Shown one piece after another: positions 1 through 64,000 of a DNA stretch of 64,000 nucleotides (its first letter is position 1; every line of letters begins with the position of its first letter). Location: positions 186,001-250,000 of the forward strand of contig JAUZOO010000006.1 in the NCBI GenBank assembly GCA_030706405.1, read 5' to 3'. Both the position numbers and the translations under genes were made by a program. This DNA is from Bacteroidota bacterium (GTDB lineage Bacteria; Bacteroidota; Bacteroidia; Bacteroidales; JAAUTT01). The notes beneath the pieces were generated by a model. It saw nothing but the letters and a program-made list of their open reading frames with translations, made no database searches and was not told the DNA's origin.

Positions 1-2
1 CT

Positions 3-2666
3 ACGCCTAATATTTCGAATACGCTTATTGGCCGTTTAGCCGGATTGACGGTAACCCAGGGGTCGGGCGAGCCCGGTAACGATAATGCCAGATGGCTAAT
101 CCGTGGAGTAGGCAGTTACGGCTATGGCGGGTACAATGTCTGCAAACTTTTTGTTGATGGATTTGAAGTTAATGCAAATTACTTCACCAATCTTTCGGCT
201 TCGGAAATCGAAAGCATATCGGTACTCAAAGATGCCGCATCGCTCGCTACCTTTGGGATGAGAGGCTCCAATGGTGTGATTTGGGTTGAAACCAAACGCG
301 GAAAAGTTGGTAAATCAACCGTTCAGGTACAGCTCCGCTCGGGAATGCAGAGCGCTACCAAAATTAATAAACCGTTGGGCTCTTACGATTTTGCCAACCT
401 TTACAATCAGGCCATAAGCAACGATAACGGCATGACTTGGACCCCTAAATATTCGACAACTGATCTGACTGCCTACAAAAACGGCACCGGGGTTAATGTT
501 GACTGGTATGACAAGGCTATGAAAAACTATGGCGCTTATAACGACGCCGATGTGATTTTTAACGGAGGTAATTCGTCGGCACGCTATAACGTAGTGCTAG
601 ACTATGCCAACCAACAAGGACTTTATAATGTTTCCAATACCGATCAGACGTCGAACATTAACCTGGCAAGGTACAACCTCAGGGCTAATCTCGATTTTAC
701 CATGTTTGGCATCTTTGAAGCTAAAGTTGACCTTGGCGGAAGATTGGAAGATCGTAAACGACCGAATTACTCCACCTCGGGTCTTATGGACGACCTTTCG
801 CGCTATCCTTCCAACATTTATAATGTATATGACGGTGATACAACTCTGTTCTCCGGTACGTCAGTTTATCCGAACAACCCTGTTGGATCTGTCAAAGGGT
901 TAGGCTGGTATTCTACACATACCCGTATTTTACAAGGTAATTTTGGTCTTAAAGAAAAGCTTGATTTTATCACGAAAGGATTATATGTAAACGAGGCTGT
1001 TTCGTTTAATGCTTACGCATTAAGTACTTATAGTAAAACAAAAAACTATGCACGGTATTATAACGGAGCAACTACCACTACCGATCAGACCACAACAATT
1101 GTAGCCAGCGGTTATGGCTCGGGCGGACAGGAAATGTGGACGCAGGGCATTGTAACGTTGGGTTACGATGGTAAGTTCGGAGCTCATTCCATTGCTTCTG
1201 CTTTAAATTTTCATGAGTCCGATTATCGTGGTGACGGTTTCTTTGGTGATAAATATCATTATCAGAACATTAGTGGTCGTTTTAACTATAACTACGATAG
1301 TCGGTATGTGGCTGAATTTGGATTTTCGTACTTCGGTAACGACGCCTATGCCCCCGGAAACCAATGGGGATTTTATCCTACAGTATCCGGCGCATGGATT
1401 GCTTCAAACGAGTCATTTCTTAAATCGAGCAATGTTGTCAACTATTTAAAAGTTAGAGCTTCCGTTGGAACAACAGGAGGTTCGGATGCCGGAGCAACCG
1501 GAAATTTGTCGTCGTTTTCTTCAAACGGACGTTTTCTCTATCAGCAATATTATAGCTCAAGTCCGGTAGGCTCAACCTATTTCGGTAATGGTACCCCGTC
1601 GGGTCAGGGAACGCTCGCTCCGTTGTTTGTGGCTAACAAAAATGTATTTGCCGAAAAAAGCCTGAAATACAACCTTGGCGCCGAGGTTACCTTGTTTAAA
1701 AAGCTTGATGCCAGCGTAGATGTTTTTATGGACAAACGCAGCAATATCCTTACCCTTGATAACTCGCTCATGGGATACTATGGATATAACTATGCCTTCA
1801 ATAATATTGGTAAAATGACCAATAAAGGCATTGAAGTAACTGCGTCTTATACCGACAAGGTTGGTGAGGTTGGATATACCATTCACGGTATGGCTTCGTA
1901 CAACAAAAACAAGATCGATTACATGGCTGAAGTAACTCCTGCCAATGCATTCAATGCACAAACCGGCCGTGCTTTTGGTACGCCGATAGGTTTGGAATGT
2001 GACGGTTTCTTTCAGTTGAGCGATTTCAATGCCGATGGTTCATTAAAAAGCGGAATTGCAGTACCTGCCTTTGGCGCTGTTCAACCCGGCGATTTAAAGT
2101 ATAAGGATCTGGACAAAAATGGGGTAGTGGACCAGAACGACGTAACCTCTATTGGAAAAACGCCATATCCGGAACTCACTTACGCTTTTGGCGGAACCGT
2201 AAATTATAAAGGATTTGACCTTACTGTATTTTTGCAAGGCACCTATGGCTCGTCGGTAAATCTTCTTGGATCGGCTTATAACCAAACGGTAGCTTTTGTG
2301 AACAATGGCAACGCATACGAAATTGCTAAGGATGCCTGGGCATATTATCCAAATCAGGGTATCGATACCCGTGCAACTGCCAAATATCCACGCTTAACAA
2401 CCTTAGGAAATACCAACAACTACCGTAGCAGTAATTTCTGGATGAAAAGCGGCGATTTCCTTCGCGTTCGTAATGTTGAACTGGGTTACAACTTTACCCC
2501 TCAGTTGCTTGGTAAGATTGGCCTTTCGAAACTAAGACTTTATGTAAATGCCATAAATCCGATTACCTGGAGCAGCCTGCTGAAGGATTATCACATCGAT
2601 CCCGAAATTCAGAGCGGCTATCCTGCCCTTAAATCGGTGAACGTTGGTATTACCGCTACTTTCTAA
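3..2666 (+). CDS. SusC-family TonB-dependent outer-membrane transporter (5' end outside window)
   Basis: The reading frame is open from the first bases of the window, so the gene begins upstream; 887 residues are visible of a family that is usually about 1000. The first visible residues (TPNISNTLIGRLAGLTV, then SGEPG and an IRG motif) are the SusC plug-domain signature. The rest is rich in aromatic and Asn/Gly beta-strand segments and ends in the aromatic terminus FTATF expected of an outer-membrane barrel. SusC proteins import oligosaccharides across the outer membrane using TonB energy, with SusD as lid. The signal peptide and carboxypeptidase-like N-terminal domain must lie off the window. 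SusD follows 18 bases downstream, so the pair is almost certainly cotranscribed. Confidence 0.95.
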   Translation, partial: TPNISNTLIGRLAGLTVTQGSGEPGNDNARWLIRGVGSYGYGGYNVCKLFVDGFEVNANYFTNLSASEIESISVLKDAASLATFGMRGSNGVIWVETKRGKVGKSTVQVQLRSGMQSATKINKPLGSYDFANLYNQAISNDNGMTWTPKYSTTDLTAYKNGTGVNVDWYDKAMKNYGAYNDADVIFNGGNSSARYNVVLDYANQQGLYNVSNTDQTSNINLARYNLRANLDFTMFGIFEAKVDLGGRLEDRKRPNYSTSGLMDDLSRYPSNIYNVYDGDTTLFSGTSVYPNNPVGSVKGLGWYSTHTRILQGNFGLKEKLDFITKGLYVNEAVSFNAYALSTYSKTKNYARYYNGATTTTDQTTTIVASGYGSGGQEMWTQGIVTLGYDGKFGAHSIASALNFHESDYRGDGFFGDKYHYQNISGRFNYNYDSRYVAEFGFSYFGNDAYAPGNQWGFYPTVSGAWIASNESFLKSSNVVNYLKVRASVGTTGGSDAGATGNLSSFSSNGRFLYQQYYSSSPVGSTYFGNGTPSGQGTLAPLFVANKNVFAEKSLKYNLGAEVTLFKKLDASVDVFMDKRSNILTLDNSLMGYYGYNYAFNNIGKMTNKGIEVTASYTDKVGEVGYTIHGMASYNKNKIDYMAEVTPANAFNAQTGRAFGTPIGLECDGFFQLSDFNADGSLKSGIAVPAFGAVQPGDLKYKDLDKNGVVDQNDVTSIGKTPYPELTYAFGGTVNYKGFDLTVFLQGTYGSSVNLLGSAYNQTVAFVNNGNAYEIAKDAWAYYPNQGIDTRATAKYPRLTTLGNTNNYRSSNFWMKSGDFLRVRNVELGYNFTPQLLGKIGLSKLRLYVNAINPITWSSLLKDYHIDPEIQSGYPALKSVNVGITATF

Positions 2667-2684
2667 TCTTTAAAATGTAATGTT

Positions 2685-4376
2685 ATGAATTCGAAATATA
2701 AATTCAGATTTGTTCTTGTAGCCGCAGCAATCCTGGCTACAGTCGGGTGTACCGAGGATTTCCTGGATACAAAAATGGACACGCAAAAGACTCCCGAGCA
2801 GATAGCTACCGACCGTGCTTCGCTGTGGTATTACGCGAATGCGTTTTATTCCCCCATGACCTATGGCTTTTCCGTACTCGACGGTAATTTATTTGCAGCA
2901 GCTTCAGACGAAGCCCAGCAAACTGCCGCATCGTCCAATGCCAATTATTTTAATCAGGGCATGATAAACGCCAGCGTTAACCCGTTGAGCGGTTTATACA
3001 AAAATTATTACGAAGGTATCCGCGCTGCCAACTTTTTTCTGGATTATTCTAAAAATGGTAAGCAGATGATTGCTATGAACCGTGATACGGTTAAAGAAAC
3101 CACCTCGTACCATGACGATCTCAACTTCCTGAAGTGGTACCGTGCCGAAGCACATGTTGCCCGGGCTTATTATTATGCCGAGCTGATAAAAATGTACGGA
3201 GGTGTTCCTATTGTAGAGAAGACGCTCGATCAGTCCGCCGGAACGTATATTGCCCGTTCTTCTTATGATGATGTGGTTGCCTACATTGTAAAAGAGATCG
3301 ATACTTATAAAGATTCATTACAGGTAAACTGGCTAACTACGTCGTCGTACATCTCGCAGGATGGGCGCTTTACATTGGGCGCTGCTCTGGCAATCAAGGC
3401 CCGCGTTTTATTATACGCTGCAAGCCCGCTGCATAATTCGACCAACGATGTTGAAAAATGGAAGAAGGCTGCCATCGCGGCCAGCGCCGTAATGACAACC
3501 GCAGGACTAAACTATGACCTGGATGCCACCAACGGTTATCGGAACTACTTCTTAGGGGCTACGCCGCTTGGAAATAAAGAAACCGTTTTGGCTGTTCGCA
3601 GAGGAGCTAACAATACCATGGAAAGCTTAAATTACCCCATTGGTACCTCCGGCGGAAATAGTGGGGTTTGTCCTTCGCACAATCTTGTGGCCGACTATGA
3701 ATATATAGGAACGCCCGATGCTATTGACATCTATAAAAACCGCGATCCGCGTCTGGCCGCAACTGTTGTACTCAACGGAAGTACCTGGACAAGCCGTACA
3801 ATCGACGAATCGGCCGGTGGAACAGACGATATGGCCAAAGCCAATACCAGCAAAACAGGGTATTATCTTAAAAAATTTCTGACAGATGCTCTTAACCTTA
3901 CTCAGGGGGCAACAGCTCAACATCAATGGGTGGCATACCGCTATGCCGAAGTGCTGCTCAATTATGCCGAAGCCGTAAACGAAGGCTATGGTGGCCCCGA
4001 TCAGGCTGTTCCCGGAAATACCATGACCGCACGGCAAGCGCTTAAAAAAGTACGCGACAGGGCAAGTACATTGTTGCCATTGGTAACTACTACCGATCAG
4101 GCAACATTTAGAGCCGCCCTAAAACATGAACGAAGGATTGAGCTGGCATTTGAAGATCACCGCTATTGGGACCTCCTGCGCTGGAAGGATGCTAAGGTTG
4201 TTCTTAATCAACCTCTTCAGGGCGTAAAAATTGCCAAAGATGCAAGTGGTAAATTCAGCTATCAGGTTGTGAATATTGCAAGCCGGGTATTCAATGACCG
4301 TAATTACTACATGCCTTTCTCCCGTTCGGAGGTTGCGAATTCCAATGGAACCCTCGTCCAAAATGATGGTTATTGA
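2685..4376 (+). CDS. SusD/RagB-family surface lipoprotein
   Basis: The 563-residue protein starts with a basic, hydrophobic signal peptide ending in a lipobox (ATVGC, Cys22), then TEDFLDTK, a common SusD N-terminus. Mid-protein segments rich in Ala and Tyr (AEAHVARAYYYAELIKMYGGVP) match the TPR-like helices of SusD. The C-terminal third contains the family motifs YRYAEVLLNYAEAVNE and HERRIELAFEDHRYWDLLRW. SusD forms the lid of the SusC transporter and binds glycan at the cell surface. It lies 18 bases after susC and its stop is 26 bases before the next start, which fits a single operon. The glycan cannot be predicted from the sequence. Confidence 0.96.
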   Translation: MNSKYKFRFVLVAAAILATVGCTEDFLDTKMDTQKTPEQIATDRASLWYYANAFYSPMTYGFSVLDGNLFAAASDEAQQTAASSNANYFNQGMINASVNPLSGLYKNYYEGIRAANFFLDYSKNGKQMIAMNRDTVKETTSYHDDLNFLKWYRAEAHVARAYYYAELIKMYGGVPIVEKTLDQSAGTYIARSSYDDVVAYIVKEIDTYKDSLQVNWLTTSSYISQDGRFTLGAALAIKARVLLYAASPLHNSTNDVEKWKKAAIAASAVMTTAGLNYDLDATNGYRNYFLGATPLGNKETVLAVRRGANNTMESLNYPIGTSGGNSGVCPSHNLVADYEYIGTPDAIDIYKNRDPRLAATVVLNGSTWTSRTIDESAGGTDDMAKANTSKTGYYLKKFLTDALNLTQGATAQHQWVAYRYAEVLLNYAEAVNEGYGGPDQAVPGNTMTARQALKKVRDRASTLLPLVTTTDQATFRAALKHERRIELAFEDHRYWDLLRWKDAKVVLNQPLQGVKIAKDASGKFSYQVVNIASRVFNDRNYYMPFSRSEVANSNGTLVQNDGY

Positions 4377-4402
4377 TTGTAAAATTTAATAATGAACTGA
4401 TT

Positions 4403-4981
4403 ATGAAAATAAATATATTGTTTATCGCGATTGTTCTTATCGCAGCCGTTTTTACGGGCTGTCAAAAATCGGATAGCGATGTCGACTATGGCTATACTTA
4501 TATCTATATGCCGCAGTCTACGCTTAGCTCGGGTTCCGACAATAACTTTACGGTTCCGCTTCCTTCATCAATTTTAAGTATTACCCGAAACTACCAAATA
4601 GACTCGGTAAATCATAAACTGAATATTTGTTTGGGAGTTACGCGCTCGGGGAAACAGCCTTCGGATGGTTATGCTGTTAACGTTGTGGTTGATAAAGACA
4701 CAACCAACGCTCTGATTACAGCCGGTAAGATTAGCAATGGCATGCTTTTGCCCGATGCTTCCTACGCTGTACCATCGGTAGTTACCGTGCCTGCCGGCAA
4801 AACTTTTGGAACTTTTTATTTAACAGTAGATGTAACTACTTTAAAATTGGACGCCTATACCGGTAAAAATCTCGCTATTACGGTTCGGATTGCCAGCCCG
4901 ACTAATTATTCGCTAAATACGAAGTATAGCAAAACAGTGGTCATTATTGCGGTTAACGCTATTCGTCCATATTTGAAATAG
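4403..4981 (+). CDS. BT_3987-like (DUF1735) surface lipoprotein of the PUL
   Basis: The ATG at 4403 gives MKINILFIAIVLIAAVFTGC, a clean lipoprotein signal; an in-frame TTG at 4373 overlapping the susD stop would only prepend residues ahead of it. The roughly 190-residue protein has one beta-rich domain. Its features (an 'N..V.VDKD.TN.LI..GKI..G.LLP...Y..P..VTVPAGKTFGTF' pattern and a late VRIASPTNYSLN) match the BT_3987/DUF1735 domain found in glycan-binding lipoproteins directly after SusD. It is probably exposed on the cell surface and binds the PUL glycan, but binding residues cannot be identified. A strong hairpin begins four bases after its stop. Confidence 0.8.
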   Translation: MKINILFIAIVLIAAVFTGCQKSDSDVDYGYTYIYMPQSTLSSGSDNNFTVPLPSSILSITRNYQIDSVNHKLNICLGVTRSGKQPSDGYAVNVVVDKDTTNALITAGKISNGMLLPDASYAVPSVVTVPAGKTFGTFYLTVDVTTLKLDAYTGKNLAITVRIASPTNYSLNTKYSKTVVIIAVNAIRPYLK

Positions 4982-4984
4982 CAA

Positions 4985-5025
4985 AATGAGCAGCAGACAG
5001 TTGCAACAATTGTCTGCTGCTCATT
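4985..5025 (+). terminator. Intercistronic hairpin after the SusCD/DUF1735 genes
   Basis: A perfect 15-bp inverted repeat (4985-4999 with 5011-5025) has an 11-base loop and is followed by GCTCTTTTCG. The stem is strong but the T tract is short and interrupted. It could be a partial terminator or an mRNA-processing or stabilising hairpin separating the transporter genes from the downstream lipoprotein and enzymes. Confidence 0.6.
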
Positions 5026-5074
5026 GCTCTTTTCGTCTGTATGTTTTAAAATTTAAAATTTAAATGAACATCGT

Positions 5075-6229
5075 ATGAAACAAGTTTTTAATAAATCAAT
5101 ATTGGGAGTTCTTATGGTTGGGGCTTTAGGTTTTAGCTCCTGTCAGAAAGATAAGGAATTCTCTTCAGTTGTTGTTGATGGGGCCCAGCCAACAGCATCA
5201 TTTACAACCGCAAATACCTCCGGAACGTTAGAGGTTGTATTCTCCAATTCTTCAGCCAGTGGTGATACCTATTATTGGCAGTTTGGAGATGGAACTTCCT
5301 CAACCGAGAAGTCGCCTGCTCATACTTATAAAACAGCTGGTTTTTACAATGTGACATTAAAAACGAACAGTGCAGCAGGCTTTTCGTCTTCAACCGTGAA
5401 GACGATTACTGCAGCAGGAGGTGTTGCTGTTGCTGATTTTACGGCAACGGTCTATTCATATCCGTCATCTTTGTATTATCAGCTTGACGGTAATGCCAGT
5501 AATAATGTTAGAAAGTTTTATTGGGATTTTGGTGATGGTAGTAATTTGGATTCGGTCAATATCAGGCCATTACATCAGTTTCCAAATGCAGGGGCATATC
5601 CGGTAAAACTAAAAATTTATGGTTTTTTTAACGACGTAATTACCAAAACTGTAAATGTTACTGCTGCAGGAAATTATAATCTCATAAAAGGTGGCGATAT
5701 GGAAGCCGGGTTCAACAGCTATTGGTCAACCTGGCAAACCGATAATCCGGCAACTTTTGGATATACCAGCGCTTCTCCATCCGGAGGAACGGGAGGATGT
5801 GCATTATTCCCATCGTTTGCGATCTCAACGAATAGTATTAATCAATCTTATTATCAGGCAGTAAAAGTCGAAGCTGGGAAAAAATATAAGCTGAGCGCTT
5901 TTGTTAAAGCCCCGGCCGCTGGTAGCCAGGAATATATTCAGCTTTATATTTCGGACGATACCAACTTTGTGGAAGCTTCCGATGATCTATGGATGTCGTT
6001 AAATACATGGCATGGATGGGGGTCTACCACAAATTCCGTTGCCGTTAATGGCGATTTCTATACTGCATGTCTGGCTAATGGAAGTTATGGCGGTGCTTTT
6101 GCTAAAAATGGAATTTATACCGCATCTGCCACCAAAACGGTTTATATCTGCGTTCAGGTTGGCACCTGGCAGGGTAAATCCAATGGAAATGTATTAGTTG
6201 ATGATATTAGCTTTGTCCCTGTTCCTTAA
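5075..6229 (+). CDS. PKD-domain surface glycan-binding lipoprotein
   Basis: The protein has 384 residues. A signal peptide ends in the lipobox FSSC (Cys23). Two PKD-like Ig domains follow: about 38-110 with YWQFGDGTSS and SPAHTYKTAGFYNVTL, and about 117-195 with FYWDFGDGSN and PLHQFPNAGAYPVKL. Residues from about 200 onward (NLIKGGDMEAGFNSYWSTWQ and a VDDISFV ending) look like a galactose-binding-like jelly roll of the CBM4/9 type. This layout of lipid anchor, spacer Ig domains and C-terminal CBM is typical of SGBPs that help SusCD capture glycan. It has hairpins on both sides, so its expression may be set separately from the genes around it. Confidence 0.82.
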   Translation: MKQVFNKSILGVLMVGALGFSSCQKDKEFSSVVVDGAQPTASFTTANTSGTLEVVFSNSSASGDTYYWQFGDGTSSTEKSPAHTYKTAGFYNVTLKTNSAAGFSSSTVKTITAAGGVAVADFTATVYSYPSSLYYQLDGNASNNVRKFYWDFGDGSNLDSVNIRPLHQFPNAGAYPVKLKIYGFFNDVITKTVNVTAAGNYNLIKGGDMEAGFNSYWSTWQTDNPATFGYTSASPSGGTGGCALFPSFAISTNSINQSYYQAVKVEAGKKYKLSAFVKAPAAGSQEYIQLYISDDTNFVEASDDLWMSLNTWHGWGSTTNSVAVNGDFYTACLANGSYGGAFAKNGIYTASATKTVYICVQVGTWQGKSNGNVLVDDISFVPVP

Positions 6230-6242
6230 TTGGAAAGATTTG

Positions 6243-6278
6243 TGTGGTTATCAGCAAACAGGCTGGTAACCACATTTT
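6243..6278 (+). terminator. Hairpin after the PKD lipoprotein gene
   Basis: A 13-bp stem with one G-T pair (6243-6255 with 6262-6274) and a 6-base loop is followed by TTTT. It looks like an intrinsic terminator, possibly leaky, because genes of the same locus and strand continue 92 bases further on. Confidence 0.6.
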
Positions 6279-6369
6279 ACAAAACGGGTTTTCCTCCCCC
6301 GATACTTTTATCATTAACTATTTCTAACAAGATTGTTGTCCTGCCCCAAGCGGCTTATTTTATAAATAA

Positions 6370-8046
6370 ATGAAAACCAATCGTCGGGATTTTTTACAAA
6401 GAGCTGGTTTGCTTGCAACTGCAACCGGGCTAGGGAGTGTTATCCCTGGTAAGACCTTTGCCGCAACAACTCCTGAAAAATCGGAAAATATAATTTTGGC
6501 TTCGGCTAACAGTGCTGTTGCCGATACCGTTGCTGGAAAAGTACGGGGATACATTCGCAATACAGTTTTTACGTTTAAAGGTATTCCGTACGGAGCCTCA
6601 ACCGGTGGCGAAAACAGGTTTATGCCATCGCTGAAACCGGCTTCGTGGAATGGCGTTCGCGATTGTTTGGTGTACGGGCCTATCTGTCCGCAGAAAGCAA
6701 ACAGCGGATGGTCGCAACAAGAATACGGGTTTCTATACCAATGGATCGATGGTTATCAGGAAGAAGATTGCCTTCGGTTGAATGTTTGGACTCCGGCGAT
6801 TAACGATGGAAAAAAACGACCGGTGTTGTTTTGGATACACGGCGGTGGCTTTTTTTCGGGATCCAGCCAGGAGCATCCTTCGTACGATGGCGAAAATTTA
6901 AGTAAACTCGGTGATGTGGTGGTGGTCTCCATCAATCATCGTCTTAATATATTTGGCTTTCTCGATTTGTCGGACTATGGAAATCGTTACGCATCGTCGG
7001 CTAACGTCGGGATGCTGGATATTGTGACTGCCCTCGAATGGGTTCGCGATAATATTGGTCGTTTTGGAGGAGATAAGGACAATGTAACCATTTTCGGACA
7101 GTCGGGCGGCGGAACAAAAGTAACAACGTTGATGGCGATGCCGTCGGCAAAGGGATTGTTCCATAAAGCAATATCGCAGAGTAATTCTATAGTTCAGGTT
7201 GCCACGCACGAATATGCCACGCAAATTACGGGTTATGTTTTGGGCGATTTGGGAATTACCCGCGACTCGATTGCTGAATTACATAAAATAAAACCGTCGC
7301 GGTTGCTCGAAGCGCTTTCCGTTGCCGAGCAGAAGATGGGTTCAAAAGTGCCGGCTAATGTTGGGCGGTCTGGTCTTCAACCCGTGGTGGACGGCAATAT
7401 ATTGCCCTCGCATCCTTTTGACCCGGAGGCTCCGGCTATATCTGGCAATGTGCCTTTTATGGTTGGGTCAACCCGTAACGAAGCTTCTGCCAGCATCAAT
7501 AATGCTATCGTGGAAAACCTTGATGAAGAAGGACTGAAAAAAAGGCTAAACGACCGTTTCGGATTAAAAGGAAGCCAGGTTTATCAAGTGTTGCGTAAAG
7601 TTCATCCGAATGTAAAACCTGTTGAGATTTTATCGTTTATCAGCGCACAAAATCCGATGGCTTATTTGATGGCCTCGCGGAAGTCGGCACAACTCGTCGC
7701 TCCGGTATATCTTTACATGTTTGCCTGGCACACGCCGGTGCTCGATGGTCGCCCACGGTCGTTTCATTGCAGCGAAATTCCTTTTGCCTTTGCCAATACC
7801 GACCGTTGCGAGCATTATACCGGTGCAAGTGGTGAGGCTCGTATTTTGGCCGACAAGGTGTCCGGCGCCTGGCTTAACTTTGCCCGTCACGGAAATCCTA
7901 ATCATAAAAAATTACCCGAGTGGCCTGCATTTAATGAGAAGAATGGAGCTACAATGGTGTTTAATACTCGTTGCGAAGTTCGTAACGACCCCGATAACGA
8001 AGCCCGGGAATTGCTTCAACGTATTTTTTATAATAAAGAGGTCTAA
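6370..8046 (+). CDS. Type B carboxylesterase with Tat-like signal
   Basis: The 558-residue alpha/beta hydrolase starts MKTNRRDFLQRAGLLATA, a twin-arginine signal, so it is probably exported folded to the periplasm. Type B esterase marks are EDCLRLNVWTP, the oxyanion-hole HGGGF, the nucleophile elbow FGQSGGG (Ser245), the acid region GSTRNEAS and the His region FHCSEIPFAF. The triad therefore looks complete. Within a PUL it most likely removes an ester substituent from the glycan or its oligosaccharides; which one is unknown. A second, only distantly similar esterase lies about 1.6 kb downstream. The Tat route differs from the ordinary secretion signals of the neighbouring enzymes. Confidence 0.88.
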   Translation: MKTNRRDFLQRAGLLATATGLGSVIPGKTFAATTPEKSENIILASANSAVADTVAGKVRGYIRNTVFTFKGIPYGASTGGENRFMPSLKPASWNGVRDCLVYGPICPQKANSGWSQQEYGFLYQWIDGYQEEDCLRLNVWTPAINDGKKRPVLFWIHGGGFFSGSSQEHPSYDGENLSKLGDVVVVSINHRLNIFGFLDLSDYGNRYASSANVGMLDIVTALEWVRDNIGRFGGDKDNVTIFGQSGGGTKVTTLMAMPSAKGLFHKAISQSNSIVQVATHEYATQITGYVLGDLGITRDSIAELHKIKPSRLLEALSVAEQKMGSKVPANVGRSGLQPVVDGNILPSHPFDPEAPAISGNVPFMVGSTRNEASASINNAIVENLDEEGLKKRLNDRFGLKGSQVYQVLRKVHPNVKPVEILSFISAQNPMAYLMASRKSAQLVAPVYLYMFAWHTPVLDGRPRSFHCSEIPFAFANTDRCEHYTGASGEARILADKVSGAWLNFARHGNPNHKKLPEWPAFNEKNGATMVFNTRCEVRNDPDNEARELLQRIFYNKEV

Positions 8047-8123
8047 TTTATTGACAACTAATTCTTAGTTCTTGACTCTTAGTTCTGTATTTTACAATCT
8101 AACTTCTTGATAAACCTTAATTT

Positions 8124-9512
8124 ATGAGATTATTAAAAGCTTTTTTGATGCTGGCCTGTATGTTGCCGGGTTATAGCATCTTTTCGCAAACATCCGTAAA
8201 CTGGTGGCTTACATCTGCCGACAAATCGGCTTTGCTGACTAAACAAGTGCCGTTAACGTTAGGTGAAACCGCTAATAACGGAACTCCGAACATTATCGTT
8301 ACCTCCGATCATAAATATCAGTCGGTCGATGGTTTTGGCTTTGCCCTTACCGGAGGAAGCGCCCAGCACATGATTCGCATGTCGGCGGACGAGCGTAAAA
8401 AATTGATTCAGGAATTGTTCGGGAAAGGTATCAATGATATTGGAATCAGCTATCTGCGTGTAACTATCGGGGCTTCGGATTTGAATGATCACGTATTTTC
8501 GTATGACGATGTTCCTGCCGGTCAAACCGATGTCAACCTCGAACATTTTACACTTAAAGAAGATGAAAAAGACGTGATTCCGGTGTTGAAGGAAATACTG
8601 GCCGTGAACCCGGATATTAAGATTTTGGGATCTCCTTGGTCGGGACCTGTTTGGATGAAATCGAACAATAACATACAGGGAGGCAGGCTTAAAGATGAAT
8701 ACTATCCTGTATATGCCAAGTATTTTGTTAAATATATCAAGGCAATGCAGCAACAAGGAATTGCAATTGATGCCATCACCGTTCAAAACGAACCTTTTAA
8801 CGATGGAAATACGCCGAGTATGCAGTTTTTAGCCAAAGAGGAAGCTAATTTCATTAAAAAGCATCTCGGACCAGCATTTAAAGCGGCAGGAATTAAAACC
8901 AAGATTATTTTGTACGATCATAATTGCGATGCCCCGGAATACCCTATCTCCATTTTAACGGACCCCGAAGCTCGTCAATATATCGACGGTTCAGGGTTTC
9001 ATCTTTATGCAGGTCCAATCACTGCATTATCCAAAGTACACGATGCTTTTCCGGATAAGAACCTGTATTTTACCGAAATGATGGCCGTAAGCCGTAATGA
9101 TTTTAATGTGGCCAATCCTGTAAATCGAATCCTAATTGGAGCAATGCGCAATTGGAGCCGTAACGTGATTTTATGGAACCTGGCCGCCGACCCTAACAAC
9201 GATCCCCATACCGATAATGGTGGATGTACCATGTGTCAGGGTGCTATAACTATTGATGGCGATAAGGTTAGCCGCAACCTGGCGTATTATACTATTGCTC
9301 ATGCAACGGCGTTCGTCCCTTCAGGTTCTGTACGTGTCGAAAGTTCTATTTTTGAAGATCTTACCGATGTCGCTTTTGAAACACCTGAAGGAAAAACAGT
9401 TTTAATTGTGGCAAACAGAACTGGGGATGAAAAACAGTTTACGGTAAGTTGTAAGGGTAAGTCGTTTGCGGCCTCTTTAAAACAAGGTTCGGTTGCTACT
9501 TATGTCTGGTAA
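8124..9512 (+). CDS. GH30-family glycoside hydrolase
   Basis: This 462-residue protein has a signal peptide ending near IFSQ. The N-terminal YQSVDGFGFALTGGSAQ stretch is the usual opening of the GH30 (beta/alpha)8 barrel. The acid/base is Glu223 in TVQNEPF and the nucleophile is Glu318 in YFTEMM. LGSPWSGPVWMKSN and NLAADPNNDPHTDNGGC are further GH30 hallmarks, and the end forms the small beta domain of the family. GH30 enzymes cleave beta-linked glucosyl or xylosyl chains, including beta-1,6-glucan. The similarity is strongest to the glucosylceramidase/beta-1,6-glucanase branch as far as can be judged by eye, so a beta-glucan-like substrate is inferred, not shown. Confidence 0.88.
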   Translation: MRLLKAFLMLACMLPGYSIFSQTSVNWWLTSADKSALLTKQVPLTLGETANNGTPNIIVTSDHKYQSVDGFGFALTGGSAQHMIRMSADERKKLIQELFGKGINDIGISYLRVTIGASDLNDHVFSYDDVPAGQTDVNLEHFTLKEDEKDVIPVLKEILAVNPDIKILGSPWSGPVWMKSNNNIQGGRLKDEYYPVYAKYFVKYIKAMQQQGIAIDAITVQNEPFNDGNTPSMQFLAKEEANFIKKHLGPAFKAAGIKTKIILYDHNCDAPEYPISILTDPEARQYIDGSGFHLYAGPITALSKVHDAFPDKNLYFTEMMAVSRNDFNVANPVNRILIGAMRNWSRNVILWNLAADPNNDPHTDNGGCTMCQGAITIDGDKVSRNLAYYTIAHATAFVPSGSVRVESSIFEDLTDVAFETPEGKTVLIVANRTGDEKQFTVSCKGKSFAASLKQGSVATYVW

Positions 9513-9630
9513 TAAGATGGTAAAACAAAAAGATGTTGTATTTTCAACTTTTTAATTAAACAGACTAACAATATCCTTTTTCGATTGTCGAATGTGAGTC
9601 GATAATTGTCAATTACTTAAACAATAAAAG

Positions 9631-11196
9631 ATGAAAAAGTTGTGTTTTTTGTTTTGGGTTGCAATAGTTTTTGTTCCGTTGGTAAATGCACAAACCCAAC
9701 AAGGTAGCAAAGTTGCACAGGTTAAAATATCCAACGGAATATTGCAGGGCGTAATTGAGCCCGGTGGTATTCGTTCGTTTAAAGGTATTCCTTATGCTCA
9801 GCCTCCGGTTGGCGACCTTCGATGGAAAGAGCCTCAGCCTCCTCAAAACTGGAAAGGTATCCGCAAAGCGGTTAAGTTTGGACCTCGTGCTATGCAACGG
9901 CATATCTGGGACGACATGATTTTTAGAAGTGAAGGCATTAGTGAAGATTGTCTTTACCTTAATGTATGGACTCCCGCAAAGTCGTCGTCCGAGAAATTGC
10001 CTGTTTTGGTTTATTTTCATGGTGGCGGATTTGTTGCCGGCGACGGCTCGGAATACCGTTACGATGGCGAAAGCATGGCGAAAAAGGGAATAGTTTCCAT
10101 TACCATAAATTATCGGATGGGCATATTTGGCTTTCTGGCACATCCCGCATTAACACAGGAGTCTCCGCACCATTCGTCCGGCAATTATGGATTACTCGAC
10201 CAACATGCCGCATTGGTATGGGTGCAGAAAAATATCGCTGCTTTTGGTGGCGATCCTGAAAAAGTGACCATTGGTGGCGAATCGGCAGGTTCCTCGTCGG
10301 TTTCGGCTCAAATGGCCTCTCCTTTATCTAAAGGTTTGTTTGTAAGGGCTATTGCCGAAAGTGGAGCGGTGTTAGGGCCACACTCCTGCGTTCCATTGTC
10401 GCAGGCAGAGCAAAATGGTGCTAATTTCGTCCAAAAAATAGGCGTAACCTCACTGAGTGATTTACGGAAATTATCAGCCGACAGTTTGTTGAAATTATCG
10501 GCATTTGCAAGTTTCCCGATGCCTATAGATGGCTATTTTTTCCCCGAATCGCCACTTGCAATATTTTCTACCGGCAAACAGATGGATATTCCATTACTGG
10601 CAGGTTGGAACTCCGCTGAAGTTGGTTATCAGAGTCTGTTGGGCAATCAACCGCCAACATTGGACGCTTATAAAAATACGCTTAAAACAATTTATGGTGA
10701 TAAGGCTGAAGATATTCTGAAAGCATACCCGGCCGCTACCGATGCCGACGTGCCGCAAGTGGCCACCGACCTTGCTTCCGACCGGTTTATCACGTATAGC
10801 ACCTGGAAGTTTATTGACGTGCACGGAAAAACCAATGGGCATCCGGTTTATCGCTATCTTTTTGCCCGTAAACGCCCGCCAATGGTAAATGCACCTCAAG
10901 CTGTTGATAAATCTCTTGGAGCCGTTCATGCATCGGAAATCGAATATGCCTTGGGTAATCTGTCTACCAATAAGTTTTATGCCTGGACTCCGGATGATTA
11001 TAAGGTTTCCGAAACCATGGAGGCTTATTTTGCCAACTTTATTAAAACCGGAAATCCAAACGGCCCCGGACTTTCAACCTGGTATGGTTTGCAAAGCAGT
11101 ATTCCCAAAGTAATGATAATTGACGTGAACAGCCAGTCGCAGCCCGAAAAGAACCTGAAAAGATACCAATTGCTCGATAGTTTTTTTAATAACTAA
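9631..11196 (+). CDS. Type B carboxylesterase (second of the locus)
   Basis: The 521-residue protein has a standard Sec signal (ending VNAQ) instead of the Tat signal of the first esterase. It carries the full type B set: IRSFKGIPYAQPPVGDLRW, EDCLYLNVWTP, oxyanion-hole HGGGF, nucleophile elbow GGESAGSSSV (Ser218), acid region GWNSAEVG and the His region VHASEIEYAL. It probably acts in the periplasm on ester groups of the imported glycan. Two esterases of one family in one locus suggest two ester types or positions, or sequential action. Overall identity to the first esterase appears low outside the motifs, so this is not a recent tandem duplicate. Confidence 0.88.
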   Translation: MKKLCFLFWVAIVFVPLVNAQTQQGSKVAQVKISNGILQGVIEPGGIRSFKGIPYAQPPVGDLRWKEPQPPQNWKGIRKAVKFGPRAMQRHIWDDMIFRSEGISEDCLYLNVWTPAKSSSEKLPVLVYFHGGGFVAGDGSEYRYDGESMAKKGIVSITINYRMGIFGFLAHPALTQESPHHSSGNYGLLDQHAALVWVQKNIAAFGGDPEKVTIGGESAGSSSVSAQMASPLSKGLFVRAIAESGAVLGPHSCVPLSQAEQNGANFVQKIGVTSLSDLRKLSADSLLKLSAFASFPMPIDGYFFPESPLAIFSTGKQMDIPLLAGWNSAEVGYQSLLGNQPPTLDAYKNTLKTIYGDKAEDILKAYPAATDADVPQVATDLASDRFITYSTWKFIDVHGKTNGHPVYRYLFARKRPPMVNAPQAVDKSLGAVHASEIEYALGNLSTNKFYAWTPDDYKVSETMEAYFANFIKTGNPNGPGLSTWYGLQSSIPKVMIIDVNSQSQPEKNLKRYQLLDSFFNN

Positions 11197-11258
11197 ACAG
11201 GTTTCACGTTACCCGTTTCTGTTTAAAAATATCCATTTGTTTACTAATATAGTCCTTA

Positions 11259-11289
11259 GAGTCCCTCTTATGGGGGATTTAGGGGGCTC
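11259..11289 (+). terminator. GC-rich imperfect hairpin upstream of the DUF5060 gene
   Basis: GAGTCCC at 11259-11265 can pair imperfectly with the GGGGGCTC at 11282-11289; TCCTTTTCC follows. It lies in the 114-base gap between the second esterase and the GH-A gene and could be a weak terminator or processing site. The G-rich run stands out from the AT-rich surroundings. Confidence 0.3.
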
Positions 11290-11310
11290 CTTTTCCTTAA
11301 TTTAACTAAA

Positions 11311-12987
11311 ATGAAGAAATATTACTTACCAATTTTATTATTGTTTTTAACCGGGCAGATGGTTTTCGCACAGATAACCCGGGTTACATTGCTGACGAAA
11401 AAAGCCGTGCAGTATCATAAAACCGAATGGGATATCCGGTTGGTTGAAACGTGGCAAAACCCTTATTTACAAGAAGAAGTTTCTCTTGATATGCTATTGG
11501 TTTCGCCTTCGGGTAAAAAGCTGACATTACCCTGCTATTTCGAATCGGGCAAAAGCGGAAAAGAGTCCGTTTGGAAAGCACGTTTTGCCCCGCAGGAAGC
11601 CGGTAAGTATAAGTGTAGCTTTCGTTTAAGCAAGGCCGGAGTGGCGGTTAATACTTCCAAGCTGATGAATTTTAGTTCTGTAGCATCCAAGGATAATGGG
11701 TTTCTGCATCCCAAAAGTAATTGGGTTCTTCAGTTTGATAATGGCAAGCCGTTCCGTGGGGTAGGGGAGAATATTTGCTGGGAGTCGCGCGCTAAAGACG
11801 ATTCTAAATTTTTCAAGAAGCTACACGAAAATTCGCGGTTCAACTATAATTACATGCTTTCGGAACTAGCAAAAAACGGGGGTAATTTTTATCGTACCTG
11901 GATAAGCTCGTTTAACCTGCCTTTGGATTGGAAACGAGGTTTCAATAGTACGCGTTATACGCCGTCGGATAATTATTATAATCCCAGCGCCATCTGTAAA
12001 ATCGACAGTATGGTTAATCTTGCCGATTCGCTGAAAGTGTATATAATGCTCACGCTCGGTCCGGGAGCTTATGGCTTGCGCGAAGGAGGCTTCTCTCCGT
12101 CGGCTGCCGATTTCTTTGTAAATCCAAAATCGAAAGAACGGTATAAGAACCGCTTGCGTTATATCATAGCCCGATGGGGATATAGCACCAGCATTTGTGC
12201 TTGGGAGCTGTTCAATGAGATTGATAACATTCAGTTCGGGAATAAAAATAACCCTATCAGCGCTGATTCTATTGTTCAGTGGCACGACGAGATGAGTACC
12301 TATATCAAACAAACAGATCCGTACAAACATTTGGTAACCACCAGTATATCGCACCGCGATTTAAAAGGCCTTAACTCGTTGGTCAATATCGATATCAACC
12401 AGAAGCATATTTATAAGAATACAGCATCAATTCCGTCAACCATTGTTCAGTACGAAAACGACTTCAAAAAGCCGTATGTGATTGGAGAATATAGTTTTGA
12501 ATGGGATTGGTCGAAAAATTTTGACGATTATGCGGAAGATATGGACCTCGATTTTAAACGAGGCCTTTGGTATGGAATGTTTTCGCCAACGCCCATTTTG
12601 CCTTTAAGCTGGTGGTGGGAGTATTTCGATAACCGTGGAATCATTCCGTATTTTAAAGGTGTTAAAGAGATTAACGACCAAATGCTCGAAGCTGGTAATG
12701 GTTCGTTTGAAAAGGTTAAAGTTGAAGCAGGCTCGCTGGAAGCTTACGGAGTTAAGTGCGGCAAAAAGATTTTCGTGTATTTGTATAATAATACCGCAAA
12801 TGCCGTACAAACCAATCTTTTGGTAAAGACAGCAGGAAATAGCCAATATGAGGTTCAGAGTATTGAGCCCTCAAGCCGTCTGTATAAGAGTTTAGGTGTG
12901 TTGTCGGCTGTAAATTCTGATGTAACACTCACTAATGTTGCTTTAAATACCAAAAATGAGCAGGTACTTATTTTTAGTGCCCGATAA
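11311..12987 (+). CDS. DUF5060 plus GH-A (GH5-like) glycoside hydrolase
   Basis: The 558-residue protein has a signal peptide (ending VFAQ). An N-terminal Ig-like DUF5060 domain (about 25-120; WDIRLVETWQNPYLQEEV and ARFAPQEAGKYKC) precedes a (beta/alpha)8 barrel. The barrel has both clan GH-A catalytic glutamates: Glu303 in CAWELFNEID (acid/base) and Glu393 in VIGEYSFEW (nucleophile). A C-terminal beta domain follows from about 470. Proteins of this build act as endo- or exo-glycosidases on plant, algal or fungal beta-glycans; the exact family cannot be fixed by eye. It sits among GH30, GH2 and GH3 enzymes and probably works on the same glycan in the periplasm. Confidence 0.8.
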   Translation: MKKYYLPILLLFLTGQMVFAQITRVTLLTKKAVQYHKTEWDIRLVETWQNPYLQEEVSLDMLLVSPSGKKLTLPCYFESGKSGKESVWKARFAPQEAGKYKCSFRLSKAGVAVNTSKLMNFSSVASKDNGFLHPKSNWVLQFDNGKPFRGVGENICWESRAKDDSKFFKKLHENSRFNYNYMLSELAKNGGNFYRTWISSFNLPLDWKRGFNSTRYTPSDNYYNPSAICKIDSMVNLADSLKVYIMLTLGPGAYGLREGGFSPSAADFFVNPKSKERYKNRLRYIIARWGYSTSICAWELFNEIDNIQFGNKNNPISADSIVQWHDEMSTYIKQTDPYKHLVTTSISHRDLKGLNSLVNIDINQKHIYKNTASIPSTIVQYENDFKKPYVIGEYSFEWDWSKNFDDYAEDMDLDFKRGLWYGMFSPTPILPLSWWWEYFDNRGIIPYFKGVKEINDQMLEAGNGSFEKVKVEAGSLEAYGVKCGKKIFVYLYNNTANAVQTNLLVKTAGNSQYEVQSIEPSSRLYKSLGVLSAVNSDVTLTNVALNTKNEQVLIFSAR

Positions 12988-13025
12988 TTCCTAATCGTCA
13001 ATCGTAATTCATAAATCTTCGAATT

Positions 13026-15896
13026 ATGCATCTTCAAAAAAGCATTTATCTTCTATTGCTTATTTTTATGACTACCACATTGTCGTTTGGGCAGTCTTCG
13101 TTAAATTTTGGGCTAACCTCGCCACAGGATCCGTCAACATTGCCAAAGTCGGCTGTTGCTGCCGAAAAACCGGTGCGAAAAGCCTGGGTAAAACCGGTTA
13201 CCGTTCTTCAAACCGTTCACGATAACGAATGGGCTATCCGGGGAGGCTGGGAACTTGCCGAAGCATCTAAGGTAATAGCTTCTCAACAGTCGCTGTTTCA
13301 TCCGCAGTATAATACATCCGAATGGTATAACGCTACCGTGCCGGGGACGGTACTCTCTACCCTTGTCGATCAGGGCGTTTACCCCGATCCGTATTTCGGG
13401 CTGAATAACCTTGCCATTCCCGAATCGCTTTGCCGGACGGATTGGTGGTATCGTACATCCTTTAAATTGCCTGCCGGAAATGAAAATAAGATTGTCTGGC
13501 TCTTGTTCAATGGTATTAATTATAGTGCAGATGTTTGGCTTAACGGCAAACAGTTCGGCGCTATTCGCGGCGCTTTTATCCGGGGCGAGTTTAATGCGAC
13601 CGATCTGTTAAAACGCGACGGCGAGAATATTCTTGCCGTACATATTCTTCCTCCGCCCAATCCGGGTATTCCGCACGAAGAGTCGCCAAGTTCAGGCCGT
13701 GGCCCTAATGGTGGGCAACTTTGTCTGGATGGGCCTACCTTTATTTCTTCCGAAGGTTGGGACTGGGTGCCAGGCATCCGCGACCGTAACATCGGTATCT
13801 GGCAGGATGTTTGTGTTCGTTATACCAATCAGGTGACGATTGCAGACCCTCAGGTTGTTACCAAGCTTCCGTTGCCCGATACAACTAGTGCAACTGTTAG
13901 CGTGAGTACGGAAGTGGTGAATAATTCGTCAGTCAATCAGCAAGTTACTTTAAACGGGACAATCGGGAATATTACATTCAGCCAAAATGTGTCTTTAAAA
14001 GCCGGAGAGCATAAGCTTGTAACTTTTACGCCCGCACAATTTCCGCAAATACAGATTAAAAATCCGCGATTATGGTGGCCTAATGGCTATGGAAAACCAG
14101 AACTTTATACCCTAAAGCTTTCTGTTGTTTCCGAAAATAATGAAGTCTCGGACAATAAAACAGTACGGTTTGGTATTCGTGAACTTTCTTATGAGTTAAC
14201 CGTAGATGCGCCGGGTAAGAAAGATTGGCGTGTGGAGTTTAATCCTATTTCGGCGATGAAAGATGGTAAACCGTTGTTCGACAATATTAACCGGCGTAGT
14301 GTAGGCGACGGGGTAAGCATTCCAAAATTGCGTGACGATGTTGATGCTTCGGTCTTGACCGAATTGCAGGATAAAGGCACGGCTCCATACTTGGTCATTA
14401 AAGTAAATGGTCGCCGGATCTTTTGCAAAGGCGGCAACTGGGGAATGGACGATGCCATGAAACGTGTATCGCGCGAACATCTCGAACCGTATTTTCGGCT
14501 GCATCGGGATGCGCATTTTAACATGGTACGCAACTGGACCGGCGAAAGCACCGAGGAAGTTTTCTATGAATTGTGCGACGAATACGGTTTGTTGGTTTGG
14601 AACGATTTCTGGCTGTCGACAGAAGGATATAACCTGAATGTTAACGACGATAACTTGTTTCTGGACAATGCCCGCGATGTCATTCGCCGTTTTCGTAACC
14701 ATCCGTCAATTGCCATTTGGTGCCCGCGTAACGAAGGTTTTGCTCCGCAATACCTCGAAGAAAATTTGTCCGCGATGATTGTAAAAGAAGACGGAACCCG
14801 CTATTATCAGCCAAACTCGCGCTATATGAACCTTCGTCCCAGCGGACCATGGCATTATTTTAAAGATGCCTCCGAGTATTTTCGTAACAATGCCAAAGGC
14901 TTTAACTCCGAACTCGGCACACCTTCGGTTCCAACCGCTGCATCGATGCGTAAGATGATGGCTAAAGAAGATGTGTGGCCTATTAGCGATGCATGGTATT
15001 ATCACGATTTGCATTTCGGGCAGAAGGAATATTGTCAGGCTATCGATACGTTGTATGGAAAATCGAACAGCGTGGAAGAATTTTGCAAAAAAGCTCAGAT
15101 GGTTAATTACGACAGTCACCGGGCCATGTTTGAGTCGTGGAACAGCAAAATGTGGAATAATACCAGCGGTCTTCTGTTATGGATGACTCATCCTGCCTGG
15201 CCAAGTACCGTTTGGCAGGTGTATTCGTGGGATTATGAAACGTTTGGTTCTTATTTCGGCTCACTAAAGGCTTGCGAACGGGTTCATGCTCAGATGAATC
15301 TTCATGATAACAAGGTGATTGTGGTTAACACAAGTCTTAACAATCTGGTTAATGCCAGGATAAGCCTTATGCTTTACGATTTGTCGGGGAAATTATTGTT
15401 CCGGAATTCTCAAACATGTACTGCTCCGGGCAATCAGCTAACTTATTGTTTTACGCCATCCCTGCCTGCAAATCTGCCGGATGTTTACCTGGCCCGGCTG
15501 GTGCTGTCTGACAAAAGTGGACGGGAAGTTTCTGTAAACGAATATTGGAAAACGACATCGAAAACCAATGGGTTTACGGCATTTAACAAGTTGATACAGG
15601 TCGGCTTAAAAGGCAAAGTACTTAAAAAGCAAAGCGGAGTACAGTCCAAAATGGAGTTCGAGATTGCCAATACATCCAAAGTTCCTGCCATAGGAGTTAA
15701 ATTAAATCTTCGGAAGAAAGGCTCTGGGGAGTTAATCTTACCGGCTTATTTTTCGGAGGGCTATTTTACGCTGCTACCCGGCGAACGTAAAAGAATATCG
15801 GTAGATTTCAACGGTCCGGATATCCCGGAGCTGGTAGCCGATGGCTATAATGTGGTTAATGAGACTGTTGCGTTTATAGGGATAATTGATCGTTAG
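13026..15896 (+). CDS. GH2-family exo-beta-glycosidase (mannosidase/glucosaminidase-like)
   Basis: The protein has 956 residues with a signal peptide (ending SFGQ). The N-terminal jelly roll (about 65-260) contains ATVPGTVLSTLVDQGVYPDP and TDWWYRTSF, typical of the beta-mannosidase and exo-glucosaminidase branch of GH2. Ig-like domains follow, then a barrel with FCKGGNWGMDDAMKR, acid/base Glu570 in IWCPRNEGF and nucleophile Glu629 in FNSELGTP, then two C-terminal beta domains. The fold suggests removal of single terminal beta-linked sugars such as mannose or glucosamine. It starts 38 bases after the GH-A gene, so the two are probably cotranscribed. Confidence 0.88.
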   Translation: MHLQKSIYLLLLIFMTTTLSFGQSSLNFGLTSPQDPSTLPKSAVAAEKPVRKAWVKPVTVLQTVHDNEWAIRGGWELAEASKVIASQQSLFHPQYNTSEWYNATVPGTVLSTLVDQGVYPDPYFGLNNLAIPESLCRTDWWYRTSFKLPAGNENKIVWLLFNGINYSADVWLNGKQFGAIRGAFIRGEFNATDLLKRDGENILAVHILPPPNPGIPHEESPSSGRGPNGGQLCLDGPTFISSEGWDWVPGIRDRNIGIWQDVCVRYTNQVTIADPQVVTKLPLPDTTSATVSVSTEVVNNSSVNQQVTLNGTIGNITFSQNVSLKAGEHKLVTFTPAQFPQIQIKNPRLWWPNGYGKPELYTLKLSVVSENNEVSDNKTVRFGIRELSYELTVDAPGKKDWRVEFNPISAMKDGKPLFDNINRRSVGDGVSIPKLRDDVDASVLTELQDKGTAPYLVIKVNGRRIFCKGGNWGMDDAMKRVSREHLEPYFRLHRDAHFNMVRNWTGESTEEVFYELCDEYGLLVWNDFWLSTEGYNLNVNDDNLFLDNARDVIRRFRNHPSIAIWCPRNEGFAPQYLEENLSAMIVKEDGTRYYQPNSRYMNLRPSGPWHYFKDASEYFRNNAKGFNSELGTPSVPTAASMRKMMAKEDVWPISDAWYYHDLHFGQKEYCQAIDTLYGKSNSVEEFCKKAQMVNYDSHRAMFESWNSKMWNNTSGLLLWMTHPAWPSTVWQVYSWDYETFGSYFGSLKACERVHAQMNLHDNKVIVVNTSLNNLVNARISLMLYDLSGKLLFRNSQTCTAPGNQLTYCFTPSLPANLPDVYLARLVLSDKSGREVSVNEYWKTTSKTNGFTAFNKLIQVGLKGKVLKKQSGVQSKMEFEIANTSKVPAIGVKLNLRKKGSGELILPAYFSEGYFTLLPGERKRISVDFNGPDIPELVADGYNVVNETVAFIGIIDR

Positions 15897-16001
15897 TATT
15901 AAGTGTGTGTTTTACAATTAATTATAATGATTCGGAGGCTTACTTTTTTAAAAGATAATCTCTGCTATAAGAGCAAAAACGGAATATAATATCTATTTTT
16001 A

Positions 16002-16033
16002 GCGCCTGAATGTACTGGGTTTCATTCGGGTGC
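16002..16033 (+). promoter_or_regulatory. Hairpin in the leader of the XylF-like gene
   Basis: GCGCCTGAATG (16002-16012) pairs with CATTCGGGTGC (16023-16033), with one mismatch and one G-T pair. No T tract follows, so this is more likely an mRNA leader structure than a terminator. It lies 33 bases before the start codon in a 170-base gap that marks a break in the tightly packed enzyme genes. Confidence 0.3.
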
Positions 16034-16066
16034 TACTTGTAGCTTGGGGTATTTAATTGCTAACAA

Positions 16067-17056
16067 ATGATTATGAAGAGTTTCCAATATTTTACGGTTG
16101 TTTTGTTGGTTTCGTGTATTATCGTTTCCTGCGGAAGTGATAAAAGCGTCCGTATAGGTTTTTTATTACCCAATCTTACAGATGTACGTTATCCGAAAGA
16201 CCGGGATTTTTTCAGTTCAAAGATAGCTCAGCTTGGAGGTTCTGTCGAATTTGCCGAAGCTCGCAATGATGCCCATATGCAGGAAGAGCAGGCCATACAG
16301 ATGATTCAGAAAGGTGTAAAGGTAATTGTGATTGCCGCTGTAAACCAGAACCTCGCAGCATCAATAGTTCGCTATGCTCATGATAAGGGGGTTAAAGTTA
16401 TTGCTTATGAGCGGCTTATTCAGAATTGCGACCTCGATTATTTTGTAGCCTTCGACCACTTTATTGTTGGAAAAGAACAAGCTGGTTACGCCATTCAGAA
16501 AAAAGAAGGTGGAAATTATGTACTGCTTGGCGGGGACAAAGGCGACAAAAATGCAGAGCTTATCAAACAAGGGCAGCATGAAATTCTTGCACCGGTAATC
16601 AAGTCGGGTAAAATCAATTCATTATACGATATTTTTGTTGAAGACTGGTCGTCAGAAAGTGCATATATTGAAATGAAGAAAGCTCTGGTACTGTCGGGAC
16701 AGAAGGTTGATGTGGTAATTTCGGCAAACGATGGTATGATTGCCGGTATCAGACAAGCCCTGGATGAGGAACAACGAGGTTATCCGGTTGTTGTTATCGG
16801 GATGGATGCCGACCCTGATGCCTGCCAGCGCATTGTTGAAGGAAAACAAACAATGACCGTTTTTAAATCGTTCCGGCAACAGGCCGAAATTGCAGCCCAG
16901 TTGGCCATTGATCTGGCCCGGGGGAATAAAATTGACAAAGTTCAACAATCTACGTTTAATAAGTCTATACAAGTGCCCACGATTCTTCTTCAGCCGGTGG
17001 TTGTGGACAGTACCAATGTTAAAAGCACCGTGTTGGCTGAGACCAAACAGAAATAA
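16067..17056 (+). CDS. XylF-like periplasmic sugar-binding lipoprotein (orphan)
   Basis: This 329-residue protein starts with a lipoprotein signal (lipobox IVSC, Cys22). The rest is a type I periplasmic binding protein fold of the ribose/xylose family: IGFLLPNLTDVRYPKDRDFF, MIQKGVKVIVIAAVNQN, VKVIAYERLI (compare AYDRLI in xylose-binding proteins), YVLLGGDKGDKNA, VISANDGMIAGI and VVIGMDADPDACQRIVEGKQTMTVFK. Such proteins normally deliver sugar to an ABC importer, but no permease or ATPase gene is next to it. It may serve as a sugar sensor partner, or supply an importer encoded elsewhere. An ATG six bases further on (16073) is an equally good start. It lies between the GH2 and GH3 genes of the locus. 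Confidence 0.85.
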   Translation: MIMKSFQYFTVVLLVSCIIVSCGSDKSVRIGFLLPNLTDVRYPKDRDFFSSKIAQLGGSVEFAEARNDAHMQEEQAIQMIQKGVKVIVIAAVNQNLAASIVRYAHDKGVKVIAYERLIQNCDLDYFVAFDHFIVGKEQAGYAIQKKEGGNYVLLGGDKGDKNAELIKQGQHEILAPVIKSGKINSLYDIFVEDWSSESAYIEMKKALVLSGQKVDVVISANDGMIAGIRQALDEEQRGYPVVVIGMDADPDACQRIVEGKQTMTVFKSFRQQAEIAAQLAIDLARGNKIDKVQQSTFNKSIQVPTILLQPVVVDSTNVKSTVLAETKQK

Positions 17057-17079
17057 TAAGTATTCTAAAATTTACGATA

Positions 17080-17110
17080 ATCCTGTCTGGGTTTATATTC
17101 CAGACAAGAT
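17080..17110 (+). terminator. Hairpin after the XylF-like gene
   Basis: TGTCTGG (17084-17090) pairs with CCAGACA (17100-17106). Outside one mismatch the stem extends by ATC/GAT on each side. A weak T-rich stretch (TTGTTAT) follows. A modest terminator or processing hairpin is likely. Confidence 0.4.
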
Positions 17111-17384
17111 TTGTTATACCGCACAACGGGTCAAATGGCCTGATTATTGTACGGGAACCTTTCGGTTTTTTAACCGAATCAGATTATTGGTCAATTCGAT
17201 TTAACTTCCTCACTAGCTAAATTATATATTCAAGAGCGTTCACCTATTCAGGGTGTTAATTTGTTGTTGCATGTTGTGTAAACTTCAGGCAAACAACCAG
17301 CTAAAAGTCAGTACCTTAGTTTTAAACTAAGCTTGATATATTAATTTATTAACCAACATTTTACATTATTTAAAATCTGCTAAC
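17111..17384 (+). promoter_or_regulatory. Leader region of the GH3 gene with two palindromes
   Basis: This non-coding stretch precedes the GH3 start. It holds TTCGGTT-TTTT-AACCGAA (17161-17178, 7-bp stem) and CTTAGTTT-T-AAACTAAG (17315-17331, 8-bp arms). The second lies 53 bases before the ATG and could be an operator. No convincing TAnnTTTG promoter box was seen, so the start of transcription is uncertain. Confidence 0.3.
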
Positions 17385-19682
17385 ATGAAAAAAATCTGTT
17401 TATTAACGATTTGTTTAGTCGCAACATTTCAGTTGTTTGCACAAAAAGTGCCTCAGTTGGGAAAGGACAAAATTGAAGATGTTGTTGCTGCAATGACTCC
17501 TGAAGAAAAGGTTTATCTCGTTGTCGGACTTGGTGATGCTATTTGGCGAAATCCTCCTACCGGCGAAAAAACCGTAATTGTTGCCGGTGCTGCCGGACGT
17601 ACCTGGGGAATTCCGCGCTTGGGCATTACGCCTTCCGTTTTGGCCGATGGCCCTGCCGGATTGCGGATAAATGCTAAACGTCCCGATGTTTCGCAAACTT
17701 TTTACTGCACCGCTTTTCCAACAGCTACCGCCCTGGCTTCTTCATGGAATACGCAACTGGTCGAAAACGTTGGTAAAGCCATGGGTAATGAAGTGCTCGA
17801 ATATGGTTGTGATGTGCTGTTGTCCCCCGCTATCAATATTCATCGTAATCCTCTTTGCGGCCGCAACTTCGAATATTACTCGGAAGACCCGCTGATTGCC
17901 GGAAAGATGGGAGCTGCCATGATTCGTGGTATTCAGTCGAACGGCGTTGGAACCTCGTTAAAACACTTTGTGGCCAACAATATCGAAACCAACCGTATGA
18001 AGATCAATGCTGTAATTAGTCAGCGTACATTGCGCGAAATTTACCTGCGCGGGTTCGAAATAGCTGTAAAAGAGGCTCAGCCGTGGACCGTAATGTCGTC
18101 GTATAACCGGTTAAACGGATTTTATACTTCGGAAAATGCCGATTTGCTTACAACTATTCTTCGTAACGAGTGGGGATTTCAGGGCATGGTAATGTCTGAC
18201 TGGGGCGGAGGAGCCGATGCTGTTGCCCAGATGAATGCTGGAAATGACATGATAATGCCCGGAAGCCATCAGCGTGCCGAGCTTTTAAATGCCTTGAAAA
18301 ATAAGACTCTTCACGAAAAGATCCTTGATCGTAATATTATCCGTATCCTTTCTTTTATCTTGAAAAATCCACGGTTTAAAGGCTATGCTTTTTCGAATCA
18401 GCCAGATCTGAAGGCTCACGCCGAAGCATCACGAGCTGCTGCAACTGAAGGCATGGTGCTGCTCAAGAACGATAAAAACGTGCTTCCCTTTAAGAAAGTA
18501 AAAACAGTAGCTCTTTTTGGGAAAACATCATATCGCTTCATTGCTGGCGGAACAGGTAGTGGCGAGGTTAACTACGAACATGCAATATCTATTAAAGAAG
18601 GTTTTGTTAATGGTGGTTTTACTGTTGTGAAACCCTTGGAGGATGTTTATACGCAGTTTGTTGATACGGTTATGGCAAACTCGAAGGCGAAAAATAAAAA
18701 GAGTGCTGTCGATTTTCATGCCGAAATGCCACTATCTCAGCAGCAAATTGACGACCAGGTTAAGAATTCGGACATTGCCATTATAACTATTGGACGCAAC
18801 GCCGGCGAAGGTTGGGACCGCAAGGAAGCGGATTATTTCGTACTCTCGGATATTGAAAAAAACATGATTAAAGGAGTTTGCGGTGCATTCCATGCCGCCG
18901 GAAAGAAGGCTGTTGTGGTGCTCAACGTTGGTGGGGTAATGGCAACAACCGATTGGCGCGACCTTCCGGATGCTATTGTATTGGCTTGGCAAACCGGGCA
19001 AGAAGGGGCTAATGCACTGGTCGATATTCTGAAAGGTAAAGTTAACCCATCCGGGAAACTGCCCATGAGCTTCCCGGTGGCTTACCAGGATGTGCCATCT
19101 TCCAAAACGTTTCCCGGTGAGCCTAAGGACAATCCTGTAAATGCGTTTTACGACGAAGGTGTTTATGTTGGCTATCGTTACTACAACACGTTTAAAGTGC
19201 CTACAGCCTACGAGTTTGGCTATGGTCTTTCTTATACACAGTTTCAATATTCGGACATATCGCTCAGTAACAATGTGTTCTCCGATTCGATTACGGTTAA
19301 AGTCAATTTAAAGAATACCGGGAAAGCGGAAGGGAAAGAAGTGGTTGAGCTGTATTTAAGTACTCCTAAAACAGAACTTGAAAAACCAGAAGAAGAACTG
19401 AAGGCTTTTGCCAAGACTAAATTGTTGAAACCGGGCGAAAGTCAAGAGCTTAGCCTTACAATTAATGCCCGTGCTTTGGCTTCGTTCTGGAGCGGGTTAA
19501 GCGCTTGGGTTGCCGATAAAGGCGAGTATGAAGTAAGGGTTGGGGCTTCGTCGAAAGACATCCGGTTAAAGGCTTCATTTACGCTTCCCAATACCGTAAT
19601 TGTCGAAAAAGTTCATAATGTTCTGTATCCCAATTTTCCTGTAAAGGATCTTAGTATTGTTAAAAGTGAAAGTGCTAAATAA
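17385..19682 (+). CDS. GH3-family beta-glucosidase-like enzyme (PUL copy)
   Basis: The protein has 765 residues with a signal peptide (ending LFAQ). It shows the GH3 order: an N-terminal barrel with GRNFEYYSEDPLIAGKMGAA, SLKHFVANNIETNR and nucleophile Asp272 in VMSDWGGGAD; the alpha/beta sandwich from about 350 with MVLLKNDKNVLPF; then a C-terminal fibronectin III-like domain (about 650-745, ending in the EVRVGASSKDI motif). Most such enzymes release terminal beta-glucose or beta-xylose from oligosaccharides in the periplasm. It is the last gene of the locus and is followed by a strong terminator. GRTWGIPRLGITPSVLADGPAGLRI fits the beta-glucosidase branch. Confidence 0.92.
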   Translation: MKKICLLTICLVATFQLFAQKVPQLGKDKIEDVVAAMTPEEKVYLVVGLGDAIWRNPPTGEKTVIVAGAAGRTWGIPRLGITPSVLADGPAGLRINAKRPDVSQTFYCTAFPTATALASSWNTQLVENVGKAMGNEVLEYGCDVLLSPAINIHRNPLCGRNFEYYSEDPLIAGKMGAAMIRGIQSNGVGTSLKHFVANNIETNRMKINAVISQRTLREIYLRGFEIAVKEAQPWTVMSSYNRLNGFYTSENADLLTTILRNEWGFQGMVMSDWGGGADAVAQMNAGNDMIMPGSHQRAELLNALKNKTLHEKILDRNIIRILSFILKNPRFKGYAFSNQPDLKAHAEASRAAATEGMVLLKNDKNVLPFKKVKTVALFGKTSYRFIAGGTGSGEVNYEHAISIKEGFVNGGFTVVKPLEDVYTQFVDTVMANSKAKNKKSAVDFHAEMPLSQQQIDDQVKNSDIAIITIGRNAGEGWDRKEADYFVLSDIEKNMIKGVCGAFHAAGKKAVVVLNVGGVMATTDWRDLPDAIVLAWQTGQEGANALVDILKGKVNPSGKLPMSFPVAYQDVPSSKTFPGEPKDNPVNAFYDEGVYVGYRYYNTFKVPTAYEFGYGLSYTQFQYSDISLSNNVFSDSITVKVNLKNTGKAEGKEVVELYLSTPKTELEKPEEELKAFAKTKLLKPGESQELSLTINARALASFWSGLSAWVADKGEYEVRVGASSKDIRLKASFTLPNTVIVEKVHNVLYPNFPVKDLSIVKSESAK

Positions 19683-19780
19683 GGTTGTATTGATGTCGTA
19701 AAGAATTCATTGTTAAAGTCTTCAAAATAATACGGTTTCAAGATTCAACGGAATTGGAATTTGTAATTCTATAAAAAGAG

Positions 19781-19816
19781 AAAGCTCTGTTCTTCATATA
19801 AGGAACAGAGCTTTTT
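19781..19816 (+). terminator. Intrinsic terminator closing the PUL
   Basis: A perfect 12-bp stem (19781-19792 with 19803-19814) with a 10-base loop merges into a run of six T. The rest of the 304-base gap (19683-19986) holds no credible gene. Towards its end is a -7 promoter box for the next gene. Confidence 0.9.
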
Positions 19817-19947
19817 TCATTTCCAAGTAAAGATGTTGGCGCCAGGCGGAGTTTGTAATTTATCTACTTCTTTTCGATGTCATTGTAAAAAACTTAAAAA
19901 AGTTTCAAATCGAAATGATTTCATTCGACCCTTATTGTTTAATGTCG

Positions 19948-19955
19948 TAATTTTG
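19948..19955 (+). promoter_or_regulatory. -7 promoter box (TAATTTTG) for the exporter pair
   Basis: TAATTTTG matches the Bacteroidota -7 consensus TAnnTTTG exactly. An imperfect -33 element (TTCG, ending 19927) lies 20 bases upstream, the usual spacing. The transcript would start near 19961, leaving a leader of about 25 bases before the ATG. Confidence 0.6.
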
Positions 19956-19986
19956 CAGCCAACAAGTCTAAAACAAGGGGGTATTA

Positions 19987-20757
19987 ATGAATCAACATCA
20001 AAATAAGGAAATAAAGGAAATAGGAACATTGCTCCTCGAAATCGGGGCGTTGTTAATGAGTTCGGGCGCCAGTACGGCACGCATACGGATAACCATAAAC
20101 CGTATTTCGGAAGCATTTGGTTGTACCGCCGACCTGTTTATTACGCACAGGGCTTTAACATTAACTCTTAACGACGAGGAAAATGAAGACCTTTTCAGCA
20201 GTATTAAACGGACTTCGCCGCATGGTGTCAACTTTAAGGTGGTGTCGGGAATCAGCCGGATGAGCTGGAGGGTGGTGGAAGAAAACTGGACCATCGATCA
20301 GATAAAGCAGGAAATAAACCGATTGACATCGCTTCCGCATTATCCGCGGATAGTTGTGCTTTTATTGGTAAGCCTCGCTGGTGCTTCATTTTGCCGGTTA
20401 TTTGGTGGCAACTTCGTTGAAATGGGAATTACATTTTTGGCATCGTTTGCCGGGCTGTTTATCCGCCAGGAAGCACACAAATTTCAGTTTAACCCTTACT
20501 TGTGCATTTATTTTGGAGCATTGACGGCATCATTGGTCTCCGGGGCTTTTATGAAATTAGGCCTCGACATCACGCTCGAACATGCGTTTGCTACGTCGGT
20601 ATTGTTTCTCATTCCCGGGGTGCCGCTCATCAATACCTTTACCGACCTTATCGATGGCAATATCCTTAACGGACTATTACGTGGTGTGCACGGACTTATT
20701 ATTGCTTTTTGCATTGCCCTCGGATTATTATCAGCAATTTACATATATCATTTTTAA
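19987..20757 (+). CDS. YjjP-like threonine/serine exporter-family membrane protein
   Basis: The 256-residue protein has a soluble N-terminal part (about 1-110) with the ThrE/DUF1212 signatures LLLEIGALLMSSGASTARI and VSGISRMSWRVVEENW. Several hydrophobic helices follow, with FLIPGVPLINTFTDLIDGN, the conserved membrane motif of the family. In this split form it corresponds to YjjP (reported for dicarboxylate export in E. coli) or the N-terminal part of ThrE (amino-acid export). The partner subunit starts three bases after its stop, so the two are cotranslated and probably form one inner-membrane transporter. The substrate is not predictable. Confidence 0.88.
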   Translation: MNQHQNKEIKEIGTLLLEIGALLMSSGASTARIRITINRISEAFGCTADLFITHRALTLTLNDEENEDLFSSIKRTSPHGVNFKVVSGISRMSWRVVEENWTIDQIKQEINRLTSLPHYPRIVVLLLVSLAGASFCRLFGGNFVEMGITFLASFAGLFIRQEAHKFQFNPYLCIYFGALTASLVSGAFMKLGLDITLEHAFATSVLFLIPGVPLINTFTDLIDGNILNGLLRGVHGLIIAFCIALGLLSAIYIYHF

Positions 20758-20760
20758 ACC

Positions 20761-21261
20761 ATGGACTGGATTACAATTCTCGAAAGATGTATTTGGTTTG
20801 GCTCAGCGGCATTAGGGTTTGCCATCCTTTTTAACGTTCCGCCCCGTACATTATTAATTATATGGTTACTTGGCGCCATTGGCGGCTTTGTCAAACTCAA
20901 TATGTTGAACCTTGAACTGGGACCGGTGCTGGCTTCTTTCCTGGGGGCTTCGGTTATCGGATTGTTAAGTATACCTGCGGCACACAATAAACATGCTCCA
21001 CCGCTGGTGTTTTCGATTCCTGCGGTTATACCCATGGTGCCGGGGGTATTTTTTTACCGTATGATGCTTGGGTTTATTAAATTAACCGGTGATATTGGCG
21101 ATTCTTATAATCAGGTTTTATCCGAAACAGTAAACAATGGTGTAAAGGCGCTTTTTATCCTCATGGCACTGGCCGTAGGTGTTGGTATTCCTAACTTTAT
21201 AACCCGCAAGGAATCGGCTAAAGAAATTAAGATTAAGAAAAAACGTTCTGCAATAGCTTAG
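20761..21261 (+). CDS. YjjB-like ThrE_2 membrane subunit
   Basis: The 166-residue, highly hydrophobic protein has four or five membrane helices. Its motifs include SAALGFAILFNVPPRTL near the start and VFSIPAVIPMVPGVFFYR in the middle, characteristic of ThrE_2/DUF3815. It completes the exporter whose larger subunit ends three bases upstream. The basic tail (KKKRSAIA) should face the cytoplasm. Its stop is followed at once by a strong bidirectional terminator. Confidence 0.88.
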   Translation: MDWITILERCIWFGSAALGFAILFNVPPRTLLIIWLLGAIGGFVKLNMLNLELGPVLASFLGASVIGLLSIPAAHNKHAPPLVFSIPAVIPMVPGVFFYRMMLGFIKLTGDIGDSYNQVLSETVNNGVKALFILMALAVGVGIPNFITRKESAKEIKIKKKRSAIA

Positions 21262-21264
21262 CCG

Positions 21265-21311
21265 AAACACAAAAGAGGCGCAAAGTTTGGTTTTGCGCCT
21301 CTTTTGTGTTT
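21265..21311. terminator. Bidirectional terminator between convergent genes
   Basis: A perfect 20-bp stem (21265-21284 with 21292-21311) has a 7-base loop. A/T runs at the stem base give a T tract in either direction. It separates the + strand exporter pair from the - strand sugar transferase. Confidence 0.95.
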
Positions 21312-21329
21312 TCTTTGATACCTGTAAAA

Positions 21330-22478
21330 TTAAGCACTTCTTATTTTATTGGTTAGTATGTTATATACAGCCATAAAGAAATACTTCGTATTGGTAATCG
21401 TTGGGTTCTTTTTTAGTTCGTTAAGGTAAATACGTTCTGCTTCGATATTTCCAAGGGCATCAGGCATGTTTAGGGCCACATAAGGTGGAATACATCCGGG
21501 TTTATGTTTAATCCGTTCTTCCTTTAAATCTTCCGGAAATTGACTAAACCGGAACTGGCTCAAAGGTCTGACTCCAACAATACCCAGTTCTCCGCGAAAA
21601 ACATTGATAAACTGAGGAATCTCATCGAGCCAAAGTTTACGGAAAAATTTACCCCAACCGGTCAGCCGGAAATCGTTGGCAGGCTTGCCCTCGTGGTTGT
21701 AGCCATTAAGCCGCACCACAAAATCCTGAAGAAACTCGGAATAAGGATGCATGGTTCTTAGCTTGTAAACCTTTATCAGCTTGCCGTTTCGGCCAACACG
21801 TCGCATGGGGAAGAACGGGCCATTGGAGATATTGACTACTGATTTGGGTTCACTGGTTTTCATCACAACAAAATACATGAGATTGTTGATTTGTTTGAAT
21901 TCAATAATATCGAAACCACAATAAACCAGTCTTCCAAGAGTTTCGGCCAAAGAAATGACACGGTATTTGTTCTTGGTTAACCAAATATACAGTTTTTGAG
22001 TAAATTTAACCCGAGGCATTACCCGGTTAAAGATAAAATCAAAAACCCATAATAATTTGGTCAGGGTCTGCCCAAAACGTTTGGTCATTTTTTGCCACCG
22101 GATGTCGTAGGTTTCAACACACCCAATGTAAATTCCGGCATCGGGCAACAGGGTGTTAATGGAGCGTAATAAAGAATTAATTCTCTGGTGTTTGTTGGCT
22201 TGCTCCAAGTTTATGATTACACGAATGTTGTCGAAGTTGACATTGTCGTATAACCGTTTCTGTTTGGTCGAAAACAGAATCGTCTCCTGATGTTCAAGGG
22301 GAAAGTGCTCGGAAATATAACTCAAAACCTCCTCTCCGGCTTCCTCCCTTAAAGCATTGATTAAATCGTTATTGGTGGTAATAGGTTGGGAAATAACTTC
22401 TTCTTGAGTTGCAGCAGCGCGTACTTTGGTGAGTTTTTCGGAAGCAACTTTGCTGCCTAAATTTAGAAATATGTTCAT
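21330..22478 (-). CDS. Sugar-phosphate transferase fused to an unusual N-terminal domain
   Basis: In this 382-residue protein, residues about 218-382 match the bacterial sugar transferase domain: GPFFPMRRVGRNGK, VYKLRTM, the catalytic Asp-Glu in LDEIPQF (285-286) and VGVRP. Such enzymes place a sugar-1-phosphate on a lipid carrier to start polysaccharide synthesis. Normally a membrane-embedded helix lies just before the GPxFF motif. Here that position holds YCGFDIIEFKQINNLMYFVVMK instead. Residues about 65-210 look like a Rossmann fold (IRVIINLEQANKHQRINSLL, DAGIYIGCVETY), perhaps a degenerate methyltransferase. It is transcribed alone, and the carrier and sugar are unknown. Confidence 0.78.
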   Translation of the reverse strand: MNIFLNLGSKVASEKLTKVRAAATQEEVISQPITTNNDLINALREEAGEEVLSYISEHFPLEHQETILFSTKQKRLYDNVNFDNIRVIINLEQANKHQRINSLLRSINTLLPDAGIYIGCVETYDIRWQKMTKRFGQTLTKLLWVFDFIFNRVMPRVKFTQKLYIWLTKNKYRVISLAETLGRLVYCGFDIIEFKQINNLMYFVVMKTSEPKSVVNISNGPFFPMRRVGRNGKLIKVYKLRTMHPYSEFLQDFVVRLNGYNHEGKPANDFRLTGWGKFFRKLWLDEIPQFINVFRGELGIVGVRPLSQFRFSQFPEDLKEERIKHKPGCIPPYVALNMPDALGNIEAERIYLNELKKNPTITNTKYFFMAVYNILTNKIRSA

Positions 22479-23075
22479 GGCAACAGGGTTTTAGTTTCAC
22501 ATTAGGTTTTTAAACTCTTTCTAGCAAAAACTTTTTCTTAGTTTTTTATTTAAAATTAGATATATAAAATGGGCCTGACAATCCAATTTAGACCACGCCA
22601 ACCAAGGTTTAACTACTTTAAATTTTAAAAATGGCTGTTGATATATTATTTTATTCATTACATCTATCTTTCATATCCGTCCGTCAACATGGGGATAATT
22701 GGGGGCTGATTTGACCAATGGTTAATTTTGTTAGATAAACTTTTTTTAACCCTAATCCCTGATCAATAAAGCCTTTACGACTAATTTTTATGAAGCTTAT
22801 GAAGGAACTTGCGGATTATCAGGTCTTAATTTTATAATAAAGAAAACGTCACAGAGGGATAACTTTTATTATAAGATTACTACGGCAAAATTTTGTCAGC
22901 TTTGTCTAAATAGAGATTTGCTAAGAGAAAATAAAATGCTTCTGGCGATATAAATTGAAGTTCAGAAAAACGTTATGGTACCGATTGAACTAAGTTTGTG
23001 TTACTTTGTATTATATTTTAGGAACATAACTCCGGCTAAACAAACAGACTTTTGAACACATAGACTTTACCTGTT
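22479..23075. other. AT-rich intergenic region between divergent genes
   Basis: This 597-base gap separates the sugar transferase (-) from the PHP gene (+). It must carry promoters in both directions. A near-consensus -7 box TTACTTTG (23001-23008) could serve the PHP gene. No ORF with recognisable content, no RNA gene and no strong terminator hairpin was found by eye. Confidence 0.5.
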
Positions 23076-23783
23076 ATGATGGATTTGCATAACCATACTA
23101 CCTGGAGCGATGGATTGCATTCTGTACGGGATCTTGCAGAGAATGCAGCACGGCACAATGTAAAGCATTTGGGCGTCACCGATCATTTGCATACATTAAA
23201 GGTGAAGTCATTGCCTTACGACAAAGTTTTTGAATATGTGCAAGAAATACGGCTTGTACAAAACGAATTTAGACATAGCTTAAAACTGTATGCAGGTGTG
23301 GAGATTAACCTGAATACGGCACAAACCAAGCTCTCAAGGCTCGATTATGCGGCGATAAACCAACTCGATTATGTTCTGTTGGAAGGTGTTGAAGAATCTT
23401 CGGAATTTTTGAAATTAACACAACTTCCTAAATATCTCAAAAATATTGAATGTGCCGCAGGTTTTGCTCATGCAGACCTTATGAATATTGCTCAAAATTA
23501 TCAAAAGCAGGGCGGGCTCGATTTTGTTCTGAAATTTATGAAGGAACATAACCTTTTTTGGGAGATCAATACCAGCCAACGGTACCCGTTTTTTAACCTT
23601 TTACTGTATCATCCCGATTTTTTTCTTAACGAAGAAATTGAATTCCTGTTGGATAAATTAAAACAGTATCAGGTACCTATATCTGTAGGAAGCGACACTC
23701 ACTCGTTTGAATATTACGAAATTGACAGGCTTCGGAAAGGAAATGAAGTGATAGGTTCACATCAGCTTTTATCGTTGTTTTAA
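23076..23783 (+). CDS. PHP-domain phosphoesterase
   Basis: The 235-residue protein carries the PHP metal-binding motifs in order: HNHTTWSDG near the start, GVTDHLH, YAGVEINL, FAHADLM and the late GSDTHSFE. These ligands build the trinuclear metal site of histidinol phosphatase, PolX-type PHP domains and related phosphoesterases. There is no signal peptide, so it is cytoplasmic. No histidine-biosynthesis or polymerase gene is nearby, so the substrate is open; nucleotide or sugar phosphates are possible. Two adjacent ATG codons begin the frame, and either may be used. Confidence 0.85.
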   Translation: MMDLHNHTTWSDGLHSVRDLAENAARHNVKHLGVTDHLHTLKVKSLPYDKVFEYVQEIRLVQNEFRHSLKLYAGVEINLNTAQTKLSRLDYAAINQLDYVLLEGVEESSEFLKLTQLPKYLKNIECAAGFAHADLMNIAQNYQKQGGLDFVLKFMKEHNLFWEINTSQRYPFFNLLLYHPDFFLNEEIEFLLDKLKQYQVPISVGSDTHSFEYYEIDRLRKGNEVIGSHQLLSLF

Positions 23784-24027
23784 AAAAGTCGTAATAAATT
23801 GTAGCTTTTAGCGTTATTTTAATTACATTTCTCCCTATTTTTCAGTACATTAAACTGAAAGGTTTAGTAATTACAGGCAAAGTATATTTTAAATAATGTA
23901 ATTTATTGAAAAATAGGCAATATAAGCGATGTGTAGTTGCTTGTGTATTTTTTGATTCTTGCCTGTAAGTCTTATATAGAGTTAATTATTAAATGTTTGT
24001 ACTTAATCCTTTTAAACGAATAAACGT

Positions 24028-25452
24028 ATGTCGAAATTAAGTAAGCTTTTTTCTGTAATTATTTTAATATCAACGATTTCAGTAAATGCGCAAAAGACCT
24101 GGTCGCTTCAGGAATGCATCAAGTATGCACTGGATAACAATATTCAGGTAAAACGACAGGAGCTTCAAACTAAACTGGCTCAGAATAACCACGAACAATC
24201 AAAATATCAGCGTTATCCAAACCTTAATGCCGGAGGTAGCCACAATTGGACTTTGGGGCGTTCGGTTGACCGTTATACCAACGAGTTTAGCAATACAACA
24301 GTTCAGTCCGATAATTTTTCGCTTCAAAGTTCGGTAGTTTTATTTAACGGCTTTCAGATTTCGAATACCATCGAGCAAAACAAATACATTGTCGAAAGCA
24401 GCCTCAATGATTACGAGAAAGCCAAAAATGATATTGCCCTCCAAGTGGCCACGGTTTACCTGCAAATATTATTTGGTGAGGAAGCGCTTGATATAGCTCA
24501 AAAACAGCTGGAAGTAACCCGTTTGCAACTCGAAAAAACGAAGAAACTGGTGGATGCCGGCAGCAAAGCCAATGGAGAGCTGCTCCAGATGCAAGCCCAG
24601 GAAGCCGGGGATAAATACAATGTTACCAATGCTAAAAATAACCTTGACGTATCGTACCTTACAATAACGCAAATTCTTGAGCTAAAAACCTCCGAAGGTT
24701 TTAAAGTAGCTAAACCTACTGCAATTTCGGTGAGCAATCAAAATGTACTTTTATCCGTTGATGATATCTATCGTGAAGCCGAAGCTAAAATGCCCCAAGT
24801 GAAAAGTGGCGAATCAACTCTTAAAAGTTATGAAAAAGGATTAGCCATTGCTAAGGGCCAGTCATATCCCGAACTTAGTCTTTCGGGTTCTTATTATAGC
24901 GGGTATTCCGATGCTCGCACGAAAATTACCGCTGCAGTTCCTTATGTTTCTACCATAGGTTTTGTAAACGGCGACCCTACCATGCCGGTAACAACAACCG
25001 GATATTCTTATACACAAAGCAAATATCCGTTTTTTGAACAGTTGAAGGACAATGCCAGCAAATCGTTATCGTTAAATTTAAGTATTCCAATATTTAACAG
25101 GTTTAGCACCCGCACGTCTATCAGCAACGCCAAAATAAGGATGCAGGATGCATCGTATAATCTGGCTCAGGTTAAAAAGACACTGTATCAGGATATTCAA
25201 AAGGCTCATGCCGATGCTTTGGGAGCGTTTGAAAAATTCAATTCGGCCACCGAAGCTGTTGCCTCTTATGAAGAAGCTTTTAAATACAGCCAGCAACGGT
25301 TCGATGTGGGCATGTTAAGTTCGGTAGATTATAATATCGCTAAAAACAACTTGCTAAAAGCTCAGTCCGACCTCATTCAGGCAAAATACGAATACATCTT
25401 TAAAATTAAAGTGCTTGATTTTTACAGGGGAATGCCTATAATCCTGCAATAA
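24028..25452 (+). CDS. TolC-family outer-membrane efflux protein
   Basis: The protein has 474 residues with a signal peptide (ending VNAQ). The opening WSLQECIKYALDNNIQVKR is the usual TolC start. It has two long heptad-rich helical repeats typical of the periplasmic tunnel (for example EVTRLQLEKTKKLVDAGSKANGELLQMQAQ and its counterpart EAFKYSQQRFDVGMLSSVDYNIAKNNLLKAQSDL). Beta-strand stretches form the outer-membrane barrel. Proteins of this kind are exit ducts for RND, MFS or ABC pumps, but no inner-membrane pump or adaptor gene is adjacent. The next gene starts 19 bases after its stop. Confidence 0.92.
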   Translation: MSKLSKLFSVIILISTISVNAQKTWSLQECIKYALDNNIQVKRQELQTKLAQNNHEQSKYQRYPNLNAGGSHNWTLGRSVDRYTNEFSNTTVQSDNFSLQSSVVLFNGFQISNTIEQNKYIVESSLNDYEKAKNDIALQVATVYLQILFGEEALDIAQKQLEVTRLQLEKTKKLVDAGSKANGELLQMQAQEAGDKYNVTNAKNNLDVSYLTITQILELKTSEGFKVAKPTAISVSNQNVLLSVDDIYREAEAKMPQVKSGESTLKSYEKGLAIAKGQSYPELSLSGSYYSGYSDARTKITAAVPYVSTIGFVNGDPTMPVTTTGYSYTQSKYPFFEQLKDNASKSLSLNLSIPIFNRFSTRTSISNAKIRMQDASYNLAQVKKTLYQDIQKAHADALGAFEKFNSATEAVASYEEAFKYSQQRFDVGMLSSVDYNIAKNNLLKAQSDLIQAKYEYIFKIKVLDFYRGMPIILQ

Positions 25453-25471
25453 TCTGTTATTCATCGTTAAA

Positions 25472-26869
25472 ATGAAGCTTCCCTTTTTACGGATTTTAGC
25501 AGCGTTACTACTTATCTGGACTTCGTGCGAAAAGGAGTCGTACTACACCAGTAGCGATGCTGTCCTGAAATTTTCATGCGATACCATTGCTTTCGATACC
25601 GTATTTACCAGTATCGGAACGGCCACTCAACGGCTTATGGTTTATAATCCTTACAACAAAATTTTAAAAATATCGTCTATTCAGCTTGCAGGTGGCGATA
25701 AGTCTCCGTACATATTGAATATCAATGGAGTTATGGCTAACAATGCTGCCGATATAGAAGTGTATCCGAACGACAGCCTTTACATTTTCGTGCAGGTTTT
25801 GATTAATCCTACCGGGAACGATCTTCCGCTGTTGGTTCGCGATTCGGTAATATTTAACGTGAACGGAAACTTAAGTAGCATAAAGCTACAAGCTTATGGG
25901 CAGGATGTTCATCTGGTTAAAGGAGGGACGATTAAATCCCAGACCTGGACGGCCGATAAACCTTATCTTATTTATGGCGATTTGACGCTGGATACGCTTC
26001 AATCCCTTGTCATTGACAAAGGTACAAAAGTATATTTTCATAAAAATGCGAATCTCAGAATTAAAGGTTCGTTAAACGTTAACGGTGAATTTGGCAGCCC
26101 GGTGACTTTCGGTGGAGACCGTCTCGAATCGGATTATAATGATATTCCCGGCCAATGGGGCGGGATACTTCTTATGCCGGGAAGTGTTAATAACACACTA
26201 AATTACGTAGTTATTAAAAATGGAACATCCGGGCTACAGGTTGGGACGGTGGGCAATCTGTTTCAAACGGATTTGGTGCTCTCTAATTCCATAATTCAGA
26301 ATATGGCTTATAACTGTTTGTTAGCCAATAATTCAAAGATTAAAGTTGTAAATACAGTCCTTGCCGATGGAGGTGCGTACACCTGCGCTCTTTGGGGCGG
26401 AAGTTATGAATTTTACCATAGTACAATTGTTAATTATTCCGGGTCGTATACTTCGGTAAGCCGGTATCCGGTTCTTTACTTGTCGAACTATGTGGTTAAT
26501 TCGTATGAAACTGTTATCCAGCCGCTTATTATGGTTGGGTTTTACAACACTATTGTGTATGGCAATTATTCTGACGAAATTGCCATTGATTTTAAACCAA
26601 CGGCGCCTTTCAATTATAAGTTTGACCATTGTCTGTTGAAAGGCGATGCCGGTAAGTTTACTTCCCAGTCACAAATTGCTCCAATTTGGAATAAAAGCCC
26701 ACGTTTTAAAGCTGTGGATAAAATGGTCTTTGAACTTGATACGCTTTCTCCGGCCAAGGATGCCGGGAATAAACAAGTTGGAAATGCGTATCCTTTTGAT
26801 ATTAAAATGATAAACCGGACTACCGATTTGGGGCCGGATCTGGGCGCTTACGAAAGAGTTGAAAAATGA
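25472..26869 (+). CDS. Right-handed beta-helix lipoprotein of unknown function
   Basis: The 465-residue protein has a short signal peptide with lipobox WTSC (Cys19). Residues about 30-150 form an Ig-like domain (DTIAFDTVFTSIGTATQRLMVYNP). From about 160 onward come repeating short strands with Asn and Gly turns (LVIDKGTKVYFHKNANLRIKGSLNVNG, GQWGGILLMPGS), the pattern of a parallel beta-helix as in pectate-lyase-like folds. The ending DLGPDLGAYER is common to this Bacteroidota family. No catalytic residues can be named. Its stop overlaps the next start by four bases (ATGA), so it is translationally coupled to the nuclease-family protein, and both may act on the cell envelope. Confidence 0.75.
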   Translation: MKLPFLRILAALLLIWTSCEKESYYTSSDAVLKFSCDTIAFDTVFTSIGTATQRLMVYNPYNKILKISSIQLAGGDKSPYILNINGVMANNAADIEVYPNDSLYIFVQVLINPTGNDLPLLVRDSVIFNVNGNLSSIKLQAYGQDVHLVKGGTIKSQTWTADKPYLIYGDLTLDTLQSLVIDKGTKVYFHKNANLRIKGSLNVNGEFGSPVTFGGDRLESDYNDIPGQWGGILLMPGSVNNTLNYVVIKNGTSGLQVGTVGNLFQTDLVLSNSIIQNMAYNCLLANNSKIKVVNTVLADGGAYTCALWGGSYEFYHSTIVNYSGSYTSVSRYPVLYLSNYVVNSYETVIQPLIMVGFYNTIVYGNYSDEIAIDFKPTAPFNYKFDHCLLKGDAGKFTSQSQIAPIWNKSPRFKAVDKMVFELDTLSPAKDAGNKQVGNAYPFDIKMINRTTDLGPDLGAYERVEK

Positions 26870-27909
26870 GGATTACGACTGTAGCCCTTGGTGTTTTTAT
26901 TTGTTTGGCTTTTGTGAATAAAAGTTTGGGACAATCACGTGGCGACGTTCGGATAATGTTCTATAATACGGAAAATCTGTTTGATGCCGAAGATGATCCG
27001 CAAACGCAGGACGACGATTTTACTCCAAACGGCAAACAGCACTGGACGAAGGATAAATATAACCATAAGCTGTTCAATATCTTTAAAACGATTGTCGGGG
27101 TAGGAGAGTGGACACCTCCCGAAATTATTGGTCTTTGCGAGGTTGAAAACCGGCGCGTGCTGATCGACCTTTTGCACAGAACCCCGCTCGATAAATATCA
27201 GTATGGCATAGCTCATTTTGAATCGCCCGACCCTCGGGGCATTGACGTTGCTTTGCTTTACCGGACAGATAAGTTTAAGTTGTTAAGCCAGCAGCCCCTG
27301 CATATTTCGTTTAAAAATTCTCCTAACCGCAAAACACGCGATATTTTAATGGTAAAACTAAAGTTTCCGGGAGAGTGTGGCGATACGTTATTTCTTTTTG
27401 TAAATCACTGGCCCTCGCGCCGTGGAGGCGAGATAGAGTCTGAAGATTCTCGCGTAGAGGTGGCTCAATTGCTTAAACATAAGACCGACTCGTTGTTACG
27501 AAAAAAAGCTTCAGCAAAAATTATCATCATGGGCGATTTTAACGATGAGCCGGACAATAGTAGCCTGACACAATATTTACAAGCGCAGACATCATTCAGT
27601 CGGATTGTTGTTTCTGAGTTATATAATTTAACTGCTGGGAGCGTTTCTTCCCAAACGCCCGGAACACACAAATTTAGCGGGCAGTGGAGCACTTTTGATC
27701 AGCTAATTGTTTCCGGAGGACTTCTGCTTTCATCCGGATGCTTATCTGCAAAAGCTTCCGGAGCCCATATTTATAACGGCGATTTTTTGTTTCAACCTGA
27801 TGCCCGTAACTTAGGCAAAAAGCTTTTCCCGACCTTCTCCGGACCACAATATCTGGGTGGTTTTAGCGATCATTTACCTGTATATCTTGATGTTTTGCTG
27901 CAAAATTAA
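26866..27909 (+). CDS. Secreted EEP-family (endonuclease/exonuclease/phosphatase) enzyme
   Basis: This 347-residue protein has a signal peptide (ending SLGQ). All EEP active-site blocks are present: MFYNTENLFD, GLCEVENR (metal Glu), DPRGIDVALLYR, NHWPSRRGG, MGDFNDEPD and the final SDHLPVYLDV with the catalytic His. The family includes DNase I-like nucleases, sphingomyelinases and inositol phosphatases. Bacteroidota members that are exported and carry the GKQHW opening are usually listed only as nuclease or phosphatase family. Its start overlaps the stop of the beta-helix lipoprotein gene. Confidence 0.88.
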   Translation: MRITTVALGVFICLAFVNKSLGQSRGDVRIMFYNTENLFDAEDDPQTQDDDFTPNGKQHWTKDKYNHKLFNIFKTIVGVGEWTPPEIIGLCEVENRRVLIDLLHRTPLDKYQYGIAHFESPDPRGIDVALLYRTDKFKLLSQQPLHISFKNSPNRKTRDILMVKLKFPGECGDTLFLFVNHWPSRRGGEIESEDSRVEVAQLLKHKTDSLLRKKASAKIIIMGDFNDEPDNSSLTQYLQAQTSFSRIVVSELYNLTAGSVSSQTPGTHKFSGQWSTFDQLIVSGGLLLSSGCLSAKASGAHIYNGDFLFQPDARNLGKKLFPTFSGPQYLGGFSDHLPVYLDVLLQN

Positions 27910-27962
27910 ACTTCCGTACGTTTCTTCTTTCTTTTTCCGTCGGTATTCCCCAATTTTGTATC

Positions 27963-30848
27963 ATGGAAAAGAAGTTCATTTTAGTCTTAACAGAGCACCG
28001 CACTACAGGTTATGTTTTTGTCCCGTATATTGCTGAATTACAAGGAAATTCAGATTATTTTTTGTTGGTTGAGCGAATCATCCTCGACGACATTCGCAAG
28101 CGTCCGTCCGATTTTACCGACGACCAAAAGAAACTGGTTAAACTAATTGAGGAATACAGCGATAACGAGCTTACCCGAGCCTTTTCCAAAAAGAAAATGA
28201 CCAATCAGGAGTTTATCTCCGGACTTACGGCCGAAATGCTCGCCAATCAGGTACGTCCGTATATCGAACGCCGTTTGCTCCGCATCATCGACGTTCTGCG
28301 CACTTCTTCTATTGAAGTTTTCTTTAAAGATGCGCACCGGCAGGTTTATTGCTCCGAAAAAGTTATTATAGATCCTAATCCGGCCGAAGGTGTCTTCAAT
28401 TTTATCCGTACGCCCACTGAGTTGAAATACTTTCTTTCGGTAAGCCACAAGAATCGCGAAATGAAGCTAACCAACCTGCCGGGTATTATTTTGGTAAATG
28501 AGCCTTGTCATTTGGTGGTCAATAATAAGATATTGGTTTTTAATGATATTGATGGGAAGAAACTTAGCCCATTCTTTCGGCACGAGTTTGTAATTGTTCC
28601 TAAAGCCCGCGAAAAAGACTATCTCGAAAAATTTGTGCTGAACACCATTAAAAAATTCAGAGTAAAATGCTCGGGTTTTACCATTGTGGAGGATGCGCCA
28701 ACTCCCTCGAAAGTGCTGGCATTGGAAGGCGATCTGCAATATAATCCTGTGCTGAGGCTGTATTTTGATTACGGAAACGGTAAAAAAATAAATGCCGGGC
28801 AGGTTATTGAAGATTCGGTAACCTTGCAAACCGACGGCGATAATTACACGTTTTATAAAACCGCGCGTAATGCCAATTTTGAACGTAAATCCGTTGATTC
28901 CCTGAAGTCGCTCGGACTTAAAAACGACGGAACAGCTTTCTTTAAGATTGATTTTGTGCCGGGCGACACCATGGAGGAAATGCTTGGCGACCTCGTTAAC
29001 TGGATCAATATCAACGAGAGCGTTCTGAGCAAAGAAGGATTTTCAATTGTTCAGGAATTTTTTGATAAACAGTTTTATACGCAAAATATTGATTTGCAAA
29101 CGTCGTTCAATCAAAAGGAAGATTGGTTTGATGTTTATGCCGAAGTAGTTTTGGGCGAGTTCCGAATTCCGTTTATCCGTTTTAAAAAACACATTCTTAG
29201 CAACAACCGCGAGTTTAAATTGCCTAATGGTGAGGTCGTAATTCTTCCCAAAGAGTGGTTTGCTCATTATTCCGATCTGTTTTATTTCGGGAAAACAGAA
29301 GGCGAACACCTGATGTTTAGGTCGGTTCATATGCCTGTTTTGCAGGAATCATTTAAATCCTTCAACAAAGATTATCTCACACCGTTGCTCGAACTTTACG
29401 AAGCATCAAAAACCGGACATACGCCTTCGTTGCCCGATGTTAATGCCACTCTGAGGCCTTACCAGACCGAAGGTTTTGCATGGATGTACTGGCTTTCGCA
29501 AAATAACCTCGGCGCCTGTCTTGCCGACGATATGGGGTTGGGGAAAACCCTGCAAACGCTCACCCTGCTGAAAAAGGTCATCGAAAAATACCCGGCAAAT
29601 AATAATAGTGAAAATGCCCCGGCAACGCTTGTTGTACTTCCTGCGTCGTTGGTTCATAACTGGTATAACGAGATTCAGAAGTTTACCCCCGAATTCAAAG
29701 CGCTTAAATATATCGGTACTAACCGGTCGTTAAGCCTCGAAGAACTGAATAATTACCAGATTGTACTTACAACTTATGGTGTGGTGCGCAACGAATACGA
29801 GCAACTGAAAGAATACGAATTTCTGTACATTATCCTCGACGAAAGCCAGACGATAAAAAATCCGGATTCGAAAATATTTCAAGCCGTTACCGAACTGCGG
29901 TCGAAAAATAGGTTGGTGCTTACCGGTACGCCTATCGAAAATTCGCTCACCGACCTGTGGTCGCAAATTGAATTTCTGAACCCAGGTATTTTGGGTGATG
30001 TAAACTTCTTTCGTCAATATTTTGCTTATCCCATTGAACGTGAAGGCGACGAAGCCAAACGCGATAAACTTAAAAATTTGATTCACCCGTTCATACTCCG
30101 GCGCACCAAGCAGGAAGTGGCAACCGATTTGCCGCCACTCACCGAGCAAATTCGTCTGTGCAGCATGAGCGACAGTCAAAAAGCTTATTACGAAGAAGAA
30201 AAATCGAAGGTCCGCAACGAGATTTTAAATTCTATCGATCAGGTTGGGGTTGAAAAATCGACCATGATGGTGCTTAATGCCCTGATACGCCTTCGCCAGA
30301 TAGCCAATCATCCGTTTATGGTCGACCCACGCTACACCGATGATTCGGGTAAATTTGAAGAAATTGCCGACAGTCTCGAAAATATGTATCAGGAAGGACA
30401 TAAAGTATTGATATTCTCTTCGTTTGTGAAACATTTGGAGCTGTTCCGGACTTACTTCGAAGTTAAAGGATGGAAATATTCAATCCTGACCGGCGAAACC
30501 CGCAAACGCGAGGAAGTGGTACGCGATTTCCAAACGCAGCCCGACCATCGATTCTTTTTAATATCACTCAAAGCCGGAGGTGTTGGGTTAAATCTTACCG
30601 CTGCCGATTACGTGTTCCTACTCGATCCGTGGTGGAACCCGGCAGCCGAGATGCAGGCCATCAACCGGGCGCACCGCATCGGGCAAACTAACAAAGTGTT
30701 CGTTTACCGATTTATAACAGCCGAAACTATTGAAGAGAAAATTATAAAGCTTCAGGAACGGAAAACCCAGCTGGCCGAAAATTTTATCAATAGCAATAAT
30801 CCGTTTAAAGGACTTTCAAAAGAAAGTATTCTGGAATTGTTTGAATAG
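27963..30848 (+). CDS. SNF2-family DNA-dependent ATPase/helicase-like protein
   Basis: The 961-residue protein has the SNF2 engine in its C-terminal half: LRPYQTEGFAWMYWL, Walker A in DDMGLGKTLQTL (about 521-532), motif II as DESQ (about 626, in place of DEAH), LTGTPIENSLTDLWS, and the second RecA domain with SLKAGGVGLNLTAADYVFLLDPWWNPAAEMQAINRAHRIGQT. SNF2 enzymes translocate on duplex DNA to remodel protein-DNA complexes or act in repair or transcription recycling. The first 480 residues show no domain recognisable by eye and no zinc-finger cysteines. A near-consensus -7 box (CAATTTTG, 27951-27958) ends four bases before the ATG, suggesting a leaderless mRNA. Confidence 0.9.
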   Translation: MEKKFILVLTEHRTTGYVFVPYIAELQGNSDYFLLVERIILDDIRKRPSDFTDDQKKLVKLIEEYSDNELTRAFSKKKMTNQEFISGLTAEMLANQVRPYIERRLLRIIDVLRTSSIEVFFKDAHRQVYCSEKVIIDPNPAEGVFNFIRTPTELKYFLSVSHKNREMKLTNLPGIILVNEPCHLVVNNKILVFNDIDGKKLSPFFRHEFVIVPKAREKDYLEKFVLNTIKKFRVKCSGFTIVEDAPTPSKVLALEGDLQYNPVLRLYFDYGNGKKINAGQVIEDSVTLQTDGDNYTFYKTARNANFERKSVDSLKSLGLKNDGTAFFKIDFVPGDTMEEMLGDLVNWININESVLSKEGFSIVQEFFDKQFYTQNIDLQTSFNQKEDWFDVYAEVVLGEFRIPFIRFKKHILSNNREFKLPNGEVVILPKEWFAHYSDLFYFGKTEGEHLMFRSVHMPVLQESFKSFNKDYLTPLLELYEASKTGHTPSLPDVNATLRPYQTEGFAWMYWLSQNNLGACLADDMGLGKTLQTLTLLKKVIEKYPANNNSENAPATLVVLPASLVHNWYNEIQKFTPEFKALKYIGTNRSLSLEELNNYQIVLTTYGVVRNEYEQLKEYEFLYIILDESQTIKNPDSKIFQAVTELRSKNRLVLTGTPIENSLTDLWSQIEFLNPGILGDVNFFRQYFAYPIEREGDEAKRDKLKNLIHPFILRRTKQEVATDLPPLTEQIRLCSMSDSQKAYYEEEKSKVRNEILNSIDQVGVEKSTMMVLNALIRLRQIANHPFMVDPRYTDDSGKFEEIADSLENMYQEGHKVLIFSSFVKHLELFRTYFEVKGWKYSILTGETRKREEVVRDFQTQPDHRFFLISLKAGGVGLNLTAADYVFLLDPWWNPAAEMQAINRAHRIGQTNKVFVYRFITAETIEEKIIKLQERKTQLAENFINSNNPFKGLSKESILELFE

Positions 30849-31055
30849 CAGTGTTTGTTGACTTTTCGTAATTTCAAGATGTTATTACTGATTATAATTT
30901 GTAAACTTGCATCAGCAAATTAAAACAAACAGCTGACTTATCTGCTGATAATTGTTTGATATCATTAACTACAGTATTGTTTAAAATATCATTTTTGTAT
31001 TTAATCAATGAATACAAAGGACAACCTATATTTAATAACTAAACAACCTGTATTA

Positions 31056-33263
31056 ATGAACAAATTGAAACTGCTTACACTATCCTGCCTGATGGCGACC
31101 TCGCTGGTTACGGGTTACTCCCAAGGTATTCCCGTGTATCTTGACGAGACTAAATCTATTGAACAACGTGTTGACGATGCCTTGTCGAGAATGACAATGG
31201 AAGAAAAGGTGGCGATGTGCCATGCACAATCTAAGTTTAGTAGTAAAGGTGTTCCTCGTTTAGGTATTCCCGAAGTTTGGATGAGTGATGGCCCGCACGG
31301 GGTTCGTGAAGAAATTTTGTGGGACAGCTGGGGCGAAGCCAAATGGACTAACGATTCCTGCACTGCTTTCCCGGCGCTTACCTGTCTGGCTGCTACGTTT
31401 AATCCTCAAATGTCGTTGATTTATGGTAAAGCCATTGGCGAGGAAGCTTGTTATCGTAAAAAAGAAGTTCTGTTGGGACCTGGCGTGAACATCTATCGTA
31501 CGCCTATGAATGGTCGTAACTTCGAATACATGGGCGAAGATCCGTTTCTTGCTTCAAAAATGGTAGTTCCTTACATTCAAGGTGTTCAGCAGAATGGCGT
31601 GGCGGCTTGCGTTAAACATTATGCTCTCAATAATCAGGAAAAATGGCGTAATCATATCGACGTTCAATTGAGCGACAGGGCTTTGCATGAGATTTATCTG
31701 CCTGCTTTTAAAGCTGCCATTACCGAGGGAAAGGCTTGGTCTATCATGGGATCGTACAATAAACTTCGCGGTCAGCATTGTTGCCATAATGAATTGCTGC
31801 TTAATAAAATATTGAAAGGTGACTGGGGGTTCGACGGCGTTGTAATTACCGACTGGGGTGGAGCTCACAATACCATGGAAGCTATCAATAACGGGCTGGA
31901 CATTGAAATGGGCTCATGGACCAACGGGTTGACTTCGGGCCTGACCAATGCCTATGACAATTACTATCTGGCAATGCCTTTCCTCAATGCTTTACGGGCC
32001 GGACAGGTTTCTCCTTCGGTACTCGACGATAAAGCCCGCCGTATACTTCGTCTGATTTTCCGTACGTCGATGAATTCCAAACGGCCTTACGGAAGTTTTG
32101 GTTCGCCCGAACATGCCGCAGTGGCACGTCAGATTGCCGAAGAAGGTATTGTTTTATTAAAGAACAGTAATAATATTCTTCCGTTAGACCTGAAAAAGGT
32201 CAAGAATATCGCTGTTATTGGCGATAATGCTACGCGCCGGATGACTCAGGGAGGAGGTAGCTCGGTGTTGAAAGCAAAATACGAAATCTCGCCGCTGAAA
32301 GGTTTGCAAGCGCGTTGCGGTAGCGATGTAAAAGTATCGTATGCCAAAGGTTATTCCGCTGGCCCTCCGGTTTATGGCCGCGAAATTCCTTCGAAGGAGG
32401 ATGCAGCGCAGCTTCGCCAGGCAGCCGTTAAATTGGCTCAAAATTCCGATGTGGTGCTCTATTTTGGAGGTTTGAACAAAAATTATTTACAGGATTGTGA
32501 AGATGGTGATCGTCAGCAATATAATTTACCTTTTGGACAGGATCAGTTACTCGAAGAAATTCTTAAAGTAAATAAAAATGTAGTGGTTGTGCTTATTAGC
32601 GGCAATGCCGTTGCTATGCCGTGGGTTGATAAAGTACCAGCCATTTTGCAGGGTTGGTATCTGGGCACCGAAGGTGGCAATGCCTTGGCAGCTGTGCTAA
32701 CTGGCGATGTAAATCCTTCGGGTAAATTGCCGTTTTCTTTTCCGGTGAAATTAACTGACAACGGAGCTCATTCGTTCGATAAGGTTTGTTTCCCCGGCGA
32801 TAGTATTCAGGAAGTTTATAAAGAAGACATTCTGGTGGGTTACCGTTGGCTCGATACCAAAAATATAGCGCCTTTGTTTGCTTTTGGTCACGGACTTTCC
32901 TATACCTCGTTTCAGTATGGTAAGATTCAGTCAGATAAAGCAAAAGTGCATAACGATGATGTTGTTAAATTAACGTTTAACCTCACCAATACCGGAAAAG
33001 TTGCCGGAGCCGAAGCCGTTCAGGTTTATGTTACTCAGAAAAAAGCCTCGGTGATGCGTCCGGTCAAGGAACTTAAAGGTTTTGATAAAGTGAAACTTCA
33101 GGCTGGAGAGAGCAAACAGGTGCAGATTAATCTTCCCGTGAAAGATTGGGCTTTTTACGACGAAAAATCTCAGCAATGGAAAGTTGAGCCCGGACAGTTT
33201 TTGATTCAGGTTGGAGCGTCTTCGCGCGATATCAAGCAGAAAATTGAAGTGGCGGTAGAATAA
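31056..33263 (+). CDS. GH3-family beta-glucosidase-like enzyme (isolated copy)
   Basis: The ATG at 31056 is chosen because it begins a clear signal peptide (MNKLKLLTLSCLMATSLVTG); an in-frame ATG at 31008 would add 16 polar residues ahead of it. GH3 marks are MSDGPHGVREE, GRNFEYMGEDPFLASKM, VKHYALNNQE, nucleophile Asp266 in VVITDWGGAHN, then VLLKNSNNILPLD and a C-terminal fibronectin III-like domain. It resembles the PUL copy in order but differs widely in sequence (GPGVNIYRTPMNGR). It stands alone between the SNF2 and clpB genes with its own terminator. It probably cleaves beta-glucosides or xylosides in the periplasm. Confidence 0.92.
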   Translation: MNKLKLLTLSCLMATSLVTGYSQGIPVYLDETKSIEQRVDDALSRMTMEEKVAMCHAQSKFSSKGVPRLGIPEVWMSDGPHGVREEILWDSWGEAKWTNDSCTAFPALTCLAATFNPQMSLIYGKAIGEEACYRKKEVLLGPGVNIYRTPMNGRNFEYMGEDPFLASKMVVPYIQGVQQNGVAACVKHYALNNQEKWRNHIDVQLSDRALHEIYLPAFKAAITEGKAWSIMGSYNKLRGQHCCHNELLLNKILKGDWGFDGVVITDWGGAHNTMEAINNGLDIEMGSWTNGLTSGLTNAYDNYYLAMPFLNALRAGQVSPSVLDDKARRILRLIFRTSMNSKRPYGSFGSPEHAAVARQIAEEGIVLLKNSNNILPLDLKKVKNIAVIGDNATRRMTQGGGSSVLKAKYEISPLKGLQARCGSDVKVSYAKGYSAGPPVYGREIPSKEDAAQLRQAAVKLAQNSDVVLYFGGLNKNYLQDCEDGDRQQYNLPFGQDQLLEEILKVNKNVVVVLISGNAVAMPWVDKVPAILQGWYLGTEGGNALAAVLTGDVNPSGKLPFSFPVKLTDNGAHSFDKVCFPGDSIQEVYKEDILVGYRWLDTKNIAPLFAFGHGLSYTSFQYGKIQSDKAKVHNDDVVKLTFNLTNTGKVAGAEAVQVYVTQKKASVMRPVKELKGFDKVKLQAGESKQVQINLPVKDWAFYDEKSQQWKVEPGQFLIQVGASSRDIKQKIEVAVE

Positions 33264-33281
33264 CAATTAAAGTCCTAATAA

Positions 33282-33313
33282 AATGACATTCCGGACTGCA
33301 CCGGAATGTCATT
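33282..33313. terminator. Bidirectional terminator between GH3 and clpB
   Basis: A perfect 13-bp stem (33282-33294 with 33301-33313) has a 6-base loop. It is followed by AGTCTTTCTTCT on the + strand and by a TTTATTAG stretch on the - strand. It lies between two convergent genes and can serve both. Confidence 0.85.
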
Positions 33314-33332
33314 AGTCTTTCTTCTGTTTTGA

Positions 33333-35921
33333 TTAATTATGAAACGATAATCCTTCGCCAAAGCTATCGATAATAATTTTGTTGTCTTTGTTTACAGTTC
33401 CTGCCAGAATCTTCTTCGATAGTTCGTTTAAAACATATTTCTGAAATACCCTTTTTACCGGACGGGCACCAAAATGTGGGTCAAAACCTTCATTGGCAAT
33501 CCAGTTTATGGCATCTTCGGTAATTTCTGCGGAGATGCCACTTTCGTCGAGCATCTTACAGATACCTTTAAATTGAAGTCTTACGATTTCTTTCACTTCT
33601 GCTTTGGTAAGCGGTGCGAACATTACGATTTCGTCTACCCTGTTCAGAAATTCCGGACGGATGGTCTGTTTCATCAGGAGCATGATTTCGACACGGGCTT
33701 TTTCGAGTAAGCTTTCGCGGTTGCTATCGTTCATCCGGTCGATGTTTTCCTGAAGGATTTGCGAACCGATATTCGAGGTCATGATGATGATGGTGTTTTT
33801 AAAGTTCACCGTGCGGCCTTTGTTGTCGGTAAGCCTTCCGTCTTCCAAAACCTGAAGCAGTATGTTGAACACATCAGGATGAGCTTTTTCGATTTCGTCG
33901 AGCAATACCACCGAATAAGGTTTGTGTCGCACGGCTTCGGTAAGCTGACCGCCTTCGTCATAACCCACGTATCCCGGAGGGGCGCCGATTAAACGCGATA
34001 CGGAGTGACGTTCCTGGTACTCGCTCATGTCGATGCGGGTCATCAGGTTTTCGTCATTAAACAGGAACTCGGCCAAAGCTCTGGCAAGTTCTGTTTTTCC
34101 AACGCCGGTAGTTCCCATGAAGATAAATGATCCGATGGGGCGCTTGGCGTCCGACAGTCCGGCGCGGTTACGACGAACGGCATCGGCAATAGCTTCGATG
34201 GCGATTTCCTGCCCGATCACCCTTTTATGAAGCTCATCCTCGAGGGATAACAATTTCTCGCGTTCGCTTTGCAACATGCGGGTAACGGGAATGCCTGTCC
34301 AGCGCGAAACTACATCGGCAATGTCTTCGTCGTCTACTTCTTCTTTTATCATAGCCGACATCGACTGCGCTTTCTGAAGTTCGGCCTTCAGTTCTTCGAT
34401 ATTACGCTCGGCCTCGCGGATGCTGCCATAGCGTAATTCGGCCACCTTGCCATAGTCGCCGTTACGCTCGGCATATTCGGCTTCCTGTTTAAAGGTTTCG
34501 ATGTTGTTTTTATTTTTCTGAATCTTATCGATGATTTCGCGTTCAACCTTCCATTTGGCGCGGAACTGGTTCCGTTCTTCCGTAAGATTGGCGATTTCTT
34601 TGCTAAGTTCCTCGATTTTGGCATTGTCGCCTTCCCGTTTAATGGCTTCGCGTTCGATTTCAAGTTGTTTAATGCGGCGTTCGATTTCGTCGATTTCTTC
34701 AGGAACAGAATTCATTTCGAGTCTAAGTTTCGAAGCGGCTTCGTCAATAAGGTCGATGGCCTTGTCGGGCAAGAAACGATCGGTGATGTACCGCTGCGAA
34801 AGCTCCACGGCAGCAATGATAGCGTCGTCCTTGATACGTACCTGGTGATGGGTTTCGTAACGTTCCTTCAGTCCGCGGAGAATTGAAATCGCGCTGAGCG
34901 TATCGGGTTCGGCTATATGTACCGTCTGAAAACGACGTTCGAGAGCTTTGTCTTTTTCGAAATATTTTTGGTATTCGTTGAGCGTTGTTGCTCCGATAGC
35001 TCGTAACTCACCGCGGGCAAGAGCAGGTTTAAGGATGTTGGCCGCATCCATCGCGCCTTCGCTTTGTCCGGCACCAACAAGGGTATGGATTTCGTCAATA
35101 AACAGAACTACCTCGCCGTTCGATTCAATAACTTCTTTGATAACGGCTTTCAATCGTTCTTCGAATTCGCCCTTGTATTTTGCCCCGGCAATGAGCGCGC
35201 CCATGTCGAGCGAAAATACCTGTTTCGACTTCAGGTTTTCCGGCACGTCTCCCTGGATAATACGATGAGCCAGCCCTTCAGCAATGGCAGTTTTTCCAAC
35301 TCCCGGTTCGCCAATGAGGATTGGGTTGTTTTTAGTTCGGCGCGAAAGAATTTGGAGCAGACGCCTGATTTCTTCGTCGCGGCCAATCACGGGGTCAAGC
35401 TTTCCTGTACGCGCCATTTCGTTGAGGTTGATGGCGTAACGGTTAAGTGAATTGTACGTTTCGTCGCCCGACTGGCTGTTTACTTTCGAACCTTTGCGGA
35501 GTTCGTCAATCGCTTTGCGAAGATCGGATTCGGTTACGCCGCTATCCTTTAAAACTTGTGCGATATTATCGTTGCTTTGTATAATACCTAAAAGGATGTG
35601 TTCTACGGAAACAAACTGGTCGCCGGCATCTTTGGAAAGGGCAATTGCCTTTTGTAACGATGTGTTGGCTGATGCCGAAAGATACGCTTCGCCCCCGGTA
35701 ACTTTGGGGTACGCCTCTACAATCCGGTCGATAACCTGAGAAAGGTTCGATACATTAACGTTTAACTTCTTTAACAGGAAGTTGGTTACTTCTTCGGCTT
35801 CGGTCATCAGGCCTTTGAGCAGGTGTCCGTTCTCGATGGCTTGATGCTGGCTGGTTTGGGCAATGGTAACTGCTTTTTGTACAGCTTCCTGCGATTTTAT
35901 GGTAAAATTGTTCAGATTCAT
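33333..35921 (-). CDS. clpB: ClpB disaggregase (AAA+ chaperone)
   Basis: The 862-residue length is normal for ClpB. Order: N-domain (starting [18 protein letters not shown]), first AAA+ with Walker [10 protein letters not shown] and [13 protein letters not shown], the long middle coiled coil (about 400-530, rich in Glu/Lys/Arg) that separates ClpB from ClpA/C, second AAA+ with Walker [20 protein letters not shown] and [14 protein letters not shown], and the small C-terminal domain. ClpB rescues aggregated proteins together with DnaK. No CIRCE-like operator was seen upstream, so heat control, if present, uses another signal. It is transcribed alone. Confidence 0.97.
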
Positions 35922-35969
35922 AGTATTTCTTGTTTTGAAATTTATCTATGATTCTCAAAACTGTTGCCA

Positions 35970-36012
35970 AAAAAAGAAAATGAGTTAAATCGGAAATAAT
36001 GTCGGTTTAACT
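35970..36012 (-). terminator. Terminator of the flippase-like gene (upstream of clpB)
   Basis: Read on the - strand, AGTTAAACCG (36012-36003) pairs with CGATTTAACT (35992-35983), including one G-T type pair. A T-rich run (CATTTTCTTTTTTTGG) follows directly. The clpB start is about 50 bases beyond, so the clpB promoter must be squeezed between or overlap the hairpin. Confidence 0.65.
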
Positions 36013-36064
36013 TGTGAAAACAATGTCATTTTGGCATAATTTTTCACAGTATGAAGTTTTTTCG

Positions 36065-37075
36065 TCACTTTATATCTACTTCAACGTGTTGTTTATGCGT
36101 CCGATTTATTAGGTACATCAGTAATCCGGCCAAAGATCCCAAAATCAGGTAAACCAAGCTGGTTGAAGAATGAGCAATGAGTGCAAAAAATTTACCGGAA
36201 CCTTTATCAATGCCAAATAAGAATAATGCTTCCATAACCATGTAATGCCATGGCCCGATACCTCCCTGAACAGGGGCAAGCATGGCCAGTCCGCCCATCA
36301 GGAATGTAAACATACCAACCCAGATGGTAAGGTGCCGGGTGGGCGGGTAGGCGAGGAATACGACGTAAAGCATTAAAAACCAGATAAAAAATATTAATAA
36401 GGTCTGGCCGATGAACCACCAACGGTTTTCAAGCATCAGGATCGACTTAATGCCGTCCTGAAATTCGTATTTAAGTTTGTGGAATTTCGCGCCTATTTTT
36501 CCTCTTTTAAAAGGTTTAAGGAAGACAAATGCGCCGATAATCAAAGCCAGAGCTATGATTCCTAATAAAATATTTGGAACCGATAACAACTTTGCAAGTT
36601 TGGCTCCGACTTCAGGATGCATGGTGAAAAACTCATGAACCACCCCGATATTTATGGCAAATACTAATATGGCCAGTCCCATCATGGTGATAAAATCCGC
36701 AATTCGTTCAACAATAACAGTTCCAATAAGTTTTGAAACGGGAATTTTTTCGTACCTGCTTAAAATTGTGCAACGGGCTAGTTCTCCGGCTCTTGGAATA
36801 ATCATGTTGATAAAATACATAAATAATACCGAGAAAAAGGTATTGTATGTTTTAGGCTTGTACCCCATGGAATTGATAAGCATGTTCCAACGAACCGCCC
36901 GTACGTAATGACTTACCAGTCCGAGTATAACAGAAAGTGCTATCCAAAAATAATTGGTTTCGCGTAATCCCTTTAGTAAATTTTCTTTGTCAACGTCTTT
37001 GTAAATAAACCAGATAATTGACAGACCAAAAAACAAAAATAACAGATACTTCAGGGTGTTTTTTAGCAGTTTCAT
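36065..37075 (-). CDS. Flippase-like membrane protein (LPG synthase TM / UPF0104 family)
   Basis: The 336-residue protein has about eight hydrophobic segments. Family signatures are RAVRWNMLINSMG, RAGELARCTILSRYEKIPVSKLIGTVIVERIADFI (about 95-130) and GGIGPWHYMVMEALFLFGI near the C-terminal third. These identify the lysylphosphatidylglycerol synthase transmembrane domain, without the catalytic GNAT-like part of MprF. Stand-alone members are thought to move lipid-linked molecules across the inner membrane; the substrate is unknown. It has its own -7 promoter box and terminator, so it is a single-gene unit. Confidence 0.87.
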   Translation of the reverse strand: MKLLKNTLKYLLFLFFGLSIIWFIYKDVDKENLLKGLRETNYFWIALSVILGLVSHYVRAVRWNMLINSMGYKPKTYNTFFSVLFMYFINMIIPRAGELARCTILSRYEKIPVSKLIGTVIVERIADFITMMGLAILVFAINIGVVHEFFTMHPEVGAKLAKLLSVPNILLGIIALALIIGAFVFLKPFKRGKIGAKFHKLKYEFQDGIKSILMLENRWWFIGQTLLIFFIWFLMLYVVFLAYPPTRHLTIWVGMFTFLMGGLAMLAPVQGGIGPWHYMVMEALFLFGIDKGSGKFFALIAHSSTSLVYLILGSLAGLLMYLINRTHKQHVEVDIK

Positions 37076-37096
37076 GCTTGCGGCGTTTTAGAAATC

Positions 37097-37104
37097 CAAA
37101 AGTA
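37097..37104 (-). promoter_or_regulatory. -7 promoter box (TACTTTTG) of the flippase-like gene
   Basis: On the - strand TACTTTTG matches TAnnTTTG exactly and lies 21 bases before the ATG at 37075. No clear -33 TTTG was found at the usual spacing. Confidence 0.5.
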
Positions 37105-37249
37105 CGAATATTTGGGTTGAAAATTTCCACTTTCGGCGAAGTTGGTTAAAAAGCCTTTAAAATACACCGTTTACGGGTTTACTCGAAGATGAATGTTTCT
37201 GATTAAAATTTGTTAAACTTGTCCCTCTCTCAGTTTATTCAAGATTAGC

Positions 37250-38194
37250 ATGAACCGTATCGATCGTGTATCGGCAATTTTAATCCACCTGCAATCCAAA
37301 CCTGTGGTGACAGCCGAAGAAATTGCCCTCCGTTTCGGAATTAGTAAACGAACGGTTTACCGCGACATTAAAGCATTGGAAGAGGCAGGTGTTCCTGTAG
37401 GGGCCGACCCTGGCCGTGGCTTTTATCTGGTCGAGGGTTTTCATCTTCCACCCGTAATGTTTACCCGCGACGAAGCTGGCGCCTTACTTACTGCGAAGAA
37501 ACTTGTTGAGAAGCTTACCGATAGTTCTGTTGCTACGCACTATCAATCGGCAATGTATAAAGTACGGGCAGTGTTGTCCGATGTTGATAAGTTGTATGTT
37601 AATACATTACATCAAAATATTGAAGTTTTTTATTCGCAGAAAAGTGATTTTGCAAACAATTACCTTTCTGATATTCAACGCGCATTGGTCAATAGAAATA
37701 CGTTAACCATCAGTTATAAGAGTAGATATAAGGATGAGTTTACCTGCGGACGGGAGGTTGAGCCGGTAGGCATTTGTTTTTATAGTCTCGGCTGGCACCT
37801 GATTGGTTTTTGCCGTATGCGCAGCCAATATCGCGACTTCCGTATCGACCGCATTGCGGATTTGGAAATTAACCCGGAAGTCTTCTCGGGTAAGGAACAT
37901 CTTTCGGTTCGTGAATATTTTGAACAAATGAGATATTCTTCTGATTTGGAAGAGGTGGTAATACGTTTTGATAAAACAGTTTGCGCGCAGATTGTCACGT
38001 CGAAGTATTATTATGGGTTTATTGATGAGGTTGAGTTTGGCGACAGTCTCGAAATGACGTTCGTTTCCGGAGATCTGGATTATTTTTCGCGCTGGCTTTT
38101 GATGTATGCCGATGCCGTTCGGGTTGTTTCTCCCGAAAACCTGAAATTGAGATTCGAACAATTAGTTCAATCGGTTATATCAAAAACAAAATAA
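37250..38194 (+). CDS. WYL-domain transcriptional regulator (YafY type)
   Basis: The 314-residue protein has an N-terminal winged helix (about 1-60; VTAEEIALRFGISKRTVYRDIKALEEAGVPVGADPGRGFYL) of the HTH_11 class. The central linker is helical, and the WYL domain lies at about 145-220 with a GICFYSLGWHLIGFCRMRSQYRDFRIDRI motif in place of the classical WYL triplet. A C-terminal WCX-like extension follows. WYL proteins bind ligands, often nucleotides or nucleic acids, and regulate nearby genes. The four short genes that follow, and the inverted repeat in front of them, are the likely target. It is divergent from the flippase-like gene. Confidence 0.9.
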   Translation: MNRIDRVSAILIHLQSKPVVTAEEIALRFGISKRTVYRDIKALEEAGVPVGADPGRGFYLVEGFHLPPVMFTRDEAGALLTAKKLVEKLTDSSVATHYQSAMYKVRAVLSDVDKLYVNTLHQNIEVFYSQKSDFANNYLSDIQRALVNRNTLTISYKSRYKDEFTCGREVEPVGICFYSLGWHLIGFCRMRSQYRDFRIDRIADLEINPEVFSGKEHLSVREYFEQMRYSSDLEEVVIRFDKTVCAQIVTSKYYYGFIDEVEFGDSLEMTFVSGDLDYFSRWLLMYADAVRVVSPENLKLRFEQLVQSVISKTK

Positions 38195-38215
38195 TTTTTG
38201 TTGAACAAAAACTTG

Positions 38216-38251
38216 TTGACATACTGTTGTCAATACCCTAGCGTAGCTTTG
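38216..38251 (+). promoter_or_regulatory. Candidate WYL operator and -7 box
   Basis: TTGACA (38216-38221), six bases, then TGTCAA (38228-38233) form a perfect inverted repeat. Ten bases further is TAGCTTTG (38244-38251), an exact TAnnTTTG -7 box. The repeat covers the place where the -33 element should be, and no good -33 TTTG is present. Binding there could either replace or block RNA polymerase contacts. The ATG of the next gene is at 38275. That the WYL protein encoded just upstream binds here is inferred. Confidence 0.6.
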
Positions 38252-38274
38252 CGTTGCAATTTAAATCCAATAAG

Positions 38275-38727
38275 ATGCAAACTAAAGAAATTAAACCGAT
38301 TACAGCTATTTGTTTTTCCTGCCAAACAAACCTTTCGGGGTTAAGCCGGTACGTTAGGGTAAAGGCGCGCGAGCTTTATCAATCAGCCCTTAAAAATAAT
38401 ATGGAAATTACCGGCCCGGTTTATTGGTTTTATCATGGCATGGACGGTAACCCTGAAACCATGTTTATCCTCGAAATTTGTCTTCCTGTTCAAGCTTCGG
38501 AATTTAGTGATGAGCAGTTTGAAATAATGCAATTGCCTGTGTTTAAATGTCTGTCAGCTACATATTGTGGTGATTGGATGGGAATGCCCGACATTTATGG
38601 CGAGCTGATTAATCATGCATTAAATTCCGGCTATCAGTTAACCGGAACCAGCCGCGAAGTTTATATCAATATGGATTTTGAAACTCCTGAGAATAATATT
38701 ACCGAAGTTCAAATAGGGATTAACTGA
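38275..38727 (+). CDS. GyrI-like effector-binding domain protein
   Basis: The ATG at 38275 gives 150 residues; an upstream in-frame TTG (38254) lies too close to the promoter box to be the true start. The sequence has the GyrI/AraC-effector pattern: an opening EIKPITAICFS, PVYWFYHGMD, FILEICLPVQ, and the late SREVYINMDFETPENNITEVQIGI, which closely matches the end of this domain. Such proteins bind hydrophobic drugs or other small molecules in a SOUL-like fold. Two GyrI repeats fill the protein and no DNA-binding part is present. It is the first gene behind the candidate operator. Confidence 0.8.
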   Translation: MQTKEIKPITAICFSCQTNLSGLSRYVRVKARELYQSALKNNMEITGPVYWFYHGMDGNPETMFILEICLPVQASEFSDEQFEIMQLPVFKCLSATYCGDWMGMPDIYGELINHALNSGYQLTGTSREVYINMDFETPENNITEVQIGIN

Positions 38728-38759
38728 TATTGCCTAAATTTGAGTAAAATTTCTTGTTT

Positions 38760-39017
38760 ATGAGCGATTGGTCGAATGTACCCAATGTTGGGAAAGAGCT
38801 GATCAGATTGTTGGCTGAAGCCGGAGTAACTTCTTATGATGAACTTAAACAATTGGGAAGTGAGCAGGTGTTTCTGAGGCTAAAGGCCATTGATTCCGGA
38901 GCCTGCTTTTGTAAGCTTTGTGCGCTCGAAGGAGCTATTCGGGATATTCGCTGGCATCATCTGCCCGACGAACGTAAACAAGAACTCAAACAATTTTTCA
39001 ACATGACTAAAAAATAA
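38760..39017 (+). CDS. TfoX C-terminal-domain protein
   Basis: The ATG at 38760 gives 85 residues. The features NVPNVGKELIRLLAEAGVTSYDELKQLGSEQVFLRL, then LCALEGAIRDIRWHHLPDERKQELKQF, match the stand-alone TfoX C-terminal domain, which has a helix-hairpin-helix-like fold. In Proteobacteria the full TfoX/Sxy protein regulates competence, but the C-terminal domain alone has no agreed function. It lies 32 bases after the GyrI-like gene and 7 bases before the DUF3795 gene, so it is part of a small operon. Two cysteines (CFCKLC) are unusual for the family as I know it. Confidence 0.8.
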   Translation: MSDWSNVPNVGKELIRLLAEAGVTSYDELKQLGSEQVFLRLKAIDSGACFCKLCALEGAIRDIRWHHLPDERKQELKQFFNMTKK

Positions 39018-39024
39018 ATACGAT

Positions 39025-39375
39025 ATGAAAAATGACGTTATAACTGATGCTAAACAGGTGTCGTACTGTGGACTATATTGTGCGGCCTGTGGTAAATTTC
39101 AAAACGGGAAATGCCCCGGATGCTTAGAAAATGAAAAAGCTACCTGGTGTAAGATTCGAACTTGTTGCCAGACCAATGACTATCGAAGTTGTGCAGATTG
39201 TACCCAATTTTCAGATGCTATGGATTGCAAAAAATTTAACAACCTTATTTCTAAAGTATTTTCGGTGGTGTTTCGTTCCGACCGAGCCGCATGCCTGGCA
39301 AAAATCAAAGAAGTTGGTTATGTCGATTATGCCGCCTACATGGCCGAAAAGAAACTGGTGGCCATAAAGAAATAG
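39025..39375 (+). CDS. Cysteine-rich DUF3795 protein
   Basis: The 116-residue protein has twelve cysteines, eleven of them in the first 68 residues (CGLYCAAC at 15-22, CPGC at 30-33, CC at 47-48, CADC at 56-59). The opening VSYCGLYCAACGKFQNGKCPGC is the DUF3795 signature. The spacing suggests one or two zinc or iron-sulfur sites. Function is unknown; relatives often lie near small-molecule resistance or stress genes. It starts 7 bases after the TfoX-like gene, and 56 bases separate it from the exonuclease gene, which has its own promoter box. Confidence 0.82.
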   Translation: MKNDVITDAKQVSYCGLYCAACGKFQNGKCPGCLENEKATWCKIRTCCQTNDYRSCADCTQFSDAMDCKKFNNLISKVFSVVFRSDRAACLAKIKEVGYVDYAAYMAEKKLVAIKK

Positions 39376-39419
39376 CAGACTCTAAGTACTCAGTACACAA
39401 TACTAGGTACTTTTATTTC

Positions 39420-39427
39420 TATCTTTG
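39420..39427 (+). promoter_or_regulatory. -7 promoter box (TATCTTTG) of the exonuclease gene
   Basis: TATCTTTG is an exact TAnnTTTG box and ends only four bases before the ATG at 39432. With the usual distance to the start of transcription the mRNA would be leaderless or nearly so. No good -33 element is visible. Confidence 0.5.
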
Positions 39428-39431
39428 CCCC

Positions 39432-39947
39432 ATGTATGCCATTGTCGATATAGAAACCACCGGTGGAAGCCATAAAACCGAAAAGATCACTGAAATAGCC
39501 ATCTTTAAGCATGATGGGTATCGGGTCGTGGATGAGTTTACCTCTCTCGTAAATCCTGAAAAAAGCATACCCTATTTTATAACCAACCTCACCGGCATAA
39601 CCAATCAAATGGTGGCCAATGCTCCTAAATTTTACGAGATAGCCCGAAAAATTGTAGAGATAACGGAAGGATGTACTTTTGTTGCTCATAATGCGCCATT
39701 CGATTACCGGTTTGTGTGTGCGGAATATCTACAGTTAGGTTACGAATATAAACGTGATGTACTTTGTACCGTTAGAACCAGCCGGCGACTTATCCCCGGT
39801 AAACAATCATATAGTTTAGGTAATTTGTGCAACGAATTAGGTATTGATGTTAATCATCGGCACCGAGCTGCAGGTGATGCCTTGGCTACCGTAAAACTTT
39901 TTGAATTGCTATTATCGGTAAATGGTGGACATTTATATGTTAAGTAA
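39432..39947 (+). CDS. DEDDh 3'-5' exonuclease (DnaQ/epsilon-like)
   Basis: The start is the ATG at 39432; the frame stays open upstream but runs into the DUF3795 gene and loses family similarity. The 171-residue protein has all three exonuclease motifs: AIVDIETTGG (Exo I, Asp and Glu), FVAHNAPFDYRF (Exo II) and HRHRAAGDALATVKLF (Exo III with catalytic His and Asp). This is the nuclease module of DNA polymerase III epsilon, and a stand-alone copy of this size may act in proofreading, repair or RNA turnover. The usual clamp- and alpha-binding tail of epsilon is short or absent. Confidence 0.88.
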   Translation: MYAIVDIETTGGSHKTEKITEIAIFKHDGYRVVDEFTSLVNPEKSIPYFITNLTGITNQMVANAPKFYEIARKIVEITEGCTFVAHNAPFDYRFVCAEYLQLGYEYKRDVLCTVRTSRRLIPGKQSYSLGNLCNELGIDVNHRHRAAGDALATVKLFELLLSVNGGHLYVK

Positions 39948-40096
39948 GTTTTGTTTATTTCTAAAAATAGAGCCGTTCGTCCGTATAGCTTGGCTGTTAG
40001 TGTAATACTTCTTGAACAATAAGGAAATTTTGTGAATAGTTTATATCTTTAGTAAATAGAATCACAAACAGCTATTTAAACTAAAAATGTAAAACT

Positions 40097-40660
40097 ATGA
40101 AAAAAGGTATTGTGCTTTTGGTTTTTTGTTTAATGAGTATTGGCATTGTTAATGCTCAGACTTCAACCTTTCAAAAAGGGAATGGCGTGCTAAACCTTAC
40201 TATTGGTTTTGGTAGTGGACTTTATACCGGCGGCGGTTATACAACCTCAGTTCCTCCGTTGGCCGCTTCTTATGAAGTGGGAATTGTGGATAATATTTTT
40301 GAAAAAGGAACTATTGGCGTTGGCGGATATTTCGGTTTTGCTTCGGCAAAATACAATGTTGGTTATTCGGATTGGGCCTGGAAATATACCAATATTGTAA
40401 TTGGACCTCGCGGTACCCTCCATTATCCTTTAGTTGAAAAACTGGATACCTATGCAGGTTTAATGATTGGATATAATATTGTAAACGCAAGTTGGACAGG
40501 CTCTGGTTCAAGTAATTTATATTCGGCATCAGGCAGTGGTTTGATAACTGCTGGGTTTTTAGGCGCCCGTTACTATTTCAGCGATAAGTTTGCAGGTTTG
40601 GCTGAATTGGGATGGGGAGTTGCTTATTTTAATCTTGGTGTAGCTTTTAAGCTTAAATAG
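40097..40660 (+). CDS. Small outer-membrane beta-barrel-like protein
   Basis: This 187-residue protein has a signal peptide (ending VNAQ). The rest alternates hydrophobic and polar residues with many Gly and Tyr: VLNLTIGFGSGLYTGGG, GYFGFASAKYNVG, TYAGLMIGYNIVN and a closing VAYFNLGVAFKLK. This suggests an eight-stranded outer-membrane barrel ending in a strand with a basic residue, unlike the usual aromatic end. No specific function can be named. It is followed by a strong terminator, so it is a single-gene unit. Confidence 0.75.
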   Translation: MKKGIVLLVFCLMSIGIVNAQTSTFQKGNGVLNLTIGFGSGLYTGGGYTTSVPPLAASYEVGIVDNIFEKGTIGVGGYFGFASAKYNVGYSDWAWKYTNIVIGPRGTLHYPLVEKLDTYAGLMIGYNIVNASWTGSGSSNLYSASGSGLITAGFLGARYYFSDKFAGLAELGWGVAYFNLGVAFKLK

Positions 40661-40677
40661 ATAACAGAATTTCTGTT

Positions 40678-40707
40678 AAGCCGCTCGAATCCCGGGCGGC
40701 TTTTTTT
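40678..40707 (+). terminator. Intrinsic terminator of the first barrel gene
   Basis: A 10-bp GC-rich stem with one G-T pair (40678-40687 with 40693-40702) leads into seven T. A smaller hairpin (AACAGAA/TTCTGTT) lies just ahead of it. Confidence 0.9.
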
Positions 40708-41011
40708 ATGAGAATATAGCATCCCATTGGAAGTTTCAGCATGATATTAATGTTGCCTATTTTTTAAGTTGAACGGCTAATTGAATCAAAAAAGGGTGAA
40801 AATGGATTTTTTTGATAATATTTTTAATGAAAATGGAGTCGTTTGTCATCGAAAATGGATATTTAGTGTAAAAATAGCACTGTAATACCAAAAATGGCAT
40901 TCTTCTATTTTGTAGCTGTCTAATGTTTTTCTACTTTCGGGGTGTCGGAGTTAAACAAATAGTGCTCCGAAATGTTTAATTAAATTTTTTATAAACCAAA
41001 AATCTCTAACG
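40708..41011 (+). promoter_or_regulatory. AT-rich leader with repeated GAAAATGGA upstream of the barrel gene
   Basis: This 304-base stretch has no credible long gene. Exact GAAAATGGA occurs at 40798-40806, 40829-40837 and 40851-40859; a related AAAATGG is at 40891-40897. A TATTTTG-like box lies near 40910. A 27-codon frame (40802-40885) lies across the repeats but has no support. The region may control the following gene, whose AT-rich codons suggest high expression. Confidence 0.35.
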
Positions 41012-41554
41012 ATGAAAAAATTATTTTTAATTGTTGCTGTTGCTTTCTTTGCAATTAGTGTTAATGCTCAAATTAAATTAGGCGCAAACCTTGGATTATC
41101 TTTGCCAACCGGTGATTTTGCTGATGCTTGTAAGACTGGATTTGGTGGATCTATCATGGGAAAGTATGCGTTCAGTGATAAAATGGCTGTAGGTTTAAAC
41201 ATTGGTTATTATGCTAATAAAGCTAAAGATGGAGTTGGAGGGTCTGATGTTACTTTCAGTTATACTCCGATTACCGCTTCTTTTCAGTATTTCTTGGGAA
41301 CAGAAGGTTTTAAACCTTATGTTGGGGCTGATTTAGGTTTTTACGCTGCTAAGTTTAAAGTATCTAGTGTTAGTGTAAGCCAGACTGTTTTTGGATTTGC
41401 TCCAGTTGTTGGATTTGAATATGGATTGAGCGAAAGTTTGTCTTTAGATGTAAATGCTAAATATCATTTAGTATCTAAAGCTAGCGATATTTCTGACAAA
41501 GCTTTTAATTTTGTCGGCATCAATGTTGGTATTCTTTACAGCTTAGGTAAATAA
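41012..41554 (+). CDS. Outer-membrane beta-barrel protein (porin-like family)
   Basis: The 180-residue protein has a signal peptide (ending VNAQ) and the pattern of an eight-stranded barrel: IKLGANLGLSLPTGDFADACKTGFGGSIMGKYAFSDKMAVG, ITASFQYFLG and PVVGFEYGLSESLSLDVNAKYHLV, as in PF13568/OmpA-barrel-type proteins of Bacteroidota. Codon choice is markedly AT-rich with few codon types, which suggests high expression. It resembles the barrel gene upstream in size and plan, but the sequences are not close. A strong terminator follows its stop. Confidence 0.85.
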   Translation: MKKLFLIVAVAFFAISVNAQIKLGANLGLSLPTGDFADACKTGFGGSIMGKYAFSDKMAVGLNIGYYANKAKDGVGGSDVTFSYTPITASFQYFLGTEGFKPYVGADLGFYAAKFKVSSVSVSQTVFGFAPVVGFEYGLSESLSLDVNAKYHLVSKASDISDKAFNFVGINVGILYSLGK

Positions 41555-41576
41555 TAACAGCTTAATAATATTTTAA

Positions 41577-41604
41577 AAGGCTATCCGGTTGGGTAGCCTT
41601 TTTT
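41577..41604 (+). terminator. Intrinsic terminator of the second barrel gene
   Basis: A 10-bp stem with one G-T pair (41577-41586 with 41591-41600) and a 4-base loop leads into a run of six T. Confidence 0.9.
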
Positions 41605-41635
41605 ATTTGTATTTTTCGCCGTTATAAAATTGGTG

Positions 41636-42937
41636 ATGAACGGGAATAAGAAAATAATAATCGGGTTTGTGTTTTTGATAATTAATACTTTGTATGGTTT
41701 TTCGTTGCCCCGGGGGCCGTTGCCCGATGCCGTTTTCGACCGTAATATTAAAACCGTTCAGTTGTACAAGGAAGGCTGGGAGTTTTCGTACCCTATTCTC
41801 GAACTAAACGATACCAAAACCCTTCAATTTAGTTTCGATTACCTCGGAACTAAGTCTAAGAACCTTAATTACATCGTAGTACATTGCGACGCCCAGTGGG
41901 AACCTTCACGCATTGCATATTCCGAATATCTTGATGGATTTTATCAAAACCCGCTGCTTGATTTTCAAACTTCCGAAAGTACACATATCCCATATCTTCA
42001 CTATTCGTTTGCAATTCCAAACGAAAGTGTAAAGCTTAAATTGTCAGGCAATTATGCCTTGGTGGTTTTTGAAAATAGTAATGAAGATAATCCACTCATA
42101 ATAAAACGTTTTGTTGTTGTTGATCAAAAGGTGACCATCGTTCCGGAAGTTAAGCGTCCCACTCTGCCTGTTTATCAGGATAATTATCAACAAGTTGGTT
42201 TTTCTATTCTACACCCAGATTATTCTATCGACAATCCATTTCAGACGGTTAAAATAGCGGTAATAAAGAATAACCAGTGGAAATTTTCCGTTCAGGATAT
42301 GGTTCCGCTATATGTTCGAAATGCCGAACTGGTTTATGATTATCAGGATAAGGGGCTTTTCCCGGGAGGCAACGAATACCGAAGTTTTGATATTAAAAGC
42401 TTGAAGTATAAATCGGCAAATATTCAATCCATTGATTATGTTATTGATTCGTGGCATGTAGAGCTTAAGCCCGATAAGCCCCGAAATCAGATCGCTTATT
42501 TTTATGACGAGGACTTTAACGGCAAATACCTGGTACAGAATAAGCAGGGAACAAATGCCGCCACTGATGCCGAATATGTGCATGTGATATTTACATTCCC
42601 GATGTCGGAACCATTGATCAGCGGTAATATTTATGTTTTTGGAGGTTTTTGTGATTACAATTGTTACGACGACTACCGGATGGTGTACAATGTTGAAAAA
42701 AAAGCTTATGTCCTGGATATTCTTTTAAAACAAGGATATTATAATTATCAGTATGTATTTGTCCCCGAGAACTCATCTGATGTAGATGACCGGTATTTTG
42801 AGGGGAGTTTTTATGAGACTGAAAATGATTATCTCATTTATGTTTATCATCGTCCGTTTGGTGCCCGTTACGATAAGTTAATTGGAGTAAAGCTTGTCAA
42901 TAGTTTAAAGCGAAGTGGTTTGCAGATGATAAAGTAA
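41636..42937 (+). CDS. Type IX secretion plug-family protein (DUF5103)
   Basis: The ATG at 41636 is preferred to a TTG at 41630. The 433-residue protein has a signal peptide and then DAVFDRNIKTVQLYKEGWEFSYPILELN, YIVVHCDAQWEPSRIAYSEYLDGF, and later LFPGGNEYRSFDIKSLKY and GGFCDYNCYDDYRMVYN. This is the sequence signature of DUF5103, the family containing the Plug protein that closes the unused side of the SprA translocon pore. Its presence indicates a T9SS elsewhere in the genome, which agrees with the type B cargo protein 2.7 kb downstream. It is transcribed after its own terminator-separated start. Confidence 0.85.
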   Translation: MNGNKKIIIGFVFLIINTLYGFSLPRGPLPDAVFDRNIKTVQLYKEGWEFSYPILELNDTKTLQFSFDYLGTKSKNLNYIVVHCDAQWEPSRIAYSEYLDGFYQNPLLDFQTSESTHIPYLHYSFAIPNESVKLKLSGNYALVVFENSNEDNPLIIKRFVVVDQKVTIVPEVKRPTLPVYQDNYQQVGFSILHPDYSIDNPFQTVKIAVIKNNQWKFSVQDMVPLYVRNAELVYDYQDKGLFPGGNEYRSFDIKSLKYKSANIQSIDYVIDSWHVELKPDKPRNQIAYFYDEDFNGKYLVQNKQGTNAATDAEYVHVIFTFPMSEPLISGNIYVFGGFCDYNCYDDYRMVYNVEKKAYVLDILLKQGYYNYQYVFVPENSSDVDDRYFEGSFYETENDYLIYVYHRPFGARYDKLIGVKLVNSLKRSGLQMIK

Positions 42938-43010
42938 AAAGGACATCTGGGTATTATTGGCTGTTTCCGAATCTCTTAAATCCTTAATCCCGTAATCTCT
43001 TTTTTAATTG

Positions 43011-43018
43011 TAACTTTG
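43011..43018 (+). promoter_or_regulatory. -7 promoter box (TAACTTTG) of the M16 operon
   Basis: TAACTTTG is an exact TAnnTTTG match 23 bases before the ATG at 43042. No clear -33 element is present. It probably drives the two M16 genes and the T9SS cargo gene. Confidence 0.55.
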
Positions 43019-43041
43019 CATCTTACAAGCGAAGTAATTCT

Positions 43042-44280
43042 ATGGTAAAATTTGAACGGTTTAAACTCCCCAACGGCCTCACTTTATTGGTCAATGAAGA
43101 CCTCACGACTCCTTTAGTCTCAATTAATATTTTATATGCGGTAGGTTCCCGCGATGAGCATCCGGAAAAAACAGGATTTGCACATTTGTTTGAGCACCTT
43201 ATGTTTGGTGGCTCTGTTAATATTCCATCATATGATGAACCTCTGCAAATGGTTGGAGGAGAGAATAATGCTTTTACTACAAACGATATCACCAATTATT
43301 ATATAACACTACCTTCGGATAATATAGAAACTGGGCTTTGGCTCGAATCCGATCGTATGCTTGCACTTAATTTTTCGGAACAGAGCCTTAAAACGCAACA
43401 AAGTGTTGTTATTGAGGAGTTTCGTCAACGATATCTGAATCAGCCCTATGGTGATGTTTGGTTGTTGCTTCGTCCGTTGGCTTTTAAGGTACATCCTTAT
43501 CGCTGGCCGACTATTGGCGAAAAAATTGATCATATCCGAGATGCTTCACTTGCCGATGTTGAATCGTTCTTTTATTCGCATTACGCACCCAATAACGCAT
43601 TTATGGCTATATCCGGAAATATTGAAACGGAAGAAGCTTATAGGCTTGTGCTAAAGTGGTTTGGCGATATTAAGCGTCGGGATGTAAAGCCTCGCCAACT
43701 TCCGAAAGAACCGGTACAAACCGAAGCTCGTTCGCTTACGGTAAAACGTAAAGTTGCTTACGATGCGCTGTACAAAGCTTGGCATATTCCTGGCCGCATG
43801 GAAAAGGGATTTTATGCTTGCGATCTTATTACGGATTTGTTGTCCGGAGGTCGATCTGCCCGTCTTTACCAGACATTGGTGAAAGAGAAAAAATTATTCA
43901 GCGAAATAAATGCTTATGTTTCGGGCGATGCCGACCCCGGATTACTGATTGTTGGTGGCAAGGTGATGGACGGGATTTCCATCGATACGGCTAACCTGGC
44001 AGTCGAAAAGGTTTTGCAGGAGATTATCGATAAGCCGGTTGCGACAAGGGAACTTAAAAAAGTGCAGAACAAATTCGAGGCCAATCTGTTATTAGGACAA
44101 ATCAACGCGTTGAATAAGGCCATGTCGCTTTCGTATTACGAAATGCTTGGCGATGCAGCGATGCTTAACCGCGAAGTGGCTAACTATTGTAAGGTCACTC
44201 CAAAAATGATTCGCGAAACTGCGAGCGACATTTTTAAACCAACCAATTGTTCTACTTTATTTTATCTTGCCGATAAATAA
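43042..44280 (+). CDS. M16-family zinc peptidase (catalytic subunit)
   Basis: The 412-residue protein opens FERFKLPNGLTLLVNEDLTTPLVSINI and has the inverted zinc motif HLFEH (His48, Glu51, His52) with a second metal-binding Glu region (VVIEEFRQRY, about 128). The substrate-binding C-terminal half contains GGRSARLYQTLVKEKKLFSEINAYVSG. This is the catalytic half of an M16B peptidase, which cleaves short or partly unfolded peptides. No signal peptide is seen, so it may be cytoplasmic or non-classically localised. Its partner lacking the zinc motif begins 40 bases downstream. Confidence 0.93.
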   Translation: MVKFERFKLPNGLTLLVNEDLTTPLVSINILYAVGSRDEHPEKTGFAHLFEHLMFGGSVNIPSYDEPLQMVGGENNAFTTNDITNYYITLPSDNIETGLWLESDRMLALNFSEQSLKTQQSVVIEEFRQRYLNQPYGDVWLLLRPLAFKVHPYRWPTIGEKIDHIRDASLADVESFFYSHYAPNNAFMAISGNIETEEAYRLVLKWFGDIKRRDVKPRQLPKEPVQTEARSLTVKRKVAYDALYKAWHIPGRMEKGFYACDLITDLLSGGRSARLYQTLVKEKKLFSEINAYVSGDADPGLLIVGGKVMDGISIDTANLAVEKVLQEIIDKPVATRELKKVQNKFEANLLLGQINALNKAMSLSYYEMLGDAAMLNREVANYCKVTPKMIRETASDIFKPTNCSTLFYLADK

Positions 44281-44319
44281 TTCAAGCCGGCTAAACCATT
44301 TATATTTTATACCATTCAG

Positions 44320-45606
44320 ATGATTGTAAACAGAACTGAAGTTCCGTCAATAAAGCAAATCAATTCCTTCAATATTGTAAAGGCTGCCGGACAGGTTTTC
44401 CCGAACGGCGTTCCTTTTTATTCGATTAATAGCAACGACGGCGATTTTATAAAAATCGAATGGATGTTTGTTGCCGGAAATTGGGTACAACCCTCGCCAT
44501 TGGTTGCATTTGCCGTAAACTCCATGTTGAGCGAAGGTTCGCAAAAATACAGCTCAGTACAGATTTCGGAAATGATTGATTTTTACGGGGCATTTTTAAG
44601 CTTTAACGTGGATAAGGATTTTGCTTTCGTTTCCCTGATGTGTATGGGGAAATATCTGGCTGAAGTCCTCGAAATCGTCGAAGAAGTCATTAAAAATGCT
44701 ACTTTTCCCGAACATGAGCTTGAGGTTTTTCGCAACAAGCATAAACAGCAATTTCTTGTAGAACAGACAAAAGTGAGAAACATCGCCCGGTCCGAACATG
44801 CCGGTTTATTGTTTGGTACCGATCATCCTTATGGCTATAAGGTTGTAGATAGCGACTTTGATAAACTAAACCGAGATAGTCTTGTTCAGTTTCACCGGGA
44901 ACGTTATCAATCAGCTAACTGTAAAATTATTGCATCCGGAAAGGTTGACGAAAATGTCGTTAAAACCATTGAACAGTATTTTGGTGTATCGTTTTGGAAT
45001 GCTCAGCAAACTCTTTCTTATCCCGTATGCCAGCCGCAGACTTCGCCAGGTAAAAAAGTTCTGATTGAAAAGGATGATGCCGTTCAAAGTGCAGTCCGTA
45101 TTGGAAAGGTGTTGTTTAATAAACATCATTCCGATTATCATGGCATGCAGATTTTAAATTGTATTCTGGGTGGGTATTTTGGCTCGCGGCTTATGGCTAA
45201 AATTCGTGAAGAAAAAGGCTATACTTATGGAATAAATTCACTGTTTGTTACGTTAAAGAATGAAGGATATTTGGCCATTGTCTCCGAATTGGGAACAGAG
45301 GTTACAGTTCCTGCTATTGAAGATATTTATGCCGAGATTGAAAAATTAAGACAGGAACCCGTCGCCGAAGATGAATTGGAGCGGGTGAAAAATTATATAC
45401 TGGGCGATATTGTTCGGATGTTTGATGGCCCTTTTGCCCAGGCCGAAAGCTTTATTTCGCTGATCGAAAACGACTTGGACTATGACCATTTCGACCAGAT
45501 GATTAGTACGGTTAAAAACATAACGGCTGGCGAACTCCAGTTGTTGGCGCAGAAATACTTCGACCCGGCATCATTTACGCAAGTAGTGGTAGGGAAAATG
45601 AAATAA
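44320..45606 (+). CDS. M16-family peptidase-like partner lacking the zinc motif
   Basis: The 428-residue protein has the M16 fold but, at the position of HxxEH, shows VNSMLSEGSQKYSS, so it lacks the catalytic site. It keeps the C-terminal substrate-binding signature (GGYFGSRLMAKIREEKGYTYGINSLF, with Arg and Tyr). M16B enzymes work as such pairs: one half binds zinc, the other completes the closed chamber. The gene sits between its catalytic partner and the T9SS cargo gene, 14 bases from the latter, so all three are probably cotranscribed. Confidence 0.92.
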   Translation: MIVNRTEVPSIKQINSFNIVKAAGQVFPNGVPFYSINSNDGDFIKIEWMFVAGNWVQPSPLVAFAVNSMLSEGSQKYSSVQISEMIDFYGAFLSFNVDKDFAFVSLMCMGKYLAEVLEIVEEVIKNATFPEHELEVFRNKHKQQFLVEQTKVRNIARSEHAGLLFGTDHPYGYKVVDSDFDKLNRDSLVQFHRERYQSANCKIIASGKVDENVVKTIEQYFGVSFWNAQQTLSYPVCQPQTSPGKKVLIEKDDAVQSAVRIGKVLFNKHHSDYHGMQILNCILGGYFGSRLMAKIREEKGYTYGINSLFVTLKNEGYLAIVSELGTEVTVPAIEDIYAEIEKLRQEPVAEDELERVKNYILGDIVRMFDGPFAQAESFISLIENDLDYDHFDQMISTVKNITAGELQLLAQKYFDPASFTQVVVGKMK

Positions 45607-45619
45607 TCGTCAGCTATCG

Positions 45620-47113
45620 ATGAAAAAGCTTTTGATTACATATTTGTTTATTATTCAAGGCTTTGTTGTGTTTTCGCAATTGCCGTATATTCCCGACCTT
45701 ACTTCGGTAAGTGTCGACCCGCTCACAGGCAAAGTGACCATGCGATGGGTGCCATATCCTTCTTCCGCTGCGAATATCGATGGGTATATCATCATGGAAT
45801 ATAAAGGACAGGGTGGGATTAACGATATATTTGTTGCTAACCCGAATGCTACATCGTATACATTTGATTATCCTGATGTTACTAAAGGTTCTGTGCGTTT
45901 TTTTGTAGTTTCTTATAAAAATAGTACTTCCAAACCCGATCCGGACAGAAGTACATATAAATCAATTCACCGAACAATATTTACGACACTTTCGATTGAT
46001 AATTGTAAATCGGAAATTACTGTTTCGTGGACGAAATATTTGGGATGGGGCTCCAGTCTTTCTTATTACAGGGTTTATTTGCAGCAGGGTGGGGGATTTG
46101 CAGATGTTTCCGGAAATCTGACAGCTACCGATTCTTCCTTCGTTTTTAAAGGCGCACAAGGCAAGCAAAACTATTGCTTTTATGTTGAAGCCGAACGAAA
46201 TGATGGCATTAAAGTGACCTCCAATCTTGCCTGTTTGCAAACCGATCTCCCGACTTTGCCTTCTTTTATAAAGTCGAATCTTAATATGTTTATTTCAACA
46301 TCAACCAAAGTTGATCTCTTGTTCGACTTAGATTTTAGCTCTCCGTTACGTAAATATCAGTTACTGTCATCCGGCTCACCTAATGGTCCGTTTATATCCG
46401 ATACTATTTACAGTAACATTCAATCAACGCCATTACTGGTAATTAATGATATTAAGACGTTTGCCCCGCGTTATTTTAGGCTCGACGCACTGAATAGTTG
46501 CAACTACGGGCTGATGTCGTCAAATTTAGCAACGGCCATTGTTCCTATAGCCAGCCTGAAGCCCAATGCCGTAAACTTGGAATGGAATGCCTATATAGGC
46601 TGGGAAAATGGCGTGGATTACTACCGGATAATGCGGGCGTTTGGGTCAGAACCTGTGCAACAGGTCAACACAGTTTCGGGTACGTTGACCGAGTTCACCG
46701 ATGATGTTAGCGGTCTTTCCGGACAGAATAAAACAGGCAATGTGTGTTATTACGTAGAGGCTTATTCCAATGCCGATATTGCCGGTAATATTCATTCCAG
46801 TCGTTCGGCCTATGCCTGTGTCGATCTTTCTGAAAATGTGTTTGTTCCAAACGCATTTACGCCCAATGGTGATGGACAAAATGATGAATTTAAACCCTCG
46901 TTTGCTTTTATTCCGGCTCAATATCATCTGATTATTTATAACCGTTACGGATTTCAGGTATTCGAAACGTCTGATCCGCTAAAAGGCTGGAATGGCCGTA
47001 CTCCGGGCGGAAATAAAGCACCCGAAGGAAGCTATGTTTACTTTATAAGTTTTTCATCGGGAGAAGGAAAACCCATTGAGAAAAAAGGAACATTATCATT
47101 GATTTATCCATAG
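45620..47113 (+). CDS. T9SS cargo protein with type B sorting domain
   Basis: This 497-residue protein has a signal peptide (ending VFSQ). Three to four fibronectin III-like repeats follow (about 25-400; GKVTMRWVPYP, EITVSWTKYLGWG, NAVNLEWNAYIGWENG). The last 85 residues are the gliding-motility/T9SS type B C-terminal domain: VFVPNAFTPNGDGQNDEF, LIIYNRYGFQVFET, GWNGRTPGG and APEGSYVYFISF. The protein is therefore exported to the periplasm, carried through the T9SS and held at or released from the surface. No enzyme domain is seen, so adhesion or binding is the likely role. It sits 14 bases behind the M16 pair. Confidence 0.9.
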   Translation: MKKLLITYLFIIQGFVVFSQLPYIPDLTSVSVDPLTGKVTMRWVPYPSSAANIDGYIIMEYKGQGGINDIFVANPNATSYTFDYPDVTKGSVRFFVVSYKNSTSKPDPDRSTYKSIHRTIFTTLSIDNCKSEITVSWTKYLGWGSSLSYYRVYLQQGGGFADVSGNLTATDSSFVFKGAQGKQNYCFYVEAERNDGIKVTSNLACLQTDLPTLPSFIKSNLNMFISTSTKVDLLFDLDFSSPLRKYQLLSSGSPNGPFISDTIYSNIQSTPLLVINDIKTFAPRYFRLDALNSCNYGLMSSNLATAIVPIASLKPNAVNLEWNAYIGWENGVDYYRIMRAFGSEPVQQVNTVSGTLTEFTDDVSGLSGQNKTGNVCYYVEAYSNADIAGNIHSSRSAYACVDLSENVFVPNAFTPNGDGQNDEFKPSFAFIPAQYHLIIYNRYGFQVFETSDPLKGWNGRTPGGNKAPEGSYVYFISFSSGEGKPIEKKGTLSLIYP

Positions 47114-47141
47114 AAATCCATTAGACTGAATACATTTTCGT

Positions 47142-47149
47142 TATTTTTG
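47142..47149 (+). promoter_or_regulatory. -7 promoter box (TATTTTTG) of rel
   Basis: TATTTTTG is an exact TAnnTTTG box 23 bases before the ATG at 47173. It lies in the 59-base gap behind the T9SS cargo gene, which shows no terminator, so read-through from the M16 operon is also possible. Confidence 0.5.
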
Positions 47150-47172
47150 CGTGTTAACCTAAAGACAGTGTA

Positions 47173-49422
47173 ATGGGGGTTCTGACTGAACAGGACGAAA
47201 TTTTAATAAAAGAACGGTTCAATGACTTGTTGGGTCTTTGCGAACGAATTATTAAGTCCGACGAAGATCGTGTTTCGATAATTCGTGCATTTGAGCTTGC
47301 CAATGAGGCTCATAAAGAGATGAAGCGCAAATCGGGCGAGCCATATATTATTCACCCCATAGCCGTTGCAAAAATTGTAATCCAGGAGATTGGGCTGGGT
47401 ACCACCTCCGTCGTCTGTGCCCTGCTGCACGACATTGTTGAGGATACCGATTACACCCTCGAATACATCGAAGCCAATTTTGGTTCAAAAATAGCCACGA
47501 TTGTCGATGGGCTTACCAAGATATCAGGAGTTTTTGATAAAAATTCGTCGCTTCAGGCCGAGAATTTTCGTAAAATGCTCCTTACCCTTTCCGACGATGT
47601 GCGCGTAATTCTGATAAAGCTGGCCGACCGGCTTCATAATATGCGTACCCTTGATGCCCTCCCTCCTCATAAACAAATAAAGATTGCTGGTGAAACGATA
47701 TTTTTATACGCTCCATTAGCACATCGTCTTGGGCTTTATACAATTAAAACGGAGCTCGAAGATTTGAGTTTGAAGTACCGTCATCCAAAGATTTACAATG
47801 ATATTGTTGCTCGCCTGCATGATACTGAATCCAATCGTAAGAAGCAGATTGAAGTATTTTCGCGGCCCATTGTTGAAATTCTTAAAAGAAACAATATCTC
47901 CTTTGAAATCTCCGGACGTCCTAAGTCAATCTATTCTATTTATTACAAGATGCAGCATAAAAGCGTTCCTTTTGAGGAAGTTTATGATCTGCTTGCTGTG
48001 CGGATAGTATTTGACCCTGTCGGCGATATTCCCGAGAAAACTCAATGCTGGAATATTTATTCGCTGATTACCGATATTTATATGCCCAAGCCCGAACGTA
48101 TACGCGACTGGGTAAGTACGCCAAAAGCTAATGGCTATGAGGCATTGCATGTTACCGTAATGGGGCCTTCCGGAAAATGGGCTGAGGTTCAGATACGTAC
48201 CCGCCGGATGGACGACATTGCCGAGCGAGGGTTTGCCGCCCACTGGAAGTATAAGAGTGCCAACCAGGAATCGGAACTCGATAAATGGTTGAAGAATATT
48301 CGCGAAATGCTTGACAATCCGAGTGCTAATGCCGTTGAGTTTCTCGATGAATTTAAACTCAACCTATTCACTTCCGAAATTCATGTGTTTACCCCCAAAG
48401 GCCAAATCCGTACATTGCCCAAAAATTCTACCGCACTTGATTTTGCTTACGATATTCACTCTCATGTTGGGAATTCGGCTATTGCTGCAAAGGTAAATCA
48501 TAAACTTGTGCCTCTAAATCATGTACTTGCAAGCGGAGATCAGGTTGAAATTTTAACGTCTGATAAGAAAAAGACACAACGCGAGTGGCTTGACTATGTG
48601 GTTTCCGCAAAAGCAAAAGCGGCTATAAACGACTCCATCAAAGCCGAAAGCAAGAACCGTATCGAACTGGGCAAGCAAATATTGGAGAGGAAATTGAGCG
48701 AGATGAATCTGTTGCCTAGTTCCCGCATTTTTAAAAAGTTATATCCGGCGTACGATGTTGTTTCCAAGGATGAGCTTTATAGTAAGATTGGAACAGGAGT
48801 GATAAACCTCGAAGATTTGGTAAAAGTTCTTAAAAAGAATACAAAGAATAAGTGGATACGTTATTGGGAACTTCAAATGACCAAGGTTATTCCTAAAAAG
48901 GAGGATGGCACCGAAGAAGTGCAGACGGCAACTGGCGAAAAAATTGATCCGAAGACAACCTTCCTGATTCGGGAAAGCGAGGACGGTTCCGAGAGTAATT
49001 ACCGTTTGGCAAAGTGCTGTAATCCTATTCCCGGTGATGACATTGTGGGGCACCGAAGTGCGAATGAAGATGTTGTTGTAATTCATAAATCGCGCTGTCC
49101 AAATGCAGTGAAGCTGGTTTCGGCTCATGCCAATTTGCTGATTCAGGCCAAATGGACAACCTATAAAATTCTTTCGTTCCTTGCCCGTATTTCTATTCGT
49201 GGAATTGAAAAATTTGGCATTTACAATCAAATTACCACTGTGATTAGTAAGGAGTTAAATGTTAATATTCGGGCAATAAACCTTTCCAGTCATGATGGTA
49301 TTTTTGAGGGAACCATGGATTTATACGTCCATAATGCCAAAGATTTAAATAACCTTTTGGATAAACTGGCCAATATTAAAGGCGTGGAACAGGTTGCAAG
49401 GGTCGAAAACCTTGTGGAATAG
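47173..49422 (+). CDS. rel: RelA/SpoT (p)ppGpp synthetase/hydrolase
   Basis: The 749-residue length and four-part layout are those of a long RSH protein. The HD hydrolase (about 35-190) keeps the active-site blocks YIIHPIAVAK, LLHDIVEDTD and KLADRLHNMRTL. The synthetase (about 240-350) has GRPKSIYSIYYKM, RIVFDP and RIRDWVSTPKANGYEALH; RIRD occupies the RXKD place typical of bifunctional enzymes. A TGS domain (about 395-455; HVFTPKGQIRTLPKNSTALDFAY) follows, then a CCNPIPGD motif and a C-terminal ACT domain. Both activities therefore look intact. fur and purA follow on the same strand. Confidence 0.96.
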   Translation: MGVLTEQDEILIKERFNDLLGLCERIIKSDEDRVSIIRAFELANEAHKEMKRKSGEPYIIHPIAVAKIVIQEIGLGTTSVVCALLHDIVEDTDYTLEYIEANFGSKIATIVDGLTKISGVFDKNSSLQAENFRKMLLTLSDDVRVILIKLADRLHNMRTLDALPPHKQIKIAGETIFLYAPLAHRLGLYTIKTELEDLSLKYRHPKIYNDIVARLHDTESNRKKQIEVFSRPIVEILKRNNISFEISGRPKSIYSIYYKMQHKSVPFEEVYDLLAVRIVFDPVGDIPEKTQCWNIYSLITDIYMPKPERIRDWVSTPKANGYEALHVTVMGPSGKWAEVQIRTRRMDDIAERGFAAHWKYKSANQESELDKWLKNIREMLDNPSANAVEFLDEFKLNLFTSEIHVFTPKGQIRTLPKNSTALDFAYDIHSHVGNSAIAAKVNHKLVPLNHVLASGDQVEILTSDKKKTQREWLDYVVSAKAKAAINDSIKAESKNRIELGKQILERKLSEMNLLPSSRIFKKLYPAYDVVSKDELYSKIGTGVINLEDLVKVLKKNTKNKWIRYWELQMTKVIPKKEDGTEEVQTATGEKIDPKTTFLIRESEDGSESNYRLAKCCNPIPGDDIVGHRSANEDVVVIHKSRCPNAVKLVSAHANLLIQAKWTTYKILSFLARISIRGIEKFGIYNQITTVISKELNVNIRAINLSSHDGIFEGTMDLYVHNAKDLNNLLDKLANIKGVEQVARVENLVE

Positions 49423-49505
49423 TTATTTAAAATTGGATAAAAGACTTGCACTGTTGACGAAATTTTAGTTACTTTGATTATTATTTATATTTAGACTAAG
49501 TTATT

Positions 49506-49979
49506 ATGGCGCAAGACAGCACAAAAGATACTGTCAGAAAGATTTTTACCGAATACCTCGAAAAAAAAGGCCACCGGAAGACTCCCGAGAGATATGCAAT
49601 CTTAGATGAGATATATTCACGTGATAGCCATTTCGATGTGGAGTCGTTGTATATTTTTATGAAGAATAAGAATTACAGGGTCAGTCGTGCCACGCTTTAT
49701 AATACGATCGATCTTTTGCTCGAATGTAACTTGGTGGTAAAACATCAGTTTGGGAAAAATATCTCGCAGTTTGAGAAAGCGTACCAATGTACTCAGCATG
49801 ATCATCTTATATGTACACAAACCGGTAAAGTTATCGAGTTTTGTGATCCTCGCATCCACGAAATTATAAAAACAGCCTGCGAGCTCAATAATTTTGAACC
49901 TACCCACCATTCGTTATATATCTATGGGGTGTTGAAAGAACCCGTTGAACCGCAAAAGAAGCCTAAAAGCAAGAAATAA
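49506..49979 (+). CDS. fur: Fur-family metal-responsive repressor
   Basis: The 157-residue protein has an N-terminal winged helix (KTPERYAILDEIYS, DVESLYIFMKNKNYRVSRATLYNTIDLLLECNLV) and a dimerisation/metal region with HDHLICTQTGKVIEFCDP and a late THHSLYIYGVC-like His pair (THHSLYIYG). The classical CxxC structural zinc pairs are absent; single cysteines remain (C101, C112 region). It probably represses iron uptake when iron is plentiful, although Zur or PerR roles cannot be excluded. A TTACTTTG box near 49470 is a possible promoter. It lies between rel and purA, an order seen in other Bacteroidota. Confidence 0.9.
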   Translation: MAQDSTKDTVRKIFTEYLEKKGHRKTPERYAILDEIYSRDSHFDVESLYIFMKNKNYRVSRATLYNTIDLLLECNLVVKHQFGKNISQFEKAYQCTQHDHLICTQTGKVIEFCDPRIHEIIKTACELNNFEPTHHSLYIYGVLKEPVEPQKKPKSKK

Positions 49980-50174
49980 CGCGCATTTTAAAAATAACCT
50001 GATATTTTTTGACCGTTCCAAGGGTGAAAAGCGAATAATTTGTACCTTAGGCATCCGGTTTTTATGGCATTTTTTAGAAAAACCTGTCTGTCGCATCTTT
50101 TATAACAGGTTAGTTTTGTTGTGTTTATGCGTCAGGTATGATTTTTTTCGATTTTTAAAATTAAACAAATACGG

Positions 50175-51434
50175 ATGAAACTGGATGTTTTATTAGGTCT
50201 TCAATGGGGAGACGAAGGCAAAGGAAAAATTGTTGATGTATTGACTCCCAAGTACGATGTAATTGCAAGGTTTCAGGGCGGTCCAAATGCTGGTCACTCA
50301 CTTGAATTCAATGATATAAAGCATGTTTTGCATACCATTCCTTCCGGAATTTTTCACCCGGAAAAAGTAAACATCATCGGGAATGGAGTTGTTATTGATC
50401 CTGTTATTTTTCGTAAAGAAATTGAGGGTTTAAAGAAATTCAACATCAATTTCAACCAGTTGTTTATTTCTAAGAAGGCTCACCTTATTCTTCCTACCCA
50501 TCGTCTGCTCGATGCGGCTTCGGAAGCAGCTAAAGGGGCTACAAAAATCGGTTCGACTCTTAAAGGTATTGGCCCGACTTACATGGATAAAACAGGACGT
50601 AATGGTCTTCGTGTAGGTGATATCTTCGCTTCTGATTTTCAACAACGTTACGATAACTTGAAAAACAAGCATATCGAAATGTTGAACAATTATAACTTTA
50701 AGTTCGATTTAACCGAATATGAAGCTGACTGGTTTAGAGGCGTGGAATCTATCAGGGAATTTCAGGCTGTTGACAGCGAATACATGGTTAATAAATTTCT
50801 TGCTGAAGACAAATCAGTACTTGCCGAAGGTGCACAAGGAACGCTGCTTGATATTGATTTCGGTTCCTATCCTTATGTAACTTCATCTAATACCATTTGT
50901 GCCGGAGCTTGCACAGGTCTTGGTATTGGGCCTAATAAGGTTGGCGAGGTGCTTGGTATTGTAAAGGCTTACTGTACCCGGGTTGGTAGTGGTCCTTTTC
51001 CTACCGAATTGTTCGACGAAACCGGAGATAAACTACGCCAAGTGGGGCGTGAGTTCGGAGCTACCACTGGTCGTCCCCGTCGTTGTGGATGGCTCGATTT
51101 GCCAGCCTTGAAATACTCGATCATGATTAATGGGGTTACTCAGATGATTCTTACCAAATCTGATATTTTGTCAGAATTTGATACCATTAAGGTTTGCGTA
51201 GCATATAAAATTAACGGAGAGGTTACTGAACAATTGCCTTATGATGTAAATCTTCCGATTGAGCCCGTTTATAAAGAATTTAAAGGCTGGAAGAAGGATA
51301 TTGCCAAAGCCACTTCGATGAGCGACCTGCCGCAGGAATTGGTCGATTATATCCGCTTTGTAGAAGACGAAGTGAAGGTTCCTTTCTCCATTATTTCAGT
51401 GGGCCCCGACCGTAAAGAGACTATATTTAAATAA
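50175..51434 (+). CDS. purA: Adenylosuccinate synthase
   Basis: The 419-residue protein starts MKLDVLLGLQWGDEGKGKIVDVL, the phosphate-loop signature of PurA. It contains GGPNAGHSLEF, GVVIDP, GPTYMDKTGRNGLRVGD, EGAQGTLLDIDFGSYPYVTSSNT and TTGRPRRCGWLDL. It joins IMP and aspartate using GTP to make adenylosuccinate, the committed step to AMP. Length is normal. It ends in a strong terminator and is preceded by a 195-base gap after fur that has no obvious gene; a TAATTTG-like box lies near 50034. Confidence 0.97.
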   Translation: MKLDVLLGLQWGDEGKGKIVDVLTPKYDVIARFQGGPNAGHSLEFNDIKHVLHTIPSGIFHPEKVNIIGNGVVIDPVIFRKEIEGLKKFNINFNQLFISKKAHLILPTHRLLDAASEAAKGATKIGSTLKGIGPTYMDKTGRNGLRVGDIFASDFQQRYDNLKNKHIEMLNNYNFKFDLTEYEADWFRGVESIREFQAVDSEYMVNKFLAEDKSVLAEGAQGTLLDIDFGSYPYVTSSNTICAGACTGLGIGPNKVGEVLGIVKAYCTRVGSGPFPTELFDETGDKLRQVGREFGATTGRPRRCGWLDLPALKYSIMINGVTQMILTKSDILSEFDTIKVCVAYKINGEVTEQLPYDVNLPIEPVYKEFKGWKKDIAKATSMSDLPQELVDYIRFVEDEVKVPFSIISVGPDRKETIFK

Positions 51435-51465
51435 GATTTGTGCGCGTAACCCGCGTCAATATTAT

Positions 51466-51503
51466 AAAGCCGCTTTATCAGATCTGATAAAGCGGCTTTT
51501 TTA
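51466..51503 (+). terminator. Intrinsic terminator of purA
   Basis: A perfect 15-bp stem (51466-51480 with 51485-51499) has the loop GATC and leads into a T run. It cleanly ends the purA transcript 24 bases before the next gene. Confidence 0.95.
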
Positions 51504-51527
51504 TGGATATTTAATAAGAATCAAAAG

Positions 51528-52946
51528 ATGTCATTTGTTTTAAAATTTGATAATGTAACATTCAGAAGGAGTAACAGTTTGCTGTTTGAAGGATTAAACT
51601 GGACTATTAAAAAGAATGAAAATTGGGCAATTACCGGCTCTTCCGGTTCTGGAAAAACGACGCTGCTCTCGGCTATGCAAGGGCATTTTTTTATTGCGGA
51701 AGGAGCGGTTACCTGTAATTTTGACGAGAAAGTGGAGGATGGCAGGGAATTCAAGAAGTATGCTGCCTTTGTTTATTTTCAGGACCAGGCGCTTAATAAT
51801 AAACAGTTTTATTACCAGCAACGCTACAACAGCTCGGAAACTGAAGGGACACTTCTGGTAAAAGCATATCTTGGTATTGAAAATATTGGAGATCCTTTGT
51901 TTGAAACATTGGGAATTAATAACCTTATTGATCGTGAATTTATTAAACTGTCGAACGGGGAAAACAGAAAGGTGCAGATTGCGAAAGCATTGCTAAAAAA
52001 TCCAAAGCTTTTGGTTTTAGATAATCCTTATGTGGGGCTTGATGTTGAAGCTCGGCAAATGCTTAATTTGATGATCGACCAAATGATTGCTTCCGGTATT
52101 CAGGTTATCATGACTACTGATGGAGAGGAACTTCCTGAACGAATTACGCACGTGCTTAACCTGAGTAATTTAAAAATCGCACAGATAGGACAACGTGGTA
52201 GTATTAGTAAAGTTCATCTAATCAAAGAAATGAAAATTGCATTTTCTTTCCCTCGGCCGTTAGGTAATGAATTTAAGATAGCTGTACAATTATCGGATGT
52301 GGTGGTTGAATATGGGAAATCGCGCATAATAAATCATATAAACTGGAAAGTAAATAAGCTCGAAAAATGGGCGTTGACCGGACGCAATGGAGCCGGAAAA
52401 TCGATGCTTTTAAGTCTTCTGTATGCCGATAATCCACAGGTTTATGCTAATCACATTGTTCTTTTCGATAATTTGAGGGGCCAGGGTGAAAGCATCTGGG
52501 ATGTAAAGGAACGCATTGGTTTTCTTTCGCCTGAACTTCATCTTTATTTTGATAAGATGAAAACTGCTGAAGAAACCGCGCTTGACGGACTTTACGAACA
52601 TCCGTTTAAAAAAGCGGTGATTACCGAAGAACGTCTAAAAATGCTTGATTTTCTGTTTGGTTATTATGGTATTGACGAGTTAAAGAGCAGGAAATTACAT
52701 GAATTGTCGACTGGCCAACAGCGGCTAATGCTATTTTTTAGAGTGCTGTTAAAAAATCCGGAACTCTTATTGCTCGATGAACCTTTCCAAGGGTTTGACG
52801 GGGAAATGATCGAGAAGTCGAAGGCTATATTGGATAGTTTTTGTAAAGATCGGACGTTATTATTTGTATCGCACCACAAACCGGAAATCCCGGCATGTAT
52901 AACGCATTTTGCAAAATTGGAGAAGGGGATTTTAACGGAGGTTTAA
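51528..52946 (+). CDS. ModF-like double ABC ATPase
   Basis: The 472-residue protein contains two ABC ATPase domains. Domain 1 has Walker A GSSGSGKTT (37-45), signature LSNGENRKVQIAKAL and Walker B LLVLDNPYVGLD, where Asn replaces the catalytic Glu. Domain 2 has Walker A GRNGAGKSMLL, signature LSTGQQRLMLFF and a normal Walker B LLLLDEPFQGFD. This asymmetric twin layout matches the ModF/PhrA group associated with molybdate genes. There is no membrane protein gene nearby, so it may act in a non-transport role. It is flanked by terminators and thus transcribed alone. Confidence 0.85.
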   Translation: MSFVLKFDNVTFRRSNSLLFEGLNWTIKKNENWAITGSSGSGKTTLLSAMQGHFFIAEGAVTCNFDEKVEDGREFKKYAAFVYFQDQALNNKQFYYQQRYNSSETEGTLLVKAYLGIENIGDPLFETLGINNLIDREFIKLSNGENRKVQIAKALLKNPKLLVLDNPYVGLDVEARQMLNLMIDQMIASGIQVIMTTDGEELPERITHVLNLSNLKIAQIGQRGSISKVHLIKEMKIAFSFPRPLGNEFKIAVQLSDVVVEYGKSRIINHINWKVNKLEKWALTGRNGAGKSMLLSLLYADNPQVYANHIVLFDNLRGQGESIWDVKERIGFLSPELHLYFDKMKTAEETALDGLYEHPFKKAVITEERLKMLDFLFGYYGIDELKSRKLHELSTGQQRLMLFFRVLLKNPELLLLDEPFQGFDGEMIEKSKAILDSFCKDRTLLFVSHHKPEIPACITHFAKLEKGILTEV

Positions 52947-52949
52947 ACT

Positions 52950-52990
52950 AAAAAGGCCTGTCAGGTTTCTGAATCCTGACAGGCCTTTTT
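52950..52990. terminator. Bidirectional terminator between the ModF-like gene and yebC
   Basis: A perfect 16-bp stem (52950-52965 with 52975-52990) with a 9-base loop has five A and five T at its base, so it works in both directions between convergent genes. Confidence 0.95.
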
Positions 52991-53007
52991 AGTAAAGTAA
53001 ATTTATT

Positions 53008-53724
53008 TTATTGCTCTTTCATATTATGGAAAACGCTGGTAACGTCTTCGTCTTCCTCTAATTTCTCAAGAATTTTTTCAACTTCGGCCACCTGTTCTGC
53101 GGTAAGTTCTTTGGTGTCTGAGGGGATTCGCTCAAATTCGGCACTTTCAATTTCAAAACCTTGATCTTCGAGGTATTTCTGAATTGAACCGAAGGATTCG
53201 AATTCGCCATAGATGATGATGGCTTCTTCTTCGGCAAATATTTCGCTGATACCGAAATCAATCATTTCAAGTTCCAATTCTTCGAGATCGACACCTTCTT
53301 TGGCTTTCACCTTGAAAATACATTTGCGGTCGAACATGAAGCTTACGCTGCCCGAAGTGCCAAGCGAACCGCCGTATTTGTTAAAATAGCTGCGGACATT
53401 GGCAACGGTACGGGTTGGATTGTCGGTGGCAGTTTCAACGATTACGGCTATCCCGTAAGGAGCGTAACCTTCATAAACTACTTCCTTATAGTCTTCCTGT
53501 TCTTTTGACGAAGCTTTTTTAATGGCACGCTCAACGTTTTCTTTGGGCATATTGGCGGCCTTGGCATTCTGTATGAGTACCCTCAGCCTCGAATTGGAAG
53601 CCGGATCCGGTCCGCCGGTTTTAACGGTCATGGCAATTTCTTTGCCTAACTTGGTAAATGTTTTGGCCATGGTGCCCCAACGTTTAAGCTTTCTGGCCTT
53701 ACGATATTCAAACGCTCTTCCCAT
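53008..53724 (-). CDS. yebC: YebC/PmpR-family regulator or translation factor
   Basis: The 238-residue protein has the typical opening GRAFEYRKARKLKRWGTMAKTFTKLGKEIAMTVKTGGPDPASNSRLRVLIQNAKAANMPKEN (family signature in the first 70 residues) and YEGYAPYGIAVIVETATDNPTRTVANVRSYFNKYGGSLGTSGSVSFMFD in the middle. The C-terminal tail is strongly acidic. YebC proteins were described as transcription factors and more recently as ribosome-associated helpers for difficult peptide stretches. It starts eight bases after the stop of the cyclophilin gene, with which it is almost certainly cotranscribed. Confidence 0.95.
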   Translation of the reverse strand: MGRAFEYRKARKLKRWGTMAKTFTKLGKEIAMTVKTGGPDPASNSRLRVLIQNAKAANMPKENVERAIKKASSKEQEDYKEVVYEGYAPYGIAVIVETATDNPTRTVANVRSYFNKYGGSLGTSGSVSFMFDRKCIFKVKAKEGVDLEELELEMIDFGISEIFAEEEAIIIYGEFESFGSIQKYLEDQGFEIESAEFERIPSDTKELTAEQVAEVEKILEKLEEDEDVTSVFHNMKEQ

Positions 53725-53732
53725 AATTCTAT

Positions 53733-54176
53733 TTAATCTTCGTCTTCAATAATGATAATTTTTTCGATTTTATCGCCCTGACGTATAGCATCAATAACTT
53801 CTAATCCTTCGTAAACCTTGCCAAAACAAGTGTGTCGACGGTCGAGATGCTGGGTGTTAGCCCTGCTGTGGCAGATGAAAAACTGTGAGCCTCCGGTATC
53901 GCGACCCGCATGGGCCATCGAAAGTACGCCACGGTCGTGATATTGGTTGTCGCCGTCCAATTCGCATTTAATGGTATAACCCGGACCGCCAACGCCGGTA
54001 CCTTGGGGGCATCCGCCCTGAATTACAAAATTGGGGATTACACGGTGGAAAGTAAGCCCGTCGTAGAAACCTTCTTTTGAAAGTTTGATAAAGTTTGCTA
54101 CAGTGTTGGGGGCGTCTTTTTCGTAGAAGTTAACCTTCATAACGCCTTTTTCGGTGTGAATTTCTGCGCGTTTCAT
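53733..54176 (-). CDS. Cyclophilin-type peptidyl-prolyl isomerase
   Basis: The 147-residue protein has no signal peptide, so it is cytoplasmic. Cyclophilin signatures: [56 protein letters not shown] (the family block with the catalytic Arg in FHRVI), then [21 protein letters not shown] and [12 protein letters not shown]. It speeds proline isomerisation during protein folding. It is the first gene of a two-gene unit with yebC and has an exact -7 box 38 bases upstream of its ATG. Confidence 0.95.
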
Positions 54177-54214
54177 TAAATATGATTATTAATGTTTTGT
54201 TTTGTACGAAGATG

Positions 54215-54222
54215 CAAAAGTA
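54215..54222 (-). promoter_or_regulatory. -7 promoter box (TACTTTTG) of the cyclophilin-yebC unit
   Basis: On the - strand TACTTTTG matches TAnnTTTG exactly, 38 bases before the ATG at 54176. A weak TTTAG element upstream could act as -33. The box lies inside the 72-base gap behind the helicase gene. Confidence 0.55.
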
Positions 54223-54248
54223 TAAATTTTATTACCAACTAAAGACAG

Positions 54249-55499
54249 CTATGCCTTTGGGGCTGAATCGGAAGGTTTATTCCTTCTTTTAAAGTTGCCT
54301 TTGGGTTTGTTGAAGCGTCGGTTTTGGTTTCTTCCTTTCGATTTTCTCGGGTTATATTCCGGAGCTTCTCCAAAAAGTTCGGGTACTTGAACCTTGGTTA
54401 CAGGGTTGCCTAACAGTTCCTCGATAGCTGCAAATTTATTTTGTTCCCTTTCGCTGATAAAGGTAATGGCTTCGCCTTTTGAAGCTGCACGGGCAGTACG
54501 GCCTATGCGGTGGATATAATCTTCCCCGTCGTGAGGCACGTCGTAATTGATTACCATATCGATATCTTCAATGTCGATACCTCGCGAAAGGATATCGGTA
54601 GCAACCAGTACGTTAATTCTTCGGCTTTTAAATCCGAGTAAGACTTTTTCGCGTGAATCCTGGTCAAGGTCGGAGTGGATTTCTTCGATAGCCATTCCTG
54701 TACGTTTTAAATCGCGGCTCAGCTTTTTGACATTGTCTTTTGTTGAGCAGAAAATAAGCACGCTTTGATAGTTTTTGCTTTTCAAAACGTGTTTTACCAG
54801 CGGTATTTTTTGACTTTCGTAAACAACAAATGCCTGTTGAAGAATATTTTCGGCAGGTTTTGAGATGGCAATGTTTATTTCGGCAGGCTGATGAAGGATT
54901 TTTCGAGCAAGATCCCTGATTTTCATGGGCATGGTTGCCGAAAAAAGCAGGTTTTGCCGTTTTGCCGGAAGAAACGATATGATTTTCATGATATCGTCGT
55001 AAAAGCCCATGTCGAGCATGCGGTCGGCTTCGTCGAGAATCAGGAATTTCAAGTCCGATATTTTTACATAACCCAGGTTAAGGTGGGCAATCATACGTCC
55101 GGGTGTGCAGATAACTACATCGGCGCCTTGGGTTAGAGCTTGTTTTTCGCGGGTAAAAGAAGCTCCGTCGCCTCCACCATACACAGCAATCGAACTCACC
55201 GGGGTGAAGTATGAGAATCCTTCCATCTGTTGTTCAATCTGAACGGCAAGTTCGCGCGTTGGTACAATGACCAGTGCTTTTATATGGTCGTGATGATGTT
55301 GAGAGGTGATGAGTTTGTGTATTACCGGAAGAAGATATGCTGCTGTTTTCCCAGTGCCGGTTTGTGCCGATGCAATAATGTCACTGCCTTCCAAAATGGG
55401 TGGGATAACCTGTTCCTGTACCGGCGTTGCCGTTTCGTATCCTATTGCCCCAATTCCTTCTAACAATCGTGCATCAAGGCCAAGTTCTTTAAAATTCAA
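54249..55499 (-). CDS. RhlE-like DEAD-box RNA helicase
   Basis: The 416-residue protein begins NFKELGLDARLLEGIGAIGYETATPVQEQVIPPILEG (Q motif), followed by AQTGTGKTAAYLL (Walker A), PTRELAVQ, LDEADRMLDMGF, SATMP, and ATDILSRGIDIEDIDMVINYDVPHDGEDYIHRIGRTARA. The tail is rich in Lys, Arg and Asn, a usual RNA-binding extension of RhlE-type helicases. The start codon is TTG at 55499: a stop lies in frame just upstream and no ATG precedes the Q motif. It probably unwinds structured RNA in ribosome assembly or mRNA decay. Confidence 0.93.
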   Translation of the reverse strand: MNFKELGLDARLLEGIGAIGYETATPVQEQVIPPILEGSDIIASAQTGTGKTAAYLLPVIHKLITSQHHHDHIKALVIVPTRELAVQIEQQMEGFSYFTPVSSIAVYGGGDGASFTREKQALTQGADVVICTPGRMIAHLNLGYVKISDLKFLILDEADRMLDMGFYDDIMKIISFLPAKRQNLLFSATMPMKIRDLARKILHQPAEINIAISKPAENILQQAFVVYESQKIPLVKHVLKSKNYQSVLIFCSTKDNVKKLSRDLKRTGMAIEEIHSDLDQDSREKVLLGFKSRRINVLVATDILSRGIDIEDIDMVINYDVPHDGEDYIHRIGRTARAASKGEAITFISEREQNKFAAIEELLGNPVTKVQVPELFGEAPEYNPRKSKGRNQNRRFNKPKGNFKRRNKPSDSAPKA

Positions 55500-55555
55500 T
55501 GTTACTTATCGTTAAGTTTATATTTCTGTAAAAATAATTACGCCTGTTTTGTCGG

Positions 55556-55589
55556 CAAAGATACGAAAAAGATTGAACCTTGCACCAAA
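55556..55589 (-). promoter_or_regulatory. Promoter of the RhlE-like gene with -33 and -7 elements
   Basis: On the - strand TTTG (55589-55586) is followed after 22 bases by TATCTTTG (55563-55556), an exact -7 box. This is the most complete Bacteroidota promoter in the window. It predicts a leader of about 50 bases before the TTG start. Confidence 0.7.
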
Positions 55590-55705
55590 CTGTTAATGGT
55601 ATGGTTGATTGGTAATTGATTAAATACTTATTACAGGCCTCAAAGTTTTATGAAATAGTTTAGTATTCGATCATTTTGAAACAGGTATTAATTGGGGAGT
55701 AAAGA

Positions 55706-56380
55706 TTAATTCATTGAATTGTAAGTTGTTGTTATTTTAATGAGGTCATTTAAGTTTTTTAAAGAGAGATGTTCTTTCCGGATATATTCATTTATTTCAG
55801 CTGATTTGTCAGAAAAGGCTTTTAATATCAGTTTTCCTTTTTTGTCTAGTTCAATCATGTCCATATTGGGGCTTTGGACGAACAAAGATTCTCTAAGTAC
55901 CAGCCTGTCATTTTTATTTCCGGTACTGAGGGCTATGTTGTAATTGGCCGGGATTATTTCGATAAAGTATCTGCGAAAAAGTTTAGCCTTACCATCGACA
56001 AGCAATTCAAAAAAATCTTTTTTAATTTTAAAATTTTCGACGAAGTCGGTGTAAATAAAGTGTTTATTGGCAAAACTGATTGTTTTGATGCTGTCGGGAG
56101 TTCCAATTACATATGTAGTTGTGTCTAGTTTGTATTGTATTTCTTTAGAATAAACGTTGTAACGAAATTGTAACGATTCAATTTTAGCTCCACTTTGAAG
56201 TGTAATTATTCCCGGTGCCCAAACTTCTGTTAAATAGGGAGAACCTTCTTTCCCTGGAAGTTCTTCTTGCGTAATAATTTTATTGTATCCGGGAGGAAGC
56301 TGAATTTTAAAATTTTGGGCAAATAGGTTTGTTGAAGAGATAGAAATAAGTAACGATGAAATAAAAAGAAAGTTTTTCAT
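55706..56380 (-). CDS. Exported protein of unknown function
   Basis: The 224-residue protein has a signal peptide (MKNFLFISSLLISISSTNLFAQ). The mature part is beta-rich in its first two thirds (YLTEVWAPGIITLQSGAKIESLQFRYNVYSKEIQYKLDTTTYVIGTPDS) and helical at the end (LKAFSDKSAEINEYIRKEHLSLKNLNDLIKITTTYNSM). I do not recognise a family. Its build is like other Bacteroidota exported proteins near M48 proteases and PH-domain proteins. A terminator of the upstream gene separates it from its neighbour, so it is probably transcribed alone. Confidence 0.65.
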   Translation of the reverse strand: MKNFLFISSLLISISSTNLFAQNFKIQLPPGYNKIITQEELPGKEGSPYLTEVWAPGIITLQSGAKIESLQFRYNVYSKEIQYKLDTTTYVIGTPDSIKTISFANKHFIYTDFVENFKIKKDFFELLVDGKAKLFRRYFIEIIPANYNIALSTGNKNDRLVLRESLFVQSPNMDMIELDKKGKLILKAFSDKSAEINEYIRKEHLSLKNLNDLIKITTTYNSMN

Positions 56381-56416
56381 AATTAAGGGTGTTGGGGTTG
56401 AGGATCATACTCTGAG

Positions 56417-56453
56417 AAAAGCGATCATGCTTAGTGTAAACATGATCGCTTTT
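56417..56453 (-). terminator. Terminator after the PH-like membrane protein gene
   Basis: A perfect 13-bp stem (56417-56429 with 56441-56453) and an 11-base loop lie seven bases beyond the stop. The - strand reading ends in TTTTCTCAGA; the + strand reading ends in a longer T run. Confidence 0.85.
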
Positions 56454-56459
56454 TTAGAC

Positions 56460-56960
56460 TTAACTAAGTTTTTCTATTATAATGTTAAGCTCTTTTAATG
56501 CTTTTAACAACTCTTCAGACTGGCGGGTACCTATTGTTATTTCATACCCGTCTTTAGTTGTAACCCTAAGGAAGTCATGGCCTCCAAAAAGATAGAAGCT
56601 TTGGCGACCATTTTGTTTAATTTTTAGCCCGATGTATCGGAATGGCAGCGTTAACCGACCAATCTTCACGTTTTCAATTTCTTCTAAAGGAATAGTCCTA
56701 GCCCGATGGTGAAAAGGCCGGCAACGGTATGTTATCCCTTCGCTTGTAATGATAGTTTGCAATTTGAGAATAGTTACCATGCCAAAATAGAGAACCGCTA
56801 AAGAGCCTGTAATAAGTGATATAACTGTTAAAATATGAGAAATATTCCGCATGGTTATGATAAAACATACCAGAAGTATCGCCCAAATAAAGTAAAATGA
56901 AAATTTCCCAGGTTGCTGTATTTCTTCGTGTAAAATGCGATAAGTTATTGTTTCGGGCAT
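56460..56960 (-). CDS. Two-helix membrane protein with PH-like domain
   Basis: The ATG at 56960 is chosen because it lies just after the upstream stop; an upstream ATG at 57008 would overlap the neighbour by 44 bases. The 166-residue protein has two hydrophobic segments (FSFYFIWAILLVCFIITM and ILTVISLITGSLAVLYFGMV). The soluble part with LQTIITSEGITYRCRPFHHRARTIPLEEIENVKIGRL then YEITIGTRQSEELLKAL is typical of bacterial PH-like (bPH/DUF304-type) domains. It is probably an inner-membrane protein with its PH domain in the cytoplasm. It lies four bases behind the Q/N-rich lipoprotein gene. Confidence 0.72.
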   Translation of the reverse strand: MPETITYRILHEEIQQPGKFSFYFIWAILLVCFIITMRNISHILTVISLITGSLAVLYFGMVTILKLQTIITSEGITYRCRPFHHRARTIPLEEIENVKIGRLTLPFRYIGLKIKQNGRQSFYLFGGHDFLRVTTKDGYEITIGTRQSEELLKALKELNIIIEKLS

Positions 56961-56964
56961 TTTA

Positions 56965-58020
56965 TCATCTTCGGCTGTTGTTTTGTTTGTTGTCGTTGTC
57001 TTTGGCATTGCTGTTCTTGTTTTCTGTTTCTTTCTGAATTTTCATGTCTCTTTGCACTTTCACAGGCTTTCCAATTGTCCGGCCGCGATATTCGGCAGGT
57101 TGTAACCGTCTGGGGTTTTCTATAGGCTTACTGGTTTCAGAAGAGCCTGGGGTGATATTTATTCGTTGATTTTGTTGTGTATTAGTACTTGCAGGCTGGC
57201 TGTAACGATTTCCGGAAGTCGTGTTGTTTTGTTGTGTTTGTTGCGTTGTTTGCTGGGTACGATTTGTTTGTTGATTGTAGTTTCTGTTGTTGTTTTGCGA
57301 TTGGTTTACAGCGCGATTGTCCTGTTGTTGATTCGTATTTCTATTGTTTTGTTGCTGTGTCGAAGTTTGGTTATCCTGTTGTTGTGCAGAACGTCTGGAG
57401 TCGTTAGTGCTGTTGGGAATATTTTCCTGACGACCGGTAGATGATGACCGGTTGTTAATCCGTTGGTATTGCTGTTGCTGTTGTTGCCGTTGGTTCTGAG
57501 GTGTAGCATTTTCGTGATAATTATTCCGAAAAATATCCTTTCTGCCGTTTTCGTTAAAGCCACGCATTTCGTGGTATGAGTAATTGTATTTAGGCGAATT
57601 ATAAACGGTACGGTAATAATAACGAGGATAATGAGATACGTATAGTTGGTGATGCCTCCATGGTTGGCTTACCTGATTGTCGAGAACAACCACAAATGCG
57701 GAGCGTATGTCGAAACTGGCATAAGGTAAAACGGATGTGAATACCCAGTTTCCGTCTTCGAGGCAGATGTATTCGCGGGTACGCAAATCGTAATAGGCTT
57801 CAATGTCAGGAAGGTAATAATATCGTGCATTGTCGTTGTAATCGTAAACAGGAGCCCAGTCCGGACGATAAACCTCTGTAGTTGTTTGATAAGTGCCGGT
57901 ATTGCTGTAAAGGACAGGATCGCATCCCTGAAAAATGATTAAAGCAGCAACAAGACTAATGAATGTGCAAAATAGTCGGCTTAACCTTTTTTTGTTGTAT
58001 GAAAAGATGATTGTTTTCAT
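56965..58020 (-). CDS. Q/N-rich low-complexity lipoprotein
   Basis: The 351-residue protein has a signal peptide with lipobox IIFQGC (Cys33). Residues about 35-165 are ordered and Tyr-rich (YDYNDNARYYYLPDIEAYYDLRTREYICLEDGNWVF), a DUF-like module seen in Bacteroidota lipoproteins. From about 170 to 300 it is almost wholly Gln, Asn, Thr, Ser and Arg, with runs such as QQQQQQ and NNNRN. The tail is basic. The Q/N-rich part resembles prion-like or spacer sequences. It is probably an envelope lipoprotein, and the next gene (PH-like) starts four bases after its stop. Confidence 0.75.
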   Translation of the reverse strand: MKTIIFSYNKKRLSRLFCTFISLVAALIIFQGCDPVLYSNTGTYQTTTEVYRPDWAPVYDYNDNARYYYLPDIEAYYDLRTREYICLEDGNWVFTSVLPYASFDIRSAFVVVLDNQVSQPWRHHQLYVSHYPRYYYRTVYNSPKYNYSYHEMRGFNENGRKDIFRNNYHENATPQNQRQQQQQQYQRINNRSSSTGRQENIPNSTNDSRRSAQQQDNQTSTQQQNNRNTNQQQDNRAVNQSQNNNRNYNQQTNRTQQTTQQTQQNNTTSGNRYSQPASTNTQQNQRINITPGSSETSKPIENPRRLQPAEYRGRTIGKPVKVQRDMKIQKETENKNSNAKDNDNKQNNSRR

Positions 58021-58291
58021 GGCTATTGAGTTTAAAGTTTAAAAAATTGTTGAATACCTGATTGCTAAATAAACCTGATGGCAAAATAGATACAACATGT
58101 ATACCAATGAGGTCAAAAATAAACTAATTTTTACAGAGCGAAGTTTTTATTTGTATCATTTATATAGGTATTCAAAGTCTCCGGACGGTAGTCGTTGAAT
58201 AGCTGAGATCTGTGAAGTAAATCAATACTTTCTACAAATTTTTGTAAAAATTAAGGCCCTGACAATTTTATCCAGTCCAAGCTAAAGTATT

Positions 58292-59164
58292 TTAATTATC
58301 CTTGATATTTCTTGGCATAAACCTTGTGTAATCATCGTCTGGGAGCGGATCTAATACAGCACTTGGTTTTACAGGTGCAGACTTTATATGGTCTTTAAGT
58401 CGGGCTATACGTTTGGTTAAATTGGGATGTGATGAGAGCTTTTCAGCAAACCATTTCCAGAAACCAGCTTCGGTTTGATTTTGGTTAATGAATTCGGGTA
58501 CATTGACATTTTTAAAAAGTAATCTTCCTGAAGCCATTAGTAGCAATCCATTTTTGGCTCCTTCCGGACAAAGTGTATAACCAATATTGTCGCAGGTATA
58601 TTCGCATGCACGGGAATATGCTGCATTCAGAAATGGTATAATTCCCGATGGAAGCAATAACATCCTTTTAAGCATATGTCTATGTTTAATATGCCCCAGC
58701 TCGTGGCCAATTATGAATTCAAGCACTTTTTTGTCCTGCTCGTATGCTGATTCTACCATTTCGGAAAACAAAACGATATAATTTGTCCCGAAAAAATTAG
58801 TAGTCAGAGCATTTAATAAACCACCAGATTGTATAATATAAACATCAGGGACCTTGTTTAATTCGAGTAGTTCGGACTGCCGGGATACGATTTCTGCAAT
58901 GTCCGGAAATTGTGCGGAAGTAACTTTAACTGCATTTCCTTTAAGATAACCGATGTAATATCCCATTCGGATAAAAATTGCTAACAATAATAATATAGCA
59001 TAGAAAATAATGGCAGACTGCAACGAAGGAGAAATAGACTCGCTCGAAAAAATGACCACCATCCCGTATGCAAGGACAAAATAAAGGATAATGCTGAATA
59101 CGGCTTTTACAAAGAAGTAAATATCCTCTTTGGAGTAAGGTTTAAGTTCAATTTTTGAATTCAT
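58292..59164 (-). CDS. M48-family membrane zinc protease
   Basis: The 290-residue protein has two N-terminal hydrophobic segments (about 15-40 and 50-75). The zinc site is HELGH (His154, Glu155, His158) followed by the third ligand Glu188 in SRACEYTCD, and its C-terminal region holds SSHPNLTKRIARLKD, as in HtpX-like M48B enzymes. It should degrade or process membrane proteins at the inner membrane, with its active site on the cytoplasmic side if HtpX-like. The gene is flanked by gaps of 170 to 270 bases and is probably transcribed alone. Confidence 0.92.
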   Translation of the reverse strand: MNSKIELKPYSKEDIYFFVKAVFSIILYFVLAYGMVVIFSSESISPSLQSAIIFYAILLLLAIFIRMGYYIGYLKGNAVKVTSAQFPDIAEIVSRQSELLELNKVPDVYIIQSGGLLNALTTNFFGTNYIVLFSEMVESAYEQDKKVLEFIIGHELGHIKHRHMLKRMLLLPSGIIPFLNAAYSRACEYTCDNIGYTLCPEGAKNGLLLMASGRLLFKNVNVPEFINQNQTEAGFWKWFAEKLSSHPNLTKRIARLKDHIKSAPVKPSAVLDPLPDDDYTRFMPRNIKDN

Positions 59165-59334
59165 AATGATTAAAATGAAAGCGTTTTTGTATTGTAATTA
59201 ACTTACAGACATTTAAATACGATATGTTGGTCTGCTCTGGAAGCTTTAGATAACCAATACATCGTTTTAGGTTACATGTTCAATGCTAAGATAATTTACA
59301 TTAACATTATGCGCAACATTTTACCGATATAAAT

Positions 59335-59649
59335 TTAGGAAGAAGGCGCATCAGTTGTTAAGCTATGTTCATGTTTTTTAATATTTAGGTAATAAGCCTT
59401 ATAATGAATATAGTGGCTTCCGTTCTCGTATTCCCAAGTTGTATTTCGGGCACTTAAAATTTTCCCTAAGCACGACTCAAATATTAGCGTATAATGAATT
59501 CCGGTCATTCGCGAAGCTTCCAATATTGAGTTAAAACGTACAGATTTGTTGTCAAAATGACCAATCACCGGCAGATTGTATTTTCGTTGATTTTTTTTCT
59601 TGAAAATTAATTCCCTGGCCTTTTCTGAAGTAACGTGATGTATTGCCAT
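59335..59649 (-). CDS. Small NUMOD1-like DNA-binding-domain protein
   Basis: The ATG at 59649 gives 104 residues; an upstream in-frame ATG at 59718 would add a hydrophobic stretch lacking homology. The features LPVIGHFDNKSVRFNSILEASRMTGIHYTLIFESCLGKILSARNTTWEYENG match the NUMOD1-type helix-turn-helix found in homing endonucleases (pattern F.SI.EAAR.TGI...I...C.GK......W.Y). The nuclease part is missing, so it cannot be a homing endonuclease. It may be a stand-alone DNA-binding protein or the remains of one. A TAAATTTA element about 25 bases upstream could be its promoter. Confidence 0.6.
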   Translation of the reverse strand: MAIHHVTSEKARELIFKKKNQRKYNLPVIGHFDNKSVRFNSILEASRMTGIHYTLIFESCLGKILSARNTTWEYENGSHYIHYKAYYLNIKKHEHSLTTDAPSS

Positions 59650-59872
59650 ATTTCGGTTTTTGCGGTTTACTACTAAATTTACGAAAAAAAAAGAGATATT
59701 AACATGGGTAAAAATCACAAAATCAGTGTTTATTTAAAGGAATTGGTGTTTAGTCTTAGTAAAATCATGGTATTAGATAAAAATTGTTGGAAGATATTTT
59801 TATATCTTTCCGCTTTATTTTTTGACAACCTTAGCCGATTAAACTAAAGATTTATAATAAAATAGACGAATT

Positions 59873-61288
59873 ATGTTTGGATTAGACGCAGGGATGACCC
59901 TGGTTTTGGTAATCTGCATTTTTGCAGCATGTTGCTTTGAGTTTATCAATGGCTTTCACGATACCGCTAATGCCGTAGCAACCGTTATTTACACTAATTC
60001 CATGAAACCTACGGTCGCTGTAATTTGGTCGGGGATATGTAATTTTTTGGGTGTTTTAGTGGGAGGTATTGCTGTTGCAATGGGTATTGTAAACCTTTTG
60101 CCATTGTCTATACTCATAGACCAGAGTGTCGCTCATAGTATTGCAATGATTGCAGCTCTTATTCTAACAGCAATTTTATGGAACTTGGGAACTTGGTACT
60201 TTGGAATTCCTTGTTCGAGTTCCCATACCTTGCTCGGATCGATTTTTGGTGTTGGCTTGGCTTATGGATTCCTTCCTCATGTTGGAGTTATTGCATTAAA
60301 TTGGCAAAAGGTTAAAGATGTATTTCTTTTTCTTCTCATTTCGCCTTTGATCGGTTTCGCTTTTACTATGGCTGTAGTGCTTTTGGTAAAACAGTTTGTT
60401 AAGTATAAAAAATTGTTTCATGAGCCTGTTAAAAAGAAAGCTCCGCCTTTCTGGATTCGAGGTTTTTTAATTTTGACTAGTACTGGCTTAAGCTTTACTC
60501 ACGGTCAAAATGACGGTCAAAAAGGTGTTGGATTGTTAATGATTATTCTGATAGCATTAGTTCCAGTTCATTTTGCGGTGGACCATACAATGCACCCTGA
60601 CAAACTAATGCTTCAGGCTAACAATATTGAAACTGTTTTGTCTAAAGTAGATCCTAGCGGTTTGAGCGCCAGTGGTAAGGCTAGTCTGGGAATTATTAAG
60701 GAAAAGATTGATACGATGCAATCTACTCTGACCGGAGTTGGCAATTTTAAAAATCTGAAAAAAGAATCAAATTTTGAAATTCGTAAGGATATACTTATCA
60801 TAGCTAAAGAATCAAGCAAGATACTTTCTCCCGATGTTGACGATCCAATTTTGAAATTATCCAAAGAAGACAAAGTTCAGTTAAAGGATTCGATCTCTGA
60901 AATGAAGAAGTTTACGGAATATGCGCCTCTGTGGGTAATCTTGTTGATTTCAATTTCATTAGGGTTGGGTACAATGATTGGATGGAAACGAATTGTTGTT
61001 ACCATTGGCGAAAAAATTGGCAAGGAACATATGAACTATGCCCAGGGAGCCTCGGCAAATCTGGTTACAGCCATTACTATTGGGGTTTCTTCAAGTTTTG
61101 GATTGCCGGTTAGTACAACGCATATTCTGTCTTCGGGTGTAGCTGGTTCGATGTTTGCCACGCATGGGATTAAAAATTTGCGAATGAAAATGATTAAAAG
61201 TATCATGATTGCCTGGCTTGTTACGTTGCCGGTAACCATTCTTCTTTCCGGAAGTTTATTCTTGTTATTCCGGTTGTTCTGCAATTAA
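59873..61288 (+). CDS. PiT-family inorganic phosphate transporter
   Basis: The 471-residue membrane protein has the two repeated PiT signatures: FINGFHDTANAVATVIYTNSM near the start and YAQGASANLVTAITIGVSSSFGLPVSTTH near the end. A cytoplasmic section of about 120 residues (about 245-345) between the halves is rich in Lys, Asp and Ser. PiT carriers take up metal-phosphate with protons or sodium. The next gene, TerC, begins 21 bases after the stop, so both are probably cotranscribed. A near-consensus -7 box (TATCTTTC, 59803-59810) lies 62 bases before the start. Confidence 0.95.
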   Translation: MFGLDAGMTLVLVICIFAACCFEFINGFHDTANAVATVIYTNSMKPTVAVIWSGICNFLGVLVGGIAVAMGIVNLLPLSILIDQSVAHSIAMIAALILTAILWNLGTWYFGIPCSSSHTLLGSIFGVGLAYGFLPHVGVIALNWQKVKDVFLFLLISPLIGFAFTMAVVLLVKQFVKYKKLFHEPVKKKAPPFWIRGFLILTSTGLSFTHGQNDGQKGVGLLMIILIALVPVHFAVDHTMHPDKLMLQANNIETVLSKVDPSGLSASGKASLGIIKEKIDTMQSTLTGVGNFKNLKKESNFEIRKDILIIAKESSKILSPDVDDPILKLSKEDKVQLKDSISEMKKFTEYAPLWVILLISISLGLGTMIGWKRIVVTIGEKIGKEHMNYAQGASANLVTAITIGVSSSFGLPVSTTHILSSGVAGSMFATHGIKNLRMKMIKSIMIAWLVTLPVTILLSGSLFLLFRLFCN

Positions 61289-61309
61289 TCGTAGGTAAAG
61301 CAATCAATT

Positions 61310-62371
61310 ATGATTAGTCAGGAACTCGTTTATCTTACGTTGTTTTGTGTTGTAGTGCTGGCCATTCTGGTGCTGGATTTAACAGTCATTGGCCGGAATA
61401 GCCATGTGCTATCCTTTAAGGAGGCAACGATATGGACGGGAGTGTGGGTTTCACTGGCTCTGCTTTTTTATGTTTTTATCCTGGTTAATGGTCATAATTT
61501 TCATGGCATAACAAATATGAACGAGTTACTGGCTGTTAAGGCAAAATATGCCCCTCAGCTACAACTCGACCCTTCCAGTTTCGAACACAGCCTTTCCATT
61601 TATCATCAAAATATGGGAATGGAGTTCCTTAGCGGGTATTTAATCGAATATACCCTTTCGATGGACAATGTTTTTGTGATTATGATGATCCTGAGCGCCT
61701 TTTCGGTTCGCGACAAGTATTATAAACACGTGCTTTTCTGGGGTATACTTGGGGCTATTGTCCTTCGTTTTTTGTTCATTTTTACTGGTGCGGCGTTAAT
61801 TGCCCGCTTCGAATGGATTTTGTTGGTATTCGGTGCTTTTTTGGTATATACCGGCGTAAAGATGTTTATTAACCGTAACGAGGAAGAAAAAATAGAACCG
61901 CACGAACACTGGCTGGTTAAGTTTCTTTCCAAACATACCAAGGTTTATCCGAGGTATTATAAAGATCATTTTTTTGTTCGTCGCAAGAAAGAATTATTTA
62001 TTACTCCGTTATTTGTTGTGCTGATGTTGATTGAGTTTACCGACTTGATCTTTGCAATGGATTCTATTCCGGCCATTTTTGCCATTACACGCGATCCTTA
62101 CTTGGTGTTCTTTTCGAACATCTTTGCGATTATTGGTTTGCGGTCATTGTTCTTCCTGCTTTTACGGGTTGTTGATCTGTTCCATTACCTGAAAATCGGG
62201 ATTTCGTTTTTGCTCGTATTTGTGGGCTTTAAGCTTTTATTTCATACCTGGCTCGACGAGATTGGCTTTAAATCCGTGTATTCGTTGTATGTTATCCTGC
62301 TTACATTGGTGCTGTGCATTGTTATCTCTATCATATTTCCGCCTAAAGAAGAAAAGATCGAAGCAGTTTAA
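61310..62371 (+). CDS. TerC-family integral membrane protein
   Basis: The 353-residue protein has eight to nine hydrophobic helices. The TerC/Alx motifs are YTLSMDNVFVIMMILSAF and LIEFTDLIFAMDSIPAIFAITRDPYLVFFSN, whose acidic residues probably bind Mn2+ or another divalent ion. TerC proteins have been linked to metal export, notably manganese, and to tellurite resistance. The PiT gene 21 bases upstream suggests a shared transcription unit for metal and phosphate balance. The cytoplasmic loop (about 190-235) is basic. Confidence 0.93.
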   Translation: MISQELVYLTLFCVVVLAILVLDLTVIGRNSHVLSFKEATIWTGVWVSLALLFYVFILVNGHNFHGITNMNELLAVKAKYAPQLQLDPSSFEHSLSIYHQNMGMEFLSGYLIEYTLSMDNVFVIMMILSAFSVRDKYYKHVLFWGILGAIVLRFLFIFTGAALIARFEWILLVFGAFLVYTGVKMFINRNEEEKIEPHEHWLVKFLSKHTKVYPRYYKDHFFVRRKKELFITPLFVVLMLIEFTDLIFAMDSIPAIFAITRDPYLVFFSNIFAIIGLRSLFFLLLRVVDLFHYLKIGISFLLVFVGFKLLFHTWLDEIGFKSVYSLYVILLTLVLCIVISIIFPPKEEKIEAV

Positions 62372-62377
62372 CGGCAT

Positions 62378-62510
62378 GGTTCCTCTGTTGGAGGTTTTCT
62401 TCCACACTGATGCCGGGAACTATTCTCAGAAGAATTTTTGTTCCTCGCCAATGAAGGACGGTTTTTCCCGCTGAAGTTTTGCTGCACACTGACGCAGGAG
62501 CTGTTTTCCC
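62378..62510 (+). repeat. Imperfect 50-base direct repeat, period 82
   Basis: Two similar segments begin GGTT at 62378 and 62460, share TTTT at offset 17 and a CACACTGA/GC/GG core (62403-62417 and 62485-62499). They are about 65% alike over 50 bases. They fill the gap between the TerC stop and the ABC ATPase stop. No known function is evident. Confidence 0.35.
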
Positions 62511-62565
62511 ATTTTTGCAAAGCTCGCCCGGTCAATTTTTAGCCTTTCGCCCGGTTATGTTGTGG

Positions 62566-63585
62566 TTATTTCGAGGTGATTGTTGGTTTCAGGAAGGTTG
62601 TTAATTCGTATATGGATGCAAAACGAAGTCCCGAACCGTTCGGGAGTTTGAGATCCCAGAAGAGCGAATGGCTAATTTCAATCACGTCAATGTCGAAGGC
62701 ATAATCGCCAGTTTCGCTTTCGGTGTCGAAGCCGATCCTTTCCAATGCTTTTTTAGTCCAGATGAGGGGTGTTCCTTTGCCTGTAAGCTGGCAATAGCCA
62801 ACAGGTTTACGGCGGATGCTGAATTCTCCTTTTCGGGAATCAAATTTGAGCCTTGTTTGTTCAAAAATTTTTGAAATAGAATGTTGCAATACCAAATCTT
62901 CGGGGGCCCCGTCCAGAAAGGTATCGGGCATGATAAGCCATAGCCTGTCGGCCTCTTTCATGGCAATGTTCAGGTCGTGCGATGAAAACAGGATAGTCTT
63001 TTGTTTTTTGCGCGTGAGCTCACAAAGCAGGTGAACTACTTCGAATTTGTTGGGCATGTCCAGAAATGCCGTAGGTTCGTCGAGGACGATAATATCTGTA
63101 TCCTGAGCCAGCGAACGGGCAATCATGGCTCGTTGACGTTCCCCGTCGCTGATTTCGTTAATATGTCGATGGGCAAGGTTATTCATTCCTACCATTCCAA
63201 TAGCTTCCGAAACAGCTAGTTCATCTTCTTGGGTGAGTTTGCCAAACCAGTTGGTGTAAGGATAGCGGCCAAAAGCTACCAGCTCCCTGACGGTGCAATG
63301 GTTTAGGCGGATAATTTCAGTTGACACGAAACTTACCTTGCGTGCAAATTCGTTTTTGGGGAAGTGGGCAATGTCTTTTCCATCGATGAGAACGTTGCCT
63401 TTAAGCGGAGGCTGAAGTTGGGTAAGGGTTCGCAGAAGTGTGCTTTTCCCAATACCGTTCTGTCCAATGATGCCAATGAGTTCGCCCCGGTTTACCGAAA
63501 CGTTCAGTTCGCTGATAATTTCGCGGGTCTGGGTTCCGTTACGGTATCCCACCGAAAGTAGGCTGGTTTCAATAATTGGCTTCAT
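62566..63585 (-). CDS. FecE-type ABC ATPase with long C-terminal extension
   Basis: The ATG at 63585 overlaps the permease stop by four bases (ATGA), so it is the translationally coupled start; a longer open frame upstream lies inside the permease gene. The 339-residue protein has Walker A GQNGIGKSTLLRTL, signature ISDGERQRAMIARSL and Walker B IIVLDEPTAFLD. FecE-type ATPases normally end near residue 255; here about 80 more residues follow, containing LERIGFDTESETGDYAFDIDVIEI. The extension is unusual, and the substrate (iron-siderophore, haem or cobalamin) is not fixed. Confidence 0.9.
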   Translation of the reverse strand: MKPIIETSLLSVGYRNGTQTREIISELNVSVNRGELIGIIGQNGIGKSTLLRTLTQLQPPLKGNVLIDGKDIAHFPKNEFARKVSFVSTEIIRLNHCTVRELVAFGRYPYTNWFGKLTQEDELAVSEAIGMVGMNNLAHRHINEISDGERQRAMIARSLAQDTDIIVLDEPTAFLDMPNKFEVVHLLCELTRKKQKTILFSSHDLNIAMKEADRLWLIMPDTFLDGAPEDLVLQHSISKIFEQTRLKFDSRKGEFSIRRKPVGYCQLTGKGTPLIWTKKALERIGFDTESETGDYAFDIDVIEISHSLFWDLKLPNGSGLRFASIYELTTFLKPTITSK

Positions 63586-64000
63586 ATTGAGGATATCCGT
63601 TGATTTCTGAAAATAATCCAAATGACAACCGGTATCCCTAGCAGTGCGGTAACAGTATTGATGGGCAGTACCATTCCGCTTCCGGGAATTTGCGAGATGA
63701 GGTCGCTTACCAGCATTAGCATTGCGCCAACAACGATGCATGCAAAAAGAAGCACTTTCTGATCGCTTGTTTTGAAGAGCATTCGGCAAATATGCGGAAC
63801 GGCAATGCCTATAAAACCGATGGGTCCGCAAAATGCAGTGATACTTCCGGCAAGAATACTGGTGCTGAAAAAAATGAGAAACCGTGCTAAGTTTACGTTA
63901 AGTCCCATGCTTCGGGCATAGTTCTCTCCAAGAAGCATCAGGTTAAGCATTTTAATGGTAAGCAGACTGATGATAAGCCCGATGCCAACCGATGGAAGTA
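63582..64000 (-). CDS. FecCD-family ABC permease (5' end outside window)
   Basis: Only the last 139 residues are in view. They contain MLNLMLLGENYARSMGLNV, hydrophobic helices and the family motif AFCGPIGFIGIAVPHICRML, followed by PGSGMVLPINTVTALLGIPVVIWIIF near the end. The start lies beyond the window. Its stop overlaps the ATPase start (ATGA), so the two form one importer for an iron complex, haem or cobalamin; the binding-protein gene is not seen. Confidence 0.93.
   Translation of the reverse strand, partial: LPSVGIGLIISLLTIKMLNLMLLGENYARSMGLNVNLARFLIFFSTSILAGSITAFCGPIGFIGIAVPHICRMLFKTSDQKVLLFACIVVGAMLMLVSDLISQIPGSGMVLPINTVTALLGIPVVIWIIFRNQRISSI

Follow-up and report, generated by a model that had tools for sequence, protein, structure and literature searches.

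The window, by which we mean the whole stretch of 64,000 nucleotides analysed here from a bacterium of the order Bacteroidales, begins inside a PUL that comprises two SusC/SusD pairs, GH26 and esterase genes upstream, two carboxylesterase genes, a GH30 gene, a gene for a DUF5060 protein, a GH2 gene and a GH3 gene, together with AraC-type regulators upstream that carry no other Pfam domain. One SusC/SusD pair lies in the window (Table 1) and the second is found just upstream of it. The gene on which this work is focused encodes a XylF-like protein and sits between the GH2 and GH3 genes, starting 170 bases after the end of the former and ending 328 bases before the start of the latter. Terminator and promoter signals around it are at the level of shuffled sequence (12 against a mean of 13.5 and 9 against 7.8), so no claim of an operon is made. 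Two other features of the window are a frame of 465 aa without Pfam match (25472-26866), placed between genes for an outer membrane efflux protein and an endonuclease/phosphatase-family protein, and a gene for a T9SS plug-domain protein, which is compatible with gliding and in itself shows nothing.

Table 1. Features of the gene cluster around the XylF-like gene (positions in the window)
Feature	Position	Strand	Evidence
SusC-like TonB-dependent receptor; start may precede the window	45..2666	+	Pfam Plug
SusD-like lipoprotein	2685..4376	+	Pfam
Carboxylesterase-family protein	6370..8046	+	Pfam
GH30 glycosidase; nearest NCBIfam model endo-1,6-beta-glucanase (387.9 bits, cut-off of 700 not reached)	8124..9512	+	Pfam, NCBIfam
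Second carboxylesterase-family protein	9631-11196		Pfam
GH2-type exo-glycosidase with exo-beta-D-glucosaminidase Ig-fold, directly upstream of the XylF-like gene	13026..15896	+	Pfam
XylF-like (Peripla_BP_4) sugar-binding lipoprotein, 329 aa	16067..17056	+	Pfam, NCBIfam, structure matches, AlphaFold2 model
Signal peptide and lipobox, ending at Cys22 (IIVSC)	16067..16132	+	Sequence; Cys invariant in 7/7 own-genome paralogs
GH3 glycosidase, directly downstream of the XylF-like gene	17385..19682	+	Pfam

The frame opens with ATG and its product matches Pfam Peripla_BP_4 (E 6.3e-48). Its scores are well below the equivalog cut-offs of the corresponding models (228.9 bits against 389.55 for NCBIfam xylF, TIGR02634, and 237.7 bits against 504 for PRK10355), which is the reason why the protein is called here XylF-like and not XylF. 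Among solved structures, those closest to it by sequence are 4ywh, a XylF-type protein of Actinobacillus, and 3m9w, the XylF of E. coli. The protein has the XylF fold: its AlphaFold2 model (pLDDT 91.9) matches 3m9w with a TM score of 0.87, and the best solved matches of the model include E. coli XylF in both the open and the closed form. Together with the lipobox cysteine and the neighbouring genes, this bears out the earlier note on this DNA, which had described a XylF-fold lipoprotein between GH2 and GH3 genes in a SusCD cluster.

The best-matching models are those of D-xylose ABC transporter binding proteins and would therefore predict an importer, which is absent here. The genome that holds the window (labelled G000; 4.93 Mb, 99.71% complete) encodes seven XylF paralogs, and neither an ABC permease nor an ATPase gene lies beside the window gene, as the earlier note had stated, or beside the other six, whose loci were read over 15-20 kb. 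The further proposal that the protein feeds a distant importer is not supported by the search of the full genome for a matching permease and ATPase: BPD_transp_2 (CUT2-type) permeases gave 0 matches at E<=0.001, in a search that was positive in 12/14 control genomes, and none of 62 matches to XylG passed, the best one reaching 102 bits against a cut-off of 723.65. Beyond this genome, XylG and XylH are encoded within 4 kb of XylF in 68/72 control loci from organisms outside Bacteroidales (one of them labelled Chryseobacterium, with a gene content that looks Bacillus-like by eye) versus 0/69 Bacteroidales loci, and the Bacteroidales XylF proteins read here are thus an importer-less set. Likewise, 11 of the 13 XylF-positive genomes of a first draw lack the BPD_transp_2 permease, the other two having one each, on another contig. 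That the protein serves a CUT2 importer encoded elsewhere, as its membership of the XylF fold family might suggest, is consequently close to refuted, since the permease would have to be hidden in the 0.3% of the genome that is not assembled.

A tree of 70 Bacteroidota XylF sequences and six outgroup sequences divides the Bacteroidota set in two. Thirty-nine of them, including the window gene and its own-genome paralogs L011, L012, L013, L014 and L015, are placed together with moderate support (89/93), apart from the other 31, which include the remaining paralog, L016. A 165-aa fragment (G033:C2:119575-119991) and three duplicates of G149 and G057 contigs (L048, L050, L051) were left out, and the paralog counts are lower bounds, drawn from at most five scored XylF candidates per genome. 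The window's group is marked by Asp157 and Asn93, both present in 39/39 sequences as against 5/37 and 9/37 of the others (outgroups included), as well as by Arg102 (38/39) and Glu192 (34/39), and a pattern search finds a lipobox-type Cys in 32/39 of its members. The nearest relatives of the window gene are L011, with a GH31/GH2/GH92/GH130 neighbourhood, and L012, which lies near GH32-like and fructokinase-like genes (by eye) and is followed by a hybrid sensor. The association with PULs noted earlier holds for the window gene and two paralogs from its own genome, but what recurs beside members of the family is a chemoreceptor gene and not a PUL.

Some observations made along the way concern other loci. 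L016 (9964-10953) and the 30 other sequences of the second group are importer-less and mostly stand alone beside housekeeping genes, often in genomes poor in chemoreceptors, and they fully retain most of the XylF pocket residues. L018 (8804-9652) encodes a Peripla_BP_4 protein with no evident signal peptide at its start, which may bind sugar in the cytoplasm; the genes clustered with it resemble those for a transketolase, a sugar kinase, an isomerase and a transporter. In G323, a GH3/GH43/SusC-like cluster contains a XylF gene and, next to it, a gene for a single protein that combines sulfatase and alpha-L-rhamnosidase domains (L209:9092-12637).

Regarding the ligand, we take the contacts of E. 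coli XylF to be Arg16, Arg91, Asp135, Asn137, Trp169, Asn196, Asp222 and Lys242, as well as Trp17 and Asp90. In the alignment to that protein, the first eight of these positions are all retained in the window protein, and the last two are Tyr and Glu, respectively; several of the positions are more variable in the window's group than in the other group and the outgroup. Such a pocket fits a pyranose monosaccharide bound with altered specificity. Since the GH2 and GH3 genes adjoin the window gene, our guess for the ligand is glucose or a related sugar. The retention of residues known from a monosaccharide-binding protein speaks against another idea of the earlier note, a chaperone for the oligosaccharide released by the locus. 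It also bears on whether the protein is a relic, or a moonlighting binder with no dedicated partner: in both Bacteroidales groups, many of the genes have only housekeeping genes around them, which would agree with that view, but the 329-aa frame is intact and both lipobox and pocket are kept across the seven paralogs, so that we consider it improbable.

What does recur beside these genes is a chemoreceptor (methyl-accepting protein, MCP) gene, which directly adjoins xylF in 14/39 sequences of the window's group versus 0/31 of the other Bacteroidota ones. Twelve of these cases are found by the signalling domain alone, and two were added by hand with the backing of domain matches (L127, where the contig ends within the MCP gene, and L184, whose MCP is split in two frames). 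The arrangement is divergent, with the MCP gene upstream of xylF, in 13/14 pairs, and the remaining pair lies on the same strand with a 38-bp gap. The other 25/39 lack an adjacent MCP gene, among them the window gene and five more members of its subclade (L011, L012, L047, L170, L172). The MCPs adjoining xylF have in common a periplasmic ligand-binding domain, which a profile of ten sequences separates from other receptors. Among those receptors of the window's own genome that were read, only the one adjoining a XylF gene (L015 7907-9616, on contig C17) proved a strong match to this profile, and one other was weak (E 7e-8). As side observations, genes for a dCache-type chemoreceptor, a GH3 protein and a XylF protein stand in a row on one strand in G134 (L202:2891-8720), and in L137 a gene that resembles cheW by eye is found at a distance of 3 kb from xylF.

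The association is also seen at the level of genomes. The profile, built from 10 of these ligand-binding domains, was searched in 392 genomes of the order (at most six candidates scored per genome) and matched with E<1e-50 in 15 of them, the next match being at 2e-13. All 15 domain-bearing genomes have the window's XylF group, and 15 of the 16 group-bearing genomes have the domain, which is a near one-to-one co-occurrence; once the eight genomes that contributed to the profile are excluded, the domain is present in 7/8 genomes with the group and 0/376 without it. The exception is G212, where four members of the group are present but the domain was matched neither among the scored candidates nor in the pieces checked. 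Adjacency alone does not account for the association, because the MCP and XylF genes lie on different contigs in G057, G134 and G033. These numbers have to be read considering that the 16 group-bearing genomes span only five family labels and are not independent, and that Fisher values for the co-occurrence ignore shared ancestry. Over 13 adjacent pairs, XylF identity and domain identity are correlated with r 0.94, to which a common species history contributes. G128 has two separate XylF-MCP pairs of different descent, and one of them shares 95/92% identity with that of G369.

A simple covariation between XylF and MCPs of whatever kind, which was considered too, is weak in the first draw (MCPsignal in 7/13 XylF-positive genomes and 40/119 overall), and it becomes clear only once XylF is split by the tree. 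As this split was noticed after the first draw, it was looked at again in the 273 genomes that a second draw added. Of these, 11/11 that carry the window's group are positive for MCPs, versus 72/273 overall. The corresponding figure for genomes whose only sequences lie in the well-placed other group is 3/11, or 4/12 if G276 is counted, an MCP-positive genome that also has a sequence of the small G038/G276 branch. Taken from sequence data, the pairing makes it quite probable that this XylF lineage works with a dedicated MCP. The suggestion of the earlier note that the protein may act as a ligand sensor is in this way supported by the genomic pairing and co-occurrence, and narrowed to a co-receptor of a chemoreceptor family.

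The same data can be set against uptake without an ABC importer, where the window protein would pass its sugar on to a secondary carrier of the MFS type or simply raise the periplasmic sugar concentration. L011 and L012 do lie near genes resembling MFS sugar transporters (by eye), but the Pfam scan of 20 frames in the first 33.3 kb of the window shows no MFS protein, and the co-occurrence with the MCP domain would be left unexplained. In addition, no binding protein of the XylF fold is known to feed an MFS carrier, and we hold this explanation to be improbable.

The main rival to a chemoreceptor partner is a transcriptional one, where the window lipoprotein would present its ligand to a hybrid two-component or similar sensor that activates the cluster. 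Its only direct hint is the neighbourhood of L012, where the gene right behind the XylF paralog (9437-10456) encodes a hybrid sensor with Peripla_BP_4, HisKA, HATPase, receiver and AraC domains. This sensor has a periplasmic sugar-binding domain of its own, so it needs no partner; the locus (L012:9437-13306, in G000 contig C18:55001-75000) has two sugar binders side by side. Precedents are provided by XylFII-LytS of Clostridium beijerinckii and relatives, in which a transport-free XylF-fold protein binds a helical LytS domain and senses sugar, according to PMC9769921, and by CuaD-CuaSR of Ruminiclostridium cellulolyticum, where a lipoprotein binder serves signalling separately from transport, according to PMC10384115. 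However, the receptor in XylFII-LytS is a histidine kinase, and the Firmicutes loci read here carry such sets beside xylFGH, whereas the recurring partner in the present lineage is an MCP and xylFGH is absent. CuaD-CuaSR, for its part, differs from the window system in its SBP family, in its kinase partner and in the presence of a transport SBP as well. The BT1754-type hybrid two-component sensors of Bacteroides use a domain of the same fold for sugar sensing in Bacteroidota (2x7x is among the structure matches), but in these sensors binding domain and kinase form one protein, whereas the binder described here is a free lipoprotein. No histidine kinase adjoins the window gene in the neighbourhood and upstream region scanned with Pfam, where the only regulators are those of AraC type, nor is a LytS-type kinase or a YesN-type regulator found around it. 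Moreover, a hybrid sensor directly adjoins only 1/39 genes of the group, versus the 14/39 for MCPs. We thus regard a transcriptional sensor as unlikely, albeit worth keeping in mind, and the chemoreceptor as the preferred partner.

As for the receptor itself, a model of the MCP built on two sequences is poor as a whole (pLDDT 64), with values of about 70-93 for much of the periplasmic domain. In this shallow model, the domain matches the McpS ligand-binding domain (2yfb) with Z 18.1 over 201 residues and the TorS sensor domain (3i9y) with Z 14.0 over 184 residues. Because helical models reach about Z 13-14 anyway through their common arrangement, the McpS match would stand out and the TorS match is suggestive among the families that the comparison lists. 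At the sequence level, Pfam gave sub-cut-off matches on the ten MCP domain sequences, plus an implausible SIKE match on 1/10, and a weak 4HB_MCP_1 match for the whole MCP of L015; a profile of the domain retrieved no credible relative among solved structures. The resemblance in predicted fold to TorS and McpS recalls systems in which a binding protein acts on a helical-bimodular sensor domain. According to PMC6321045, TorT, a periplasmic binding protein, is the partner bound by TorS; TorT-TorS and XylFII-LytS are counted there among the SBP-sensor complexes of solved structure, and indirect sensing is discussed with mention of CtpL, a chemoreceptor of the HBM type. TorT-TorS and CtpL differ from the present case in ligands and organisms, and in that the MCP domain here is without a credible solved sequence relative.

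The window's genome has a chemosensory background in which such a receptor could operate, with 17 MCPsignal matches (one with an internal stop) and six CheW-domain matches that correspond to three CheA and three CheW, i.e., three CheA/CheW sets, one cluster containing CheA, CheW, CheR, CheD and CheB. The flagellar export gene FlhA is absent from it in the genome search.

Neither binding proteins in the service of chemoreceptors nor XylF-fold sensors are new as such. In E. coli, the ribose- and galactose-binding proteins, which are of the Peripla_BP_4 type, are presented to Trg, a chemoreceptor with a helical periplasmic domain, so that a single receptor attends to more than one binding protein. 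The system proposed here resembles Trg in combining a Peripla_BP_4-type sugar binder with a chemoreceptor of helical periplasmic domain, known in this case from genomics, but the binding proteins of Trg also serve ABC importers, whereas here the importer is absent and the binder is a lipoprotein in a PUL. An importer-free XylF lineage with a helical chemoreceptor in PULs was not met in the open-licence literature, where no papers were found on XylF in PULs or on chemotaxis with PULs in Bacteroidetes, and where titles and abstracts yielded no SBP-chemoreceptor pair in Bacteroidota.

According to the mechanism that we propose, this Bacteroidales XylF lineage would consist of monosaccharide-binding lipoproteins that no longer serve an ABC importer and now provide the ligand-binding component of a chemoreceptor made of two proteins. 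Such a lipoprotein would close on its sugar in the periplasm and dock on the helical bimodular-type periplasmic domain of the dedicated methyl-accepting protein, which would then signal to CheA/CheW. The window copy, in turn, would be a PUL-resident paralog reporting the sugar freed by the GH2 and GH3 exo-glycosidases, its receptor being encoded elsewhere (on contig C17 of G000) and shared by several binding proteins. The tether behind its lipid-anchored Cys is short (about 5 residues) and would keep a copy anchored in the outer membrane from reaching a receptor in the inner membrane; the model thus calls for anchoring in the inner membrane or for release from the membrane. On balance, we consider it somewhat probable that the window gene encodes a PUL-resident, importer-free co-receptor that presents its ligand to a chemoreceptor, the pairing being known from genomics; that this particular copy uses the MCP of its lineage seems to us only slightly favoured.

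Chemotaxis has been little studied in Bacteroidota. If the co-receptor reading is true, the whole lineage gains a testable function and a named partner, and PULs, normally seen as uptake-and-digestion systems, become linked to chemosensing. The sister XylF group in MCP-poor genomes offers a ready control. More tentatively, and with odds that we would place a little under even, the PULs of this Bacteroidales group may carry plug-in chemosensory co-receptors, each cluster (that of the window, that with GH92/GH130/GH31 and that with GH32-like genes) having its own sugar-binding lipoprotein and all of them reporting via one shared helical chemoreceptor, which would steer the taxis of a cell lacking FlhA by glycan breakdown; with the importer lost, sensing alone would keep the XylF lineage.

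Follow-up and report, generated by a model that had tools for sequence, protein, structure and literature searches.

A phosphoglycosyl transferase family lacking the re-entrant membrane helix and fused to a degenerate methyltransferase-like domain in Bacteroidota and other bacteria

The window, i.e. the whole stretch of 64,000 nucleotides analysed from a Bacteroidota genome, encodes on its minus strand (21330..22478) a protein of 382 residues, in which the catalytic domain of a phosphoglycosyl transferase (PGT) is joined to a methyltransferase-like domain and the re-entrant membrane helix (RMH) is missing; its homologues, at most 53 percent identical, align over nearly the full length. The open reading frame and the motifs pointed out in the original prediction were borne out at this locus, with the precision that the gene lies on the minus strand, the plus strand showing stops throughout the interval. 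Upstream, the frame could be extended by only 4 further codons (386-codon frame), and a hidden membrane domain was looked for, without success, in all frames of the 597 bp preceding the start, which rules out a transmembrane (TM) domain carried in another frame. A strong inverted repeat with a 20-pair stem (21265..21311), likely a two-way terminator, lies between the gene and a convergent ThrE-like gene. The gene is an orphan, flanked by those for the ThrE-like exporter and for a PHP protein and having a long AT-rich upstream region, and no Rfam or tRNA features were found around it. Elsewhere in the window, a SusC/SusD-like pair and two GH3-type glycosidases were recognised by eye (45-4376, 17385-19682 and 31008-33263); the remainder has the appearance of carbohydrate-uptake and housekeeping genes, a polysaccharide synthesis cluster being absent.

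The PGT catalytic domain covers residues 216-377 (21348..21833, minus strand as for all features of the gene given below) and matches Pfam Bac_transf (5.5e-23). The AF2 model of the protein, built with 82 sequences (pLDDT 88.6, pTM 0.83), comprises two domains, the second of which (residues 216-377) superimposes on the large monotopic PGT (monoPGT) WbaP (PDB 8t53; Z 14.7, 2.9 Å over 122) as well as on PglC of Campylobacter (PDB 8e37/8g1n; PF02397; Z 12.7, 29 percent identity), with which it shares the catalytic fold and the Lys, Arg, Asp-Glu and Arg-Pro residues. Along the sequence are found GPFF (220-223), KLRTM (239-243; 21750..21764), LDEIPQ (284-289), which includes the Asp285-Glu286 catalytic dyad (21621..21626), and VGVRP (301-305), which includes Arg304-Pro305 (21564..21569). 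K239, R241, T242, M243, R280, D285, E286, P288, N292, G302, R304 and P305 are invariant in 82/82 relatives, the dyad being invariant in canonical PGTs as well, and the key catalytic columns of the family line up with those of canonical PGTs. The Asp-Glu dyad and the supporting Lys and Arg residues that characterise PF02397 are thus present, and the claim that every catalytic mark (KLRTM, LDEIPQ, VGVRP) had been kept holds. Judging by alignment position, R280 and R304 would be the equivalents of PglC Arg88 and Arg112. Binding of UndP was reported for PglC Arg88 and Arg145 (PMC10519829) and, by count along the alignment, the latter would fall in the QVNGR motif. In the family, this Gly-Arg motif of canonical PGTs is replaced by IPPYVAL or IPPFYAD, the loop KPGITGxAQVNGR of PglC reading KPGCIPPYVAL in the window protein, and the arginine in question is missing from some canonical PGTs too. 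Since this acceptor motif is replaced, acceptor handling may have been remodelled in the RMH-less family.

Regarding the RMH, it has been described as common to all members of the superfamily and as playing an important part in the binding of polyprenol phosphate (PMC10519829, PMC6133551). In the window protein, the Bac_transf match spans residues 219-330 and begins only at position 31 of the 179 positions of the profile, which means that the RMH part (1-30) is missing. The highest 19-residue Kyte-Doolittle mean (KD19) of the whole protein is 1.33, to be compared with 2.4-3.1 in the RMH of canonical PGTs from the same and related genomes (n=11). Among the 82 relatives, the median maximum KD19 from the N-terminus to GPxFF is 1.13 and 7/82 reach 1.6 or more, while the 45 residues immediately before GPxFF remain at or below 1.25 throughout. 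The hydrophobic re-entrant helix reported as absent in the original prediction is thus indeed lacking, and lacking from the whole family, in departure from the RMH placed directly before the catalytic domain by which the PF02397 superfamily is defined. This pattern being held by 82 aligned relatives, chance or a sequencing artefact is excluded. The TM-anchored members of the family are likewise devoid of an RMH. With the RMH lost, the enzyme must get to its lipid partner by another route; besides, given the part ascribed to this helix in binding polyprenol phosphate, the acceptor could be a different one, and a different substrate handling can reasonably be supposed from the sequence. As for membrane anchoring, which, or else substrate handling, had been claimed to differ from known PGTs, its absence holds for TM-less members such as the window protein but not for the relatives bearing a bundle of 4 or 8 TM helices on the same core.

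The N-terminal half matches no Pfam family; DUF7225, DUF2827 and other weak Pfam matches were discarded as sub-threshold and not common to the relatives. A diverged PF13727 domain was also considered and rejected, as profile similarity (hhalign 0.2 percent) and a Pfam match were both missing. In the AF2 model, residues 44-209 (21852..22349) adopt a degenerate class I methyltransferase fold: the 50 VIA-align matches listed consist of 47 methyltransferase-fold proteins and 3 PGTs, with a Z of 10.3 for the top methyltransferase, and Foldseek agrees. The claim of a degenerate Rossmann or methyltransferase fold is therefore well in line with the model (Z ~10 against class I methyltransferases). With hhalign, the domain profile matched genuine Methyltransf_23 proteins of related genomes at an E-value of 7.7e-4, against 0.21 for a shuffled-column control, this weak match covering β4-αD-β5. 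By comparison with class I SAM-dependent methyltransferases, such as CmoM or Methyltransf_23 proteins, the Rossmann-like fold is present in the predicted model, whereas motif I and the complete 7-stranded SAM-binding half are not: this half is reduced to 5 strands, with 28 residues from the first strand to the end of β4, and DxGxG is absent, a motif-like string occurring in 2/82 relatives and off the first strand. Because the SAM-binding half is reduced and motif I absent, the domain is read as a dead methyltransferase fold, and conventional SAM binding by residues 44-209 would not be expected from the model.

Within this domain, between β5 and the helix SLAETLGRLVYCGF, a basic and aromatic insert (residues 122-174; 21957..22115) forms a helix-Pro-helix (137-156/158-168) in the AF2 model, and constitutes a putative interfacial membrane element. 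Its median net charge in the family is +9 over residues 122-174, aromatic residues amount to 28 percent of 137-168 against 10 percent of the remaining domain, and F148, R152, P155, Y164 and T168 are 91-98 percent conserved. In the window protein, the helix pair is weakly hydrophobic (KD19 0.83, muH 0.32). An amphipathic or re-entrant helix upstream of residue 218 had been named as what would speak against the loss of the RMH, and the moderately hydrophobic helix-Pro-helix with its basic flanks goes half way in this direction, but its KD19 is too low for an ordinary RMH and it sits inside the methyltransferase-like domain. The insert thus seems too polar for a normal RMH and would suit an interfacial element. 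Membrane docking would probably proceed through residues 137-168; alternatively, the helix pair might pack within the protein. By analogy, UbiG/Coq3 shows that a methyltransferase fold can bind membranes by means of an insertion, since UbiG, which acts on a polyprenyl substrate, contacts the membrane via a helical insertion (PMC4796655); UbiG is however an active methyltransferase without PGT domain, with homology to the window protein going no further than the fold.

The fusion of the two domains was confirmed, yet it does not represent an isolated case and belongs to a large family. Of 60 relatives sampled within the genus and the order, about 19 encode near-full-core homologues, with identities of 36-53 percent. 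While a single-protein query of genome contigs returned nothing, the seeds lying probably in variable parts, an alignment-based scan with one genome per species found at least 583 loci encoding relatives, the best 80 of which were studied; they belong to several classes of Bacteroidota, Ignavibacteria, Calditrichota and Cloacimonadota. In a phylum-wide sample, at least 26 of 395 genomes matched the core profile strongly, a lower bound as at most five candidates were scored per genome, and in a sample of the order a query with the stand-alone domain matched in 58/198 genomes, nearly always fused forms. In the tree of the catalytic domain, one branch separates the 82 family members from 19 canonical PGTs (SH-aLRT 100). 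Tandem copies of the family were observed within two loci (L058:5536-6750 and 7001-8161; L069:40-1410 and 1551-3110). The WbaP of Porphyromonas gingivalis (PGN_1896) was considered as a genetically studied member and rejected: in the P. gingivalis genome (G397), identified via a 100 percent identical DPP11 fragment, the family profile matches just the catalytic part of two PGTs, both canonical, and full-length orthology with WbaP/WbaQ was not found. No description of a methyltransferase-PGT fusion or of an RMH-less PGT was found in the literature searched, an earlier mention in the PNAS 2021 PGT network analysis or in the 2019 RMH study being possible.

Ahead of this common core, the N-terminus is variable. 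In 52/82 members, fewer than 60 residues precede the core, and most members studied have no TM segment; the other types comprise 4 TM helices, about 8 TM helices, a receiver domain or HTH-like repeats, with at least 12 changes of type on the tree, the topology of which is weakly resolved. The large monoPGTs WbaP, WcaJ and EpsZ (TIGR03025) have a similar catalytic domain, and many relatives share their 4-TM bundle (hhalign 85 percent, E 6e-6, against the canonical bundle; pLDDT 75.8 for the predicted model of a 4-TM homologue). In contrast to these enzymes, PF13727 (CoA_binding_3) and the RMH are swapped for the methyltransferase-like domain, and the window protein has no TM bundle. In four loci (L085, L088, L089, L134), family ORFs of 644-674 aa show 7-8 TM-like segments, the bundle being seemingly duplicated. 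One or two HTH-like repeats precede the core in mostly flavobacterial members (L076, L084, L086, L091, L092, L093, L095, L104, L111), L076 giving a weak match to the transposase family HTH_Tnp_1. A receiver domain (Pfam Response_reg, 8.8e-21) is fused to the core in one member (L037:8514-9953, minus strand, the same as L077:6632-8071), with Gfo/Idh and acetyltransferase genes downstream, joined in L037 by DegT. By analogy, this member would be the covalent counterpart of EpsW-EpsZ in Myxococcus xanthus, where a response regulator controls a priming PGT, although EpsW is not fused to its PGT and EpsZ is of the canonical large type (PMC12802240). Besides, in three genomes a stand-alone methyltransferase-like gene immediately precedes a canonical, RMH-bearing PGT gene (L052:7837-8499, plus strand; L051:4971-5660, minus strand; L053:8960-9691, plus strand), with gaps of -55 to +55 bp. 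E179, G182 and R183, invariant in the fused form, are missing from these three stand-alone domains. As the stand-alone domain adjoins a canonical PGT in three genomes, it probably has a PGT-related role besides RMH replacement.

In relatives, the genes are frequently accompanied by those encoding Wza, Wzc, GFO_IDH_MocA oxidoreductases, hexapeptide acyltransferases and DUF354 proteins; among 98 same-strand neighbours, DUF354 was counted 11 times, Poly_export 10, GFO_IDH_MocA 9 and Wzc-type proteins 4. A search of the flanks of 80 family loci, up to 7 kb on each side, revealed no further PGT-like ORF, and several TM-less members represent the sole PGT detected within an exopolysaccharide operon. 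In one locus (L107), a TM-less member of 344 aa belongs to a run of overlapping genes encoding asparagine-synthase-like, GT4-like, FemAB-like, DUF354 and deacetylase-like proteins followed by the PGT, then by Wza and Wzc. On a Spirosoma plasmid (NZ_CP089540), a polysaccharide cluster contains a member as the only annotated PGT of the 30 kb. Another recurrent neighbour, of about 530-605 aa, bears a signal peptide and the pattern HISxxxIYDFLDELA...INS..KPYSR, and was recognised by eye as a Wzi-like outer-membrane protein (L036, L039, L040, L041, L042, L043, L044, L048, L049). Regarding the genome of the window itself, it has just two other PF02397 genes, both canonical, one of which adjoins the wza/wzc genes of contig C19. 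This genome has no DUF354 gene, although such genes are often found next to the family gene in relatives. Two flippase-like and Wza/Wzz clusters of this genome (L199, G000:C15:256000-275900; L200, G000:C1:496000-515500) have no PF02397 gene, and it is possible that the orphan PGT of the window primes the C15 or C1 cluster, PF02397 being the sole type of priming enzyme searched there.

Since the catalytic hallmarks are kept and the RMH is not, the family is classed as a monotopic PGT variant that breaks the defining feature of the group. In the reading we favour, with a probability of about 0.6, the window protein would be an active initiating PGT of the PF02397 superfamily, whose reaction passes sugar-1-phosphate from a UDP-sugar to polyprenol phosphate, working without RMH for a polysaccharide made in its organism; the catalytically dead methyltransferase-fold domain would substitute for both the RMH and the PF13727 cytosolic domain of large PGTs, the basic aromatic helix-Pro-helix (~122-174) would rest on the membrane surface and bring the active site to the lipid, and the exchangeable N-terminal modules (4 or 8 TM helices, receiver, HTH-like repeats or none) would serve anchoring or regulation. 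The PGT could also be active with the dead domain acting mainly in dimerisation or regulation, as proposed for PF13727 of WbaP, and with membrane access provided by amphipathic helices of the catalytic domain and partner proteins rather than by residues 122-174. The three stand-alone domains upstream of RMH-bearing PGTs, from which it follows that the domain can partner a PGT despite an RMH, are in keeping with this, as are the fused receiver and the Myxococcus response regulator, which activates its PGT, through the dimer according to modelling (PMC12802240). A purely regulatory domain would however leave the loss of the RMH in 82/82 fused members unexplained, and the invariance of E179, G182 and R183 in the fused form only argues for a tight role with the catalytic domain, which makes this alternative rather unlikely.

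It is more doubtful still that the enzyme is a soluble phosphosugar transferase, applying the same Asp-based chemistry to another acceptor, be it a protein, a soluble metabolite or another lipid. The RMH and the Gly-Arg acceptor motif are both lost in the same family and most relatives studied are without TM segment, but members take the position of the priming PGT in operons with Wza/Wzc, the same core is tethered to the membrane where 4 or 8 TM helices precede it, and R280, by position the equivalent of the UndP-binding Arg88 of PglC, never varies. That the protein would be a catalytically dead regulator or decoy of other PGTs or of a nucleotide sugar is highly improbable: the orphan position of the window copy beside two canonical PGTs would fit, but none of the catalytic residues varies over several phyla and in many operons the family member is the sole PGT found nearby.

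Extending the favoured reading to the whole family leads to a more tentative proposal, held at somewhat under even odds, of a monophyletic PGT branch in which the dead methyltransferase domain docks on the membrane and presents the polyprenol phosphate, and whose TM-less, receiver-fused and HTH-fused members would be reversibly membrane-bound, switchable primers. As the RMH is described as defining monotopic PGTs and placing their active site at the membrane, a natural RMH-less family with intact catalytic residues would provide a test case for the function of this helix; if the proposal is true, the RMH would fall outside the minimal catalytic PGT. TM-less members may be easier to purify than known PGTs. 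Besides, the variable N-terminal modules, including the fused receiver, point to a direct regulation of polysaccharide synthesis at its first committed step.
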